Assembly: GCF_008386235.1 (NCBI RefSeq)
Contig: NZ_CP040671.1
Coordinates: 1,986,001 to 2,050,000, forward strand
Origin: Thermosynechococcus sp. CL-1
Lineage (GTDB): Bacteria > Cyanobacteriota > Cyanobacteriia > Thermosynechococcales > Thermosynechococcaceae
Direction of reading: 5' to 3'
Length of the DNA stretch: 64,000 bases
The translations under genes and the position numbers were made by a program. The notes under the pieces are model-generated. The model was not told the DNA's origin. It ran no database searches and saw nothing but the letters and a program-made list of their open reading frames with translations. Of the stretch, positions 1 through 64,000 are shown one piece after another. Each line of letters begins with the position of its first letter. Within the stretch, counting starts at the first letter, position 1.

Positions 1-1
1 A

Positions 2-541
2 GCGGACTTGCTAGAGAAAATTGCTGCCCTTGAAGCTGCCAAGGCTAGTCTTTCGCAGGTGGTGGAGGAGCGCAATAGCCAATATATGCGCCTTGCCGCT
101 GACTTTGAAAACTTCCGCAAACGCACCCAGCGAGAAAAAGAGGAACTAGAGCTACAGATTAAGTGCAGCGTCATTGCTGATTTACTGCCGGTGGTGGATA
201 GCTTTGAGCTAGCCCGCACCCACATTCAAACCGAAACAGAGGCGGAAGAAAAAATTCACCGCAGCTATCAGGGGGTTTACAAGCAACTGGTGGAGTGCCT
301 CAAGCGCATTGGTGTTTCGGCGATGCAGGCCAAAGGCAAGCCCTTTGATCCCAATCTCCATGAGGCTGTGCTGCGGGAAGCAACGAATGAGCACCCTGAA
401 GGCACGGTGATTGAAGAACTCAAGCGGGGGTATATGCTGGGCGATCGCGTGTTGCGCCATGCCATGGTCAAAGTGGCCGCTCCTCCTGAAGAGGGTAGTG
501 CCAGTGACACGAATCCCACCAATGATGTGACGGACGTATAG
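2..541 (+). CDS. grpE: GrpE nucleotide exchange factor of DnaK (5' end outside window)
   Basis: Releases ADP from the Hsp70 chaperone DnaK in the cytoplasm. The frame is open from base 2 with no convincing start, so the N-terminus lies upstream of the window. The visible part has the long coiled coil of the family, the segment RLAADFENFRKRTQRE, then DLLPVVDSFELA, and the C-terminal beta domain ending in GYMLGDRVLRHAMVKVA. A short acidic tail follows. miaB starts 15 bases after the stop, so the two are probably cotranscribed. dnaK and dnaJ are not in the window. The family assignment is secure. Confidence 0.95.
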   Translation, partial: ADLLEKIAALEAAKASLSQVVEERNSQYMRLAADFENFRKRTQREKEELELQIKCSVIADLLPVVDSFELARTHIQTETEAEEKIHRSYQGVYKQLVECLKRIGVSAMQAKGKPFDPNLHEAVLREATNEHPEGTVIEELKRGYMLGDRVLRHAMVKVAAPPEEGSASDTNPTNDVTDV

Positions 542-556
542 GGGCACTTCAAGGGA

Positions 557-1909
557 ATGCCACGCCGCTACTACATCACCACCTTTGGCTGCCAAATGAA
601 CAAGGCCGACTCCGAGCGCATGGCCGGGGTTCTAGAAGCAATGGGCTTAGAACCGGTGGCCGAGCCGGATGAGGCCGATGTCTTGCTCTATAACACCTGC
701 ACGATTCGCGACAACGCCGAGCAGAAACTCTATTCTTACCTAGGGCGGCAAGCCAAGCGCAAGCATCAAGAACCCAACCTAACGCTGATTGTGGCCGGTT
801 GTGTGGCTCAACAGGAGGGGGAACAATTGCTGCGGCGAGTTCCTGAAGTGGATCTGGTGATGGGGCCGCAGTATGCCAATCGCCTTGGTGAGCTGCTGGA
901 GCAGGTGTGGAATGGCAGCCAAGTGGTGGCAACGGAGCCACTGCACATTGTTGAGGACATTACCAAACCCCGCCGCGATAGTAGGGTCACTGCTTGGGTC
1001 AATGTGATCTATGGCTGTAATGAACGCTGTACCTACTGTGTGGTGCCGGGGGTACGGGGGCAAGAGCAATCCCGCCGCCCCGAGGCAATCCGCGCTGAAA
1101 TTGAGGAACTGGCGGCTCAAGGCTACAAGGAAGTGACGCTCCTTGGGCAAAACATTGATGCCTACGGTCGTGATTTGCCGGGAATTACCCCAGAGGGGCG
1201 GCGACAGCACACGTTTACTGATTTGCTTTACTACATTCATGATGTTGCTGGGATTGAGCGGATTCGCTTTGCCACCAGCCATCCCCGTTATTTTACAGAA
1301 CGCTTAATTCGCGCCTGTGCTGAACTTCCCAAGGTGTGTAAGCATTTTCACATTCCCTTTCAGTCGGGGGATAATGAAGTTCTCAAGGCGATGGCACGGG
1401 GCTATACTCGCGAGCGTTACCTACAAATCATTGAAACGATTCGCCGCTATATGCCGGATGCTGCCATTAGTGCCGATGCCATTGTTGGTTTTCCGGGCGA
1501 AACAGAAGCCCAATTCCAACGCACCCTAGATCTGGTGGCGGAGGTGGGCTTTGACCAACTGAATACAGCAGCCTATTCGCCGCGCCCGAATACGCCAGCG
1601 GCCACTTGGGACAATCAAGTACCGGAAGAAATTAAAGAAGACCGTCTGCAACGGCTGAATCATTTAGTGGCCACGATCGCTGGCGATCGCTCCCAACGCT
1701 ATCTTGGCCGGGAAGAGGTGGTGCTGGTGGAGGGGGTCAATCCCAAGGATCCGCAACAAGTCTATGGCCGCACCGATGGCAACCGCCTGACCTACTTACC
1801 CGGTGAGATTGAGACCCTACGGGGACAACTGGTGCGGGTCCGCATTACCGAGGCGCGAGCCTTTAGCCTCAGTGGCATGCCTCTGACAGCTCATTCCTTG
1901 GTTGGCTGA
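557..1909 (+). CDS. miaB: tRNA-2-methylthio-N6-dimethylallyladenosine synthase MiaB
   Basis: Radical SAM enzyme that adds the methylthio group to i6A at position 37 of tRNAs reading UNN codons. The 450-residue length is normal. Order of domains: an N-terminal methylthiotransferase domain starting [13 protein letters not shown] with cysteines binding the auxiliary cluster (GCQ, NTCT, GCVAQ), the radical SAM motif CNERCTYC near residues 154-161, and a C-terminal TRAM domain. The ATG has an AAGGG just upstream. A paralogue, rimO, lies at 48.4 kb; the [11 protein letters not shown] signature and general sequence place this one in the MiaB branch. Confidence 0.96.
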
Positions 1910-1919
1910 TTTAGGGGGG

Positions 1920-3029
1920 CTAGATCGCACAAATCACTTCATCGCGGCAGAGGGTGGGATCCACGTAGGGCAGCATTGGCTTATCGCCAACGTAAATTCC
2001 CAAGCCTTGAGCCGTGCGAATCAAGAAGCTATTGGGATCCACATGGCGTGGGCATTGAGCCACCACATCGGCAATGGGAACAGTGACCACCTGTCCTGCC
2101 TGCCAGGCTACCATGCGGCCAAATGTCCCTTGAGCGGCCAAATCCACAGCGGTATTGCCCATGCCCGCTGCCAGCAGCCGATCCATGGCCATGGGGGCAC
2201 CGCCCCGTTGAATGTGACCTAGGACTGAAACCCGCAGCTCAATGGGGATGGGACTGTGCTGGGCAATTTTATCAGCAATGTACTGACCAATACTGCAATG
2301 GCGGCGCTGGTGGGCGTCCTGCTCCAGTTCTTTGACACCCTCGGCAACGACGATGAGGGCAAACTTACGTCCCCAGCGATCGCGCAACTTTTGCAGATGC
2401 TGGCAAATGCCTTCAATGGAGTAAGGAATTTCTGGGATGAGGATCATATCGGCACCCCCAGCAATCCCCGAATACAGAGCCAAGTGACCGGCAGTGCGCC
2501 CCATCACTTCCACCACAAAGACGCGATCATGGCTAGCGGCGGTGGAGGTAATCCGACTCAGGGCTTCCACCACAATGTTGACGGCGGTATCAAAGCCAAG
2601 GGCGCGATCGGTCAAGGCGACATCGTTATCAATGGTTTTCGGCACGGCAAGGAAATTCCAGTTTCCCTTTTGCGCCAGTTGATGCAAAATTTTCAGGCTG
2701 CCATCGCCACAAATGGCAATAAGCGCATCCAAGCCCAATTCATAGTACCCAGCAATGACTTCATCGGCATGACCAAGGGTATCGCCCTTATTAATTGCTC
2801 CGAGAATGGTTCCCCCCATGTTGAGCAATACATCCATTCCCCCGAGACCCTCGGCATTGAGGGGGATCGCCTTCCGCTCAATTAACCCCTGAGTGGCGTG
2901 GAGAATGCCAAGCACCTCCCAACCGTAACTTAGAGTAGCATGGGCAACAATGGCACGGATGGCCGTATTTAGACCCGGACAATCTCCGCCACTGGTGAAC
3001 ACACCAAGTCGTTTGCGGCTGGTACTCAT
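1920..3029 (-). CDS. pfkA: 6-phosphofructokinase
   Basis: Phosphorylates fructose 6-phosphate in glycolysis. 369 residues, starting at an ATG with a GGAAGCAAGG leader. The phosphate-binding loop TSGGDCPGLN opens the protein; CGDGSLK is the phosphoryl donor loop and PKTIDND the active-site loop with the catalytic Asp. Gly in the GDGS loop favours ATP over pyrophosphate, while the Lys in PKTIDND is the version seen in actinobacterial-type and mixed-lineage PFKs (family knowledge), so donor choice is inferred. It converges on miaB with only ten bases between stops. Confidence 0.93.
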   Translation of the reverse strand: MSTSRKRLGVFTSGGDCPGLNTAIRAIVAHATLSYGWEVLGILHATQGLIERKAIPLNAEGLGGMDVLLNMGGTILGAINKGDTLGHADEVIAGYYELGLDALIAICGDGSLKILHQLAQKGNWNFLAVPKTIDNDVALTDRALGFDTAVNIVVEALSRITSTAASHDRVFVVEVMGRTAGHLALYSGIAGGADMILIPEIPYSIEGICQHLQKLRDRWGRKFALIVVAEGVKELEQDAHQRRHCSIGQYIADKIAQHSPIPIELRVSVLGHIQRGGAPMAMDRLLAAGMGNTAVDLAAQGTFGRMVAWQAGQVVTVPIADVVAQCPRHVDPNSFLIRTAQGLGIYVGDKPMLPYVDPTLCRDEVICAI

Positions 3030-3221
3030 GAATCCTTGCTTCCTATGTGAACGGTTATGGCCTCAAAGCCTGCCTCTGCGCCTAACAACGGCACCGTCAA
3101 CATCCTAGCGAAGGTCAATCGCCCTTGACTGCTTGAGTTAAGAGCTTGCAACATCCTTAGGAATCGTTGAATTTTGCAGCGGGGAATATCTGATTAGGGG
3201 GATCGCTTAGACTAGTGATCT

Positions 3222-5300
3222 ATGGAAATTCCTCGCCTACACCCCGATACGATTGAGGCAGTGCGCCAAGCGGTCAACATTGTCGATGTGGTGGCCGAGC
3301 ACGTTGTCCTACGCAAGCGTGGGCAAGAATACGTGGGTTGTTGTCCTTTTCATGAGGAGAAAACCCCCAGTTTTACGGTGAGTCCCCTGAAGGGCTTTTA
3401 TTACTGTTTTGGCTGCGGTGCCGGGGGCAATGCCATTAAGTTCCTGATGGAACTGCAAAAACGCTCCTTTGCCGAGGTGGTACTCGACCTTGCCCAACGC
3501 CATCAGATTCCAGTGCGCACCCTCGATAGTGAGCAAAAACAGGCCCTACAAGCGCGGCTCTCCCTTCAAGAGCAACTCTACGAGATTCTGGCGATCGCCA
3601 CCAGTTTCTATGAACATGCCCTGCGGCAACCCATTGGCCAAGCCGCCCAAGACTATTTGCAGCGACAACGCCATCTCAAAGAGGACACGATTCAGCAATT
3701 TCGCTTGGGCTATGCCCCTGCGGGTTGGCAAGTGCTCTACACCTACCTTGTGGAGCAAAAAGGGTATCCCCCTCAGCTGGTAGAACAGGCCGGTTTGATT
3801 ATGCCGCAGCGGACGGGGGATGGCTATTACGACCGCTTTCGCGATCGCCTGATGATCCCGATTATGGATGCCCAAGGACGGGTGGTGGGGTTTGGCGGTC
3901 GTACCCTCAGCAACGAAGAGCCAAAGTATCTCAACTCCCCAGAAACTCCGATTTTTAACAAGGGTCAGTTGCTCTTTGGGCTGGATAAGGCGCGGCAAGC
4001 GATCGCCCGCAAAGATCAAGCAATTGTTGTCGAGGGTTACTTTGACGTGATGGCGCTGCACCAAGCGGGGTTTTCCCAAGCGGTGGCCAGTCTAGGAACG
4101 GCCCTCAGCCAAGCTCAAATTAAATTACTGCTGCGCTACACCGAGTCGAAGCAAATTATTCTCAACTTTGATGCCGACCCAGCGGGAGAACGGGCGGCCG
4201 ATCGCGCCATTGGTAAGGCTGCCGATTTGGCCTATCGGGGTGATCTGCGACTGCGAATTCTCACATTACCAGCGGGCAAAGATGCCGCTGACTTTTTCAG
4301 TGCGGGTGAAGCACAGCGTGAACACTACCAAGCCCTCCTAGATCAAGCGCCCCTGTGGCTGGATTGGCAAATTCAAACCATTGTGCAGCAGTACGATCTC
4401 AAGCAAAGTGATCAATTTCAGCAAGCCAGCCAAGCCCTGAGCCAACTGTTGGGAAAACTGCCCAATGCCACACTGCGCAGCCACTACATTCACCACTGTG
4501 CTGAGCTATTGGGAGGCCATGATAGTCGCTTCGTTCTCCGTTTAGAAGAATCCCTGCGGCAACAGGTGCGGGGTCAACGTTGGCAGGGGCGATCGCAAAA
4601 ATGGCAACGTCCGGCGGACTATAACCTCCGTCAAGCGGCGGAAGAACAACTGCTACGCCTCTACCTCCACTGCGGCGACTATCGTCCCCTGATTCGCCAA
4701 GCCCTGCAAGCGCGGGACATTGAATTTAGCCTCTCCCACCATCGTTGGCTGTGGCGGCAGATCTTGGCCATTGAAGAAGCGTACTGTGCCGGTCTGCCAG
4801 CGCCCGATGATCCCTATACCACTGAGTGGCTCCTTCATTCGCCCACGGAAACAGGAACCCAACTCACGGATTTAGATTTGGTCACGCACCTTTTTGATCG
4901 CCTCGATGAGGCAGAGGAGGCCGCCCTCATTACTCCACTACTCCATTTGGATGAAACGACTGCCGTGAGTCTGGATCGTCCTGAACTCGTGATCCAAGCA
5001 GCGGCAGCAGCCCTTGAGCGCATTGCTGTTGAAAAGCGATGTCGCTATATTCTCCGGGCTTGGCAGGAAACTGTCGCGCTGATTTTAAGTGAATCCCTTG
5101 CCAGCGAAGCCCTGCGCCAGTATTTGGATCGCCTGCTCACCGACAACGAACCTGCGATTGACGACATCCCCGGTGTGGCGCCAGAGCGACTGCAAGTGCT
5201 TGCCCAACTGCGCCGTGACTACTACCAGCATCGCCAATACCTGCAGCAATTGGATCAGCAGCGCTGTCCGCCGTTGGCCGCAATTCGCAGCTATACCTAG
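3222..5300 (+). CDS. dnaG: DNA primase DnaG
   Basis: Makes RNA primers for replication. 692 residues. The CHC2 zinc finger is at the N-terminus (CCPFHEEKTPSF then YYCFGCGAGG), followed by the RNA polymerase domain with the Toprim motif EGYFDVMALH and the metal-binding DADPAGERA. The C-terminal part, rich in Gln and Leu, would be the DnaB-helicase-binding domain. The start ATG follows a 190-base spacer shared with the divergent pfkA. It faces the Crp-family gene downstream. Confidence 0.96.
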   Translation: MEIPRLHPDTIEAVRQAVNIVDVVAEHVVLRKRGQEYVGCCPFHEEKTPSFTVSPLKGFYYCFGCGAGGNAIKFLMELQKRSFAEVVLDLAQRHQIPVRTLDSEQKQALQARLSLQEQLYEILAIATSFYEHALRQPIGQAAQDYLQRQRHLKEDTIQQFRLGYAPAGWQVLYTYLVEQKGYPPQLVEQAGLIMPQRTGDGYYDRFRDRLMIPIMDAQGRVVGFGGRTLSNEEPKYLNSPETPIFNKGQLLFGLDKARQAIARKDQAIVVEGYFDVMALHQAGFSQAVASLGTALSQAQIKLLLRYTESKQIILNFDADPAGERAADRAIGKAADLAYRGDLRLRILTLPAGKDAADFFSAGEAQREHYQALLDQAPLWLDWQIQTIVQQYDLKQSDQFQQASQALSQLLGKLPNATLRSHYIHHCAELLGGHDSRFVLRLEESLRQQVRGQRWQGRSQKWQRPADYNLRQAAEEQLLRLYLHCGDYRPLIRQALQARDIEFSLSHHRWLWRQILAIEEAYCAGLPAPDDPYTTEWLLHSPTETGTQLTDLDLVTHLFDRLDEAEEAALITPLLHLDETTAVSLDRPELVIQAAAAALERIAVEKRCRYILRAWQETVALILSESLASEALRQYLDRLLTDNEPAIDDIPGVAPERLQVLAQLRRDYYQHRQYLQQLDQQRCPPLAAIRSYT

Positions 5301-5398
5301 GTCTAGTTCTGGTGCTGTTCAATACTGAGCCCCTTCATCGCTCCCCAAAATTGTTTCTGAAAGTTTTGAGCCGGTTGAGCCTTGGGGAAAAAGCTGGA

Positions 5399-6076
5399 CT
5401 ATTCTTCACTCAATCTTTGTAGCCGCTGGCGATCGCAGATGGTAATCTCATTGCCCTCTACCCTCAGAATGCCTTGGGTATTCAGGTCGTAAAACGCCCG
5501 CGACAGCGTTGCAGGAATAGTGCCTAGCAAAGCGGCCAGCTCTGTTTTTTTCAAATCTAGGGTAATGCTATCTGGGCGATCGCTAGTGGCCAATCGTTGC
5601 AACAAATAGGCTGCTAGGCGTTGGGGCACCTGTCTAAAGGAAAGGTCTTCTATAAGACTCACCAAATGACGCAGATGCTTAGCAAAGCTAGCTAGCAAAC
5701 GAACACTTAGATCCGCATCTTGGTGGAGTAAATTCAAAAAGGCGAACCGCGGCAAAAAGATCAGTTCAACGTATTCAATTGCTTCTGCCGAGGCAGGATA
5801 GGGCTGGTTATCGAAGGCCACCACCTCCGCAAAGCTGTCGCCCGGTTCAAAGATATTTAGGATTTGCTCCTTCCCTGCCGCTGAAAGATTAAAGACCTTG
5901 ACCCGCCCGGTTTTCACAACAAAAAACCCCGCAGCGGCATCGCCTTTTCTAAAAATGATTTGCTGCCGTTGCCAAATCTGTAACTGTGCAATTGCAACCA
6001 ACCGCCCTAGCTGGGGTGGCGAAAGTTCACTAAACATTGGTGACTGGCGCAGACATTCCTCAATACCCGCTTTCAT
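5399..6076 (-). CDS. Crp/Fnr-family transcription regulator, probable NO-responsive regulator
   Basis: 225 residues. A cyclic-nucleotide-type beta-roll (about residues 15-120, with GDAAAGFFVVKTGRVKV and FEPGDSFAEV) is followed by a dimer helix and a C-terminal winged helix with the recognition helix in LAALLGTIPATLSRAF. There are no clustered N-terminal cysteines for an FNR-type iron-sulfur cluster, so if it senses NO it would more likely do so through haem, as Dnr does (inference). It is divergent from norB and shares a 112-base spacer holding a perfect palindrome. The role in NO control is inferred from this position. Confidence 0.8.
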   Translation of the reverse strand: MKAGIEECLRQSPMFSELSPPQLGRLVAIAQLQIWQRQQIIFRKGDAAAGFFVVKTGRVKVFNLSAAGKEQILNIFEPGDSFAEVVAFDNQPYPASAEAIEYVELIFLPRFAFLNLLHQDADLSVRLLASFAKHLRHLVSLIEDLSFRQVPQRLAAYLLQRLATSDRPDSITLDLKKTELAALLGTIPATLSRAFYDLNTQGILRVEGNEITICDRQRLQRLSEE

Positions 6077-6114
6077 GACCCACCGTAAAAGTTAAATATT
6101 TCTCAAGGTTCCTT

Positions 6115-6128
6115 TTGACCTAAGTCAA
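6115..6128. promoter_or_regulatory. Candidate Crp/Fnr-type operator upstream of norB
   Basis: TTGACCTAAGTCAA is a perfect inverted repeat, two 5-base half sites around a 4-base spacer. The layout TTGAC-N4-GTCAA matches the general form of FNR/Dnr/NnrR boxes. It lies about 60 bases upstream of the norB start and 39 bases upstream of the regulator start, so the regulator could act on norB and on itself. Binding is inferred. Confidence 0.6.
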
Positions 6129-6188
6129 GGCGCTACCCCCCAAGCCGCAGCTACCTTAAGTCTCAATAGCTGCCGAGAGGAAGTGTCT

Positions 6189-8480
6189 ATGGCAAACGTC
6201 CCCTTCAATATTACTCAAGCAGCTCACCTAGAGCGAGGGTGGCACTTGCGGCTGCCCGCTTGGTTAGTGCTGGTCTGTGTCATTACCTTTAGTGTGCTGC
6301 TGACAGCAGGCGCCGTTATTTACCGGCATGCCCCGCCGATACCGACAACGATTGTCTCGCCCCAACAGGAGGTGCTTTTTAGCCGTGAGAACATACAGCG
6401 AGGTCAAGAACTGTATTTGGCACGGGGCGGCCAGCACATTGGCAGCATCTGGGGTCATGGCAGTTATCTGGCTCCAGACTGGACAGCGGATGTGCTGCAC
6501 CGCTGGGGTCTAGCCACGGCTGGAATTCTCTACCGCGGCGATGCGAGCTTTAGCCAAGCAGATTGGGAGGCACTCTCTGCCTCTGAGCGGGCTCAACTAC
6601 AGGTGCAAGTGCAAGAGCAATTTAAGCCCAACCGTTACAATCCTGAAACAGGAGTGCTGACGCTCACCCGTGCTCAAACCCAAGGACTGCGCCACGTCTT
6701 TGAGCAGTACAAAACACTGCTATCCCAAGGTGCTGCGGCGCACTCTATTCCGCGCAACTGGTTTACTGATCCCGCGCAAATCCGCGATGTGACTGCTTTT
6801 TTTGCCTGGACCGCTTGGGCAGCAGTCGCCACTCGTCCTTTGGCGCCCTTTTCCTACACGGCGAATTTTCCCCATGATCCACTGGTGGGCAACCAACCCC
6901 CAGGGCAGTTTGTCATTTGGTCGATTGTCTCAGTCGTCGTGTTAATTGCTGCGATCGCCGGCTTTCTCGTTGTCTATCTGCTCCAAGGGGAGGATGCGGT
7001 TCAAGCGGTAACAGAGCGCCCCGCCATCCGCCTTGCCACCCCCAGCCAAAAAGTGACTACCCTTTTCTTTGGGGTGGCCATGGGTCTGTTTCTCCTGCAG
7101 ATCCTCATGGGCATGGTCACTGCCCACTATGCCGTGGAAGGAGATGGATTTTATGGTGTGCCAATTCAGCAGTATCTCCCCTACGCTGCCTCACGGACAT
7201 GGCACGTGCAACTGGCGGTCTTTTGGATTGCCACCTGCTGGCTGGCGGCCGGTCTATACTTTGGTCCTCGCTTTGCGCGCCATGAACCGAAGTTTCAGGC
7301 TTGGGGAAACATGGGGCTTCTGATTGCCCTCACCGTAGTGGTTCTTGGTTCCCTTGGGGGAGCTTGGGCAGCCGTTCAGGGCTATCTGGGTGCCCGGAGT
7401 TTTTGGTTGGGCCATCAGGGCTATGAGTATGTGGAGCTAGGGCGACTTTGGCAACTCTTGCTGATTGGTGGCATGGTATTTTGGTTATGGTTGATGTTTC
7501 GGGCGCTGCGACCTGCCCTTCAGGCAGAAGGGAGCAAGACAGGCCTCAACCACTTTTTCCTTTACAGCGCCATTACCATTCCCCTCTTTTATGGGGCAGG
7601 GCTGATGTACACCAACCATACCCCTCTCAGTGTGGCTGAGTATTGGCGCTGGTGGGTGGTTCATCTGTGGGTAGAGGGCTTCTTTGAGGTCTTTGCCACG
7701 GTGGCGATCGCCTACTTGTGCAGTGAACTGGGATTCCTAAGGCGCTCCGCAGCTCTGCGGGCCACTTACTTGACCACCATTCTCTACCTCGGCAGTGGTG
7801 TCATTGGCACACTCCATCACCTCTATTTTGCGGGTACACCGGTTCTGATCACTGCTTTGGGCGCTGTGGCCTCAGCGTTGGAAGTGGTTCCCTTGACCCT
7901 GATTGGGTTTGAGGTTCTGAAGTCGCTGCAGCTTTCCCAAGAAGCCCAAGGGTTCTATCGGCTACCCCTGCGATTTTTCATTGCTACCTGCTTTTGGAAT
8001 TTGCTGGGGGCAGGGGTTTTTGGTTTTCTAATCAATCCACCGATAGTTCTCTACTATTCCCAAGGACTGAATACGACGCCAATTCATGCCCATGCCGCCC
8101 TCTACGGCGTATACGGCTCGCTGGCGATCGCCTTAATGCTCTTTGTGCTGCGGGAAATCACCCCGGAAACTGCTTGGGATGAAAAGACCTTCAACTGGGC
8201 ATTTTGGTGGCTCAACGGTGGCTTGGTGGGCATGCTGGTGCTCGGTCTGATTCCCAATGGCTTCTATCAGCTGGTGCAATCCATTAACCACGGTACTTGG
8301 TATGCCCGCAGTGGAGCCGTCATTCACTCCCCCTGGATGGAATGGACCGTCTGGCTGCGGATTCCTGGGGATGTCATCTTTGCCGTTGGTGCCGGACTGC
8401 TCATCTATGGCGTAGGACGCGCCCTCTGGGGGATTTGGCGGCAGCCCACTGTTGCGGTCTCCCTCGACCTTAGCTCCTAG
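6189..8480 (+). CDS. norB: Quinol-dependent nitric oxide reductase (qNOR)
   Basis: Reduces two NO to N2O using quinol; an integral membrane protein of the haem-copper oxidase superfamily. 763 residues from the ATG at 6189, which sits 8 bases after GAGAGG; a GTG two codons upstream (6183) is an alternative. The N-terminal helix is followed by a cytochrome-c-like periplasmic extension (residues about 40-215), which marks qNOR, and then about a dozen membrane helices. Typical blocks are VHLWVEGFFEVFATVAIAYL and LHHLYFAGTP with ligand histidines, and PIHAHAALYGVYG. The extension has no CXXCH, as expected for a quinol enzyme. It is followed directly by RIC, so the role is NO detoxification. Confidence 0.93.
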   Translation: MANVPFNITQAAHLERGWHLRLPAWLVLVCVITFSVLLTAGAVIYRHAPPIPTTIVSPQQEVLFSRENIQRGQELYLARGGQHIGSIWGHGSYLAPDWTADVLHRWGLATAGILYRGDASFSQADWEALSASERAQLQVQVQEQFKPNRYNPETGVLTLTRAQTQGLRHVFEQYKTLLSQGAAAHSIPRNWFTDPAQIRDVTAFFAWTAWAAVATRPLAPFSYTANFPHDPLVGNQPPGQFVIWSIVSVVVLIAAIAGFLVVYLLQGEDAVQAVTERPAIRLATPSQKVTTLFFGVAMGLFLLQILMGMVTAHYAVEGDGFYGVPIQQYLPYAASRTWHVQLAVFWIATCWLAAGLYFGPRFARHEPKFQAWGNMGLLIALTVVVLGSLGGAWAAVQGYLGARSFWLGHQGYEYVELGRLWQLLLIGGMVFWLWLMFRALRPALQAEGSKTGLNHFFLYSAITIPLFYGAGLMYTNHTPLSVAEYWRWWVVHLWVEGFFEVFATVAIAYLCSELGFLRRSAALRATYLTTILYLGSGVIGTLHHLYFAGTPVLITALGAVASALEVVPLTLIGFEVLKSLQLSQEAQGFYRLPLRFFIATCFWNLLGAGVFGFLINPPIVLYYSQGLNTTPIHAHAALYGVYGSLAIALMLFVLREITPETAWDEKTFNWAFWWLNGGLVGMLVLGLIPNGFYQLVQSINHGTWYARSGAVIHSPWMEWTVWLRIPGDVIFAVGAGLLIYGVGRALWGIWRQPTVAVSLDLSS

Positions 8481-8514
8481 ATTCTCTCTCCACCTTGCAT
8501 TTGGAGGCCTGACC

Positions 8515-9231
8515 ATGACATCTTTACAACTGACGGATACGGTGGGTGCCCTTGTGCGGGATTACCCTTCCTTAGCGGCCTTGTTTGAGACGGCAGAGAT
8601 TGATTACTGTTGTGGCGGTCGGCAAACCCTTGCTGAAGCCTGTGCCCAGCGGGGCATCGATGCCCAAACCTTCCTTAAGGAGCTAGAAGCTGCCATAGAA
8701 ACTGCTCCTGAGCCGGCGATCGCTGACCTTTCACTGACCGCCCTCGTTGACCACATTGAAACAGTGCACCATGCCTACTTGCAGCGGGAACTCCCCCGCC
8801 TCGAGGCGCAGGCGGAGAAGGTGGCAGCCGTTCACGGCTCGCGGGATGCCCGTCTCCAGCAACTGCACGCAACCGTCGTGGCCTTGGCCGCAGAGCTAAA
8901 ACCCCACCTCCAAAAAGAGGAGCAAGTTCTGTTCCCCAGGCTGCGGCAGCTGGAGAAAAGCTATGATCGGGCAGTCGATGTCTTGATCCCAGCTGCGATT
9001 GATTGTATGCAACGGGAGCATGAAGAGACGGGCGTAGCCCTCAGCCAGTTGCGTCGCCTTAGCGATGGTTTTACGCCGCCTGAGTGGGCCTGCAATACGT
9101 ACCGCGTGCTTTTGGCAGGGTTGTTGAGCCTTGAGAAAGACTTGCACCAGCATATCCACAAGGAAAACAATCTCCTGTTTCCCAAGGCGATCGCCCTCCT
9201 TGAAGCCAAGCGTCTAGCCTGTGCGTCGTGA
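8515..9231 (+). CDS. Iron-sulfur cluster repair di-iron protein (RIC/ScdA/YtfE)
   Basis: Repairs iron-sulfur clusters damaged by nitrosative or oxidative stress. 238 residues from the ATG at 8515, preceded by GGAGG. The N-terminal ScdA domain contains the diagnostic EIDYCCGG; the hemerythrin-like four-helix bundle has the expected His and Glu ligands (HIETVHHAYLQRELPRL, HLQKEEQVLFPRL, MQREHEETG, HIHKENNLLFPKA). The frame is open for 21 further codons upstream but there is no better start. It is 34 bases after norB and overlaps the next gene by one base, so these genes form one operon. Confidence 0.93.
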   Translation: MTSLQLTDTVGALVRDYPSLAALFETAEIDYCCGGRQTLAEACAQRGIDAQTFLKELEAAIETAPEPAIADLSLTALVDHIETVHHAYLQRELPRLEAQAEKVAAVHGSRDARLQQLHATVVALAAELKPHLQKEEQVLFPRLRQLEKSYDRAVDVLIPAAIDCMQREHEETGVALSQLRRLSDGFTPPEWACNTYRVLLAGLLSLEKDLHQHIHKENNLLFPKAIALLEAKRLACAS

Positions 9232-9677
9232 TGTTATTCAAACTCCTGGTGATTCTCCATACCCTCGGCGCAACTGTATGGGTGGGCGGGCACCTTGTTC
9301 TTGCCCTAACCGTTCTACCCAAGGCCCTCAGGCAGCAGGATGCAACGCCCATCCAGCAGTTTGAGCAGCCTTTTGAAAGGTTGGGTCTGGGGGCATTATT
9401 GCTGCAGGTGCTGACGGGTATTGCCCTAACCCTCATTTATTTTCCCGGCGGGGTGGGATTTTGGCCACCGCAGTCTGTGGTCTCCCAATATGTTCTCGTG
9501 AAGTTGGGACTGTTGCTGGCAACCCTTGCCCTCGCTGTACAGGCCCGCTGGTTCATTTTGCCCAAGCTGACAGCAGAAACACTGCCCCGGCTGGGGTTTC
9601 ACATTATGGGGGTCACCGTTTTGGCTGTTCTGTTGACTATTTTTGGTGTTGGTATTCGTCTAGGGGGATTGGTTTAG
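9231..9677 (+). CDS. CopD-like integral membrane protein of the NO cluster
   Basis: About 148 residues with four predicted membrane helices. The first helix carries HTLGATVWVGGHLVLALTVLP, a pattern seen in CopD-type and related haem or copper membrane proteins, where the two histidines might bind metal (inference). The ATG overlaps the stop of the RIC gene by one base (TGATG), implying translational coupling. The function is unknown; the place in the operon suggests a part in NO metabolism. Confidence 0.7.
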   Translation: MLFKLLVILHTLGATVWVGGHLVLALTVLPKALRQQDATPIQQFEQPFERLGLGALLLQVLTGIALTLIYFPGGVGFWPPQSVVSQYVLVKLGLLLATLALAVQARWFILPKLTAETLPRLGFHIMGVTVLAVLLTIFGVGIRLGGLV

Positions 9678-9691
9678 TGGAGGATGCAATC

Positions 9692-10525
9692 ATGACCATC
9701 TCAGAGTCATCAGCGGTTGCGGAAACTGCATCAGCAGCAAGGAGGGGAACACCTTGGTACGTGCCCACCTTCTCCCCAGAACATGGGGTTTATGTGATGT
9801 TGATTGTGGCGTTTCTCACGGGGGCAGCAGCAGCGCAGCACTGGAGTTGGAGAACTACGCTGGCTCTGGTGACTGCCTTTAGTGCCTTTCAGGCGGAGCA
9901 TCCCTTAACACTACAAATCAAGCAGCGGCGAAGTTGGAAACCCCGTTGCCTGGTGTGGGGAGGTGTCTACAGTGCCCTTGCCCTTGGCCTTGCTTTTTAT
10001 CTTTACCTTGCGGTGCCACGGTTACTTTGGATTTACCTAGGGGCGATCGCCATTTTTGTGATTGATAGTATTGCTGTGTTTTATCGTCAGCGTAAAGCCA
10101 TCTGGAACGAGTTACTCACCTTTGCAGGGGTCTGCTTGGTGGCTCCCCTAACGGAGATGGCCACCACTGAAGAGGCCTCTTTCCTGTCTGTTGGATTATG
10201 GCTGTTGAATACCCTTTTCTTTGGCAGTGCGATTTTTGCTGTGAAGCTGCGTAAGCACAAAACCGCCTTTTGGCTTCCTGGTGTGGTTTATCACAGCGTT
10301 GCCGCTCTCCTCATTGGTCTTTTGTGGTGGCTAAGGTGGTTGCCCCCCTTGGCAGCGGCGGCCTTTGCCATTGCACTGCTCAAGTTTGGTCTCATTGTTT
10401 GGCAAGCCAACTGGTACAGAAACACAGCCATAAAAAACGTTGCCTTGCTGGAAACAGGCTCAGCATTTTTATTTCTCAGCCTGATCCTTGCGGCGCTATT
10501 GCCTGCCCATTTGCCTCGACCTTAG
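9692..10525 (+). CDS. YwiC-like membrane protein
   Basis: 277 residues from the ATG at 9692 with GGAGG eight bases upstream. The sequence WYVPTFSPEHGVYVMLIVAFLTGA is close to the PxxEHG...W pattern of the YwiC-like family, and about eight hydrophobic helices follow. Members are often found beside nitrate, nitrite or NO reduction genes, and no biochemical role is established. Last gene of the norB operon; it ends 106 bases before the convergent natA. Confidence 0.8.
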   Translation: MTISESSAVAETASAARRGTPWYVPTFSPEHGVYVMLIVAFLTGAAAAQHWSWRTTLALVTAFSAFQAEHPLTLQIKQRRSWKPRCLVWGGVYSALALGLAFYLYLAVPRLLWIYLGAIAIFVIDSIAVFYRQRKAIWNELLTFAGVCLVAPLTEMATTEEASFLSVGLWLLNTLFFGSAIFAVKLRKHKTAFWLPGVVYHSVAALLIGLLWWLRWLPPLAAAAFAIALLKFGLIVWQANWYRNTAIKNVALLETGSAFLFLSLILAALLPAHLPRP

Positions 10526-10631
10526 CTTTTTTAGCGGTTTTGGCCCAATGCGCGTCGCAGGGGGAGGATTCAAAGCTGTGGAGAGCCATGCCAACGATCC
10601 CCAAAGCCTTAGCCCTTAATGGGAGTAGGAA

Positions 10632-11444
10632 CTACTGTCCGAGGTAAGCGGTCAGAACCTCAGGATTGGTTTGAATCTCAGTGGGGGAACCATCCGCCAG
10701 ATTTTTCCCCTCTGCTAAGACCCAGATGTGCTGACACAGGGACATGACCACGTCCATATTGTGTTCAATAATCAAAAATGTCACGCCCTGTTGGTTCCAC
10801 CGCACAATGTGCTCACAAATTTGATGGATCAAGGTGGGGTTCACACCTGCTGCTGGCTCATCGAGGAGCACCATGCGGGGATGGTGCATCATCACCCGTG
10901 CCATTTCTAAAAGTTTGCGTTGCCCTCCCGACAAGGCGCCAGCGTAGTCATGGGCCTTAGCGGTTAACCCCACAGACTCCAAAATCTCCCACGCCCGTTG
11001 CCGCAGCTTTTGTTCCTCTTGACGAATGCGCAGCGGTTGTAGCCAACTATTCCAGAATTTCTCCCCTGTTTGCAGCGGCGCCGCCAAGAGCATATTTTCG
11101 AGAACCGAGAGGCGCGAGAGCACACGGGGCACTTGGAAGGTGCGCAGGAGTCCTTGGAGAGCAACTTGGTGGGTGGGCAGATGGCTAATGGGGGCACCAT
11201 CAAAAATCACGCGGCCTTGGTCGGGGGTGAGGAAATTGCACAACAGGTTGAATAGGGTGGTTTTGCCCGCACCATTGGGGCCAATGAGACCGGTGATGCT
11301 GCCGCGGGCAACCCGAATTTCCACATGATCGACAGCGCGAATACCACCAAAACTTTTGCACAGCCCCGTGGCCACTAGGAGATCCGAAGGCAAGACTTGA
11401 CTGACACCACTAGAGACGGGCGCAAGAGAAGATTCATCGACCAA
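10632..11444 (-). CDS. natA: Branched-chain/neutral amino acid ABC transporter ATP-binding protein (LivG/NatA type)
   Basis: ATPase of a high-affinity amino-acid importer. 270 residues from a TTG. Walker A is GPNGAGKTT, the signature is LSGGQRKLLEMAR, Walker B is MVLLDEP, and the switch His is in IIEHNMD. The LivG class is recognised by the long insert after RTFQVPRVLSRLSVLENMLLA. The start overlaps the end of the permease gene by 11 bases, so the order is natC then natA. The binding protein, second permease and second ATPase are not in this window. The name follows the cyanobacterial N-I system and is by similarity. Confidence 0.85.
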   Translation of the reverse strand: MVDESSLAPVSSGVSQVLPSDLLVATGLCKSFGGIRAVDHVEIRVARGSITGLIGPNGAGKTTLFNLLCNFLTPDQGRVIFDGAPISHLPTHQVALQGLLRTFQVPRVLSRLSVLENMLLAAPLQTGEKFWNSWLQPLRIRQEEQKLRQRAWEILESVGLTAKAHDYAGALSGGQRKLLEMARVMMHHPRMVLLDEPAAGVNPTLIHQICEHIVRWNQQGVTFLIIEHNMDVVMSLCQHIWVLAEGKNLADGSPTEIQTNPEVLTAYLGQ

Positions 11445-12684
11445 GGCTGAGTTCCTCCTTTTTGCCCAAAATACCTTGGGGTCGCCACATCATCAAGATA
11501 ATGAGGACAAGGCCAATGAGCATCATCCGCAAGGCCTCTAGGCGACCGCCATCAAGGGGAATAAAGCGGGTCAGGGCAGTGTAGGCCCAAAAGAGGGCAG
11601 CGCCGAGGAGGGTACCCATGTTATTGCCTGCGCCCCCCAAAACCACAATGGTCCACGCCTGAAATGTAATCAGGGATACAAAGCCGTCGGGGTTAATAAA
11701 GGTCAGCTGCCACGCATAAAACGACCCGGCCACCGCCGCGATCGCCCCCCCCAGAAGGAAGGATTGCATTTTGTAGGCAAAGACATTTTTACCCAAGGCC
11801 TTGGCCACTTCTTCATCCTCACGGATGGCTTTGAGCACCCGTCCCCAAGGAGAACGGATCAAACGCTCCAACTGCCACACCACCAAAGCAAGCACCAATA
11901 CCAGCAGCCACAACAACCCAGCGCGGTAGCTAAAGGCCCACAGACCAAGGGTTAGAGCTTTGACCACCAGACCCACCAAAGCAGCGGCCAAGGTATTCAG
12001 GGCAATGGGAACCACGGCTCGTTTTTCTGGATGGCAATAATAGCTCACAAGGGCGATCGCCCCACCCAGCGTCACCAGTGTCAACCCAAGAGGAAAAAGG
12101 GCAATTCCCCGGCCTAAGCTCAAGGGGAGCAACGTTGCCCAAAGGTTGAGGGTACCGGTTATCAGCAGGGCCGCATAGCTAGGGAGTAACCAGCGGGGAT
12201 GCGATCGCCCATACTGCCGCTGTAGCCATTGCCACCACTGCCATGCAGCCGCCCCCACCACAGCCCAAAAAAGAGCAATCATCCCCAGTTTGGTCAGCAG
12301 ATTGGGATTGAACTGAGCAAGGGGCAGCGGAAACCCATACACCCCCCGACCGCCTCGGGTTAGCCAATCCTCATTGAGGGCAATCAAGCGGACAATTTCC
12401 GCCATGCCGATCGTCACAATCGCGAGGTAATCTTCCCGCAGCCGCAGCGTCGCAATCCCCATTAAAAAGCCCAGTCCCATCGCCAGCACCACGCCAGCAA
12501 GGACAGCAAAGAACATGGGGACGCCAGCAATCCCCAACAAAATCGTGGTGTAGGAACCAATGGCCAAAAAGCCAACATGGCCAAAGTTAATTAGCCCCGT
12601 ATAGCCCCAGTGCAAATTCAGCCCCAAGCTAAAAAGGGCAAAGGTGGCAGTAAAGATACCAAGGGAAATGAGATAGCCAACCAT
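11434..12684 (-). CDS. natC: Branched-chain/neutral amino acid ABC transporter permease (LivM/NatC type)
   Basis: 416-residue inner-membrane permease with about ten hydrophobic helices. It opens with NLHWGYTGLINFGHVGFLAIG, the hallmark of LivM-type permeases, and contains LRLREDYLAIVTIGMAEIVR and the cytoplasmic loop IRSPWGRVLKAIREDEEVAKALGKN that contacts the ATPase. It is longer than typical LivM because of an inserted hydrophobic stretch in the middle (about residues 140-270), which is also known for cyanobacterial NatC. ATG start; transcribed ahead of natA. Confidence 0.87.
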   Translation of the reverse strand: MVGYLISLGIFTATFALFSLGLNLHWGYTGLINFGHVGFLAIGSYTTILLGIAGVPMFFAVLAGVVLAMGLGFLMGIATLRLREDYLAIVTIGMAEIVRLIALNEDWLTRGGRGVYGFPLPLAQFNPNLLTKLGMIALFWAVVGAAAWQWWQWLQRQYGRSHPRWLLPSYAALLITGTLNLWATLLPLSLGRGIALFPLGLTLVTLGGAIALVSYYCHPEKRAVVPIALNTLAAALVGLVVKALTLGLWAFSYRAGLLWLLVLVLALVVWQLERLIRSPWGRVLKAIREDEEVAKALGKNVFAYKMQSFLLGGAIAAVAGSFYAWQLTFINPDGFVSLITFQAWTIVVLGGAGNNMGTLLGAALFWAYTALTRFIPLDGGRLEALRMMLIGLVLIILMMWRPQGILGKKEELSLGR

Positions 12685-12781
12685 TTAGATCATCGAAGTT
12701 AAGGGCGAGACAGTTGCGCTGCGCTGTTGCGATCGCGCCAGTGGATGAAGGAATCAAAATGAGTATATTTTATACACCTGC

Positions 12782-14071
12782 CTAGCGATAACCATAGAAC
12801 CGAGTGGCAAAGTTTTGCGATCGCGTCGGGGACAGTTGACGCGCTTTCAAAATCGCGGCGGTGAGAAATACATAGGCCAAAATCCCCACCACTGCCAAAC
12901 CCATCGGACCAAAACGGGCGGCAGCCGTATTCCAAAGGGCATGCAGAAAGGCCGCTAGACCTAGGCCAACCATTAAAATCAAGGGCGCTCGATGGGGGCG
13001 CAATACACTCAATCCCACACAATAGCCCAAGTAGCCCGTGTAGGCCATGTGCCCCGTTAGGGATCCCAAGACCCGGGGAATCAGCACTTGCAGACCAGCT
13101 AAATTACCAAATTGACCGGCAATACTAGGGACATACTGCCCAAGGGTTTCTGTCCACGTAAAACCGAGGCCGGCAGCCGCTCCCAAGAGAATACCATCGA
13201 GGGGTTCCCATACGCCCACCTTTTGTTTCCACGGACTCGGCAGCCATCGCCCTAAGCCATAGGCTACGATAATGGGTAACGCCTTGAGTAGCTCTTCCAT
13301 TAACCCGGCACCAATGAAGTTGCGGCTGAATAACACCCAAAATGAGGGATGGGGCGGATGCAGTTGGCCGGGTAAAACGGTGCGAAAGACATAGATCATC
13401 GCTGGCAAAATTGGGCTTTGCAGAATCAAAATTTCCAGCGTCAACGTGCCCAGTAGAACCCATGCGGGTTTGCGTTTGCCACAGAGTTGATAGATGAAGT
13501 AATAGGCAGCACTGCCCAAATAGAGCGCCAAGATGACTTTGAAGGCATCGGGGGAGCCAGCAGTGGCAAAAAGGAGGATAACCGCAACAACCGTGACAAT
13601 CCCCGGTACCAGATAGGCTTTGCGTACCCAGTCGGGATGAATGGCAAAAATGGGTAGGAGTTGGGTGAGGGTGAGGGGTTGATCGGGCTGGGTGCTTACG
13701 ACTTCAGTGAGGGGAAGATATTCTAGGACAAATTCAGGCCCTTGGCGCCCCAATTGAATGCGATCGCCCGCCTTGAGCACAGTTGATGTTTCCACTCGCT
13801 GTTGATTGACATAGGTGCCATTGACACTGCCGAGGTCAGCGATCGCCCACACGGGAATACTGCCACGCTTTTGACAGGTGAGTTGGGCATGGTGGCGGGA
13901 AACAGAAGTATAGATGTGAGCGTCAAGGACAATGTGGCAGGTAGCGGGGTCACGACCAATAATGGTCACATCCTCCTGAGACAGCCAAAACTGCCCCACT
14001 TCAGGGGAAACTTGCCGCAGCACACCCGCATACTTCAGCGTTGGATGGAGGGGGGAGCGATCGCGATTCAT
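12782..14071 (-). CDS. FHA domain fused to PrsW-family intramembrane protease
   Basis: 429 residues from the ATG at 14071; a GTG at 14125 would add 18 residues but lies only some 13 bases from a TATAGT box, so I prefer the ATG. Residues about 30-125 are a forkhead-associated domain with IIGRD, SRHHAQL and DLGSVNGTYVN, the usual phosphothreonine-binding signature. The rest is a multi-helix PrsW domain with the conserved acidic motif MEELLKALP, then LDGILLGAAAGLGFTWTETL, SLTGHMAYTGYLGY and AAFLHALWN. PrsW proteins cleave membrane anti-sigma factors in Bacillus. The fusion suggests that proteolysis is steered by Ser/Thr phosphorylation (inference). Monocistronic. Confidence 0.85.
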   Translation of the reverse strand: MNRDRSPLHPTLKYAGVLRQVSPEVGQFWLSQEDVTIIGRDPATCHIVLDAHIYTSVSRHHAQLTCQKRGSIPVWAIADLGSVNGTYVNQQRVETSTVLKAGDRIQLGRQGPEFVLEYLPLTEVVSTQPDQPLTLTQLLPIFAIHPDWVRKAYLVPGIVTVVAVILLFATAGSPDAFKVILALYLGSAAYYFIYQLCGKRKPAWVLLGTLTLEILILQSPILPAMIYVFRTVLPGQLHPPHPSFWVLFSRNFIGAGLMEELLKALPIIVAYGLGRWLPSPWKQKVGVWEPLDGILLGAAAGLGFTWTETLGQYVPSIAGQFGNLAGLQVLIPRVLGSLTGHMAYTGYLGYCVGLSVLRPHRAPLILMVGLGLAAFLHALWNTAAARFGPMGLAVVGILAYVFLTAAILKARQLSPTRSQNFATRFYGYR

Positions 14072-14288
14072 TAGTACCCGTATCAACTGCAAGGGGGACG
14101 ATGAGACTTTCAAAGTCCTACCCACTCAGCACTCACACCCACTATACACTGAGGACTTGAGACCGCCTTTGCGCAAAGGGGCGATCGCGAGGGGAAACCA
14201 TGGCTGTCCATCCTAGGCAGAGCGTTACTTTGGGGGCAGGAGTTGACAAAGGGCAGCATTTTGCGCAATGATAAAATTCTGCTGATTT

Positions 14289-14361
14289 GGGGCTATAGCT
14301 CAGTTGGTAGAGCACTTCAATGGCATTGAAGGGGTCAGCGGTTCGAGTCCGCTTAGCTCCA
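14289..14361 (+). tRNA. tRNA-Ala (anticodon GGC)
   Basis: 73 bases without encoded CCA. The acceptor stem GGGGCTA pairs with TAGCTCC (one G-T), the D arm is AGCTCAGTTGGTAGAGC, the anticodon loop ATGGCAT is closed by CTTCA/TGAAG, and the T arm is GCGGTTCGAGTCCGC. The GGC anticodon reads GCC/GCU alanine codons. It borders the accessory island on its left side. Confidence 0.96.
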
Positions 14362-14586
14362 GTAAAAATGTAAACCATGTTTTTTGTTAGGCGTAGGGGT
14401 GTAGTCAGTATAGGCTGCCACTCCAAATCAGCACCGCAATGAACCATGGCACTCGCAAAGGAAACCGAACGGGCGATCGCATCCACCCGCAACAAGGAGC
14501 GTTTAATCCTCCCTTCCAGACCGACCCACCGGCCGACCAGTTGTCCATGGGGCGAAATTGAGGTTTGACTTCCATGTTGGCGAGCG

Positions 14587-15243
14587 ATGAGAACAATGAC
14601 AAAATCCAGACAGCGGGTGGTGGATTACGGTGAGGTTCTAACACCGCCGCCCATCGTCAACGCCATGCTCGATCTAGTCAAGCAGGAGACCGAGCGGATT
14701 GATTCGCGCTTTCTTGAGCCTGCATGCGGTACGGGGAATTTTCTCATCGAGATTTTGCACCGGAAACTGCGCGTGGTGGAAACGCGCTATGTCAAGGTTC
14801 AACTGGAGTGGGAGCGCTACGCTATCCTAGCGGTGTCGTCACTCTATGGCATTGACATTCTGGCAGACAACGTAGAGGAATGCCGGCAACGCTTGTTTGC
14901 CGTTTTTGATGAAGCCTACACGCGGCTTTTCAAAGACAAGATCAAAGCGCCCTGCCGGGAAACGGTGCGCTATATCCTCAGCAAAAATATTGTTCATGGC
15001 GACGCGCTGACCTTGAAAACCGTAGGGGAAAACCCGCAGCCGATTATTTTCCCAGAGTGGTCACTGGTGAGTGGCAGCCTGCTCAAGCGGCGGGACTTTG
15101 CCTTCCATGAACTGGTGAACCAAGGGGCGATGCGAGAGTTGCCGCTCTTTTCAGATGCTGGTGAGGAGGTGTTCATCCCCGAACCGGTCAAAGACTATCC
15201 GCCGGTGCATTTCCTAGAGGTTCCCCATGCCTATGATGACTAA
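14587..15243 (+). CDS. Small N6-adenine DNA methylase-like subunit (SAM-binding part)
   Basis: 218 residues. It contains a DNA-methylase motif [16 protein letters not shown], preceded by [15 protein letters not shown], the motif X region of gamma-class adenine methylases, and [19 protein letters not shown] as motif II. I find no NPPY motif IV, so by itself it appears unable to methylate; it may pair with the next gene, whose start it overlaps by 17 bases. First gene of a four-gene tandem that ends at 20286. Base use is typical of a foreign segment: few HIP1 sites. A remnant of a larger methylase is another possibility. Confidence 0.75.
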
Positions 15244-16774
15244 CCACAACCCCGACGTGCTCTTGTGCCTAGCCAACCTCTCCAGCGACGAGGTCTTTAC
15301 GCCGCCGCAACTGGCCAACCAGATGCTGGATTTGCTGCCGGCTGATCTCTGGCGCAACCCAGAGGCTCGCTTTCTCGACCCGGCCTGCAAGTCTGGGGTG
15401 TTCTTGCGCGAGATCGCCAAGCGGCTGGACAAGGGCTTGGAAACCCAAATCCCCGATCGCCAAGCGCGCATCAACCACATCATGACCCGCCAGCTTTATG
15501 GGATTGCCATCACCGAACTGACGGCGCTCATCGCGCGGCGCACCCTCTACTGCTCCAAGACCGCCAACGGCCCGTATTCGGTGTGCACGGCCTTCGACAC
15601 CCCGGAGGGCAACATTCGCTACCGGCGCACCGAGCACACCTGGCGAAACGGCCGCTGCCTCTTCTGCGGCGCCAATGAAGAAAATTACGCCCGCAGCGAG
15701 GAACTGGAAACCCACGCCTATGAATTCATTCACACCGAAAACCCAGAGGAGATTTTTAACATGAAATTCGATGTCATCATCGGCAACCCGCCGTATCAGT
15801 TGAGTGATGGAGGATTTGGCAGAAGCGCTTCACCTATCTATCACCATTTTGTCAGGCAGGCTAAGAAGCTCAATCCACGCTATCTTGTTATGATTATTCC
15901 AGCACGATGGTATTCTGGCGGTAAGGGGCTTGATGAATTCCGAGAAGAGACGCTCAATGACAGTCGTTTTCGTGAAATTCATGATTTTCCAGATGCTTCC
16001 GATGTATTTCCCGGAGTTCAAATCAAAGGTGGCGTCTGTTATTTCCTCTGGGATCGCGATCATGCTGGGCTGTGTAGAGTATCAAACTACTTATCAGGAA
16101 GTGTCTCAACATTGGAACGTCCATTGCTCGAACCCGCGGCGGATACTTTCATTCGTTACAACCAAGCTATTTCCGTACTGCACAAAGTAAGAAAGTTCAA
16201 TGAGCCTTCAATAAAAGACATTGTAAGCTCCAGTAAACCCTTTGGTTTCCGCACATTTTTTCTTGGCAAGCCTAAATCATTTCCTGGTGCAGTCAAGCTT
16301 TACCAGAACGGTGGCGTTGGTTGGGTGAGTCGGGAAGATATAAATGTTGGACAAGATGTAATCGATAAATACAAAGTCTTTATTCCAAGATTAGGCAGTG
16401 GTAGCGATAGTTTTCCACATCCTATTCTTGGACAGCCTTTTTTAGGAGAGCCTAATTCTGTTTGTACGGAGACATATCTATATATTGGGCCATTTGACTG
16501 CAAAGAGACTGCTGTTAATCTCATTTCTTACATTTCAACTCGGTTTTTCCGGTTCTTGGTATTGCTAATAAAGAGTACACAAGACGCAACCAGACGTGTC
16601 TATTACTTTGTTCCCATGCAAGACTTTAGCAAGCCGTGGACGGATGAAGAGCTCTACCAAAAGTACGGCTTGACTGAGGAGGAAATCGCCTTCATCGAAT
16701 CCATGGTCCGTCCGATGCCAGCCGATGACGAAAACGGCGCAGGGAACGAAGAAATGGAGACTGCCGATGAGTAG
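15227..16774 (+). CDS. Eco57I-type N6-adenine DNA methyltransferase
   Basis: 515 residues. Motif X is [14 protein letters not shown], motif [16 protein letters not shown] (Lys where Gly-Thr is usual), and the catalytic motif IV is [14 protein letters not shown] pair of Cys (CLFCGA) occurs in a short insert around residue 145. The C-terminal half ([17 protein letters not shown] and later) resembles the target-recognition part of Eco57I/type IIG and type I-like methylases. It overlaps the genes on both sides (17 and 8 bases), so expression is coupled. It is probably the modification enzyme that protects host DNA in this restriction-like system. The recognition site cannot be read from sequence. 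Confidence 0.85.
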
Positions 16775-17780
16775 CCATCTTGCACCAAACCCCTATGAGC
16801 AGTTAAAAACGCAAATTGGTGAACTGCTCCGTCAGGGCCGGATTCAGGCGGGCCGGGCCATCAATACAATTCTTGTGCAGACCTACTGGCAGATCGGGCG
16901 GCACATTGTAGAGTTCGAACAAAAAGGAAACATCAAAGCCGAGTACGGCAGCGAACTGCTCGACCGGCTGTCAAAAGACCTGACCGCGGAATTCGGCAAG
17001 GGGTTTAGCCGCTCAAATCTTTTCCAGATTCGACAATTTTATCTCAAGTTTCCAAAAATCCAGACACTGTCTGGACAATTAAGCTGGAGTCACTATGTCG
17101 AAATTATAAAAGCAGACAGTGACCTTGAAATCAGTTTTTATGCCAAGCAATGCGAGAAAGAGGGCTGGAGCGTGCGTGAATTGAAGCGGCAGATGAAAAG
17201 CATGCTCTTTCATCGTCTTGCCTTGAGCAAAGACAAGCCTGGCGTACTGGAAATTGCTCAAAAGGGCAGCGAGGTTCAGCATGCCGAAGACCTGATTAAA
17301 GACCCCTATGTGTTTGAATTTCTTGGCATTCCACCCCAACACCAATATCTGGAAGGCGAACTGGAGCAAAGGCTTATCCAAAACCTGGAGTTATTCCTGC
17401 TGGAGTTGGGCAAGGGATTTGCCTTTGTGGGCAGGCAATACAAAATCACGCTGTCAAACCGCCATTTTTATGTGGATCTGGTTTTTTATCACCGCATACT
17501 CAAGTGCTTTGTGCTGATCGACCTCAAGCGCGGCGAAATCGAGCACACCGACATCGGGCAGATGAACATGTATCTGAATTATTTTGCCAAAGAGGAAAAT
17601 GTCGAAGGGGATAACCCGCCCATCGGCATCGTGCTTGGAGCCTACAAAGACCATATCCTCGTGGAATATGCTACCCAAAACATCAGCAATAAACTCTTCG
17701 TGAGCAAATATCAGCTTTATTTGCCAGACAAAAAACAATTGCAGGAAGAATTGGAGAGGCTTTTGACCCATGACGCATAA
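16767..17780 (+). CDS. DUF1016 / YhcG-family PD-(D/E)XK nuclease
   Basis: 337 residues from the ATG at 16767. The N-terminal DUF1016 domain includes [15 protein letters not shown] and [16 protein letters not shown]. The C-terminal nuclease domain starts about residue 190 with DPYVFEFLG and shows the fold motifs [18 protein letters not shown] and [14 protein letters not shown], where D, D and K give the catalytic set. Such proteins are frequent passengers of restriction-modification loci. It overlaps the methylase by 8 bases and the helicase by 11. In this system it could be the restriction nuclease or an accessory one (inference). Confidence 0.88.
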
Positions 17781-20286
17781 AGATTTCTTTCCTCAACGCC
17801 CCAAAATCGAGCCGAAAATCTACGCCTACGAGGATACGAATCCCCAATATGCGGGTCTGCTCAAGGTCGGCTACACCACCCAAAGCGCACAGCAACGGGT
17901 AGCGCAGCAGTATCCCACACTGCGCCCTGGCGAGAAGCCCTACCGCATCGTGCTGGAGGAGCTGGCCATCCGCAAGGACGGCACGGGCTTTACTGACCAC
18001 GAGGTGCACCGCATGTTGCGCATCAATGGCGTTCAGCAGGCCGGCGGCGAGTGGTTCCGCTGCACCGTGGAGCAGGTGAAAGCGGCCATCAACGCCGTGC
18101 GGGCAGGTCAATTGATGGAAGAACAGCGATCGCAGAGCTTCTCCATGCGGCCAGAGCAGGAAGCAGCGGTGGAAAAGACCATGGCTTACTTCAAGAACTA
18201 CCGTCGGGAAAACCATAAGCCCCCGCACTTCCTGTGGAACTGCAAGATGCGCTTTGGCAAGACCTTCGCCGCCTATCAGCTTGCCAAGCGAATGGGCTGG
18301 CGCAAAATCTTGGTGCTCACCTTCAAGCCGGCGGTGCAAAGCGCTTGGGAAGAGGATTTGCGCAGCCATGTGGATTTTCAGGGCTGGCAGTTCATCAAAC
18401 CCGGCGGCCTCACCTACGAACAGGCAGATAAAAATAAGCCTGTTGTTTGCTTTGGCTCATTTCAGGATTACTTAGGGCGCAATCCGAGCACGAACGGGAT
18501 TAAGACGAAAAACGAATGGGTCCACGCTACCCATTGGGACTGCGTGATGTTCGATGAATATCACTTCGGCGCCTGGCGTGAGAAGGCCAAAGACCTTTTT
18601 GAATCCGAAGACGAACAGGAACGCAAAGCTGCGGAAGGCGAAGCCATCGACTACTTTGATGAAGACATTTTGCCCATCACCGCGGATCACTATCTGTATC
18701 TTTCCGGCACACCGTTCCGAGCCATTGCCACCGGCGAATTCATCGAAGAGCAGATCTACAACTGGACCTATTCCGACGAACAGCGAGCCAAAGCCGAATG
18801 GCAAGGGTCTTCCGAAGACAACCCCTATCGCGCTTTGCCACGTATGGTGCTCTTGACCTATCAACTGCCCGATGACATTCGTCAAGTGGCGATGCAAGGT
18901 GAGTTCAGCGAGTTCGACCTGAATGTGTTTTTCTCTGCCGAAGGCGTGGGCAATGAAGCGCGCTTCAAGTATGAAGACGAGGTGCAAAAATGGCTTGACT
19001 TGATTCGTGGTGCACATTTACCAACGAGTTTAGACAACTTGCGTTTGGGTGCGCAAAAACCGCCGCTGCCTTTCTCGGATGTGCGGCTGTTGAATGTGCT
19101 CTCGCATACCCTGTGGTTCTTGCCCAGCGTTGCCTCTTGCTACGCTATGCAAAATCTGCTGGCAAAGAGCCAAAATAAATTCTACCAAGATTACAAAGTC
19201 ATCGTTGCTGCCGGTGCAGCCGCGGGTATTGGGGTCAATGCGTTACGGCCAGTTCTGGAGGCAATGGACGATCCGCTGAAGAGCAAAACCATCACCCTCA
19301 CCTGCGGCAAGCTCACCACCGGCGTGACGGTGCGCCCCTGGACGGGTATTTTCATGCTGCGCAACACCTCCAGCCCGGAGACCTACTTTCAGGCCGCCTT
19401 TCGCGTGCAAAGCCCTTGGACCCTCAATAATCCCGACGGTGTTTCGCCCAATGAGGAGCTGATCCTCAAAGAGGAGTGCTACGTCTTCGATTTTGCACCG
19501 GATCGGGCCTTGCGCCAGATTGCCGACTACAGTTGCCGCCTCAACGTCAACGGGGAAGACCCAGAAAAGAAGGTGGCAGAATTTATCCAATTTTTGCCGG
19601 TGTTGGCCTACGACGGCAGTTCCATGAGGCAGATTGACGCCGCCGGTGTGCTCGATATGGCGATGGCCGGTACCACGGCAACCCTGTTGGCCCGCCGCTG
19701 GGAAAGCGCGCTACTGGTGAACGTGGACGACGACACCCTGCGGCGGTTGATGAACAATAAAGAGGCGATGCAGGCTCTCATGCGCATCGAGGGGTTTCGC
19801 AATCTCAATCAGGAGATCGAAACCATCATCAACAAATCTGAAGCGGTCAAGAAGGCGAAGAAAGAGGCAAATGACCAGAAACTTTCCTCTCAAGAGAAAA
19901 AGCAGCTCACGGAAGAAGAAAAGGAATTCAAGAGCAAGCGCAAGCAAATTCAGGAAAAACTTATCAAGCTTGCCACCCGCATCCCCATTTTCATGTACCT
20001 GACCGATTACCGAGAACGAACCCTGCGGGATGTGATCACGCAACTGGAGCCTGGGTTGTTCAAGAAGGTCACAGGGTTGACGGTCAAAGACTTTGAACTG
20101 CTCGTCAGCCTAGGGGTGTTCAACAGTGCTCTGATGAACGATGCGGTGTATAAGTTCAAAAGATATGAAGACCCGAGCTTGGCCTATACAGGGATCAATA
20201 AGCATGAAGGGGAAGACATCGGCTTGTATGATACCGTCCTCCGTCGCGGAAACTGCCCCTCATCCCTGCCCGAAGTAAGCATTTAG
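17770..20286 (+). CDS. GIY-YIG-type nuclease domain fused to SF2 helicase
   Basis: 838 residues. The first 110 or so look like a GIY-YIG/T5orf172-type domain: IYAYEDTNPQYAGLLKVGYT, then RVAQQYP and a late GGEWFRC. Then comes a superfamily 2 ATPase with Walker A CKMRFGKTFAAYQLA, motif II MFDEYHFG, motif III LYLSGTPFRA and a motif VI-like ETYFQAAFRVQSPW. A charged coiled coil (about residues 690-735, Lys/Glu rich) separates the C-terminal part. Probably the translocating restriction subunit that works with the methylase and the DUF1016 nuclease (inference). The last dozen residues, ending RRGNCPSSLPEVSI, abut an hsdM relic and may have been changed by rearrangement. Confidence 0.82.
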   Translation: MTHKDFFPQRPKIEPKIYAYEDTNPQYAGLLKVGYTTQSAQQRVAQQYPTLRPGEKPYRIVLEELAIRKDGTGFTDHEVHRMLRINGVQQAGGEWFRCTVEQVKAAINAVRAGQLMEEQRSQSFSMRPEQEAAVEKTMAYFKNYRRENHKPPHFLWNCKMRFGKTFAAYQLAKRMGWRKILVLTFKPAVQSAWEEDLRSHVDFQGWQFIKPGGLTYEQADKNKPVVCFGSFQDYLGRNPSTNGIKTKNEWVHATHWDCVMFDEYHFGAWREKAKDLFESEDEQERKAAEGEAIDYFDEDILPITADHYLYLSGTPFRAIATGEFIEEQIYNWTYSDEQRAKAEWQGSSEDNPYRALPRMVLLTYQLPDDIRQVAMQGEFSEFDLNVFFSAEGVGNEARFKYEDEVQKWLDLIRGAHLPTSLDNLRLGAQKPPLPFSDVRLLNVLSHTLWFLPSVASCYAMQNLLAKSQNKFYQDYKVIVAAGAAAGIGVNALRPVLEAMDDPLKSKTITLTCGKLTTGVTVRPWTGIFMLRNTSSPETYFQAAFRVQSPWTLNNPDGVSPNEELILKEECYVFDFAPDRALRQIADYSCRLNVNGEDPEKKVAEFIQFLPVLAYDGSSMRQIDAAGVLDMAMAGTTATLLARRWESALLVNVDDDTLRRLMNNKEAMQALMRIEGFRNLNQEIETIINKSEAVKKAKKEANDQKLSSQEKKQLTEEEKEFKSKRKQIQEKLIKLATRIPIFMYLTDYRERTLRDVITQLEPGLFKKVTGLTVKDFELLVSLGVFNSALMNDAVYKFKRYEDPSLAYTGINKHEGEDIGLYDTVLRRGNCPSSLPEVSI

Positions 20287-20301
20287 AGGGATTGATTCAG
20301 A

Positions 20302-20672
20302 ATTGAGCGCTTGCTGGCGCAGTTCGAATACCACATCAAGCTCTATGAGACGCTCTTTATCCAGCACATGATGAATGCCCTGCGCCCCGCTGAGCGCGCC
20401 GCTGTGGTACTCAAGGAAGGGCTGCTGTTTGACTCCATTTGACTCCAAGAAGATGCTGCGCCATATCTGCTGCAAGCTTGTGGAACAGTTCGAGATCCTA
20501 GCGGTCATCAGCCTGCCCAACGGCGTCGTGGGCAACGATAGACCAGATTCGCGCGATCGACGACAACCCGACCGCACGCCGCTACTGCCGGCACCAAGCC
20601 GAGGCCGTCGAGCACGAAAAGCCGGAGGTGCTCATCAATCGCCTGCTGGAGCTAGAGGAGGAAATATACTGA
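20302..20672 (+). pseudogene. Relic of a type I restriction HsdM-like methylase, frameshifted
   Basis: No single frame is open, but three consecutive pieces in two or more frames read as one HsdM-like protein. Piece one (to a TGA at 20440) has YETLFIQHMMNALRPAERAA and VVLKEGLLFDS; piece two has KLVEQFEILAVISLPNGVV, the classic HsdM strand and loop; piece three ends RRYCRHQAEAVEHEKPEV and LLELEEEIY before a TGA at 20670. Duplicated GACTCCA near 20431-20447 marks one frameshift. It fills the 508-base gap between the helicase gene and the next gene. No function is expected. Confidence 0.7.
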
Positions 20673-20794
20673 AGACCTGCGCCAGCTTCTGGCGATGGTA
20701 TCGGGAAATAATTTTGTCAGCAGTTCACAACGCTCGATAAATGCTTAATGATAAATGCTTAATAAATTAGCCTAGTCATGAGGAGGTGCGCACC

Positions 20795-21781
20795 ATGAAC
20801 GGGAAAACTTCACTATTGACCCTGATTTTAGAAGGCAGGTTTGTCCGCTCAGGTCGAATAGCTGTTTCACAGCTTTCAGAGCTTTTGTCGAGCCTTCAAA
20901 AAGTCTTTTACCGCACCGGCCAAGTGCTCTTAGGCGAAACCGATAGTATTCGCAAAGGACCCAAGTCGAAACAGCTCAAGCAGCTTCTGGAATTAGACCT
21001 TATTGAGATTAACCACGGAAGCCCATCAACCCTACTCCGCTTCGACAGGCGAGCTGAACCAAGCTTGTTCCCCGAAGAGGATTTTTTACTTCACATCTTA
21101 GAGACTGCTCTTACAGGCATACGCGAAGTCCAAGAGCCGGCTGATGTCCTTCCTCGTGGATTTGATCGGGGAGTCTTACTTGCATGGCGTGATGTCGGCA
21201 GGCTTTTCCAGAAAGAAGTATATTCAATAACTTTTGAACTCAATCATCGTCCAAGTCCGCTACGGGTTCAGTACACCCCCCAAGCGTTCCAGGTAATCCA
21301 GCAGCGGATTCAGGGACCCAAAACTCACCTCACCACCATTGAAGGCCGCTTGCTTATGGCGGACTTCAAAGAAGAAGGTATGCGGTTACGGGTTCATCCT
21401 CCTGTTGGTGATCCAGTCGTATGCGTGTTCGATGAGGAGCAAAAGGAAGAGGTACTTGAGAATCTTCTGCGTCGCGTCCGCATAATCGGTGAAGCACTCA
21501 GCGATCCTGAGACCGGCAAGATTAACCGAGTGCGTATCCACGACATCGAACCTTTAGAGGAACTCACGGAGGCGATAGAGGAAATTCCGCTCGCTCCAGC
21601 AGAAGTTTATGATTTCTGGACTTCAAGAACACTGAAAGAACTTGCCCAAATGCAGGGCGTCCAGCCTGTAGCTAATCTTGCTACTTTATATGGCACTTGG
21701 CCCGGCGAACGCAACGATGGCTTTGAGGAGTTTATTCAAGAATTGCGACAAGGCAATGTCATCGGGAGGCATGGCTCGTGA
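20795..21781 (+). CDS. Unrecognised protein coupled to a PIN-domain toxin
   Basis: 328 residues from the ATG at 20795, which follows AGGAGG by eight bases. I do not recognise the family. It begins with TLILEGRFVRSGRIAVSQLSELL, is rich in charged residues, has no predicted membrane helix, and ends with a segment FWTSRTLKELAQMQGVQPVANL resembling the short 'LxELAxxQGVxP' end that occurs before PIN toxins, where a small antitoxin tail is expected. Its stop overlaps the GTG of the PIN gene (GTGA), so the two are translated together. It could be a large antitoxin or a DNA-binding partner; both are inference. Confidence 0.6.
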   Translation: MNGKTSLLTLILEGRFVRSGRIAVSQLSELLSSLQKVFYRTGQVLLGETDSIRKGPKSKQLKQLLELDLIEINHGSPSTLLRFDRRAEPSLFPEEDFLLHILETALTGIREVQEPADVLPRGFDRGVLLAWRDVGRLFQKEVYSITFELNHRPSPLRVQYTPQAFQVIQQRIQGPKTHLTTIEGRLLMADFKEEGMRLRVHPPVGDPVVCVFDEEQKEEVLENLLRRVRIIGEALSDPETGKINRVRIHDIEPLEELTEAIEEIPLAPAEVYDFWTSRTLKELAQMQGVQPVANLATLYGTWPGERNDGFEEFIQELRQGNVIGRHGS

Positions 21782-22197
21782 CATCCGCCTATCTGCTCTT
21801 GGATACTAACATTCTCTCGTACATCATGAAAGGTGCGCCAGAGGCGAGGCTTTATGAGAATCATCTCTTCGGCACAACCTTGGCGATTTCCTTCATCACT
21901 GTTGGCGAACTTTGGGCAGGGGCAGAATACGCTGGGTGGGGAGAGCAGAAGCGAAAGAAGCTTGAGAGCGTGCTCCGTAACTTTGTGGTGATTCCTTATG
22001 ACTACGAAATCGCAAAAAGGTACGGCGAGATTGTTGCAGGACGAAAGCGTATCGGTAAGCCGATTTCCTTTGCCGATGCTTGGATCGCTGCTTGTGCGCT
22101 GTGCTATCAGGTGCCGCTCGTTACTCATAACGAGAAAGACTTCCAGAATATACCCAACCTTTCCGTAATCACACAGCAAGGTGGTCAGACACCATGA
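21778..22197 (+). CDS. vapC: PIN-domain ribonuclease toxin, VapC-like
   Basis: 139 residues. The PIN fold is clear: LLLDTNILSYIM gives the first catalytic Asp, SFITVGELWAG the Glu, FADAWIAACAL the second and third acidic positions, and THNEKDFQNIPNL the last. VapC toxins cleave tRNA or rRNA and are held inactive by an antitoxin from the gene before. Here the preceding gene is far longer (328 residues) than usual antitoxins. Start is GTG overlapping the upstream stop. Confidence 0.85.
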   Translation: MTSAYLLLDTNILSYIMKGAPEARLYENHLFGTTLAISFITVGELWAGAEYAGWGEQKRKKLESVLRNFVVIPYDYEIAKRYGEIVAGRKRIGKPISFADAWIAACALCYQVPLVTHNEKDFQNIPNLSVITQQGGQTP

Positions 22198-22217
22198 CCA
22201 CGTTTGCCATCACATAA

Positions 22218-22283
22218 TGCACCAATTCATCCGAAAAGGGCGATTCAGGCAGTGGTGAAAGCAGCGGGTCACGAAGTGTTATT
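22218..22283 (+). mobile_element. IS630-family transposase fragment (relic)
   Basis: 66 bases that match bases 60202-60267 of the second IS630 relic with five differences and no gaps. They code for part of the transposase (HPKGAIQAVVKAAGHEV in the other copy). The match stops abruptly at 22283, inside the last codons of rluD, so the old insertion or a later deletion joined island and rluD here. It marks the right edge of the accessory island. Confidence 0.8.
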
Positions 22284-23198
22284 CTGGCGCAGTAGTCGCA
22301 GTAGTTTTTGCCAATGCTCTGGCAGAGGGGCGATCGCCACGATCTCCTCACCTGTACGTGGATGCTGCAACTGTAAGCGATAGGCATGGAGCGCTTGGCC
22401 GGGCAGTTTTACTTTTAGCGGTGCACCGCGGCCATAGACAGGATCCCCCAACAGCGGCCAACCAAGGTGAGCAGCATGAACGCGGATTTGATGGGTGCGA
22501 CCGGTTTCAAGGCGAAACTCCACAAGGGCACAGTGGCGAAAGCGCTCCTGCACGTACCAGTGGGTAATTGCTGTGCGGCCTTTTTCAGGGGGCACCACCG
22601 CCATCTTTTTGCGATCTACCGGGTGACGACCAATGGGCGCAATGACGGTTCCAGTGTCCTCAGGGGGTTGACCATAGACAACACCAAGGTAGTGGCGCTG
22701 CATTTGCCGTGCTTTCAATTGCTGTTGCAGATGGTGTAGGGCAAACTCCGTTTTGGCAACAACCATCACCCCGGAGGTGTCTTTGTCTAGGCGATGCACA
22801 ATCCCCGGTCGCTGGACACCACCAATGCCTGTCAACTCAGGGCAATGGGCTAACAGACCATGAACCAAGGTGCCGTGGCGATGACCGGGGGCAGGATGCA
22901 CCACTAGATCCACGGGTTTATTGAGAATTAGTAACTCATCATCCTCATAGAGAATACTCAGGGGTAGGGATTCAGGGATTAAATCCAATGGCTCTGGCTC
23001 AGGGAGCACCACCTCTAGTACCTCCCCACCACTGAGGGGCTGATTTTTGCGATCGCACACTTGGCCATTCATACGCACATGTCCCTGTTGGATCAGCTGC
23101 TGCCAGCGCGATCGCGAGAGTTCAGGATGCTGCTGTGCAAGAAACGTATCGAGGCGATCGCCCCCCTGTTCTACCTTGAAGATTAGGGATGTCGCCAT
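22269..23198 (-). CDS. rluD: RluD-type 23S rRNA pseudouridine synthase
   Basis: Makes pseudouridine in large-subunit rRNA. 309 residues from the ATG at 23198. An S4 RNA-binding domain (RLDTFLAQQHPELSRSRWQQL) precedes the catalytic domain with the RLDKDTSGVMVVAKT motif containing the active Asp, and RTHQIRVHAAHLGWPLLGDPVYG. The final four residues before the stop (NNTS) are encoded by the IS630 relic, so the natural C-terminus was replaced; the catalytic core is complete and activity is likely kept. chlG begins 9 bases upstream on the same strand. Confidence 0.93.
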   Translation of the reverse strand: MATSLIFKVEQGGDRLDTFLAQQHPELSRSRWQQLIQQGHVRMNGQVCDRKNQPLSGGEVLEVVLPEPEPLDLIPESLPLSILYEDDELLILNKPVDLVVHPAPGHRHGTLVHGLLAHCPELTGIGGVQRPGIVHRLDKDTSGVMVVAKTEFALHHLQQQLKARQMQRHYLGVVYGQPPEDTGTVIAPIGRHPVDRKKMAVVPPEKGRTAITHWYVQERFRHCALVEFRLETGRTHQIRVHAAHLGWPLLGDPVYGRGAPLKVKLPGQALHAYRLQLQHPRTGEEIVAIAPLPEHWQKLLRLLRQNNTS

Positions 23199-23207
23199 GC
23201 CCCTCAA

Positions 23208-24203
23208 CTACCCCAGCGTATGTCCAAGGGCTAGACCCACCACTAGCATCCCTAAGACGAGAAAGGGCTGAGCACTGGCTTGGTACTTCACATCGTTTTT
23301 CAAGGGATCCCGCAGGAAGTACATATCCTGAAAGACAATTTGGGGAATAATCAGCAAAATCAGCAGCACTGCATAAAGATTGGCATGGATCGCCATCAGG
23401 TAACCAGCTATTGCCAACTGGAAAATGTCGATCATCAGAACACAAATCCATGCGGCGGTAGTAACGCCAAACATCACCGGCAAGGAAGCCAAGCCGAGTT
23501 GGCGATCGCCCTCAACGCTTTTGAAGTCATTGACAATGGCAATACCCAAGCCCGCCAAACTGTAAATCAACGTCAAGATCACAATCGTCGGTGTCAATTC
23601 GCCAAAAAGGGCGTGACCTGCCCACCACGGTAAAGCAATGTAGCTGGCCCCTAGGGCATAATTCCCCAGCCAACCATTCTTTTTCAGCTTCAGGGGCGGT
23701 GCGGAATAAATATACGCCAAAAAGCCTCCCAGCAAAGCAATTTTGGTCACAGGGAACGTGGGATGGCCAGCCCATAGATCGAGTAGAACAGCTAGACCCA
23801 AACCTGCGACAACGAGGAAGATAATCTGCGCCCGCACTTGGTTAAGGGAAATCGCCCCTGAAGGAATGGGACGGTAGGGTTCGTTAATCGCATCAATCTC
23901 GCGATCGTAGTAATCGTTGAGCGTTTGCGTATAGCCCGCCATCAAAGGCCCCGACAGCAGCATACAGGTCGCTGCCTTGAGCACATCCTCCAGACTCCAA
24001 GTAAATCCCCCCGACGAGGCTGCACCACAGACCACGCCCCAAAGGAGGGGGATCCATGTAATCGGCTTCATTAGTTGCAGGCGAATTTTCCAGATATTGG
24101 TCTCGCCGCTTTTGGCGCCCTTCATGCCCAGCAGTTGACGTGCGGCTGCCGTTGTACTTTCTGGGGATGTTGAAGTCGTCGTTGAATCGGGGGTTTCCGT
24201 CAT
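23208..24203 (-). CDS. chlG: Chlorophyll synthase ChlG
   Basis: Attaches the phytyl or geranylgeranyl tail to chlorophyllide in the membrane, the last step of chlorophyll a synthesis. 331 residues from the ATG at 24203 (a TTG at 24224 is possible). A hydrophilic N-terminus rich in Thr and Ser is followed by the UbiA-family prenyltransferase helices with the two Asp-rich motifs NDYYDREIDAINEPYRPIPSG and DFKSVEGDRQLG. KLKKNGWLGNYALGASYIALPWW is typical for ChlG. Nine bases separate it from rluD, so they may be cotranscribed. Confidence 0.96.
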   Translation of the reverse strand: MTETPDSTTTSTSPESTTAAARQLLGMKGAKSGETNIWKIRLQLMKPITWIPLLWGVVCGAASSGGFTWSLEDVLKAATCMLLSGPLMAGYTQTLNDYYDREIDAINEPYRPIPSGAISLNQVRAQIIFLVVAGLGLAVLLDLWAGHPTFPVTKIALLGGFLAYIYSAPPLKLKKNGWLGNYALGASYIALPWWAGHALFGELTPTIVILTLIYSLAGLGIAIVNDFKSVEGDRQLGLASLPVMFGVTTAAWICVLMIDIFQLAIAGYLMAIHANLYAVLLILLIIPQIVFQDMYFLRDPLKNDVKYQASAQPFLVLGMLVVGLALGHTLG

Positions 24204-24408
24204 AGCGCTTGTTGTGCTCAGCAATCACCTCAATGATTATAGTCGTTTCACCTTCCGCCACCTAGGGGGATCATGTTGCCCTCTGGAGTGGGCAGGATGT
24301 TAAAAGTTGTCCTCGTAAATTTGCCGATCGCCCGTGGTGTAGGTCAGGATAGAAGCGAAACTGCTCTTAGCATCTTTCAGCCTCAGCAGAACAGCCCCAA
24401 TTTGTGCC

Positions 24409-27400
24409 ATGACCCCTGTCTCCATCCCTGATTATCTTAAACGCGCTCTACCGGCGGCCATTGCCACGGCGATCGCCACCGTGGGTGTCCTTGCGCTGCG
24501 AGTGGGTGGCCTGCTGGAACCGTTGGAATTAAGAGTCTATGACCAATGGCTGCGCTGGCGATCGACACCGGCCACGTCCCAGCGACTGCTGATTGTTGAG
24601 ATTACCGAGGCTGATATTCAAACCCTCAAGCAGTACCCAATTCCTGACGAAGTGCTCATTCAGGCCGTCAACGAATTGCAGGAGTACCAACCCAAGGTCA
24701 TTGGCATTGACATTTTTCGCGATTTTCCGGTGTCCGATCGCTTCAAGCCGCCAACCGATGTGCTGCCCTCCCTCGGACGGGTGATGATGACCCAGCCCAA
24801 CACCGTTATTGTCTGTAAAGTGGGGGGCGAAACGGATGCCGGAATTGCCCCTCCCGCTGGACTGCTCAATGATCAGGTGGGATTTGCGGACATTCCCATT
24901 GATGAGGATGGCGTGGTGCGGCGGGCGATTTTGGCAACTCAACCCGAAGCCAGCGATCGCTGCTCCACCCCTCAATCCTTTGCCCTTGCCTTGGCGCGTG
25001 TTTTTCTGGGGACTCATCCCCAAGCTGTGACTGAGAACCGCCTTGACTTAGGAACGGCTCGCTTTCAGGCCTTAACCAGCAACTGGGGGGGCTACAACAA
25101 CCTAGATGCCGCGGGGTTTCAAATCCTCATCAACTATGCCCACCCGACCCAGCCCTATGAAACCGTCACCCTGAGCGAAGTGCTGACAGGTCAAGTGCTG
25201 CCCTCCAAGGTGCGCGATCGCGCCGTCCTCATTGGCCTCACTGGCAGTAGTAGTAACGATAAGTTTTTGATTCCGATTACCCTGCCGGGGCAAACCAACC
25301 GCCTCACCCCTGGTGTTGTGGTTCAAGCAGCGATCCTTGAAGATTTGCTAGCAGCGGCTCTGGATAACCGTTTTCCAATTGGTACATGGCCACAGGAGGC
25401 GATCGCCCTTTGGATTCTGGCTTGGTCTGGCCTTGGTGCCCTGATCATCGCCAAGGGACAGCGCTGGGTGATTGTGCCGCTGTTGGTTGCTGGGGGACTG
25501 GGTCTCAGTGGCCTGACATTCCTCCTCTTTTTACAGGGGAGTTGGCTTCCGCTGGTGGCACCTCTGGTTGGCTTTGGCAGTGCGGCGGTTTTGATGCTGG
25601 GCTATCGTGCCTTCAGTCCTGGAGAATCCACCCCCACCCCCTCTACACCGACGGCTGTCCCCAGTGGCCGCTCAGCAACTCCCTTGGAGTTAATGACTGA
25701 AGGCATCAGTCAATCAACCACACCTGAATCAGCCCCCATTCTGGAAATCCCTGAAACCTCGCCAACAGAAGTCTCTCGCCTAGAGACGGATGCCAATGCA
25801 ACGGTGCTGCAACCGGAAACAGCAATTTCCTTTACCCCCATCGAACCCACCCCACCCCCTGGAGATAAACCCCACACCGCACCTACCCTCCTCACCTCCG
25901 TCGTTGATCAAATTCCCCCCACAGAGATCCGCGAGACACCACCACAATCCATCACTGAGAGGGAAACCTTCTTAGTGGTTCACCCTGAGGACGCTGCCAC
26001 TGCCGCCACCGAATTGCCAGAAACTCCCACAACTGCTCCTGAACCTACCCATGTTGAGCTTCCTGAAACCCAGAGGGTGGTTCCTACCCCGCAGCCAACA
26101 GTTCCCTCAGAGATCCCCTCGACACTGCGCCCTGACTTACCCGAAACGCAACTCACCCTACCTGAGCCACTAACTACCCCAGAACTGACCTCGACGCCCT
26201 CAACCCAATTTGCAACCAGTGTGGACTTGCCTGAAACCCAACTATCAGTACCTGAGACCGTGAGTCTAGCAGAAGTCACCTCAACTCCCGATGGGGAGAC
26301 CCCTGAAACACCACTGGACATCACCTCAACTCCACCCACCCAATTTACAACCAGCGCAGATTTGCCCGAAACCCAATTGTCAATCCCAGCCACCCCCAAG
26401 GGAGACCTACCAGCAACCCAGCGATCCAACCCTGACCCCTTAACCGCGGCGCCTGTGGATGCCACCCAGCGGCCAGAGGTGATTCCCACCACGACAGTCC
26501 CCTCGCCGCCCCCCCCAACCACAGAGACACAAACACCGAGCGGCACCCAACCCAAAACCACCGTCATTTCTGACATCAGCGAAGAACCCAGTGAACCCTT
26601 ACCACAAACTGTGGGGGGACGCTACCGTGTCCTGAGTCAACTAGGCGAAGGGGGATTTGGGCGCACGTTCTTGGCTGCGGATTTACACCTGCCGGATCAT
26701 CCGATCTGCGTGGTCAAGCAGTTGGTGCCCTCCCGCAAGGATGAACGTTTTTTGGCCATTGCCCGTCGCCTCTTTCAGCGGGAAGCAGAAACCTTAGCCC
26801 AATTGGGTCAACACGAGCGTATCCCTCGATTACTCGCTTACTTTGAAGAGGGGGGATATTTCTATCTCACCCAAGAGTATGTGGATGGGGAATCCCTCAA
26901 GGAGGAGTTTGCAAAGAAAATTACCCTCTCCCAAGCCGAAGCCCTCACCATTCTCAAGAGTATTCTGGAAATTTTGCAGTATGTGCATCAGTTTGGGGTG
27001 GTGCATCGCGACATTAAGCCTGCCAATATCATGCGCCGCCGCAGTGATCAACAACTGTTTTTGATTGACTTTGGGGCGGTACGCCATGTCCAGCCCGAGG
27101 ATTTGCTCCAGCACGGCAAATATACGATCTCCATTGGTACCCGTGGCTATGCCCCTAGCGAGCAAATGGCAGGACGACCGGTGATTGCCAGTGATATTTA
27201 CTCTTTGGGCATGGTTATTGTTGAAGGTCTGACGGGACTCGCCCCGATGGATTTGCCCTCTGATCGCAACACGGGTGATATGATTTGGCAGCCGGGACGG
27301 CATCTTTCGCCGCAGTTTGTTGCCATTATCAATAAAATGATCAAGTATAACTTTCGCGATCGCTACCAGAGTGCTGCAGAAGTGCTCACCGATTTGGCCA

Positions 27401-27414
27401 AGGCTGGACTTTAG
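24409..27414 (+). CDS. CHASE2 sensor - TQ-rich linker - Ser/Thr protein kinase fusion
   Basis: 1001 residues. After an N-terminal hydrophobic helix, residues about 40-330 form an extracytoplasmic CHASE2 sensor domain (IVEITEADIQTL, VIGIDIFRDFPVSD, GLTGSSSNDKF). Three membrane helices follow (about 335-405). A long linker (410-735) is rich in Pro, Thr and Glu and holds degenerate LPETQ repeats. The C-terminal eukaryotic-type kinase (738-1001) has GEGGFGRTF, Lys770 in VVKQL, HRDIKPANI with Asp868, and DFGAV with Asp887. The usual bacterial form has the kinase first and the sensor last; here the order is reversed, a form known in cyanobacteria. The ligand is unknown. Divergent from chlG. Confidence 0.9.
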   Translation: MTPVSIPDYLKRALPAAIATAIATVGVLALRVGGLLEPLELRVYDQWLRWRSTPATSQRLLIVEITEADIQTLKQYPIPDEVLIQAVNELQEYQPKVIGIDIFRDFPVSDRFKPPTDVLPSLGRVMMTQPNTVIVCKVGGETDAGIAPPAGLLNDQVGFADIPIDEDGVVRRAILATQPEASDRCSTPQSFALALARVFLGTHPQAVTENRLDLGTARFQALTSNWGGYNNLDAAGFQILINYAHPTQPYETVTLSEVLTGQVLPSKVRDRAVLIGLTGSSSNDKFLIPITLPGQTNRLTPGVVVQAAILEDLLAAALDNRFPIGTWPQEAIALWILAWSGLGALIIAKGQRWVIVPLLVAGGLGLSGLTFLLFLQGSWLPLVAPLVGFGSAAVLMLGYRAFSPGESTPTPSTPTAVPSGRSATPLELMTEGISQSTTPESAPILEIPETSPTEVSRLETDANATVLQPETAISFTPIEPTPPPGDKPHTAPTLLTSVVDQIPPTEIRETPPQSITERETFLVVHPEDAATAATELPETPTTAPEPTHVELPETQRVVPTPQPTVPSEIPSTLRPDLPETQLTLPEPLTTPELTSTPSTQFATSVDLPETQLSVPETVSLAEVTSTPDGETPETPLDITSTPPTQFTTSADLPETQLSIPATPKGDLPATQRSNPDPLTAAPVDATQRPEVIPTTTVPSPPPPTTETQTPSGTQPKTTVISDISEEPSEPLPQTVGGRYRVLSQLGEGGFGRTFLAADLHLPDHPICVVKQLVPSRKDERFLAIARRLFQREAETLAQLGQHERIPRLLAYFEEGGYFYLTQEYVDGESLKEEFAKKITLSQAEALTILKSILEILQYVHQFGVVHRDIKPANIMRRRSDQQLFLIDFGAVRHVQPEDLLQHGKYTISIGTRGYAPSEQMAGRPVIASDIYSLGMVIVEGLTGLAPMDLPSDRNTGDMIWQPGRHLSPQFVAIINKMIKYNFRDRYQSAAEVLTDLAKAGL
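26040..26430 (+). repeat. Degenerate repeats coding LPETQ in the kinase linker
   Basis: The linker has LPETQR, DLPETQLTLPEP, DLPETQLSVPE, DLPETQLSIPA and DLPATQ within about 130 residues. Two longer units match well: TSTPSTQFATSVDLPETQ and TSTPPTQFTTSADLPETQ. Each unit carries Thr-Gln in an acidic setting. Spacing between units is irregular (about 20 to 45 residues). It may be a phosphorylated or FHA-bound tether, but that is inference. Confidence 0.7.
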
Positions 27415-27485
27415 GCCTATAGACCCAAGTTTTAGCGCTGTAGAGGGGGCTTGCAGTTCTTAGTTTATGCGGCTCAATCGTTGTG

Positions 27486-27504
27486 AAAAAAGGCTGTATG
27501 ATAG
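27486..27504 (+). promoter_or_regulatory. psbE promoter element with A-tract and -10 box
   Basis: AAAAAAGGCTGTATGATAG, with the -10 box TATGAT at 27497-27502. No good -35 hexamer stands at the usual distance. A 17-of-19 copy precedes the STAS gene at 52258. It lies 53 bases ahead of the psbE start. Confidence 0.5.
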
Positions 27505-27554
27505 ATAGTACCGTTTCCTTTTTTTAACATTAGACACTTTGGAGGCATCGCAAC

Positions 27555-27809
27555 GTGGCTGGAACGACAGGAGAACGACCATTTTCCGACATTATTACCA
27601 GTGTCCGTTATTGGGTGATTCATAGCATCACCATTCCGGCGTTGTTCATTGCTGGCTGGCTCTTTGTCAGCACCGGTTTGGCCTATGATGTGTTTGGCAC
27701 ACCACGCCCCGATAGCTACTATGCTCAGGAACAGCGGTCGATTCCTCTGGTGACCGATCGCTTTCAAGCTAAACAACAAGTTGAAACCTTCTTAGAACAG
27801 GTGAAGTAG
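27555..27809 (+). CDS. psbE: Cytochrome b559 alpha subunit PsbE
   Basis: 84-residue photosystem II core protein; with PsbF it binds the b559 haem near the reaction centre. Starts with GTG ([10 protein letters not shown]). The single membrane helix contains the haem ligand His in [18 protein letters not shown], and the lumenal part includes [13 protein letters not shown]. First gene of psbEFLJ, the order universal in cyanobacteria and plastids. GGAGG lies upstream. Confidence 0.98.
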
Positions 27810-27816
27810 GATTGCC

Positions 27817-27954
27817 ATGACCAGTAATACCCCCAATCAAGAACCCGTTTCTTACCCAATTTTTACGGTCCGCTGGTTGGCCGTTCACACCCTTGCTGTG
27901 CCCACGATTTTCTTCCTCGGGGCGATCGCGGCAATGCAGTTTATCCAACGTTAG
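27817..27954 (+). CDS. psbF: Cytochrome b559 beta subunit PsbF
   Basis: 45 residues in photosystem II. The N-terminal [20 protein letters not shown] is followed by the helix with the haem-binding His (VHTLAVP) and the end [13 protein letters not shown]. It begins seven bases after the psbE stop. Recognised by sequence and by position between psbE and psbL. Confidence 0.98.
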
Positions 27955-27966
27955 GAAGGTGCAGCC

Positions 27967-28080
27967 ATGGAACCGAATCCCAACCGTCAGCCGGTCGAAC
28001 TGAATCGCACATCCCTGTACCTAGGGTTGCTGCTGATCTTCGTCCTTGCGTTGCTCTTTTCAAGCTACTTCTTTAACTAA
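27967..28080 (+). CDS. psbL: Photosystem II protein PsbL
   Basis: 37-residue single-helix protein at the PSII dimer interface, starting [20 protein letters not shown] and ending LLFSSYFFN. Twelve bases after psbF. Length and sequence are normal for PsbL. Confidence 0.98.
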
Positions 28081-28121
28081 ATTTCTTCTCTATAACTGAA
28101 TCTGCTTAGGAGGAATTGATC

Positions 28122-28244
28122 ATGTTGTCTGAAGGCGGACGCATTCCCCTCTGGGTTGTGGCCACGGTGGCCGGCATGGGAGTGATTGTCATTGTCGGGC
28201 TGTTTTTCTACGGTGCCTACGCTGGTCTTGGCTCCTCTCTCTAG
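28122..28244 (+). CDS. psbJ: Photosystem II protein PsbJ
   Basis: 40-residue single-helix PSII protein, with the conserved GGRIPLW start and [13 protein letters not shown] end. AGGAGG precedes the ATG. The stop overlaps by three bases the stop of the convergent permease gene, so no space is left for a simple terminator between them. Confidence 0.98.
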
Positions 28245-29137
28245 AGATTGGGGTCTTGGCGCGTACGCAATTGTAGCCAGATCAGTCCAAAGGTGACTCC
28301 CAAAAGAACCGTTGCTGCCGCAGCGGCATAGCCAAAGTCAAATAACGCGAAGGCCTGTTGGTAAATATAAAATACCAGCAGGTTTGTTGTATCTAAGGGG
28401 CCGCCACCGGTCACCACATAGACCTGTTCAAAACTGCGCAATGTGAAAATCGTTGTTGTGACAAACACCAAAATTAAGGTGGGTCGCAACCCCGGCAGCG
28501 TAATGTAGCGAAACTGTTGCCAAGCATTGGCACCATCGAGAAGTGCCGCCTCATAGCGATCGCGGGGAATCGTTTGCAACCCCGCTAAAAAGACCACTAA
28601 ATTAAACCCCAACTGCTTCCAGCTACTGAGCAAAATCAGCACTGGCATTGCCCAGGTGGGATCACTCAGCCAAGCAATCGGTTGTCCCCCCAAGGTTTGC
28701 ACCAGTTGATTCACCGGGCCATCGGTTTGAAACAGCCAACGAAACCCTAAACCCGCCGCCACAATCGAGGTCATTGTTGGTAAAAAGTAGGCCGTGCGCA
28801 GCAGATCCCGTCCCCTGATCCCTTGGTTGAGACCCACCGCCAAGAGTAAGGGCAGCACAATCGTCGGTAGCACCGTTGCCCCTGTGAAATAGAGGGTATT
28901 GCCAATCACTTGCCAAAAGTCTGGACTCAGGAGCAATTGCTGATAATTTTGCAGGCCAACCCAACGCACCCCTTCTTGACTAAAACTCCCCGTCGTAAAA
29001 CTAAGATAGACAAGGTACAAAATCGGCAAAAAAACAAAAATTGTCAGAAACAAAAGTGCAGGTAAAAGGAATAACCAAGCGACCCCTATCGGTGACAAAA
29101 AAACATCCCCCAATCGTGGGAATTGCGATCGCGCCAT
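28241..29137 (-). CDS. Sugar ABC transporter permease (MalF/UgpA type)
   Basis: 298 residues from the ATG at 29137 (TTG at 29158 possible). Six membrane helices; the coupling motif [24 protein letters not shown] is the EAA loop of sugar and glycerol-3-phosphate importers, and [14 protein letters not shown] is typical. No binding protein, second permease or ATPase lies next to it; these must be elsewhere or absent. The substrate is not readable. The stop overlaps psbJ. Confidence 0.9.
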
Positions 29138-29255
29138 TGGCAAAGCTGATGACCTCAAAATTCATCTTTCTATAAATTCAATCCTAGGGTAGTGGCTCCC
29201 AAAATTGGAAATGATAAGATCAAAGTCAAAATGCACGCCATCTTGGGGAGATGCT

Positions 29256-30245
29256 GTGATTCACACTGCGCCATTGCCCACGACTACCCCCTCTCACATT
29301 TCTGATCATAGTCGTCTAAAGCTGTTTTCGGGTTCTGCCAACACTGCCCTTGCTCAGGAAATTGCCCGCTACCTCGGTATTGATCTCGGCCCAATGGTGC
29401 GCAAGCGATTTGCTGATGGCGAGCTGTACGTGCAGATTCAAGAATCCATTCGCGGTTGTGATGTCTATCTGATCCAGCCCTGTTGCCGACCCGTCAATGA
29501 CCACCTGATGGAACTGCTGATCATGGTGGATGCCTGCCGCCGCGCTTCAGCCCGCCAAGTGACTGCGGTGATTCCCTACTATGGCTATGCCCGTGCCGAT
29601 CGCAAGACCGCTGGCCGCGAGTCCATTACCGCCAAACTAGTAGCCAACCTGATTACGCAAGCGGGAGCGAGTCGCGTTTTGGCCATGGATCTGCACTCAG
29701 CGCAAATTCAAGGCTACTTTGACATTCCCGTGGATCATGTCTATGGTTCACCCGTACTCCTTGACTACCTGCGCAGCAAAAATCTTGAGGATATTGTGGT
29801 GGTGTCCCCCGACGTGGGTGGGGTGGCTCGTGCCCGTGCCTTTGCCAATAAGCTTGATGATGCGCCCCTCGCCATTATTGATAAACGACGCCAAGCCCAC
29901 AATGTGGCCGAAGTGATGAACGTGGTGGGGGATGTTAAGGGCAAGACAGCGGTGCTCGTGGATGACATGATTGATACAGCCGGCACGATTTTAGAAGGAG
30001 CACGGTTACTGCGGCGGGAAGGTGCCAAGGAAGTCTATGCCTGTGCCACCCATGCGGTTTTTTCACCGCCAGCGATTGAGCGACTCCAAGGGGGCGATTT
30101 TGAAGAGGTGATTGTCACCAACACGATTCCTGTACCGGAGACGCAACGTTTTCCCCAACTCACGGTGCTGTCGGTGGCGAGTATTCTCGGCGAAACCATT
30201 TGGCGCATCCATGAAGATAGCTCTGTGAGCAGTATGTTCCGCTAA
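29256..30245 (+). CDS. prs: Ribose-phosphate pyrophosphokinase
   Basis: Makes PRPP from ribose 5-phosphate and ATP, feeding purine, pyrimidine, His and Trp synthesis. 329 residues from the GTG at 29256, with GGGGAG upstream; the frame is open 17 codons further. Motifs: LFSGSANTALAQEIA, the flexible loop PYYGYARADRKTAGRESI, DLHSAQIQGYFDIPVDH and the PRPP loop VLVDDMIDTAGTI. It precedes purH by 45 bases, which fits a purine operon. Confidence 0.96.
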   Translation: MIHTAPLPTTTPSHISDHSRLKLFSGSANTALAQEIARYLGIDLGPMVRKRFADGELYVQIQESIRGCDVYLIQPCCRPVNDHLMELLIMVDACRRASARQVTAVIPYYGYARADRKTAGRESITAKLVANLITQAGASRVLAMDLHSAQIQGYFDIPVDHVYGSPVLLDYLRSKNLEDIVVVSPDVGGVARARAFANKLDDAPLAIIDKRRQAHNVAEVMNVVGDVKGKTAVLVDDMIDTAGTILEGARLLRREGAKEVYACATHAVFSPPAIERLQGGDFEEVIVTNTIPVPETQRFPQLTVLSVASILGETIWRIHEDSSVSSMFR

Positions 30246-30290
30246 AACCGCTAAAATAGGTGTTCTTAGTCGCCTAGGAGGATTGCAGGC

Positions 30291-31847
30291 ATGGGGCGAA
30301 TTGCCTTACTCAGCACCAGCAATAAGCAGGGACTGGTGGCGTTGGCTACGGCCTTGGTGCAGGAGTTTGGCTTTACGCTCCTGAGTAGTGGTGGCACCGC
30401 AAAGACCTTACAGGCAGCGGGGATTCCCGTGACAACGGTCTCGGAGTACACAGGGGCACCGGAAATCCTTGGTGGGCGGGTCAAGACCCTGCATCCCAAA
30501 ATTCACGGCGGTATTTTGGCACGGCGCGATCGCCCCGAAGACGAGGCTGATCTGCAAGCCCAAGGGATTAATCCGATTGATCTGGTGGTTGTCAATCTCT
30601 ATCCCTTTGCCGAAACAATTGCCCAGCCCAACGTGACTCTTGCCCAGGCGATCGAGCAAATTGATATTGGTGGGCCGACGCTGATTCGCGCTGCTGCCAA
30701 AAACCATGCCCATGTGACAGTATTGGTGGATCCCAGCCAGTATGAAACTTACCTTCAGGAATTACGATTACACGGGGAAGCTCAACCTGCTTTTCGCCTT
30801 GCCTGTGCCCAGCGGGCGTTTGCGCTGACGGCCAGTTACGATCAGGCGATCGCCGAGTATCTCCAAGAAATCACGTCCCCTGGTACTGAACCAGAAATTC
30901 TGCCGCCGGTCTTCCACCTAACGGGGCAGCAAAAACAAGTCCTGCGCTATGGCGAAAACCCCCATCAACGGGCTGCTTGGTACATGAGTGGGGCACACCC
31001 CAGTGGTTGGGCAGCCGCCGACCTGCTTCAGGGCAAAGAACTTAGCTACAACAACCTGCTAGATCTAGAAGCGGCACGGGCAGTGATCAGTGAATTTTTA
31101 GGGGAGGGTGCCCCCGCTGCCGTCATTATTAAACACACCAATCCCTGTGGCGTGGCTGAGGGCAAAACCCTTGTGGAAGCCTACGAACGTGCCTTTGCAG
31201 CCGACAGTGTTTCTGCCTTTGGCGGCATTGTTGCTCTCAATCGCCCCTTGGATGTGGCCACCGCTGAAGCCCTGACCCGTACCTTTTTAGAGTGTGTGGT
31301 GGCTCCCGCCTGTGAGGAAGCAGCGCTACCGATCCTGAAAACCAAGCCCAAGATGCGGGTTCTCACCTTACCTGAGTTGCAGACGGCTCCCACCACGGCG
31401 ATTCAAACCATTGCTGGCGGCTTTCTTGTCCAAGATATTCACCCCGCTCCCATTGATCCAGAGGCGTGGCAAGTGGTCACCGCCACCGCCCCTCGTCCAG
31501 AGTTGATGGCGGAACTGATCTTTGCCTGGAAAGTGGTGAAACACGTTAAGTCCAATGCCATTGTGGTCAGTCGCGATCGCCAGACCCGCGGCATTGGCGC
31601 CGGTCAAATGAATCGGGTGGCTGCTGTACACATTGCCCTCAGGGAGGCCGGTGAGGCTGCCCGCGGCGCTGTGCTGGCCAGTGATGGCTTTTTCCCCTTT
31701 GCCGATTCCGTGCAAGCCGCTGCCCTTGCTGGTATTGCCGCCATTATTCAACCGGGGGGCAGTTTGCGGGATAATGAGTCTATCCAAGCAGCCAATGAAG
31801 CGGGAATTGCCATGGTCTTTACCAACCGGCGACACTTCCGCCACTAG
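30291..31847 (+). CDS. purH: Bifunctional AICAR transformylase / IMP cyclohydrolase
   Basis: Last two steps of IMP synthesis. 518 residues, ATG with AGGAGG upstream. The N-terminal MGS-like cyclohydrolase domain (ALLSTSNKQGL, GGRVKTLHPKIHGGIL) is followed by the transformylase domain (LRYGENPHQRAAWY, IIKHTNPCG, VSAFGGIVALN, KSNAIV, GAGQMNRV). The end is FTNRRHFRH. Nine bases before the next gene, so probably cotranscribed with it. Confidence 0.97.
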   Translation: MGRIALLSTSNKQGLVALATALVQEFGFTLLSSGGTAKTLQAAGIPVTTVSEYTGAPEILGGRVKTLHPKIHGGILARRDRPEDEADLQAQGINPIDLVVVNLYPFAETIAQPNVTLAQAIEQIDIGGPTLIRAAAKNHAHVTVLVDPSQYETYLQELRLHGEAQPAFRLACAQRAFALTASYDQAIAEYLQEITSPGTEPEILPPVFHLTGQQKQVLRYGENPHQRAAWYMSGAHPSGWAAADLLQGKELSYNNLLDLEAARAVISEFLGEGAPAAVIIKHTNPCGVAEGKTLVEAYERAFAADSVSAFGGIVALNRPLDVATAEALTRTFLECVVAPACEEAALPILKTKPKMRVLTLPELQTAPTTAIQTIAGGFLVQDIHPAPIDPEAWQVVTATAPRPELMAELIFAWKVVKHVKSNAIVVSRDRQTRGIGAGQMNRVAAVHIALREAGEAARGAVLASDGFFPFADSVQAAALAGIAAIIQPGGSLRDNESIQAANEAGIAMVFTNRRHFRH

Positions 31848-31856
31848 GAAATAGCG

Positions 31857-32951
31857 ATGGCGGTGCGACTCGGCATTATCAGTGATCCCCACATCGCCCT
31901 GCCGGAGACAATTCCGACAGATTATCCCCCCATTTTTCTCTACGAAGTCAGTATCCCTGCCTTTGAAGCTGCCGTTGCCCATCTCCTAGAGTTAGGCATT
32001 GACGCCCTATTGATTCCCGGTGACCTGACGCGGGATGGCGAAATCCTTAACCATCGCTGGCTTAGCACCTATCTGCAAACCCTGCCCATTCCCTGCTATG
32101 TGATTCCGGGGAATCACGATGTGCCTCTGCCGCTAGGAGATCACAAGCGTATTGGCTGGGCTGACTTTCCCCAGTGGTATCCCCATGCGGGCTATGGCAA
32201 GGGCGCCAAGCATTACTATCAAGCTCTGCTCGCAGACAACCTGCAACTGATTGCCCTGAATTCCAACCAATTTAGTCCAACGGGTCAGCAGATGGGGGCT
32301 GTCGATCAAGGACAACTGGCATGGTTGGCGGCTCTATTGGCAAAACCTTTTGCCGGACTGCGCCTTGTAATGATTCACCACAATGTCCTTGAGCATTGGC
32401 CACAACAGAGCCAAAGTCCGATGGGGCAGCGCTACCTCTTGGAGAATCGAGCGGAACTCCTCAACCTCCTGCGATCGGCGGGGGTGACCTTGGTCTTAAC
32501 CGGACATCTCCATGTCCAAGATATTGCCTATGAGCAGGGGCTGTTTGATCTAACGACGGGTTCCCTCGTCAGCTATCCCCATCCCTATCGCCGGCTCATT
32601 TTGCAGCAACATCCCCAAGGGGGCTGGCAAGTGGATGTGGAATCCTACCGCATTGAATCCCTGAAGACCTATCCCACCTTGAGTGACCTCTCTCGCCAAT
32701 GGATGCTGCAGCGGGGTGCGGGGTTTATGGTGCGCTTTCTCACCTTACCGCCCTTTAATTTATCGGAAACTGAGGCCCAGCCCCTCGCCCAAGCCCTATC
32801 GTCCCTCTGGCCAGAAATTGCCCAAGGAGATACCCAAGTCACACTACCGACCCTACCCGAACCCTTGGCCGCCTACTTTGCCCAGTTTAACCACAGAGCA
32901 CCAGCGGAGTATCCCCAGCTGCGGGACAACAATACGGTCTTTGTCATTTAG
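31857..32951 (+). CDS. Calcineurin-like metallophosphoesterase
   Basis: 364 residues. The metal-binding motifs are in order: GIISDPHIALPE, LIPGDLTRDGE, IPGNHD, MIHHN and LTGHLHVQD, the two-metal site of this superfamily. The C-terminal 110 residues are not obviously conserved. Members act on cyclic nucleotides, phosphodiesters or phosphoproteins; the substrate is unknown here. It follows purH by nine bases. Confidence 0.88.
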   Translation: MAVRLGIISDPHIALPETIPTDYPPIFLYEVSIPAFEAAVAHLLELGIDALLIPGDLTRDGEILNHRWLSTYLQTLPIPCYVIPGNHDVPLPLGDHKRIGWADFPQWYPHAGYGKGAKHYYQALLADNLQLIALNSNQFSPTGQQMGAVDQGQLAWLAALLAKPFAGLRLVMIHHNVLEHWPQQSQSPMGQRYLLENRAELLNLLRSAGVTLVLTGHLHVQDIAYEQGLFDLTTGSLVSYPHPYRRLILQQHPQGGWQVDVESYRIESLKTYPTLSDLSRQWMLQRGAGFMVRFLTLPPFNLSETEAQPLAQALSSLWPEIAQGDTQVTLPTLPEPLAAYFAQFNHRAPAEYPQLRDNNTVFVI

Positions 32952-33035
32952 CACCTCGCAATTCCCTTGGTTGGGATGGTAGAGTCCCAAAACCTGCTCT
33001 AATAGGGGGTTGAGGCACGAATTGGACGCAAAGTA

Positions 33036-34175
33036 GTGACGTTTGGTCAGTGGATTGGCTTGCTGGTACTGGGGGTGTGTCTCTACATCCTCTGGGAAAT
33101 TCGCCAAGTGTTACTCTTGGTCTTTTTGGCGGTGGTCTTGGCAACGGCACTCAACTGGCTGCAACTGCGACTCCAGAGCTGGGGACTACAACGAGGCCGG
33201 GCGATCGCCATCAGTATTAGCTTGACTTTCCTGATCATCTTTGGTTTCTTTTGGATGATCATTCCCCCCTTTTTGCAGGAAGCACAGCAACTGGGTGTAT
33301 TGATTCCCAAGGGGTTAGGACGGGTGGAAGCATGGCTGGATGAGATGGCTTACCTTTTGCCAAGTAGCGGCTTTGATGATACCCCTTTCATTAATCGGCT
33401 GATTACCCAGTTAGAGCCATTCCTTGAGCAAATCTTTAATAACTTCCTTGCCCTCTTTTCCAATACACTGGCGGTCTTACTAAATACGCTGTTGGTCTTG
33501 GTGCTGACGGTGATGCTAGTGATTGATCCTCAGCCCTACCGTTGGGGATTCATTCGCCTCTTTCCAGCGTTTTATCGGTCTCGCATTGACACGATTCTCA
33601 CCGAAAGTGAACAGGCGCTCTTGGCATGGCTGGCGGGCACAGGCTTGAATATGCTGGTCATTGGTGTGGTCAGTGGCATTGCTCTTGCGCTACTGGGGGT
33701 GCGATTGGTCTTGGCCAATGCTTTCTTGGCCGGTCTGCTGGAGGCGATTCCCAATATTGGCCCTGCCCTGAGTGTGATTCCGCCGATGATCATTGCTTTT
33801 ATTGACAATCCGTGGCGGGCGGTGGCCGTTCTCATTGCCTACATTGTGATTCAACAGTTGGAGCAATACCTGCTGGTGCCTGTCGTCATGGCCAAACAGG
33901 TGGCTCTACTGCCCGCGGTGACGCTGGTTTCACAAATTATTTTTGCCATTTTCTTTGGCTTTCTGGGCTTACTGCTGGCACTGCCTCTGGTGATTGTGGG
34001 TCAAATTTGGTTTACAGAAATTGTGCTCAAGGACATTCTCGATCGCTGGCAGCCCAGCCCGCCACCTGCAGGGTCAAATCCACCAATTTTGCCGCTGCCC
34101 CCGCCGCCCCCACCTGCTGCCGCAAATCCTGCTGCATCTGATGCAATTTCTGAGGATGACTCAATAGAGACTTAA
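33036..34175 (+). CDS. AI-2E/PerM-family membrane protein
   Basis: 379 residues from GTG. Seven or eight hydrophobic helices with LLVFLAVVLATALNWL, LLEAIPNIGPALSVIPPMIIAF and LEQYLLVPVVM, the family pattern. Members move ions or small molecules across the membrane; autoinducer export is not established for cyanobacteria. The last 45 residues form a Pro-rich, low-complexity tail which lies entirely inside the 3' end of the convergent LpxB-like gene, so the true end or the tail is questionable. Confidence 0.85.
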   Translation: MTFGQWIGLLVLGVCLYILWEIRQVLLLVFLAVVLATALNWLQLRLQSWGLQRGRAIAISISLTFLIIFGFFWMIIPPFLQEAQQLGVLIPKGLGRVEAWLDEMAYLLPSSGFDDTPFINRLITQLEPFLEQIFNNFLALFSNTLAVLLNTLLVLVLTVMLVIDPQPYRWGFIRLFPAFYRSRIDTILTESEQALLAWLAGTGLNMLVIGVVSGIALALLGVRLVLANAFLAGLLEAIPNIGPALSVIPPMIIAFIDNPWRAVAVLIAYIVIQQLEQYLLVPVVMAKQVALLPAVTLVSQIIFAIFFGFLGLLLALPLVIVGQIWFTEIVLKDILDRWQPSPPPAGSNPPILPLPPPPPPAAANPAASDAISEDDSIET

Positions 34176-35382
34176 TCTGATCAGCAACCACCGCCGGCTC
34201 AATCGGACCCACCAGTTCTGGTACAATTTCTCTGCCCGCCCAGATATTCGGCCACGCCTTGTAGCCGAGACCCTGTTTCACTAAGTCCCAATCTATCTCT
34301 GGCGATCGCCACAACTGCCAAAACCGCCGCCAGCCCAATCCCTTGGCCACCAGTGCCCAAAACACCAATGCCGTCCACTGTCGCCCGATCGCTGGCAAGC
34401 CCACCAGCAACCCGGCTAACCCATCCCAAGGGTGTGCCCGCTGTACCCGCAGTTGTTGGGCCGGCAAAAGAACAATCATCGGCACATTCAAGGCGGCCAG
34501 TTCAGCGGTATTGGCGCCAACGGTTGTCACACAGAGGGCAACCTGCCGCAGCAGGGGATAGTTGGGTAACTGCTGCCAGAGATAGACCTTCGTACCCCTC
34601 GGCGTTTTCAGATAGGGTAGCCCCTCACTGGGTTGGATGAGTGTCGCCGTCGTGCCCTCAACGTGCTTGAGTTCAGGGTTAAAGCGGGGATCGGCGTAGC
34701 AACTGAGGGTCTTGATCGTCAGGGTGGGTGCCACTGGAATCACACACTGAATCGGGGGATGAGCAGCAGCTAAATGGTCGGCGATCGCCAGCGAAAGGGG
34801 CACCCCCAGCTTGAGCTTATTGGGCTTGGAACCCACCATCAGACCCACAAGGGGAGCATCGGAAGCAACGCCTAACTGTTGGCGCACATCAGGCAGAGAA
34901 TCGAGGGCAAGGGCTTGCACATCAGTCATCAGATCCCCCACCACCGCCACCTTGGCTCTTGTTTTGCCCACGGGGAGCGGACGCCGCAACCCAATGCCAT
35001 CCACCCACCCTTGCCAGCGTGCCTGCCACTCACAATAGAGCACACAGCGATAGCCCAGACGCTTGGCCAACAGCACCGCAAAGAGCTGATCGCCCCCCAA
35101 GAAAACCACAACCCCTTCGGCAAACCAATCCCAATTACTACAGGTGGTCTTTGTGCGCACGAGGTGCCAAAACTCTGTGGCCGGCAGCACCCGATCCACC
35201 TCCGCATAGCGGCGCGCAATCTCCGCTTCTTGACCACTGGCATGGGGACAGGGAACAATGACCACTGAAACCCGCAGCCCCTCTCTGACCTGTTGCCGCA
35301 GCGTTGTTACAAAGGGATACACCCAAGTGGCCAGTTCACCGGGGCCATTGCTGACAACCACAATTTCAAGGGGAGATGTCAT
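34027..35382 (-). CDS. Lipid-A-disaccharide-synthase-related protein
   Basis: 451 residues, ATG start. It opens with EIVVVSNGPGELATWVYP, a glycosyltransferase-like nucleotide fold, and continues with GDLMTDVQAL, GLMVGSKPNKLKLGVP and VTTVGANTAELAALNVPMIVLLP, features of a cyanobacterial group distantly related to LpxB. Cyanobacteria with Kdo-less LPS still encode it; acceptor sugars are unknown. Its 3' end overlaps the PerM-like gene by 149 bases on opposite strands. No lpxA/C/D neighbours are present. Confidence 0.82.
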   Translation of the reverse strand: MTSPLEIVVVSNGPGELATWVYPFVTTLRQQVREGLRVSVVIVPCPHASGQEAEIARRYAEVDRVLPATEFWHLVRTKTTCSNWDWFAEGVVVFLGGDQLFAVLLAKRLGYRCVLYCEWQARWQGWVDGIGLRRPLPVGKTRAKVAVVGDLMTDVQALALDSLPDVRQQLGVASDAPLVGLMVGSKPNKLKLGVPLSLAIADHLAAAHPPIQCVIPVAPTLTIKTLSCYADPRFNPELKHVEGTTATLIQPSEGLPYLKTPRGTKVYLWQQLPNYPLLRQVALCVTTVGANTAELAALNVPMIVLLPAQQLRVQRAHPWDGLAGLLVGLPAIGRQWTALVFWALVAKGLGWRRFWQLWRSPEIDWDLVKQGLGYKAWPNIWAGREIVPELVGPIEPAVVADQIKSLLSHPQKLHQMQQDLRQQVGAAGAAAKLVDLTLQVAGWAASDRECP

Positions 35383-35427
35383 GGGTTGTGTTCCCCTTGA
35401 ATGCAGAATTGGCTGCCGTCAGTCTCC

Positions 35428-35913
35428 CTAGGACATTTCTTGAATAATGTAGTCAAAGTAGGGTGCCGCCACTTCAGCATCTTCAGTGCTTAGCAGTGCC
35501 AAGGAGGCGTCCTTGAGGCAACGAATGGCTTCTGCCATCCCTGTCATCGGCACACCAAGGGAGTTATACATTTCCCGCACCCCAATAATACCCGTGCGCT
35601 CAATGGGGTCTTTGTCACCCGCGAGGATGCCATAGGTAATCAGGCGCATGTACCAGCCATAGTCGCGCAGACAGAGGGCACGCTGTTTCTGGCCGTAGGC
35701 ATTGCCCCCCGGTGAGATGAAGTCAGGCCGCTTCTGCCACAGTTGTTTGCTGGCTTGCTCAACAATGCGTTTCTCATTTTCGGCCAGTGTCGTGGCAATG
35801 CGGAGGCGTTGCTCACCCGTTTGGAAAAAGTCACTAATCGTCTGGAGTTCGCCCGTGGTGGGGTAGCGCAATTCATCGTCCGCTTTAAGAAGAACCTGAC
35901 TAATGACACTCAT
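35428..35913 (-). CDS. apcD: Allophycocyanin alpha-B subunit ApcD
   Basis: 161-residue phycobiliprotein, a terminal emitter in the phycobilisome core passing energy to photosystem I and II. Start chosen at the ATG giving [18 protein letters not shown], the ApcD start; the frame continues upstream but homology does not. The chromophore Cys is in [17 protein letters not shown], and [13 protein letters not shown] and [10 protein letters not shown] are typical. Sequence agrees with ApcD better than with ApcA. Monocistronic. Confidence 0.95.
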
Positions 35914-36110
35914 ATTGCTAACACCGCTTAATACATCCCTCATTTTAGAGGACGGCGACCCCTTGTTGACGCCACTCCTGATCAAAATCTCGACGGTTGA
36001 TAGAGGAATTTAGCGGTGTCGATGGCAAACCACAGCAAGACAGCCCCCTAGAGCCAATCTGCTCCCTTGGTGATAGGATCAATGCGGTTTGCACTGGTTT
36101 TCGTCCACCT

Positions 36111-37403
36111 GTGATTGATCTCAAACAACTGCGAGAAAATCCCCAAGCCTTTGGCGATCGCCTGCGACGGCGCGGCGGTGACTTTGACCTCGACCGCATT
36201 TTAGAGTTGGATGCGCAGCAGCGACAGCTTGAACAACAGCGATCGCACCTCCAAGCCCGCAGTAACGAAATAGGTGCCCTCGTCGGCAAAAAGATCAAGT
36301 CCGGCGTTGCCCCGACGGATGCAGAAATTCAAGCCCTCAAGGCCGAGGCCAACGATCTCAAGCAGCAACTCAGTGATCTTGAACCCCAAGAACGGCAACT
36401 TAAGGAAGAATTGGAACGCCTGCTGCTAACGATTCCCAACCCCCCCAGTGAGACCACCCCCATTGGCCGCGATGAAACCGAAAACGTTGAGGTACGCCGC
36501 TGGGGTGAGGAGTATAAACCGAGCCAGCCTTGTCAGCCCCACTGGGACATTGCCACTCAATTGGGACTCTGGGATGTGGAGCGATCGGTGAAGGTGGCGC
36601 AGAGTCGTTTTGTTACCCTAGTGGGCATGGGGGCTGCCCTTGAGCGAGCCTTGATCCAATTTATGCTTGATACCCACCGCGATCGCGGCTATGTGGAAGT
36701 CTTGCCGCCCTTGCTGGTCAATAGTGCCTCGCTGACAGGAACGGGGCAGTTACCCAAATTTGCCGAGGAAAGTTTTCGCTGTGCCGATGATGATCTCTGG
36801 CTGATTCCGACAGCGGAAGTGCCGGTGACGAATCTCTACCGCGATGAAATTTTAGCTGCCGATCAATTGCCCATTTACCACTGTGCCTACACCCCCTGTT
36901 TTCGCCGTGAAGCGGGCAGTTATGGCAAAGATACACGCGGCCTGATTCGCCTACACCAATTCAACAAAGTGGAGTTGGTCAAGTTTGTTCACCCGGAAAC
37001 CTCTGCCGCTGAACATGAAGCCCTTGTGGCCGATGCCGAGTTTATTCTCCAAGCCCTGCAGTTGCCCTATCGAGTAATTGAACTGTGTACTGGCGATTTG
37101 GGCTTTGGCGCCATGAAGTGCTACGACTTAGAGGTGTGGCTGCCCGCTGCCGGCTGTTACCGCGAAATTTCCAGTTGCTCGAACTTTGGCGATTTCCAAG
37201 CGCGGCGTGCCAAGATTCGCTTCAAAGCTGCCAAGCAAAAAGGGACACAGTTTGTCCACACCCTTAATGGCTCTGGCCTAGCCGTTGGACGAACCATGGC
37301 AGCCATTCTCGAAAACTACCAACAACCCGATGGGACGGTGCGGGTACCAGCGGTGCTGCAACCTTACTTGAAGTGCAGCCACATTGGCGGGGCAACATCG
37401 TGA
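36111..37403 (+). CDS. serS: Seryl-tRNA synthetase
   Basis: Charges tRNA-Ser. 430 residues from the GTG at 36111 ([11 protein letters not shown], the normal N-terminus); the upstream frame (to 35997) is non-conserved and lies in the apcD promoter region. N-terminal coiled-coil tRNA-binding arm (residues 30-110), then class II catalytic motifs [31 protein letters not shown] and the end [17 protein letters not shown]. The stop overlaps the GTG of murF by four bases. Confidence 0.97.
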
Positions 37404-38743
37404 ACACCACCCTCGGGGCGATCGCCCAAGCTTTGGGGTTAGATACAACTCATCCAGATCTGCCAATCACAGGCATTTCCACTGACTCCCGCCAAATCGC
37501 AACTGGCAATCTCTTTGTTGCTCTGCGGGGGGAAACCTTTGATGGCCATCAATTTGTCGATCTGGCCGCCGCCGCCGGCGCGATCGCCCTAATTGTCGAG
37601 GTGCCGGTGTCTTCTGCTCTGCCACAACTTCAGGTAGCCAATACCCTAGCTGCCTATCAACGCTTGGGACAGTGGTGGCGGCAGCAATGTCCAGCCAAAG
37701 TCATTGCCGTCACTGGCTCCGTGGGCAAAACCACCACCAAGGAAATGATTGCCGCTGTCCTGAGTCACTATGGCGCCGTCCTCAAAACCGAAGCCAACTT
37801 CAATAACGAGATTGGCGTGCCCAAAACCCTTTTACAACTGGAACCCCACCACCAATTTGCCGTGATTGAAATGGGGATGCGGGCGCGCGGTGAAATTGCC
37901 CTTTTGAGCCAGATTGCCCAACCGGATGTTGCCGTGATTACCAATGTGGGTACTGCCCATATTGGCCGCCTCGGTTCCCGCGAAGCCATTGCCCAAGCCA
38001 AATGCGAACTGCTTGCCGAAATGCCCCAAGGGGGAACAGCCGTGCTCAATGCCGATAGTCCCCTACTTTTGCCGACAGCGGCGCAGGTCTGGTCAGGGCC
38101 CACGATTACCTATGGCCTTGAGGGGGGCACCCTACGGGGAATCTATCAACCGCCCCAAACCCTCCACGTGGATCAACGCACCTACACCGTTCCCCTTGCG
38201 GGGGCACACCATGCCTTGAACTTTCTGGCTGCCCTTGGGGTGTTGCAAGCCTTGAACTTAAAGAGCGATCGCCTACCCCGACAGTTGACGATAGAATTGC
38301 CCAGTGGTCGGGGCGGTCGCTATCGCCTCGAACCCGATATTTGGCTACTGGATGAAACCTACAATGCGGGTCTGGAATCGATGGTGGCGGCCTTGCAGTT
38401 GTTGCGATCGCTCCCCGGTCAGCGGCATCTGGCGGTTCTTGGCCCCATGCGGGAACTGGGGGACTTTGCGATTGCCTTCCATGAGCAGGTGGGAGCCACT
38501 GTTGCCCAATTAGACCTCGATGGCCTCTTAATTCTCGATAAAGGCGATGAAGGAGCAGCCCTTGCGCGGGGGGCTGGGCGCGTTCCCAGTCAGCAATTTG
38601 CTTCCCATGAAGAATTAATGGAGTACCTATTGCGGGAGTTGCAAGCGGGCGATCGCCTCCTCTTTAAGGCCTCCCATGCCGTTGCCTTGGATCGCGTAGT
38701 GAATGAACTGCGGCAGCGCTGGCCAAAACTTCAGGGCGGTTGA
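37400..38743 (+). CDS. murF: UDP-N-acetylmuramoyl-tripeptide--D-Ala-D-Ala ligase
   Basis: Adds D-Ala-D-Ala to the peptidoglycan precursor. 447 residues from the GTG at 37400 that overlaps the serS stop as GTGA. The ATP loop is [16 protein letters not shown], followed by [26 protein letters not shown] and [11 protein letters not shown], all standard MurF motifs. Coupled to serS. Confidence 0.96.
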
Positions 38744-38791
38744 GACTTGCCAAGAGTAGTGAACTACGCTACATTAGAAAATCGTCAATAT

Positions 38792-38863
38792 TCCTCAGTA
38801 GCTCAGCGGTAGAGCGGTCGGCTGTTAACCGATTGGTCGCTGGTTCGAATCCAGCCTGGGGAG
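38792..38863 (+). tRNA. tRNA-Asn (anticodon GTT)
   Basis: 72 bases, no CCA encoded. Acceptor TCCTCAG pairs with CTGGGGA (one T-G), D arm AGCTCAGCGGTAGAGC, anticodon loop CTGTTAA with GTT, T arm GCTGGTTCGAATCCAGC, discriminator G. Confidence 0.95.
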
Positions 38864-38864
38864 T

Positions 38865-39067
38865 TTAATAACTTGAGCTACGATAGCGACGGCGGTGCTG
38901 CCCATCATCCTCTCCCTTTGGGGTTGGAGCTGTGTCGGCAACGGTGCTAATGTCCCGATATTGGGTATTGGGTGTGGCGGGTGGAGTAGCCAGAGGTGGC
39001 GGCGTGGGTGCTGCTGAGGATGTTGTGCCAAATTTCTCCCTGCCGTTGGAGAGCTTGTGTCATGAGT
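38865..39067 (-). other. Gap with a possible protein-tail relic
   Basis: The 333 bases between tRNA-Asn and moxR hold no gene I can support. One frame on the minus strand is open for about 66 codons and reads like a disordered C-terminus, with TPPPLATPPATPNTQYRD and ending RRRYRSSSY before a TAA at 38865. It has no start codon or ribosome site, because a TGA precedes it, so it may be the end of a decayed gene. The rest includes two HIP1 sites. Confidence 0.25.
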
Positions 39068-39196
39068 ATCGTTGTCATCAATGCCTAAATCCTTCGACGG
39101 TTGCGAGGGCGATCGCGATGTTAAAAAGACTTAACACTACAATGACAGGTTGGCGATCGCAGAGATGTTCATAGAGAACAGTCGCGCCAACTCTCC

Positions 39197-40105
39197 CTAG
39201 GGAACGACTACCATTTCCAACAATTCTGCCACACAGGCTCGCCCTGAGCGCCCTGCTGCTGTAATCAAACGATGAGCTAGAACATGGGGCGCCAATTGCT
39301 TCACATCATCGGGGAGGACATAGTCACGGCCATTGAGCAAGGCCAAGGCCTGAGCTGTGCGCTGGAGCATCACGGTACCGCGAGGACTCACCCCCAAGGT
39401 AATGCGATCGCTCTCGCGGCTCGCCCGCACAAGGGCAAGAATGTACTTTTGCAAGACTGAATCTACCCGCACCTGTAGCACCTGCTGCCGCAACTGTTGG
39501 ATCTCCGCCAAGCTGAGGCACGGTTCCAGTTGATTGACATCTAAGCCCCCCTGCACCCGTTGCAGCATTTGTAGTTCCTCTTCCTCGGTGGGGTAGCCCA
39601 AGCTAAAACACAGGGCAAAGCGATCCAACTGGGCTTCGGGCAGCGGAAAGGTGCCTTGGTATTCCACGGGGTTCTGGGTGGCAATGACAAAAAAGGGCTG
39701 GGGCAGGGGGTAGGTGACGCCATCAATGGTGACTTGGTACTCCTCCATGACCTCTAGGAGTGCCGATTGGGTGCGGGGTGTGGCGCGGTTAATTTCATCC
39801 GCCAGCAGGATATTGCAGAAGACAGGACCTGGGCGAAACTCAAACTCCGCTGTTTTGGGATTCCAGATATTGGTGCCCGATAAGTCCGTGGGCAGGAGAT
39901 CGGGTGTGGCCTGGATGCGCTGAAAGGTACCCGCCAGCGATCGCGCCAAGGCCTTGGCCAAGAGGGTTTTTCCCACCCCCGGTACATCCTCCAGCAAAAC
40001 GTGTCCCCCCGCCAGCAACCCCACTAGCATGAGTTCAATGGCAGCTTTTTTGCCCACCATGACCTGTCCAAGGTTATTGACCAGTCGCTGTAGGGGTTCA
40101 CGCAT
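39197..40105 (-). CDS. MoxR-family AAA ATPase
   Basis: 302 residues from the ATG at 40105. Walker A is EDVPGVGKTLLAKAL, Walker B VFCNILLADEINRATP, sensor FVIATQNPVEYQGTFPLPEAQLDRF, as in MoxR chaperone-like ATPases. Such proteins usually partner with DUF58/VWA proteins in maturation or stress complexes, but no such partner is next to it. It overlaps the ribF stop by eight bases, so ribF is upstream in the same transcript. Confidence 0.92.
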   Translation of the reverse strand: MREPLQRLVNNLGQVMVGKKAAIELMLVGLLAGGHVLLEDVPGVGKTLLAKALARSLAGTFQRIQATPDLLPTDLSGTNIWNPKTAEFEFRPGPVFCNILLADEINRATPRTQSALLEVMEEYQVTIDGVTYPLPQPFFVIATQNPVEYQGTFPLPEAQLDRFALCFSLGYPTEEEELQMLQRVQGGLDVNQLEPCLSLAEIQQLRQQVLQVRVDSVLQKYILALVRASRESDRITLGVSPRGTVMLQRTAQALALLNGRDYVLPDDVKQLAPHVLAHRLITAAGRSGRACVAELLEMVVVP

Positions 40106-41045
40106 AGGAGACCACTCGTTCAAGAAGATCAGCCGCTACTTGGCAATCGGCAGCAATTTGCGCCTGTAGGGCAGCCAAACTGGGAAACCGTACCTCTGGG
40201 CGAATAAAGGCCTCTAAATGAAGTGTGATCTCTTGATTGTAAAGATTTCCCTGCCAGTTGAATAGATGCACCTCTGTTGTCACTTGCCGACCCGTCACCG
40301 TCGGTCGCATCCCAATATTCACCACCCCCAATTGCTCAGTGGCAAACGCTGCCCCCGTAACGCGGCAAGCATAAACGCCGTGGCGAGGCAATAATTTGTC
40401 TGGGGGGAGGGCTAGATTGGCGGTGGGAAATCCCAACTGCCGTCCCAACTGTTCCCCTTGAATCACGGTGCCGGTCAATTGGTAGGGGCGTCCCAAAAGC
40501 TCCCGTGCCAAGGCCACATCTCCCTCGGCGAGGGCGGCCCTTACTGCTGAGCTACTGACGCGATCGCTCCCCCGACAATAGGGGGGCACAATATGCACTG
40601 GAATACCAAAGGCAGCACAGAGGGTGCGCAAATCCGCCGCCGTCCCCGATCGCCCACGGCCAAAGCCAAAATTAAAACCCACACTCAATACCTTGGCCTG
40701 CAACTGCTGTACCAAAATCTGCTCAACAAACTCCAAGGGCGACAGTTGGGCAAGAGCATGGGTAAAGGGCAGGACAATCACCTGCTCAATGCCATAGTGG
40801 TTCAAAAGGGCACGTTTTTCCGCCTCTGGGGTCAGCAGCAGGCGCTCTTCTCCCGTAAAAAATGCCTGCGGGTGGGGCGAAAACGTAATCACTGACCGGT
40901 AACAGTCGGGAGGCGCTGCTTCAACAAGCGTACGGATAACCTCTTGGTGCCCGCGATGGACACCGTCAAAATTGCCAAGGGCGATCGCCGTAGGAGTTTG
41001 CAAGGGTAGGCCGCTATTCAATTGACACAGGAAACATTTTGACAC
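40098..41045 (-). CDS. ribF: Bifunctional riboflavin kinase / FAD synthetase
   Basis: Makes FMN and then FAD. 315 residues. The N-terminal nucleotidyl transferase domain has ALGNFDGVHRGHQEVI and VGFNFGFGRGRSGTAADL; the C-terminal flavokinase domain has GRPYQLTGTVIQGEQLGRQLGFPTANL and GVVNIGMRPTV. ATG start. moxR follows with an 8-base overlap. Confidence 0.96.
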   Translation of the reverse strand: MSKCFLCQLNSGLPLQTPTAIALGNFDGVHRGHQEVIRTLVEAAPPDCYRSVITFSPHPQAFFTGEERLLLTPEAEKRALLNHYGIEQVIVLPFTHALAQLSPLEFVEQILVQQLQAKVLSVGFNFGFGRGRSGTAADLRTLCAAFGIPVHIVPPYCRGSDRVSSSAVRAALAEGDVALARELLGRPYQLTGTVIQGEQLGRQLGFPTANLALPPDKLLPRHGVYACRVTGAAFATEQLGVVNIGMRPTVTGRQVTTEVHLFNWQGNLYNQEITLHLEAFIRPEVRFPSLAALQAQIAADCQVAADLLERVVSYA

Positions 41046-41164
41046 ATTTAACCGCGGCGCAACAGTCTGGGAAAGTTTTTATTAAGATTTTCTATTCACT
41101 TCATAGAAGAACTTCTCTTGAATCCCCCAAGAGGCCTATGCTACGTTGAGTAGCAATTTATCTT

Positions 41165-41300
41165 TTTATGCCTAATCTGAGCCTTGGCAGCTTGGAGCGG
41201 AGGAACCAACGAATCAGGGGCGCATTCTCCACCGAGAAAGGATACCACTGAATCCTAGCCCGTCAGCTAACTTCGTCGGCATTCAGTTGGAGACTGGCTG
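41165..41300 (+). promoter_or_regulatory. c-di-AMP riboswitch (ydaO/yuaA class)
   Basis: In a 339-base gap before the transporter gene. Conserved blocks in the right order: GGAGCGGAGGAACCAA at 41194-41209, GGGGCGCAT at 41217-41225, GAATCCTAGCC at 41250-41260 and GTCAGCTAACTTCGTCGG at 41262-41279. These agree with the ydaO/yuaA consensus as I remember it. Downstream, TTCGGT and ACCGAA can form a hairpin that ends shortly before the gene and might be the expression platform. The exact ends of the element are estimates. Confidence 0.82.
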
Positions 41301-41384
41301 TTTTTCACAACTGCTCAGTGTTCCAGTGATTCGGTTTCGTGGGGTTGACCGAATTTGTTACCTTAGAAACTTTTAGGAAGCCCA

Positions 41385-42734
41385 ATGCTGATTGAACACT
41401 GGCATACATTCGCTGCTGGCACGATCTTCCTAGGCGTGATCCTCCTGATCATGACCGAGTGGATCAACATTACCATTGCAGCCTTTTTGGGCGCGATTCT
41501 CCTCGTCTTTCTCAACATTATGACCCTTGGGGAGGCCATTAGCTACATTGGCCGCAGTCACGGTACTCTCGCTCTCTTTTTCGGTGTCATGGTTCTGGTC
41601 CGCGCCTTTGAACCGACCAAGGTATTTGAGTATCTGGCCACCCAAATGGTGATCCTTGCCCGAGGTCAGGGAAAACGCCTGCTGCTGGGGATCGTGGCTC
41701 TGACAACCCCCATCTGTGCCGTACTGCCCAATGCCACAACAGTGATGCTCCTTGCCCCCCTGTTGCCCCCCATGGCGGCTGAAGTGGGGGTGGACTTTGT
41801 CCCCCTGATTATCTTGATGGTGATTGTCTCCAATAGTGCGGGGTTACTCACTCTCGTGGGCGATCCGGCAACCTACATTGTGGGGGATGCCATCAATCTC
41901 AGCTTTAGCGATTATCTGTTGCGGTTAAGTTTAGGGGGTGTGCTGGCAATCGCTGTCATTGTTTTTTGTCTGCCGGTTCTCTTTCGCCGCATTTGGCGCA
42001 AAGAACTCAACTCCCTTGATCACTTGCCCCACCCCAAAATTAATCATCCCCGCACCCTAGCGGTGGGTTGTGTGATCATCGTCTTTGTCTTGACCTTCTT
42101 TGTTATTGGCGATGGCATGGTCGTCAAAGTGTCTCCCCCTGCGGTCGCTTTAATGGGGGCTGCCCTTGCACTCCTTTTATCCCATCAAAGCAAAATCGAT
42201 ACGGTCACCCACATTCTGCGGGATGTGGACTGGGCCACCCTGATCTTTTTTATGAGCATTTTTGTCTTGATCGGTGGCCTAGAAAAAACCGGCATCATTG
42301 GTCAACTCTCCCACCTCCTCGCCATTCTCATTGGCCAAAATATCTTTTTTGGCTCCCTGCTGCTCTTATTTGCGATTGGCATTCTCTCTAGCGTCATTCC
42401 CAATATCCCCCTTGTGGTGGCGATGGTGCCACTGCTGAAAAAATACCTTGTCGATGTGGGTCTAGCAGGTTCAGAAATTCTCCACCCTGGTTATGGGGGT
42501 GATTTGCCCCCCCAGGTGCTGCCCCTGTTCTATGCCATGATGCTAGGGGCAACGTTGGGCGGCAATGCCACGCTGGTCGGCGCCTCTGCCAACATTGTTG
42601 GTGCCGGAATTGCGGAACTCCATGGCCGCCGCATTAGCTTCAAAACCTTTCTGCGCTATGGGGTGCCGATTACGGCGTTGCAGTTGGGGGTTTCAGCACT
42701 CTTTCTAACTGTGCGCTTTCTCATTTGGCGCTAA
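41385..42734 (+). CDS. ArsB/NhaD-superfamily ion transporter under c-di-AMP riboswitch
   Basis: 449 residues, about eleven membrane helices. Family pattern: ALLFFGVMVLVRAFEPTKVFEY-like helices, PNATTVMLLAPL, SAGLLTLVGDPATYIVGDA, and late GATLGGNATLVGASANIVGAG. The two N-A-T/G-D-P and G-N-A-T-L-V-G repeats mark the ion-transporter superfamily with ArsB, NhaD and SLC13. The ion is unknown; a c-di-AMP riboswitch in front argues for an osmolyte or cation role. ATG start 85 bases after the riboswitch end. Confidence 0.85.
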   Translation: MLIEHWHTFAAGTIFLGVILLIMTEWINITIAAFLGAILLVFLNIMTLGEAISYIGRSHGTLALFFGVMVLVRAFEPTKVFEYLATQMVILARGQGKRLLLGIVALTTPICAVLPNATTVMLLAPLLPPMAAEVGVDFVPLIILMVIVSNSAGLLTLVGDPATYIVGDAINLSFSDYLLRLSLGGVLAIAVIVFCLPVLFRRIWRKELNSLDHLPHPKINHPRTLAVGCVIIVFVLTFFVIGDGMVVKVSPPAVALMGAALALLLSHQSKIDTVTHILRDVDWATLIFFMSIFVLIGGLEKTGIIGQLSHLLAILIGQNIFFGSLLLLFAIGILSSVIPNIPLVVAMVPLLKKYLVDVGLAGSEILHPGYGGDLPPQVLPLFYAMMLGATLGGNATLVGASANIVGAGIAELHGRRISFKTFLRYGVPITALQLGVSALFLTVRFLIWR

Positions 42735-42751
42735 GGGTTTGATTCCTGTGA

Positions 42752-42997
42752 TCACCACGTGGGATCTCGAAAGACATAGGCAGTAATCTGGGTGCCATCC
42801 TCGCCATCGCCCGCGATCGTAGAGATACAAGCGCGAATTTCTTCGCCGTCCTCGAGTTCCAGAGTGCAGGCGCCACACGTCCCCATACGACAGCCGGTGG
42901 GAATTTCAATCCCGGCACGCTCAGCGACGCTCAACCAACTTTCACCCACTTCGGCCTCGACGCAGACCTGATCCGGCAGAAACGTCACCCTAATCAT
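42752..42997 (-). CDS. [2Fe-2S] ferredoxin-like protein
   Basis: 81 residues. The ligand pattern [18 protein letters not shown] plus a later RACIS gives the four cysteines (CX4-5C, CX2C and a distal C) of plant-type or xanthine-dehydrogenase-like 2Fe-2S domains. It is distinct from the photosynthetic PetF and shorter. Its start overlaps the pyrB stop by four bases, so it is the last gene of the pyrB transcript. Electron partner unknown. Confidence 0.88.
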
Positions 42998-43989
42998 GCC
43001 TTGACCTCATGGTACGTTCCCATCAAATACAGTAACGCCATCCGTACCGCCACACCACTGGTCACCTGCTGATTCACTAAACTGAACTGCGGATCATCCA
43101 GCAATGCCGAACTCAATTCCACACCGCGATTCACCGGTCCTGGATGCAAAACCCGCACCTCCGGTCGGCACAGGTGCAGCCGTTCATGGGTGATACCAAA
43201 CTGCTGATGGTACTCCCGCAAACTGGGAATCAGGTGCTGATCCATGCGTTCCCGTTGCAGGCGCAGCGTCATCACAATATCGGCATCAGCAAGGGCAGGT
43301 TCCAGTGTCCAGTGGAGCGTTGCGCCGTACTCTGCAAATTCGGCGGGTAACAGGGTGGGGGGGCCAGCCAAATGCACGTCAGCACCGGCCGTTTTCAGGC
43401 TATAGAGGTTCGATCGCGCCACACGGGAATGGCGAATATCGCCAATAATGGCCACTTTCTTTCCCTGCAATAGGGCACAGCGGGGTTGACGTGAATCGTA
43501 GAGTTGACAAAGGGTAAACAGATCCAGCAGCGCTTGGGAGGGATGCTCGTGCAGGCCATCACCGGCATTGAGAACCGCCACCTGACCGCCAAGGCGATCC
43601 ATTTCCGCCGCAATTGTATGGGGCACCCCCGACTGCTGATGGCGAATCACCATGAATTCTGCCCCCATCGCCCACAGGGTCTTAGCCGTATCGAGGATCG
43701 TTTCCCCTTTACTCAGGGCCGAGGTACCGGGGGAAAAGTTGAGAATATCCGCAGAAAGACGTTTGGCCGCCAGTTCAAAGCTATTGCGGGTGCGCGTCGA
43801 GCTTTCAAAGAAAAGATTAGCAACCACCCGCGCTTGCAGGGTGGGAACTTTCTTAGTGCGACGATTCAGGACTTCCTGAAAACTGAGCGCTGTTTGCAGC
43901 ACAATATCTAGCTCCGCCACCGTAAAGTCTTGCAGGGAGAGGACGTGGCGACGCTGCCATTGGAGGGGGGGAGTGAGGGTAGGCGTCAT
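42994..43989 (-). CDS. pyrB: Aspartate carbamoyltransferase catalytic subunit
   Basis: Second step of pyrimidine synthesis. 331 residues. Motifs: [18 protein letters not shown] (carbamoyl phosphate binding), [29 protein letters not shown], and [11 protein letters not shown]. Overlaps the phosphoribosyltransferase gene and the ferredoxin gene by four bases each. No pyrI regulatory gene is seen. Confidence 0.97.
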
Positions 43990-44504
43990 GGACAGGGGGT
44001 TAGGGTTTGAGCAAGATCAGCCGCTGTCAGTTGTTCGTAGCGTTCAAAGGGTTGATGGATCCAAGGATTTTCAGGCAGGTAATGAACATAGTAGTCCGGA
44101 CGAATACAAGAGGCCGCTTTATACCAGAGAACGGCAGTGCGCACTTCCTCCACCGCAAAGCCATATTTGACCTCTAGCCAGCGCAGGGTTTTCTGCAAAG
44201 AAAGGCCGGAATCCACCAAATCATCCACTAAGAGGACATGACTGCCAAGGGTAGCAGTCGTCATGGTCAAGTCCCGCGCAAAGGTGATGCGACCCCGCTC
44301 TTGGTTATTGACACCGCCATAGGAGGACACCGCCAGAATCGCGAGGGGTTGATTAAACAAGCGGCTGAGAATGTCCCCTACCCGCAGCCCCCCCTTGGCC
44401 AAGCAGAGGATTTGATTGAACTGCCATCCCGATTCATAGATAGCGATCGCCAACTGTTCAATGGTGCGATGGTACTCGTCCCAATCCACGTAGAGATCTG
44501 CCAT
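43986..44504 (-). CDS. Purine/xanthine-type phosphoribosyltransferase
   Basis: 172 residues from the ATG at 44504. The PRPP loop is [19 protein letters not shown], with [20 protein letters not shown] upstream, the Xpt/Gpt-like arrangement. It probably salvages a purine or pyrimidine base; the base is not determined. Located between crtB and pyrB with minimal spacing; its stop overlaps the pyrB ATG. Confidence 0.87.
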
Positions 44505-44509
44505 GGTGC

Positions 44510-46922
<2,413 letters not shown>

Positions 46923-46960
46923 TCATATTATATTTACAAAACGTTACGGAGACACCCGCT

Positions 46961-47596
46961 TTAGCCTAATGTTGGGGCTGAATTTGCCAAATAGGCTGTA
47001 CTTCCCATCGGACCAAGGTACCGGCAGAGGTAGGGCGAAAAGACTTCATAAATCAGCGTAATGGGACGGCGATCGTGCCAAAAGAGATAATGCCGCCCCC
47101 AAAAAGGCCCCGCCTCGCCAAAGGCTGCCGCCAAGGTTCCAGAGTGCCCGAGATACACCGCCTGAATGTCGCGGTAAAGCTCCACCTTGCGTTGGGCGAG
47201 GTTCGTCCAAATGGGCATGGCACGGTTTTGCAAATACTCATCCACATGGGCAGCTTCCCACCAAGAGGTGGCGTAGGCCAAACGTTGACCTGAAGCGGTG
47301 CGTAGCCACACTTGACGCCGCAGCCGCGGGCCGGGAATGAGTTGCAGTTGCGCCGGGGCGCGATCGCTGGCATGGCCAATGGCCGACATATCTATCACGT
47401 CCACTTCCGTGGTTTCACCCGTCAGCAGTTGCAAGTGGCGGGTGGGGGAGCCATCCCCGAGAATCAGGATTTGCCACGCCGGCGCTAAAAGATCATGAGG
47501 CAATCCTTGGGCGATCGCCGCCGCGTCCCCCTGCCAAATGGGATCAAGGGCATACCAAGGGGTTGAGCAAGTGGAGGGCAACAGCGAAACAGTCAA
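46961..47596 (-). CDS. Chorismate lyase-like protein (Ycf21/DUF98)
   Basis: 211 residues from TTG (MTVSLLP); no better start is seen. It has the DUF98 pattern: LTGETTEVDVI, RRQVWLRTASGQRLAYATSWW and NLAQRKVELYRDIQAVYLG, ending in a YEVFSPYLCRYLG block. In cyanobacteria this family makes 4-hydroxybenzoate from chorismate for plastoquinone (family knowledge from Synechocystis). Separated from pds by 98 bases holding a CCCCCTAGGGGG palindrome. Confidence 0.82.
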   Translation of the reverse strand: MTVSLLPSTCSTPWYALDPIWQGDAAAIAQGLPHDLLAPAWQILILGDGSPTRHLQLLTGETTEVDVIDMSAIGHASDRAPAQLQLIPGPRLRRQVWLRTASGQRLAYATSWWEAAHVDEYLQNRAMPIWTNLAQRKVELYRDIQAVYLGHSGTLAAAFGEAGPFWGRHYLFWHDRRPITLIYEVFSPYLCRYLGPMGSTAYLANSAPTLG

Positions 47597-47723
47597 GGAC
47601 GGGACACAGTGCTTAACAAAACTTCGTCAATTGTAGCAAGGATTTTATCTGTGGTTCAGGATGGCACGAAAGACCCAGACCTAGAGTACAGTCGTAGTGA
47701 GCAGCAATCTTGGGGCAATCTCT

Positions 47724-48380
47724 ATGGCAACCACCGCAGCATCTCCCCTTGAACTGACACCGGAACAAACGGCCATTTGGATTAAGGGTCTCTTGAGCAT
47801 TGCCGGCGCCGATGGTCACTTTGATCCCGAAGAGAAGCAACTGATTGCGAGCCTGATTCGCGAGGAAATTGCCCCAGAAATTGATCTTGAACATTTTGCT
47901 CCAGTCACCGATGAAGAGCTGGTGGCCACCTTTGGCGGCGATCGCGCCCTTGCGGAAAATTTCGTGCGCACAGCCGTAATGGTGGCGCTTGCCAATGGCA
48001 TTTACTCCCAATCGGAGGATGCCGAACTGCAACGCTTCTGCAACGCCTTGGGACTGGAAATTACTGCCCTTGAGTCCCTGAAGCACACCCTTGATGGTCA
48101 GCACGAGAGCAATGAACAAACCCTGCGCCTATTGGATCCCGTGCGCCACTGGCTGGATGGTTTAGAGGTCAAAGATGCCAAGGTGGCTCGCTTTCTCTGC
48201 CGCCTGATTCCCCCCCAATGCCCCTTTGAGCGCGACATTACCCTTTTTGGTCGCAAGATTGTCCATATTCCCCCCCTCTGTAAACTCAATCCCCTTTATG
48301 ATCAATTAGTGGGGTTGCGCTTCCGCTCGCTCAGCTATTTAGCCGACGAGTGTGGTGAAGATATTACCCCCTACTGTTAG
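47724..48380 (+). CDS. TerB-like domain with Mo-nitrogenase-associated C-terminus
   Basis: 218 residues from the ATG at 47724. Residues about 10-130 are a TerB-like helical acidic domain (IWIKGLLSIAGADGHFDPEEKQLI, MVALANGIYSQSEDAEL). Residues 135-218 match the cyanobacterial 'Mo-dependent nitrogenase, C-terminal' domain: LLDPVRHWLDGLEV, CRLIPPQCPFERDI, IPPLCKLNPLYDQLVGLRFRSL. That name reflects domain history; there are no nitrogenase genes here and the function is unknown. Followed by rimO after 19 bases. Confidence 0.85.
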   Translation: MATTAASPLELTPEQTAIWIKGLLSIAGADGHFDPEEKQLIASLIREEIAPEIDLEHFAPVTDEELVATFGGDRALAENFVRTAVMVALANGIYSQSEDAELQRFCNALGLEITALESLKHTLDGQHESNEQTLRLLDPVRHWLDGLEVKDAKVARFLCRLIPPQCPFERDITLFGRKIVHIPPLCKLNPLYDQLVGLRFRSLSYLADECGEDITPYC

Positions 48381-48399
48381 ATGCTGCTGACCCGTTTAG

Positions 48400-49722
48400 A
48401 TGCCAAACCCAACTAAACCGAAAATTGCCTTTGCCCACCTTGGCTGTGATAAGAACCGCGTGGATACGGAGCACATGATTGGTCTCCTTGCGGCAGCGGG
48501 CTATGGGGTGGGTACCGATGAAACCGAAGCCGACTACGTTATTGTCAATACCTGTAGCTTTATCCAAGCCGCCCGCGAAGAGTCGGTGCGCACACTGGTA
48601 GAACTGGCAGAAGCCAATAAGAAGATTGTGATCACAGGCTGCTTAGCGCAGCATTTTCAAGGGGAACTCTTGGCGGAGCTTCCTGAGGCGGTGGCCGTCG
48701 TTGGCAGTGGCGATTACCAGCACATTGTTGAGGTGATTGAGCGGGTAGAAACGGGTGAGCGGGTGCAACAAATTAGTGCTGTGCCCACCTACATTGCCGA
48801 TGAAACCGTTCCTCGCTACCGCACCACGCCGGAACCGGTGGCCTATCTGCGGATTGCTGAGGGCTGTGACTATCGCTGTGCCTTTTGTATCATTCCCCAT
48901 CTGCGGGGCAACCAGCGATCGCGCCCCATTGAGTCCATTGTCAGTGAAGCCCATCAACTCGCCAGCGAGGGCGTCCAAGAAATCATTATTGTTTCCCAAA
49001 TTACCACCAACTATGGCATTGATCTCTATGGTCAACCCCAACTCGCGGCGCTGATTCGTGCCCTTGGCAAAGTGGATGTGCCTTGGATTCGCTTGCACTA
49101 CGCCTATCCCACGGGGCTAACGCCTGAGGTGATTGCAGCGATGCGGGAAACTCCTAACATCTTGCCCTATCTTGATTTGCCGTTGCAACATTCCCACCCA
49201 GAGGTGCTGCGCGCTATGAATCGGCCGTGGCAAGCGGGGGTGAACGATCGCCTGATTGAACGGTTACGGCAGGACTTACCCGAAGCAGTGATGCGGACGA
49301 CGTTTATTGTTGGCTTCCCCGGTGAGACTGAGCACCACTTTGAGCATCTTTGCCAGTTTGTGCAGCGCCATGAATTTGACCATGTGGGGGTCTTTACCTA
49401 CTCCGCCGAGGAAGGGACTGCCGCCTATGATCTGCCGGATCAGGTTCCAGAGGAAATCAAAATGGCGCGGCGCGATCGCCTGATGCAACTGCAACAACCC
49501 ATTGCCCAGCGCAAAAATGCTGCTGAAGTGGGCAAAACCGTACCTGTGCTCATTGAGCAGGAAAACCCGCAAACTGGGGAACTGATTGGACGATCGCCCC
49601 GCTTTGCCCCGGATGTGGATGGCGTGGTTTATGTCAAGGGAGCTGCCACCTTGGGCACAATTGTCCCCGTAGAAATCACCGCTGCTGATATTTACGATCT
49701 GTACGGCATCATCCCCACCTAA
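48400..49722 (+). CDS. rimO: Ribosomal protein S12 methylthiotransferase RimO
   Basis: Radical SAM methylthiotransferase modifying an aspartate of ribosomal protein S12. 440 residues. N-terminal [12 protein letters not shown] and [13 protein letters not shown] (cluster ligands), radical SAM motif [37 protein letters not shown] and a TRAM end. 'LGCDKNRVD' distinguishes RimO from MiaB (at 557). Confidence 0.96.
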
Positions 49723-49762
49723 GTTCGGTTTTACTCCTAGGCAGATTGGAATCATTGGGGCT

Positions 49763-51037
49763 ATGGTCGAGGCAGTTGGGGACGTTGCATCGGCTGCTAT
49801 GGGACGCTCGCATTCCACCATTGATCGGTATGATACCCGTGCTGGCGATCGCTTTTGGCAGTGGCAAGCGGGGGTTGCTGCCTTAGAAAGATTATTGGCA
49901 GTTACGCATCCCATTGAGGGCTTTTTAGTCTCCTTCCCCAGCCTCATTCTTCAAGATTGTCCCCTAAAAACCTATGTCCTCATGCCCCAGGGGCGATCGC
50001 TGCCCTACCTGCCCCCCACAGACACCCATCCTGCTTTGCCGGCAATGACCCTTTTGCCCGCGGCGCGAGAAGGCATGAATCCCTTTTGCCTACTACTGAG
50101 TCCAGAGGTTAATCTTTTACTGATCTATCAAGGGGAGCGCGGACTGCACTTTTCCTTTGCTCCTGAGGAAATTCATGCTTTTTGGCAGCAGTTGCGGCAG
50201 CAACTTCCCTTAGCCGATCTCGACCCCATTGATCAGTGGCTGGCCAGTGTGGAGATGGTGCCCCCCAGCTATCGTTTGGTGAGTCAGTTTGGTCAATGGC
50301 TGCTGGACTATAGTCAACCGGCGGCCACGCCCCTGACTGTGACTTCTACCCCCATGGCTGCGGACATTAGCCTGCTGCAAGCCCTTTCCCACGAGGTGCG
50401 CACTCCGCTCACCACCATCAATACCTTTATCCAATTGCTACAACGGCAAGAGAATCTACCGCAGCGCACGTACCAGTATCTGCAAAAGATTGGTCAAGAG
50501 ATTCAAGATCAAATCACCCGCTTTAATCTCCTGAGTGATGCCGCCGAAATCTTCACCAGTCCTAGCCCCAAACCCCCCCTTGCGTTTGGGCGGACCCACT
50601 TGACGGAACTCTTCACGACCAACTTGGCTCGCTGGCAAAAGCAGGCGGCGCGTCGTCAGGTCAAATTGGTTCTTGATTATCCGCCCAATTTACCCCTTGT
50701 TCTCAGTGATCCAACGTCTTTAGATCAGGTCTTGACCGGGTTAGTGGAATACTATAGCCAAACCCTTGCCCCAGAGAGTGAACTGCAATTGGTGGTGCAG
50801 CGGGCAGGGCAGCACGTGAAGCTAGAATTGCGATCGCCCCAGTACAAACACCGCAGCGATCTGGCCGCCTTGGGGCACCTGCTCCTGTGGCATCCCGCAA
50901 CCGGGCAACTGAGTCTCAACTTTCAGGCGGCAAAACTCTTAATAGAAGCGGTCGGCGCTAAGGTCATTCAACGGCGCGATCGCCAAGCGGGCGAAATTCT
51001 CACCCTTTATTTGCCCATTGCGGAAGAGAGTGGCTGA
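49763..51037 (+). CDS. Histidine kinase with degenerate ATP-binding domain
   Basis: 424 residues. No membrane helix. The N-terminal 200 residues are a soluble sensor-like region. The dimerisation box is intact: LQALSHEVRTPLTTINTFIQLL, with the phosphoryl His. The ATPase domain is broken: the N-box, normally with two Asn, reads DPTSLDQVLTGLVEYYSQ, without either, and the G boxes (DXGXG and GLGL) are not found, replaced by ATGQLSLNFQAAKLLIEAVG. It may not phosphorylate itself and could serve as a phospho-acceptor or scaffold. The 3' end overlaps mutM by 31 bases. Confidence 0.8.
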   Translation: MVEAVGDVASAAMGRSHSTIDRYDTRAGDRFWQWQAGVAALERLLAVTHPIEGFLVSFPSLILQDCPLKTYVLMPQGRSLPYLPPTDTHPALPAMTLLPAAREGMNPFCLLLSPEVNLLLIYQGERGLHFSFAPEEIHAFWQQLRQQLPLADLDPIDQWLASVEMVPPSYRLVSQFGQWLLDYSQPAATPLTVTSTPMAADISLLQALSHEVRTPLTTINTFIQLLQRQENLPQRTYQYLQKIGQEIQDQITRFNLLSDAAEIFTSPSPKPPLAFGRTHLTELFTTNLARWQKQAARRQVKLVLDYPPNLPLVLSDPTSLDQVLTGLVEYYSQTLAPESELQLVVQRAGQHVKLELRSPQYKHRSDLAALGHLLLWHPATGQLSLNFQAAKLLIEAVGAKVIQRRDRQAGEILTLYLPIAEESG

Positions 51038-51861
51038 CAGCGAGGACAATAGTGACTGGAGCGTCCTGCCAAGCGCAGCCGTTCAATTGTTGTGCCACAG
51101 ACGCGGCAGGCTTCCCCCTTGCGACCATAGACCCATGCTTGACCCCCATAGCAACCATTCACCCCCGTCGGAGTGACAAAGCTACGAATTGTCGTACCAC
51201 CCGCTGCAATCGCTTCCCTCAGCACTTGGCGAATCACCTGATGGAGGTGAACGATCTGCTCAATCGTTAGGGTGTAGGTGGGTAGGGCGGGGTGCAGACC
51301 ACTCAAGAAAAGACTTTCATCGGCATAGATATTCCCCATGCCCGCAACAACGGTTTGATCTAAGAGCGCCGTTTTCAGCGCGCGACGATAATGCACCAAC
51401 CGTTCCGCCAAGAACCAAACTGTAAAGGCCTCACTCAGGGGTTCCGGTGCCAAGCTGGCCAGTGTGGGAATCGCCGTTTCGGGGCGGCAGTGTGCAGGAA
51501 TCCACCAACAGCGACCAAACGTCCGTTGATCCACAAAGCGGAGTTCTGCCCCCGTTGCGAAAAACCAGCGCACACGGGTATGGGGGCAGGGAGGCTGGGG
51601 AGTCGTCAGCCACAACAACTGGCCGCTCATGCGCAGATGAATCACGAGGCGACTGTCGTCATTGAGGGCGGCCAAAAGATACTTGCCCCGCCGATGCCAC
51701 TGTTGAATAGAGCGATCGCGCAGGTGATCAATAAACGCTTGCGGCTCTTCCGGAAGCGCAATAGAACGGGCTAGAAGCACCTCGACCCCCACAATGGGTT
51801 GCCCAAGGGTGACCACCTCTAGCCCACGACGTACGGTTTCAACTTCCGGTAATTCCGGCAC
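51007..51861 (-). CDS. mutM: Formamidopyrimidine-DNA glycosylase
   Basis: Removes oxidised purines, nicking abasic sites. 284 residues. Starts MPELPEVETVRRGL, where Pro and Glu are catalytic after Met removal; RRGKYLLAAL, NIYADESLFLSGLHP and the C-terminal zinc finger CRVCGTTIERLRLAGRSSHYC are present. Twelve bases separate it from psaE on the same strand. Confidence 0.97.
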   Translation of the reverse strand: MPELPEVETVRRGLEVVTLGQPIVGVEVLLARSIALPEEPQAFIDHLRDRSIQQWHRRGKYLLAALNDDSRLVIHLRMSGQLLWLTTPQPPCPHTRVRWFFATGAELRFVDQRTFGRCWWIPAHCRPETAIPTLASLAPEPLSEAFTVWFLAERLVHYRRALKTALLDQTVVAGMGNIYADESLFLSGLHPALPTYTLTIEQIVHLHQVIRQVLREAIAAGGTTIRSFVTPTGVNGCYGGQAWVYGRKGEACRVCGTTIERLRLAGRSSHYCPRCQPLSSAMGK

Positions 51862-51872
51862 GGTCTCAGAAA

Positions 51873-52106
<234 letters not shown>

Positions 52107-52257
52107 TTATCGTCCTAAAAATTTCTCAACGGCTAGAGTTAAGCCTACTATGACTACTACGGCTTGTTACGCTCGCTCCACAAAATTTCACAGAGCACCC
52201 CATCTCTGGAACCCAGCAAAGGGCGGTTATGGGTTGGTCGCGTGACGAATCTCGGTA

Positions 52258-52276
52258 AAAAAAGGCTGTATACTAG
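52258..52276 (+). promoter_or_regulatory. Promoter element like that of psbE
   Basis: AAAAAAGGCTGTATACTAG with -10 box TATACT at 52269-52274; it differs from the psbE element at two of 19 positions. It lies 28 bases before the STAS gene start. No clear -35 box. Confidence 0.5.
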
Positions 52277-52303
52277 CGGGGAACTCCTTTCCATCATCCT
52301 GTT

Positions 52304-52642
52304 ATGGCCAATACTGTCGAAGTGATTAAGCTGTCTGGGGTCTTTGGTGGCCCCCAAGCTCAGGAATTTCGTCAAACCATTAGTGAGCTGGTTCAAGGGG
52401 GGACTCAAGCCCTATTGCTGGATTGTGGTGAGGTCACCTTCATTGATAGTTCTGGCTTAGGCGCTCTTGTTGTTGCCCTAAAAACGGTCCGGGCAGGTGG
52501 GGGACAGCTTTACCTATGCAATATTCCCAAGCAGATGATGATGCTCTTTGAACTCACGAGCATGGATAAGGTCTTTCACATCCTCAAAAATGAGGAAGAA
52601 TTCTTTTCATTGAATCTACCTTCCCAAGGGGCAAGTAACTAG
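52304..52642 (+). CDS. STAS-domain protein, anti-anti-sigma factor type
   Basis: 112 residues forming one STAS domain: LLLDCGEVTFIDSSGLGALVVAL includes the phosphorylatable Ser motif DSSG. Such proteins bind anti-sigma kinases or phosphatases and switch by phosphorylation. No partner kinase or phosphatase is adjacent. It is divergent from psaE. Confidence 0.92.
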   Translation: MANTVEVIKLSGVFGGPQAQEFRQTISELVQGGTQALLLDCGEVTFIDSSGLGALVVALKTVRAGGGQLYLCNIPKQMMMLFELTSMDKVFHILKNEEEFFSLNLPSQGASN

Positions 52643-52669
52643 CTTCCCCTGCTACAATAGGCGATTCAG

Positions 52670-53731
52670 TTATCTGGCAACCAGTTGTGACCCCACCGCA
52701 CTAGCCAATTCCTCGAGCATCGTTACTGTTGTCGCAAAGTCCACGCAGGGATCGGTAATACTTTGACCATAGACCAACTGCGAAAGATCCTTGGGAATCG
52801 GTTGATTACCCGCCTTGAGATGGCTCTCGATCATCACACCCGCCAAATAACGGGAACCTTGCTGTACCTGCTGGGCAAGATTTTCACACACTAGCACTTG
52901 GCGTTGGGCATCTTTGGCAGCGTTGGCATGGCTACAATCCACCATCAGGCGGGGGGTGAGTCCCTTACGCTCTAGGAGGGCAGCCGCCATTTCGATGTGA
53001 GCGGCAGAATAGTTAGGGCCCTCTTTGCCGCCGCGCAGTACAAGGTGAGTATCGGGATTCCCAGTGGTGGCAACAATACTGGCACGGCCTTCAGCATTAA
53101 TTCCCAGAAAATGGTGCGACTGCTGTGCCGCGATCATGGCATTAATTGCCGAATCTAAGTGACCATCAGTGCCATTTTTGAAGCCTACGGGCATCGAGAG
53201 ACCCGACGCCATTTGACGGTGGGTTTGGCTTTCCGTCGTACGAGCACCAATGGCGGTCCAACTCACAACGTCAGCAATGTACTGGGGAATGATTGGATCG
53301 AGCAATTCTGTAGCGGCGGGCATCCCCAAGTTGGCCAAATCCAGCAGCAGCTTGCGTGCGAGGCGTAACCCAGTGTTGATATCATAGCTGCCATCGAGGT
53401 GCGGATCGTTGATCAGCCCTTTCCAGCCTACAGAGGTGCGTGGTTTTTCAAAATAAACCCGCATGACGATTTCAAGACTATCCCGCAGGCGATCGCGCAG
53501 CCGCGCCAACTTTTCCCCATATTCCAAGGCCGCCTTGACATCGTGAATTGAACAAGGCCCCACAATGACCAGCAGTCGGCGATCGCGCCCCTTGAAAATA
53601 TCACGAATGCGATCGCGGGTTGTGGCCACAAGGGTGGCTTGGGATTCGGTCAGCGGCAAATCCGCCAGCAGGGTAGCAGGCGTCAACAAGGGTCGCGTCT
53701 CAACAACGTGAAGATCAAACGTTTGCGGCAT
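52670..53731 (-). CDS. 3-deoxy-7-phosphoheptulonate (DAHP) synthase
   Basis: First step of the shikimate pathway, joining PEP and erythrose 4-phosphate. 353 residues, class I AroFGH type: LLVIVGPCSIHD, VMRVYFEKPRTSVGWKGLINDP, IGARTTESQTHRQMASGLSMP, GFKNGTDG, and MVDCSHANAAKD. Feedback type (Tyr, Phe or Trp) cannot be told. Confidence 0.95.
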   Translation of the reverse strand: MPQTFDLHVVETRPLLTPATLLADLPLTESQATLVATTRDRIRDIFKGRDRRLLVIVGPCSIHDVKAALEYGEKLARLRDRLRDSLEIVMRVYFEKPRTSVGWKGLINDPHLDGSYDINTGLRLARKLLLDLANLGMPAATELLDPIIPQYIADVVSWTAIGARTTESQTHRQMASGLSMPVGFKNGTDGHLDSAINAMIAAQQSHHFLGINAEGRASIVATTGNPDTHLVLRGGKEGPNYSAAHIEMAAALLERKGLTPRLMVDCSHANAAKDAQRQVLVCENLAQQVQQGSRYLAGVMIESHLKAGNQPIPKDLSQLVYGQSITDPCVDFATTVTMLEELASAVGSQLVAR

Positions 53732-53766
53732 GGATCAGCAATCAGCACTTTTTTCATCATACCTCT

Positions 53767-54903
53767 CTAGCTGCGATCCGCACGCCACAGTAGGGCGATC
53801 GCCACCACCAAGCCAATGCCGTGGGGCAACCACGCTGCTGCAAGGGGGGAGAGGGTGCCAATCGTCCCCAGTGCACCGAGAAAAAACGTGAGCACGTACT
53901 GACCAAACACCACCGCCACACTAATGCCAAATCCCTGCCGCCCCCGCCGTTGGGAGGGACTGAGGCCAAACCCCACCCCTAAAAGGGCAAAGACCACCGC
54001 CAAAAAGGGTTGGGCATAGGCCTGAGCCAAGTGAACCTTGAGGGCACGCACCAGTTCTGGCTCTTGATTGGGATCAAGACGTTGCAGCGCACGGCGTGCT
54101 TGGGTGATCGAGAGTTCATCCACATCCGTTGGCCGCAGTTGTTGAGATTGGGCAGGCCGAGGCAAGCGGATCTCCTGTTGGTCAAATTGCAACAGATTGC
54201 GGCTGACCCCCGTGTGGCTAATCAAATAGGCTATCCCCTGAGAGAGTAACCAGCGACTCTCACGCACATTCCACTCCGCGGATTCAGCGCTAATGACCTG
54301 AGTCACCTGCGGTTGCGAAAAGTCCAAAACCGTGATTCCCTGAATGCGGCTGCCATCAAAGCGATGCCCATAATACAGTCGCCGCACATCTCCTTGGCGA
54401 TCGTACTCAGGGTAGAAAATATCGGTGCCTGAGCCGAGGGTACGCTGCTGTTGCAGTAACTCCCGCATGAGTTTTTGCGATTCATACTTGGCGATGGGTA
54501 CGGCGATTTCATTGAGCGCAAGGGTCAACCCACTCACAAACAATGCAAAAACCACCACAGGGACGAGGACACGGCGCAGACAAATCCCCACACTGCGCAG
54601 CGCAACCCACTCCCCCTCCTCTGAGAGCCGACTCATCGCCCCCACAACCGCGAGCAACACGGCCATCGGAAACACCAAGACCAAGACGGTAGGCAGTTGA
54701 TAGCCAATCAATTGCAGCAAAATCGTTAGGGGCAGTTGAGCATCGGCAATTTGTCGCACCAGATCAAAAATCGTGCCGACGGTCAGCGCCAAAGTGGTAA
54801 AGATTGTAACGCCAAAAACAAACCCCGGCAGCAGTAGCGAGAGAAGATACTGATCTAACTTGGGGAGGGTCGGCAGCCAGATCCGCCGCAGTGCTCTGAT
54901 CAT
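53767..54903 (-). CDS. LptF/LptG-family LPS export permease
   Basis: 378 residues, six helices with a large periplasmic domain between helices three and four. YjgP/YjgQ family: DQYLLSLLLPGFVFGVTIFTTL and LSRLSEEGEWVALRSVGICLRRVL are typical. With LptB just upstream (2 bases) and LptA it forms the lipopolysaccharide export unit. Only one permease is here, as is common in cyanobacteria. Confidence 0.92.
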   Translation of the reverse strand: MIRALRRIWLPTLPKLDQYLLSLLLPGFVFGVTIFTTLALTVGTIFDLVRQIADAQLPLTILLQLIGYQLPTVLVLVFPMAVLLAVVGAMSRLSEEGEWVALRSVGICLRRVLVPVVVFALFVSGLTLALNEIAVPIAKYESQKLMRELLQQQRTLGSGTDIFYPEYDRQGDVRRLYYGHRFDGSRIQGITVLDFSQPQVTQVISAESAEWNVRESRWLLSQGIAYLISHTGVSRNLLQFDQQEIRLPRPAQSQQLRPTDVDELSITQARRALQRLDPNQEPELVRALKVHLAQAYAQPFLAVVFALLGVGFGLSPSQRRGRQGFGISVAVVFGQYVLTFFLGALGTIGTLSPLAAAWLPHGIGLVVAIALLWRADRS

Positions 54904-54905
54904 GT

Positions 54906-55694
54906 CTAGAAGCGAAAATCCTCACCGAGGTAGTATTGCCGCACTTTGGCATCCTGTGCCAATTCCCAGCTATTCCCTGCGGCTAAAATCTGCCCTTCCC
55001 GTAAAATGTAGGCGCGGTCAATAATTTCCAGCGTTTCCCGCACATTGTGATCGGTAATGAGAATGCCCATTTGGCGATCGCGCAGCTTGGCAATCATGTC
55101 CTGGAGGTCATGCACAGCAATGGGATCCACACCCGCAAAGGGTTCATCGAGCAGTAAAAAACTGGGTCCTTGGGTTCCTACTGCCAAGGCACGGGCTAAT
55201 TCGGTGCGCCGCCGTTCTCCCCCTGAGACTCGCCGACCGAGGGTGTGGGCAATGTGGGTCAAGCGAAATTCCGTCAGCAGTTGATCCAAGCGATCGCGCC
55301 ACTGTCGCCGCGGCACTCCCGTCTCCTCTAAAACCAAGAGAATATTTTCAGCAACCGTCAACTGGCGAAAGATACTCGGTTCTTGGGGCAGATAGCCAAT
55401 GCCCCGCCGTGCCCGCTGATGCAAGGGAGCTTGGGTAATATCCTCATCATCCAGCCATACTCGGCCATCATCCGGTCGTTCAATCCCCGTGGCCATGTAA
55501 AAGGTCGTCGTTTTCCCTGCACCATTGGGCCCCAGCAGACCCACCACTTCTCCCCGTGCCACCGAGAGACTGACGTGATCCACCACCCAACGACTGCCAT
55601 ACCGTTTACATACCCCCTCTAGGCGAAGCGTGGTCGGTAGCGCAAACCGCCCATTAGGGCTGCACAGGTGTAAGAATTTGTTGGTTAGGGTCAT
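54906..55694 (-). CDS. lptB: LPS export ABC transporter ATPase LptB
   Basis: 262 residues. Walker [17 protein letters not shown], LptB block [36 protein letters not shown], signature [15 protein letters not shown], Walker [17 protein letters not shown], switch [12 protein letters not shown]. The ATG overlaps the lptA 3' end by 41 bases; the first 20 residues are not conserved, so a later start is possible. LptF follows. Confidence 0.95.
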
Positions 55695-56100
55695 CGGGGA
55701 TCATTAAAATAGATTCGACTTGGCGGCTGGGGGCGGGCAGAGCGACAAATTTTGCTTCCTCAATAAGATATGTGATGGTGTCAGCGCGGAGACTGTTCCC
55801 CTGTTGCAAAACATACACATTCCCACTGAGGACAATGCGCCCCTCCCGGCTAAAGTATTGTGCTTGTGCCGCCGTGGCCTGAATTTGGCGGGCGGGATAA
55901 CGTAGTTGCACATTGCCCCGTGCCGTGATCACGCCTGTGACGGCATTTGCCTGCTGCACATCCGCCAAGATGGTGAGGGCTTGGGAAGGCGTTTCTTGGG
56001 AGTCTGCGGGCTGCCAGAGGAGGGGAGCGATTGCTAACCCTACCCCCAGTGTACCCAGCGCCAAAAGGCGGGATGGCCATCGGGAACAAGATTGCAACAT
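55654..56100 (-). CDS. lptA: LptA/OstA-like periplasmic LPS transport protein
   Basis: 148 residues with a signal-type hydrophobic N-terminus ([18 protein letters not shown]). The OstA-like beta domain has the pattern [26 protein letters not shown] and [23 protein letters not shown], expected for the LPS bridge. Rather short for LptA. First gene of lptA-lptB-lptF. Confidence 0.88.
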
Positions 56101-56160
56101 TTCCTTAAAGTCTCCGCCACAATGTCTTTATCCTAGTGGATAAGGGAAAATTTCCGCATC

Positions 56161-57168
56161 ATGCCCGTTTACTTCTACTGGGGAGAAGATCAATTTCGAC
56201 TCGAGCAGGCCGTCAAAGACCTACGGCAGCGGGTGGTTGATCCCCTGTGGGAGAGTTTTAACTTCGAAAAATTTGCTGGGGAGGATGCTGAGGCCGTTCA
56301 AGCCGCGTTGGCGCAGGTGATGACGCCGCCCTTTGGAGAAGGCGATCGCTTGGTGTGGCTGGTGAATACGACCTTGGGTCAACGCTGTAGTGCGGAACTA
56401 CTCGCAGATTTAGAACTCACCTTGCCGCAAGTTCCTCCGAACTGTCATTTACTGCTCACCAGTAGCCAAAAACCCGACAGCCGCAGTAAAGCCGTCAAGC
56501 TGCTGCAACAGCATGGCACGATTCAGGAATTTAGTCCGATTGCCGCTTGGAAAACCCCTGAGATTGAACAGCAGATCCGTGAGGCGGCTCAACGCTATCC
56601 AGTCCGCCTGCCCCCAGAAGGAATACAACTGCTTGCCGAAGCCGTGGGCAATGACAGTCGCCAACTCCACAATGAATTAGAAAAATTGGCCTTGTTTGCG
56701 GGCGATCGCCCCCTTACCGCTGAAGACATCACCACCCTTGTTCATGCCACCCAACAAAGTAGCCTCACCCTTGCCAGTACCCTGCTGCGGGGAGACACAG
56801 CCACTGCCCTGAGCCAACTGGAGGACTTGCTACTCCAAAATGAACCCCCCTTGCGCCTTTTGGCCACCCTGACGAAACAATTTCGCACGTGGTTGTGGGT
56901 CAAGTTGCTCAGCCATGAGCGCGACAATCAACGCATTGCCAAGCTCGCCGAAGTGGGAAATCCGAAACGGGTCTATTTCCTGCAAAAAGAAGTGAACGCT
57001 GTTGCTTTGCCGGCCCTTCAAGCCTGTTTGCAGATTCTCTTAACCACGGAGTATCAACTCAAGCTAGGGGCTGAGCCAGTGGCGACTCTACGCCAAGGGA
57101 TGATTCAGCTTTCCTTGGCCTGCTCACGGCGTTCTTGGAGCGATCGCTCTGGCGGCGGTGAGAATTGA
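56161..57168 (+). CDS. holA: DNA polymerase III delta subunit
   Basis: 335 residues, opens the beta clamp. Starts MPVYFYWGEDQFRLEQAVKDL, with the conserved hydrophobic and Arg-rich AAA-like region LLLTSSQKPDSRSKAVKLL and the collar domain LLRGDTATALSQLEDLLLQNEPPLRLLATL. Divergent from lptA. 64-base convergent overlap with the DUF948 gene. Confidence 0.93.
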   Translation: MPVYFYWGEDQFRLEQAVKDLRQRVVDPLWESFNFEKFAGEDAEAVQAALAQVMTPPFGEGDRLVWLVNTTLGQRCSAELLADLELTLPQVPPNCHLLLTSSQKPDSRSKAVKLLQQHGTIQEFSPIAAWKTPEIEQQIREAAQRYPVRLPPEGIQLLAEAVGNDSRQLHNELEKLALFAGDRPLTAEDITTLVHATQQSSLTLASTLLRGDTATALSQLEDLLLQNEPPLRLLATLTKQFRTWLWVKLLSHERDNQRIAKLAEVGNPKRVYFLQKEVNAVALPALQACLQILLTTEYQLKLGAEPVATLRQGMIQLSLACSRRSWSDRSGGGEN

Positions 57169-57560
57169 CTCGGCGGCAACCGCGAAGGTTTGCGACTGGG
57201 ACGATTCCACGTTTGCCATGCGGCTTTTACCCCGGCAAAAACACTACGGGTGGTCACTTTCGCCTCTTGAACTTGGCGTTTTGCCGCTGCAATTCCTTGA
57301 TCCACCTGCTTGACGACATTGCCCGCACTTTCTACCCCTTGGCTAATGTCATCGGTGAGATCGCTAATCTCCAGACCCGTCAAGCGAATTGCTTCTAGGG
57401 TAGGCGGCAGTTCACGCCCCAAGGTATCAAAGAGCTTTTCGGCACTGCGCGCCGCCCGTGCCAATTCCATAAATGCCGGAATCGCAGCAACCAGAACGGC
57501 TGCCAAGCATACGGCCACTAATACCAGTGACACCGCCAACCAAAAAATTGGTTCTGTCAC
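57105..57560 (-). CDS. DUF948-like membrane protein
   Basis: 151 residues. One N-terminal membrane helix (FWLAVSLVLVAVCLAAVLVAAIP) followed by an amphipathic coiled coil (residues 40-110) like YtxG/DUF948 proteins, and a basic Pro-Ser tail. Function unknown. The 3' end overlaps holA by 64 bases. Confidence 0.75.
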   Translation of the reverse strand: MTEPIFWLAVSLVLVAVCLAAVLVAAIPAFMELARAARSAEKLFDTLGRELPPTLEAIRLTGLEISDLTDDISQGVESAGNVVKQVDQGIAAAKRQVQEAKVTTRSVFAGVKAAWQTWNRPSRKPSRLPPSQFSPPPERSLQERREQAKES

Positions 57561-57883
57561 GTTGGTTCGTCCACTGAATCCTGCGGGGGATGTGTCCCGA
57601 TACTATCACGACTTCCCTAGGGACAACAGTTACGGGAGTGACGCCCAAGGCAAACGCCCATTCGAAAATTTAGGAAAGAGCCGTAACATTCATGGCCAAA
57701 ACCAAGCGCAGCTAGCAAGTTTGCTACCAAAATTCGCCGCAGTGCTCCGTCTATACCGCAAAGCGGTTAGGTGGTGGTGAGGCAGCGGGCGACCGCAGGG
57801 AGTAGTCACTCAATCTCAGCTTGTTGCTGGATATATTGAGCTAGCACCGAACATCGGGCGCGACTAATAGCTATAATCCACTC
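57561..57883. other. Intergenic gap before tnpB fragment
   Basis: 323 bases without a supportable gene. Small features: the hairpin CCGCAAAGCGG near 57758, a GC-rich stretch GGTGGTGGTG, and a TATAAT only seven bases ahead of the tnpB ATG. It may hold the left end of an IS605-type element, but I cannot recognise its ends. Confidence 0.4.
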
Positions 57884-58216
57884 ATGCTCACCCTGACGTA
57901 CGAGTACAAACTAAAACTAACCCAGCAGCAGGCCAAGCAGATCGACCACGATCTAGAGGTGTGCCGCAGGGTTTGGAATCACGCGCTGAGGGAGCGCAAA
58001 AACTGGATTGCTTCGCGCAAATGTCCAGTCAATGCCTGCTCTTTGGTTAGCGAGTACATCATCCCAGCGGATGCCCCTTACCCCAGCTTCAACGTGCAGT
58101 GCCAACGATTGACTCAAGCAAAGCAGACCAACCCTGATTTAGCGTCGGTTAACACCCAAGCATTGCAGCAAGACTTGAAGCGGCTAGATCAAGCGTTTGA
58201 GCGGCGGCATTGGTGA
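57884..58216 (+). pseudogene. Truncated IS200/IS605-family TnpB (OrfB)
   Basis: 110 residues that match only the N-terminal part of TnpB: MLTLTYEYKLKLTQQQAKQI, VCRRVWNHALRERKNW, and LKRLDQAFERRHW. Full-length TnpB is about 400 residues, with a RuvC nuclease and zinc ribbon, both absent here. No TnpA is near. It is a dead fragment of an insertion element. Confidence 0.85.
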
Positions 58217-58437
58217 TGAGCTTACGGGAGATGCTGCAACGAACACGTTTTGCGGCTGCTTTAGAAGTCCAAGAAGTTCTCAGCCCTGCTCAGCGCCAAC
58301 AACTGGCAGCTATGAATCGCCAACGCTTAGTGAATTTAAGAAATTATTTTCAACAGGGAGCAACACAACACCTAGTTCCTAATCTGTTGAATATTCTGTT
58401 CAATAGGTTGATTGTTGTACTGATTGTTATTGTTTAG
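58216..58437 (+). CDS. Small hypothetical protein
   Basis: 73 residues, starting at the ATG that overlaps the TGA of the tnpB fragment. MSLREMLQRTRFAAALEVQEVL and LSPAQRQQLAAMNRQRLVNL form an amphipathic helical part; the end ILFNRLIVVLIVIV is hydrophobic, like one membrane helix. I do not recognise it. It could be the 3' end of a gene cut by the tnpB insertion, or a real short gene. Confidence 0.35.
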   Translation: MSLREMLQRTRFAAALEVQEVLSPAQRQQLAAMNRQRLVNLRNYFQQGATQHLVPNLLNILFNRLIVVLIVIV

Positions 58438-58448
58438 GACTGTTTGCC

Positions 58449-58772
58449 GTGGGCACTGAATCTCATTCCCATTCTTCCCCTTCCCTACATTCCCATCCCC
58501 ATCATCACAGTGAGGAATCGCTGCGGGCGATCGTCAATCGGCTCTCGCGCATTGAAGGGCACGTGCGTGGTATCAAAACGATGGTCCAGGATAGTCGCCC
58601 TTGCCCAGAGGTACTGATTCAAATTGCCGCAGTGCGGGGAGCGTTGGATCGGGTGGCACGGCTGATTCTCGATGAGCATTTGAATGAATGTGTGACTCGT
58701 GCCGCTCAAGAGGGACGCATTGATCAGGAACTGGCAGAACTTAAAGCTGCCCTTGATCATTTTTTGGGATAA
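58449..58772 (+). CDS. CsoR/RcnR-family metal-sensing repressor with His-rich N-terminus
   Basis: 107 residues from GTG. The N-terminus holds nine His in about 20 residues (HSHSSPSLHSHPHHH). The core has RLSRIEGHVRGIKTMV, Cys in RPCPEVLIQIAAVRGAL and HLNECV, giving the Cys-His-Cys set of CsoR-type proteins. Metal is probably nickel or copper; the His-rich start recalls InrS of Synechocystis (inference). It would repress an export gene, which is not adjacent. yggT follows in 21 bases. Confidence 0.88.
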   Translation: MGTESHSHSSPSLHSHPHHHSEESLRAIVNRLSRIEGHVRGIKTMVQDSRPCPEVLIQIAAVRGALDRVARLILDEHLNECVTRAAQEGRIDQELAELKAALDHFLG

Positions 58773-58793
58773 TGATTTGGGATAGTGTAAGCA

Positions 58794-59090
58794 ATGCCAA
58801 TGCCTGTCGTTGTCATCAATTGGGTACTGGGAATCATCCTCGCCCTTTTTACCCTGATCTTTCTGGTGCGGATTGTCCTCACATGGTACCCCCAGATCAA
58901 CCTCACCCAAGGGCCATTGAAAGTGATTTACTGGCTTTCAGAGCCTGTGCTGGCACCAACTCGCCGCGTCGTGCCGCCCCTTGGGGGAGTGGATATTAGT
59001 CCCATTATCTGGGTGGGTATTGTCACGCTCCTACGGGAATTGCTCGTGGGGCAGCAGGGACTGTTGTTCATCCTGTTTCCACCGGCCTAG
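58794..59090 (+). CDS. YggT-family membrane protein
   Basis: 98 residues, two helices with the family pattern FLVRIVLTWYPQI and LSEPVLAPTRRVVPPLGGVDISPIIWV. YggT homologues (YCF19, CCB3) act in membrane protein or cytochrome b6 maturation; the precise role is not established here. Its TAG overlaps the dam GTG by one base. Confidence 0.9.
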   Translation: MPMPVVVINWVLGIILALFTLIFLVRIVLTWYPQINLTQGPLKVIYWLSEPVLAPTRRVVPPLGGVDISPIIWVGIVTLLRELLVGQQGLLFILFPPA

Positions 59091-59959
59091 TGGGGACAGC
59101 AACAATCCTCAGCCCGAAACCATTTCTCAAGTGGGCGGGGGGCAAGTCGCAATTGTTGAGCCAAATGGCTCCCTATTTACCCCATCAATGTCGCTGTTAT
59201 GCTGAGCCGTTTTGTGGGAGCGCGGCACTCTACTGGTATCTCTTTGGCCAAGCCCAACAGGGGCAGTTTCAGTTTCAGCAGGCGCGGCTGAGCGATCGCA
59301 ACCCTGAACTAATGAACTGCTACCAAATTGTGCGCGATCGCGTGGAGGACTTAATTCAAGAACTCACGGCATATCGCCAGCAGCACAGCGAAGCCTTTTA
59401 CTACCACATTCGTAGCTTAGATCAGCAGCAACTTGATCCCCTCGCGCGAGCGGCTCGCTTCATCTATCTGAACAAAACCTGTTTTAACGGCCTCTATCGT
59501 GTTAATCGTGCGGGGCAGTTCAACGTTCCCATGGGTCGTTATCGCAATCCCCAGATTTTTGATCCAGAGGCTCTGCGCCAAGCGAGCATTGCTCTGCAAA
59601 ACGTGACATTAAGTGTGGCGGATTTTCAAGAGGTCTTAACTTGGGCAACGGCGGGGGATTTTATCTACTTTGATCCGCCTTACTATCCCCTTTCCAAAAC
59701 GGCCAGCTTCACCAGCTACACCGATCAACCCTTTGGTGAAGCAGAACAGATTGCCTTAGCTAAGGTTGTTGGTGAGTTGGCTCAACGGGGATGCTACGTC
59801 ATGCTCAGCAATGCTTGGGTAGAACCGATGCTGCAACTGTATCAATCTTGGCGCTGCATTGAACTGAAAGCTAGCCGTGTGATCAACTCCAATCACCACA
59901 AACGCGGTAAGATTAGCGAGCTGCTGGTTGTCACCTATGGCCATTTCGAAAGGGAATGA
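59090..59959 (+). CDS. dam: Dam-type DNA adenine methyltransferase
   Basis: 289 residues from GTG. Motif I is FLKWAGGKSQLL, then YAEPFCGSAALYW and the catalytic DPPYYPLSKTASFTSY, the alpha-class D12 order of Dam and DpnM. Target GATC is inferred from family. GATC is the centre of HIP1, so this enzyme would methylate very many sites of the host. An IS630 terminal repeat lies across its stop codon, so the last residues (about FERE) may be changed. Confidence 0.9.
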   Translation: MGTATILSPKPFLKWAGGKSQLLSQMAPYLPHQCRCYAEPFCGSAALYWYLFGQAQQGQFQFQQARLSDRNPELMNCYQIVRDRVEDLIQELTAYRQQHSEAFYYHIRSLDQQQLDPLARAARFIYLNKTCFNGLYRVNRAGQFNVPMGRYRNPQIFDPEALRQASIALQNVTLSVADFQEVLTWATAGDFIYFDPPYYPLSKTASFTSYTDQPFGEAEQIALAKVVGELAQRGCYVMLSNAWVEPMLQLYQSWRCIELKASRVINSNHHKRGKISELLVVTYGHFERE

Positions 59960-60404
59960 GATATTTTCAAGAAGGATAGGCTATACTCAAAAATTCATGA
60001 ATATCACTCAAGAACATGAGCTATACCTTGGACTTACGAGAGCGGGTTGTCTCATATATCAAGAAAGGTGGTAAAATCAGTGAAGCGACTCAAATCTTTC
60101 AGGTGAGCCGCGCCACCATCCATCGCTGTTAGTTACGCCCTCGACCAGATGGGCATCACCCGAAAAAAACAAATGCGTTACCAAGAACGGTGTATGAATC
60201 ATGCACCGATTCATCCGAAAGGAGCGATTCAGGCAGTGGTGAAAGCGGCGGGTCACGAGGTGTTATTTTTACCGAAATACTCTCTTGATTTGAATGTGAT
60301 TGAGCACGACTTCAGTGCGCTGAAGCGAGCGCGGATGTATGCAGGGTCAAACAGTTCGATTGATGAAGTGATTCGCAAGTATTGTGCTGGATGATATCTC
60401 ATTC
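59954..60404 (+). mobile_element. IS630-family relic with terminal inverted repeats
   Basis: About 451 bases bounded by GAATGAGATAT at 59954-59964 and its inverse ATATCTCATTC at 60394-60404. Inside, a first frame at 60016-60132 gives the transposase helix-turn-helix (LDLRERVVSYIKKGGKI); after a stop, a second frame to 60394 gives the C-terminal part with FLPKYSLDLNVIEHDFSALK, with the DDE Glu. The middle of the transposase is deleted, so it is inactive. A fragment of the same element is at 22218. Confidence 0.85.
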
Positions 60405-60417
60405 TTTATTGGAACAG

Positions 60418-60798
60418 CTATAGGTTCACTTCAATGATTTGCGGCCGATCCCCTGCTGTAGAAGTGGAAAAGTTGACGACAACCCCTACAGGAATTTTGA
60501 GGGCTTCCATATACTTCTTGACTTGCTTGACTTCCTTATCGCCAATGTTCTGAACAGCCTTGAGTTCAACGACTACAACCGCTTGGCCATTGTCACGCAC
60601 AATGAGATCGGGAATGGCCTCCCCCACAAAATAACCGTGAAAGAAAATCGGTACCTTGCGTTGTTCTTCGTAATCAATTTGCCGTTCCCGCAGGGCAACC
60701 TCAAAAGCTTTTTGATAGATGGCTTCGCTGAAACCACTGCCTAATTCTTGGAAGATGTCTTGGGCAATCTCCTGAATAAGCTGGATCCAGTGTCTCAT
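60418..60798 (-). CDS. GxxExxY-family protein (PD-(D/E)XK-like)
   Basis: 126 residues from the ATG at 60798. The GSGFSEAIYQKAFEVAL block is the GxxExxY pattern; IPDLIVRDNGQAVVVVELKAV gives a D, E and K spacing like a PD-(D/E)XK nuclease core. Function unknown. Its start overlaps the fucose synthase stop by 4 bases, so it is the last gene of that operon. Confidence 0.85.
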   Translation of the reverse strand: MRHWIQLIQEIAQDIFQELGSGFSEAIYQKAFEVALRERQIDYEEQRKVPIFFHGYFVGEAIPDLIVRDNGQAVVVVELKAVQNIGDKEVKQVKKYMEALKIPVGVVVNFSTSTAGDRPQIIEVNL

Positions 60799-61736
60799 AG
60801 GGACGTAGCGTGCTGACGGTACCAAGCAATTGTACGTTCTAAGCCTTCTTTGAGGGGAATTTGGGCACGAAACCCAAAGGCCTCTTTTGCCTTAGTGGTA
60901 TCTAGGCAACGTCGGGGTTGACCATTGGGCTTATCGGTTTGCCATTCAATCTGGCCTTGAAAGTCCATCAGGTCGCAGATGAGTTCAACTAAATTCTTAA
61001 TGGTGATTTCTTCACCCGTACCGAGGTTAATCGGATCAGGATGATCGTAGGCTTGGGTGGCCATGACAATCCCGCGGGCAGCATCTTCAACATAGAGAAA
61101 TTCGCGGCTAGGGCTGCCATCCCCCCACACGGGAATCACCCTCTCCCCCTGTTGCTGAGCAATGTAAACTTTGCGAATTAAAGCAGGAATCACATGGGAA
61201 CTCAGGGGGTCAAAGTTATCCCCCGGCCCATAAAGATTCACGGGCAAGAGATAGATACCATTAAAGCCATACTGCTGCCGATAGGCTTGCAATTGCACGA
61301 GAAGGGCTTTTTTAGCAATACCGTAGGGGGCGTTGGTTTCTTCGGGGTAGCCGTTCCAAAGATCGCTTTCTTTGAAGGGAACAGGGGTAAATTTGGGATA
61401 GGCGCAAATCGTCCCCACACAGACGAATTTCTCGACTCCCGCGCGATAGGCACAATCAATGAGTTGTGCCCCCATCATCAGGTTGTCATAAAAGAGTTCA
61501 GCGGGCTTGACTTGATTGAGGCCAATTCCCCCCACATGGGCAGCAAGGTGAATGATAATATCTTGGTTTTGAACGACGGCTTGGCAAGCAGAGAGTTGGC
61601 GTAGGTCGTAGTCGCGCGATCGCACCACTGTGATTTGCTCAGGCACTGCCCCGGCGTTTTGCAACTGCGCCACCACTTGGCGTCCCAAAAATCCCGCCCC
61701 ACCGGTGACAAGAATCCTTTTTTTACTGAGATCCAT
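60795..61736 (-). CDS. fcl: GDP-L-fucose synthase
   Basis: Epimerises and reduces GDP-4-keto-6-deoxymannose to GDP-L-fucose. 313 residues from the ATG at 61736. SDR motifs: ILVTGGAGFLGRQVV, LAAHVGGIGLNQ, SDLWNGYPEETNAPYGIAKK with the catalytic Tyr-X3-Lys. It starts 3 bases from the stop of gmd, giving the next step of the same pathway. Confidence 0.95.
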   Translation of the reverse strand: MDLSKKRILVTGGAGFLGRQVVAQLQNAGAVPEQITVVRSRDYDLRQLSACQAVVQNQDIIIHLAAHVGGIGLNQVKPAELFYDNLMMGAQLIDCAYRAGVEKFVCVGTICAYPKFTPVPFKESDLWNGYPEETNAPYGIAKKALLVQLQAYRQQYGFNGIYLLPVNLYGPGDNFDPLSSHVIPALIRKVYIAQQQGERVIPVWGDGSPSREFLYVEDAARGIVMATQAYDHPDPINLGTGEEITIKNLVELICDLMDFQGQIEWQTDKPNGQPRRCLDTTKAKEAFGFRAQIPLKEGLERTIAWYRQHATSL

Positions 61737-61738
61737 CA

Positions 61739-63856
61739 CTAGTCTGCCTTACTGATAAACTGCCGCTGGGCAATGAGATCCAGCACGGTGTCGGAGGTGG
61801 TTTTGGGGGTTGTTCCTTGAATCCCCACGGCATGGAGATCCGCTTCCACCATCAACGCCACCAGTTCCGGAAAGGTAACCGAGGGCTGCCAACCCAAAAC
61901 GGTTTTGGCTTTGGTTGGATCCCCCAAGAGTAAATCCACCTCTGTGGGACGCAAATAACGGGGGTCAAACTCCACATAGTCCTGCCAGTTGAGACCAACA
62001 TAACCAAAGGCCAGTTCTAAAAATTCCCGCACGGAGTGGGTTTCACCTGTGGCCACCACATAGTCATCGGGTTTCTCCTGTTGCAGCATCAGCCACATGG
62101 CACGCACATAGTCCTTGGCGTAGCCCCAATCTCGCTTCGCTTCTAGGTTGCCCAAATAGAGCTTGTTTTGCTGGCCGGCGACGATGCGAGCCACCGCACG
62201 GGTAATTTTGCGGGTCACGAATGTTTCACCCCGCCGCGGGGAGTTATGGATCCAACCTTGGCCAATGCCAGCATGAAAGGTGCCCGAGGTGGTTGCCAAA
62301 TCGAATACCCATCCTTCATGGGCGATCGCGTGGGCTTTAATGACTTCGTCCTTGGGTTTACAGAGATGCTGTCCCGATTGGGTGGTCTGGGGACTGTTCA
62401 AATTCAGCTTGTAGTAGGTGCGATCGCCCCGTTCTTCGAGACCAAGGGTAATACGCTGCTCCAAGGTGGTGCTCACCAACCAATAGAGGCCTGCCGCCAA
62501 TACGGGTGAAGCCGTGCAAAAGCCCTGAAATTCATAGGTACAAGGGGTACTGCGCAAACCATCCCCAGCGTTAAAGCCCTCAAGAAACGCCAAGCGAGCT
62601 GCATGATCAGCGTTGAGAATGCGTTGGGGAATCCGCTTGTGACCCTCACGGGTATAGATTTGGGGGTAGAGGTAGCGGCCATAGTCGCAATTGCCATTGA
62701 GATGCAGTTGGGTCACAGGCTGACCGTTTGGGAAGCCGCTCGCAGCGGTGTACTCACTGGTATATCCTGCGGCAACTTTTCGCCATGTGGCACTGACCCG
62801 CGCCAATAATTCTGGGTCTTGGTTAGCGACTTTCACTTTACCTTCAGGGGTAATATGCCCCTCTGCAACTAGAATCCCGAGGAGCCAAGCTTCGCTGGGG
62901 CTGACATCCACTTGCTCTGTAGCGGGGGGCAGATCAATGAGGGCAAGGCGATCGCCCACCTGAACCTGCTGTGTCTCCTTCGCGCAGGGCGTTTCCCTAT
63001 CGAGGACAAAAACTTGATGATCAGCAGTTGTTTCGTAGAGAGCCGCCCCTGCCATGATCCGATGAACGGTTTTATCGCCGCCATTCCAAGTGGCCGTCAT
63101 GCAGGTCACACTGGTCCAGCCTTCGGCATCCCAGACCTCAAAGCGATCCTCGGGTGCCAAGTCGGTTGTGTAGCGTTTACCCTGCTTGGGATCACTGCGA
63201 TGGGGAACAACATCGGCAATGGGCAGAATATCCATCAGTCCCCGCCGCCGCAGAATCACTGGTGTGGTGCCAGTCACACACTCGTGGTTAAAGAGAATCC
63301 CATTACAGGCAAAAAGATTATAGGCCTCGCGATAATTCACCGTTTGCCAGTGGGCATAGACCTTGGCACAGGCATAGGGACTGCGGGGATAAAAGGGCGT
63401 TGTTTCCCGCTGCGGCACTTCCTGCACAAGGCCAAACATCTCCGAGGAACCGGCTTGGTAAAACTTCACCTGTTTGCCCGTGCGCTCTTGGTATTCGCGA
63501 ATGGCCTCTAGGAGTCGCAGCGTCCCCATGGCCACTGTTTCGACGGTGTATTGTGGCGCATCAAAGCTCACCCGCACATGGGATTGCGCCCCCAAATTGT
63601 AAATTTCATCGGGCTGGCTCAGTTCTAAAATGCGCCGTAGGGTACCGCCATCGGTAAGATCGCCATAGTGCAGGCGCAGGGCCGCCCCCTCTTGGTGAGG
63701 ATCAACGTAAATGTGATCAATGCGATCGGTGTTAAATGTGGAGGTGCGGCGAATAATGCCGTGGACTTCATAGCCCTTCTCAAGGAGTAGCTCACTCAGA
63801 TAAGATCCATCTTGACCCGTGATGCCCGTAATTAATGCCCGCTTGCGATCGCCCAT
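61739..63856 (-). CDS. gmd: GDP-mannose 4,6-dehydratase precursor with an in-frame intein
   Basis: Makes GDP-4-keto-6-deoxymannose from GDP-mannose for fucose-containing glycans. The reading frame is 705 residues against about 345-375 for the family. The N-extein (1-192) has the Rossmann ALITGITGQDGSYLSELLL, HYGDLTDGG, SSEMFG and YACAKVYAHW with Tyr-X3-Lys. The C-extein (539-705) continues SPRRGETFVTRKITRAVA. Joined, they give NHE|SPRRGETF, the normal conserved segment, and a 359-residue enzyme. Residues 193-538 are the intein (listed separately). First gene of gmd-fcl. Confidence 0.95.
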   Translation of the reverse strand: MGDRKRALITGITGQDGSYLSELLLEKGYEVHGIIRRTSTFNTDRIDHIYVDPHQEGAALRLHYGDLTDGGTLRRILELSQPDEIYNLGAQSHVRVSFDAPQYTVETVAMGTLRLLEAIREYQERTGKQVKFYQAGSSEMFGLVQEVPQRETTPFYPRSPYACAKVYAHWQTVNYREAYNLFACNGILFNHECVTGTTPVILRRRGLMDILPIADVVPHRSDPKQGKRYTTDLAPEDRFEVWDAEGWTSVTCMTATWNGGDKTVHRIMAGAALYETTADHQVFVLDRETPCAKETQQVQVGDRLALIDLPPATEQVDVSPSEAWLLGILVAEGHITPEGKVKVANQDPELLARVSATWRKVAAGYTSEYTAASGFPNGQPVTQLHLNGNCDYGRYLYPQIYTREGHKRIPQRILNADHAARLAFLEGFNAGDGLRSTPCTYEFQGFCTASPVLAAGLYWLVSTTLEQRITLGLEERGDRTYYKLNLNSPQTTQSGQHLCKPKDEVIKAHAIAHEGWVFDLATTSGTFHAGIGQGWIHNSPRRGETFVTRKITRAVARIVAGQQNKLYLGNLEAKRDWGYAKDYVRAMWLMLQQEKPDDYVVATGETHSVREFLELAFGYVGLNWQDYVEFDPRYLRPTEVDLLLGDPTKAKTVLGWQPSVTFPELVALMVEADLHAVGIQGTTPKTTSDTVLDLIAQRQFISKAD
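62243..63280 (-). mobile_element. Intein in Gmd with LAGLIDADG-type homing endonuclease
   Basis: 346 residues (193-538 of the frame). The first residue is Cys193 (CVTGTTPVIL, block A); block B is YETTADHQVFV with Thr277 and His280; the block F region is VFDLATTSGTFHAG and the end is WIHN with His537 and Asn538; the next residue is Ser539, a good +1 nucleophile. The central region has endonuclease-like motifs LLGILVAEGHI (block C, about 325) and LEGFNAGDG (block E, about 425). All splicing residues are in place, so it should be active. Confidence 0.95.
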
Positions 63857-63859
63857 CCT

Positions 63860-64000
63860 TTATTGCCTTGCGCCTAAACGTGTTTGTTCTGGATAGCCCA
63901 CAGCCCGCTTTAATGCGGCTAGGGAGCGATTATAGTTCAAAATGGCAGCAAGAAGGTTCCCTTGGGCTTGGGTCAAATTCGTTTCGGCATTGGTGACTTC
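63860..64000 (-). CDS. TolC-like outer membrane efflux protein (C-terminal end only)
   Basis: 47 codons read into the window from the right edge. NAETNLTQAQGNLLAAILNY followed by NRSLAALKRAVGY is the last coiled-coil helix of TolC/OEP proteins, followed by a short tail and a TAA at 63860. It ends 3 bases before the gmd ATG, so it is likely in the same transcript, but the rest is outside. Confidence 0.8.
   Translation of the reverse strand, partial: EVTNAETNLTQAQGNLLAAILNYNRSLAALKRAVGYPEQTRLGARQ

Follow-up and report, generated by a model that had tools for sequence, protein, structure and literature searches.

The four genes at positions 14587–20286 of the window (the whole 64,000-nucleotide stretch analysed here, bases 1,986,001–2,050,000 of a 2.65-Mb genome assembled as one contig) most probably form a DrdVI-family restriction-modification system that carries one accessory nuclease and works by the mechanism set out below, a reading to which we give a probability of about 0.72. 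Its core consists of two methylase genes, M1 and M2, and a gene for a nuclease fused to a translocase, R. The accessory gene, coding for a DUF1016/YhcG nuclease, lies between M2 and R.

Four intact overlapping genes in an accessory insertion

All four genes lie on the + strand and overlap by 17, 8 and 11 bases, as the preliminary description had it, and inspection of the open reading frames found no internal stop in any of them. M1 (14587–15243, + strand, 218 aa) encodes the cofactor-binding half of a gamma-type N6-adenine methylase and matches the Pfam family MmeI_Mtase at 6e-8. The small methylase with motif I and no NPPY that had been proposed was confirmed in this gene, and we take GEVLTPP, YGID and HGD to be its motifs X, II and III. 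M2 (15227–16774, + strand, 515 aa) is an Eco57I-type methylase with a target-recognition part and an NPPY motif at residues 187–190, in line with the full Eco57I-like methylase claimed earlier (Pfam Eco57I PF07669, 8.4e-40). Its N-half (residues 1–175; 15227–15751, + strand) is a degenerate cofactor half, for which we propose a role in coupling to R; the motif II position presumably reads YGIA, and C144xxC147 is present.

The third gene (16767–17780, + strand, 337 aa) is indeed a DUF1016/YhcG PD-(D/E)XK nuclease gene, with both DUF1016_N (6e-49) and YhcG_C (2.5e-60) in Pfam and a D...(D/E)xK arrangement in which D237 and K254 (numbered from 16767) are invariant across 9 aligned sequences. PADLOC model PDC-S02 matches the protein at 1.5e-141. 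The gene probably starts with the ATG at 16767; the mechanical open reading frame begins at 16725 (351 aa). R (17770–20286, + strand, 838 aa) joins an N-terminal T5orf172 GIY-YIG nuclease (residues 18–110) to an SF2 translocase, the fusion that the preliminary description had recognised (Pfam T5orf172 6e-11, MUG113 6e-7 and ResIII 5e-6). Residues Y18, R43 and E94 are invariant across 19 aligned sequences, and we take MRFGKT, DEYH, SGTP and QAAFRVQ to be the SF2 motifs. No target-recognition domain was found in R by profile scan, and none of the four proteins scored above a curated NCBIfam cut-off. When sequences were searched against solved structures, the R, M2 and DUF1016 queries gave no match at the limits used, and the match of M1 was limited to 57 residues of a type I M subunit. 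The promoter scan (6 found against 5.0 expected) and the terminator scan (8 against 8.1) stayed at chance level, so the claim that the genes form one unit depends on their overlaps and on conservation.

The genes belong to an accessory insertion of 7.9 kb (approximately 14363–22283) located behind tRNA-Ala(ggc) (14288–14362, + strand), which marks its left edge. In six genomes of the same genus, a PrsW/FHA gene, tRNA-Ala(ggc) and a pseudouridine-synthase gene adjoin and represent the empty site, with 263–736 bp separating the two protein genes in these relatives versus 8.1 kb in the window. No convincing direct repeats flank the insertion. Besides the four genes, it contains a type I hsdM relic (20292–20690), in which three stretches, lying in different frames, match PADLOC MTase_I PDLC03021 in order, and a VapC-like pair (20786–22197). 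In this pair the gene of a 331-aa protein, to which Pfam, NCBIfam and PADLOC assign no family at a significant level, shares 4 bases with that of a VapC-like PIN protein, and the two are possibly an unusual toxin-antitoxin pair. Elsewhere in the window, a c-di-AMP riboswitch (RF00379) was detected at gathering level at 41159–41296.

One could argue that the cluster no longer functions and is decaying within a defence island, given that the hsdM relic lies directly downstream, that M1 fragments occur elsewhere in the same genome, and that, of 11 same-genus genomes, 4 give only partial R matches (one of these four being a 220-contig assembly). We consider this improbable, since none of the four open reading frames is truncated, their domain matches are nearly complete and their catalytic residues are conserved. 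A second, broken M1 copy (L057) is located at G000:C1:931744-932045 of the window's genome.

The core belongs to the DrdVI/MaeIV family

The plasmid pDrdVI of Deinococcus carries three genes in the same order, and their products are 44% (M1), 52% (M2) and 57% (R) identical to those of the window over nearly their full length; the difference is that pDrdVI has no DUF1016 gene between M2 and R. A tblastn search against plasmids recovered the M1-M2-R order on pDrdVI and on Rhizobium, Sphingopyxis and Acuticoccus plasmids, all of them without DUF1016. Lactococcus and Enterococcus plasmids carry R-M2 fusions behind M1. Likewise, the PADLOC model PDLC03626 spans R and M2 as a single chain. From the genes shared with pDrdVI, the PDLC03626 match and the plasmid fusions, it follows that the core is of a known kind: with M1, M2 and a fused GIY-YIG/translocase R in DrdVI-type order, it is, on gene order and sequence identity, a further member of the DrdVI/MaeIV split-methylase family. 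The idea of a split methylase within a restriction-modification-like unit was thus borne out. The gene order had also been thought to differ from known types, a view that must be given up for three of the four genes, because the core M1-M2-R falls into this catalogued family.

The M1-M2-R order was found in many phyla. Scanning genome contigs with R gave at least 583 confirmed stretches, mostly bacterial, and the 80 best of these made up our set of loci (one archaeal genome among these 80). M1 was present on the same strand and within 7.5 kb in 118 of the 119 distinct R-carrying loci having at least 1.5 kb of sequence upstream of the catalytic half.

For two members, methylation has been published (PMC6430315, PMC10113651). 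M1-2.DrdVI, encoded on pDrdVI of Deinococcus wulumuqiensis NEB 479, produces m6A at GCAGCC and its genes have been cloned in E. coli (PMC6430315); that report concerns methylation, and cleavage by DrdVI is putative. For MaeIV of Methanococcus aeolicus (GCACY, m6A by M1-M2.MaeIV), the authors describe a split methylase and restriction-modification system similar to DrdVI (PMC10113651); our comparison with MaeIV is by description.

Methylase motifs are divided between M1 and M2

Conserved motifs are distributed between the two methylase proteins in a complementary manner. Motif I (E-P..G.G) and the motif II acid are kept in 135 of 135 M1 rows and NPPY in 0 of 135, while NPPY is found in 120 of 120 M2 rows, in all of which the first motif I Gly is replaced by Lys; the motif II acid is found in 0 of 120 and a CxxC appears in M2. 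For these counts, rows with fewer than 150 (M1) or 400 (M2) aligned residues were dropped, leaving 135 of 164 and 120 of 140; they include related rows and near-identical contigs, and L043 was dropped as lying on the same contig as L087. At the K-[ST]-G site, L246 reads KSG and L281 reads KNG by eye, and the R-M2 fusion L038 reads AKSG. A clade of fused R-M2 proteins (L035, L276, L277, L288, L297, L299 and L302) has kept K-[ST]-G and lost the rest of motif I.

Reduced methylases from loci without R show which parts of the enzyme are dispensable. In L055, L173 and L181 the M1 half is joined directly to the catalytic half of M2, and in L209, L217 and L169 the split falls exactly ahead of the NPPY strand. 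In the Tenacibaculum phage PTm1, the catalytic half is a single gene with a weakly M1-like gene nearby. An alignment query was better at recovering further reduced forms than single-protein scans, which gave only the query contigs. An AlphaFold model of the L181 fusion shows one methylase (pLDDT 88.2, pTM 0.84) whose best fold match is CamA (Z 23.6, rmsd 4.9, 418 aligned residues), with matches also to DrdV and LlaGI. We therefore read M1 plus the C-terminal half of M2 as the methylase, in which case the two proteins would form a heterodimer.

The alternative is that M2 suffices as a methylase, binding SAM in spite of its substitutions, with M1 as a SAM-bound regulatory or structural pseudo-subunit. 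The AlphaFold2 model of M2 alone (pLDDT 89.0, pTM 0.87; like the L181 model, a single chain) shows a complete methylase fold, closest among solved structures to CamA (Z 22.4) and BrxX (20.0), with LlaGI also among the closest folds. CamA and BREX PglX/BrxX were solved as single-chain methylases. The N-half of M2 is moreover highly conserved and could still serve methylation. Lys in motif I alone does not prove that SAM binding is lost; M.TaqI has Ala at that position, and Lys there need not abolish binding. Against a self-sufficient M2 stand the motif II acid missing and the motif I Lys present in all 120 rows, the fusions and splits in which the M1 half is retained and the M2 N-half is missing, and the near-constant presence of M1 (118 of 119 loci). 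We judge this alternative unlikely, yet leave it appreciable weight because M2 folds as a complete methylase by itself. The motif partition between M1 and M2, including the degenerate cofactor half of M2, is new at the family level, as are the module rearrangements in reduced methylases and phages. In the accessible text of the open-access literature we found no description of this division of motifs.

Two further observations concern M1. Nineteen phage contigs from IMG/VR (L183–L189, L192–L196, L198–L200 and L202–L205) carry an M1-like open reading frame with the SAM half and no NPPY, and no frame of at least 90 aa with NPP[YFW] starts within 600 bp downstream of it; this protein is possibly a decoy or the partner of a distant gene. 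In the same-genus relative G388, M1 is frameshifted (L310:2536-3191), with M2 and R open.

The degenerate half of M2 accompanies R

We then compared the occurrence of R with that of the degenerate N-half. Among 147 distinct loci with a catalytic half (repeats being removed by the first 60 residues of that half), R and the N-half were both present in 130, both absent in 12, and found singly in 5, with the half only in 4 and R only in 1 (Fisher p 1.7e-13, ancestry ignored). As 68 of the 147 loci had been fetched by means of R, we recounted the other 79 and obtained 63 with both, 12 with neither, 4 with the half only and 0 with R only (p 3.6e-11).

The loci with a half and no detected R are L230, L036, L267 and L319. 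In L036, a Tn3/IS insert intervenes and R is 6.8 kb distant; L267 is a remnant; L319 apparently carries a divergent R missed by the profile; and L230 is a genuine exception within its 2.1 kb of downstream sequence. The single R without an N-half, L101, begins 10 bp from a contig end. L036 is the Corynebacterium plasmid pCRULAC2, where the Tn3/IS between M2 and R carries aminoglycoside-resistance genes and the restriction genes are still readable. In the 12 loci with neither, an M1-like half is fused in 5, is a separate nearby gene in 3, and has no same-strand counterpart in 4 (L248, L303 twice, and L305). L248 is a decayed system retaining an R fragment, and L285, which has neither R nor an N-half, ends 161 bp downstream.

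Rearranged loci show the same parts in other orders. The phage record MT835780.1 (L320; marked unverified) has an M1-like gene, a bare catalytic half, R and a degenerate half, in that order; the degenerate half, with its KSG, is on an overlapping frame that continues R and is 46% identical over 317 residues to the R-M2 fusion L038. In L190, likewise a phage locus, R and the N-half share one open reading frame and the catalytic half is on the next, with STAG replacing KSG. Since the N-half accompanies R, is missing from the reduced methylases and stands behind R in some phages, the dead N-half of M2 would appear to couple the methylase to R. Taken further, SAM binding would be on M1, catalysis and target recognition on M2, the duplicated degenerate half (residues 1–175) would act as a clutch to R, and the M2-R junction as a plug-in bay. 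We offer this fuller scheme tentatively and rate its chances at somewhat under even.

DUF1016 is optional cargo of the M2-R gap

Both M2 and R are present in 70 of the 80 loci, more than 250 bp apart in 27. In 7 of the 70 (L076, L085, L087, L102, L105, L110 and L113) the gap from M2 to R contains a DUF1016 gene, and in one (L099) such a gene separates M1 from M2; in L066, where M2 is off the contig, it directly precedes R at the contig edge. The copies in L076, L085 and L087 are broken or partial, and L102:3264-5419 and L113:4828-6996 contain tandem DUF1016 genes of two different subfamilies between M2 and R. A Pfam scan of 61 of the 62 inserted open reading frames (one L076 fragment was left out, and L099 was trimmed at a masked stretch) found DUF1016_N in 9, Bro-N in 6, PDDEXK_3 in 5 and RhuM in 4. 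Eleven of the 12 DUF1016 matches fell in operon gaps (45.8 kb in all) versus one, that of L066, in 630 kb of flanks (p 1.6e-12, ancestry ignored).

Within the genus, 11 genomes were compared: R is full length in 3, gives partial matches in 4 and none in 4. In the two relatives whose R is 87–88% identical to that of the window, the M2-R slot is either empty (G179) or holds a gene for a 316-aa HARE-HTH protein (G388).

Could the locus instead represent a new defence type made up of four genes, with DUF1016 as an obligate subunit that acts together with R? The overlaps of 8–17 bases joining all four genes would fit, as would the rank of DUF1016 as the commonest Pfam family among the inserts and its concentration in operon gaps. 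We nevertheless find this very improbable: most relatives do without the gene, pDrdVI and both close same-genus relatives lack it, the HARE-HTH gene occupies its slot in one of these, and broken or fragmentary copies stand beside a full-length R in L076 and L087. By its distribution, then, DUF1016 is optional cargo, one of several kinds of gene in the M2-R gap. The single unit envisaged in the preliminary description holds for M1-M2-R, whose order recurred when we searched for it across genomes as had been suggested; it does not extend to DUF1016, which is absent from most loci and is not a conserved part. In the portion of the open-access literature available to us, no description of DUF1016 or similar cargo in DrdVI-family restriction operons was found.

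Comparison with other systems

The Type ISP enzymes LlaGI and LlaBIII share with the window system an SF2 motor, a gamma methylase and a target-recognition part, and the M2 model aligns with residues 845–1565 of LlaGI (5ffj_B; Z 19.3, rmsd 5.5, 373 aligned residues) and with LlaBIII (Z 18.6, rmsd 6.1, 381 aligned). The R-M2 fusions on Gram-positive plasmids add to the likeness. Type ISP enzymes have an N-terminal Mrr-type PD-(D/E)XK nuclease on the motor protein, whereas the window system has separate chains, a GIY-YIG nuclease and an extra M1 half. We rejected membership in this type, the genes being separate open reading frames instead of one polypeptide and R starting with T5orf172/GIY-YIG.

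Type I membership was also rejected, as a Pfam scan of the six proteins encoded at 14587–22197 revealed no S-type (HsdS) family. BREX and DISARM were not supported either: among the PADLOC matches listed for these six proteins, both methylases are weakly PglX-like and nothing else is. The non-canonical type I methylase PacII (M1M2S) likewise combines two different M subunits; there, M1 and M2 are described as having separate pockets, for m6A and m4C, and as accompanied by an S subunit (PMC9613975). In the window system, NPPY is missing from one of the chains, and no S subunit showed up when the locus was scanned with Pfam.

Proposed mechanism

In the mechanism that we propose, M1 and M2 would together constitute an m6A methylase: the SAM-binding half would come from M1, and both the catalytic NPPY loop and the recognition of the target from the C-terminal half of M2. 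The site of this methylase would be short and non-palindromic and marked on one strand, as has been reported for DrdVI (GCAGCC) and MaeIV (GCACY). At unmethylated sites R would be recruited to the methylase, probably through the degenerate N-half of M2, and would then move along the DNA by its SF2 motor and cut with its GIY-YIG domain. The motifs of R are conserved, and it is predicted to restrict unmodified DNA. DUF1016 may serve as an interchangeable second nuclease, widening or backing up restriction.

The clutch scheme, in which K-[ST]-G takes the place of G-x-G, would, if true, tie the methylation status of a site to the GIY-YIG/SF2 motor. The pattern of modules makes the reason for the split of the methylase directly testable, and the DUF1016 slot illustrates how restriction operons acquire interchangeable accessory genes. 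With at least 583 stretches, the DrdVI family is widespread, though little described in print, the open-access literature included.
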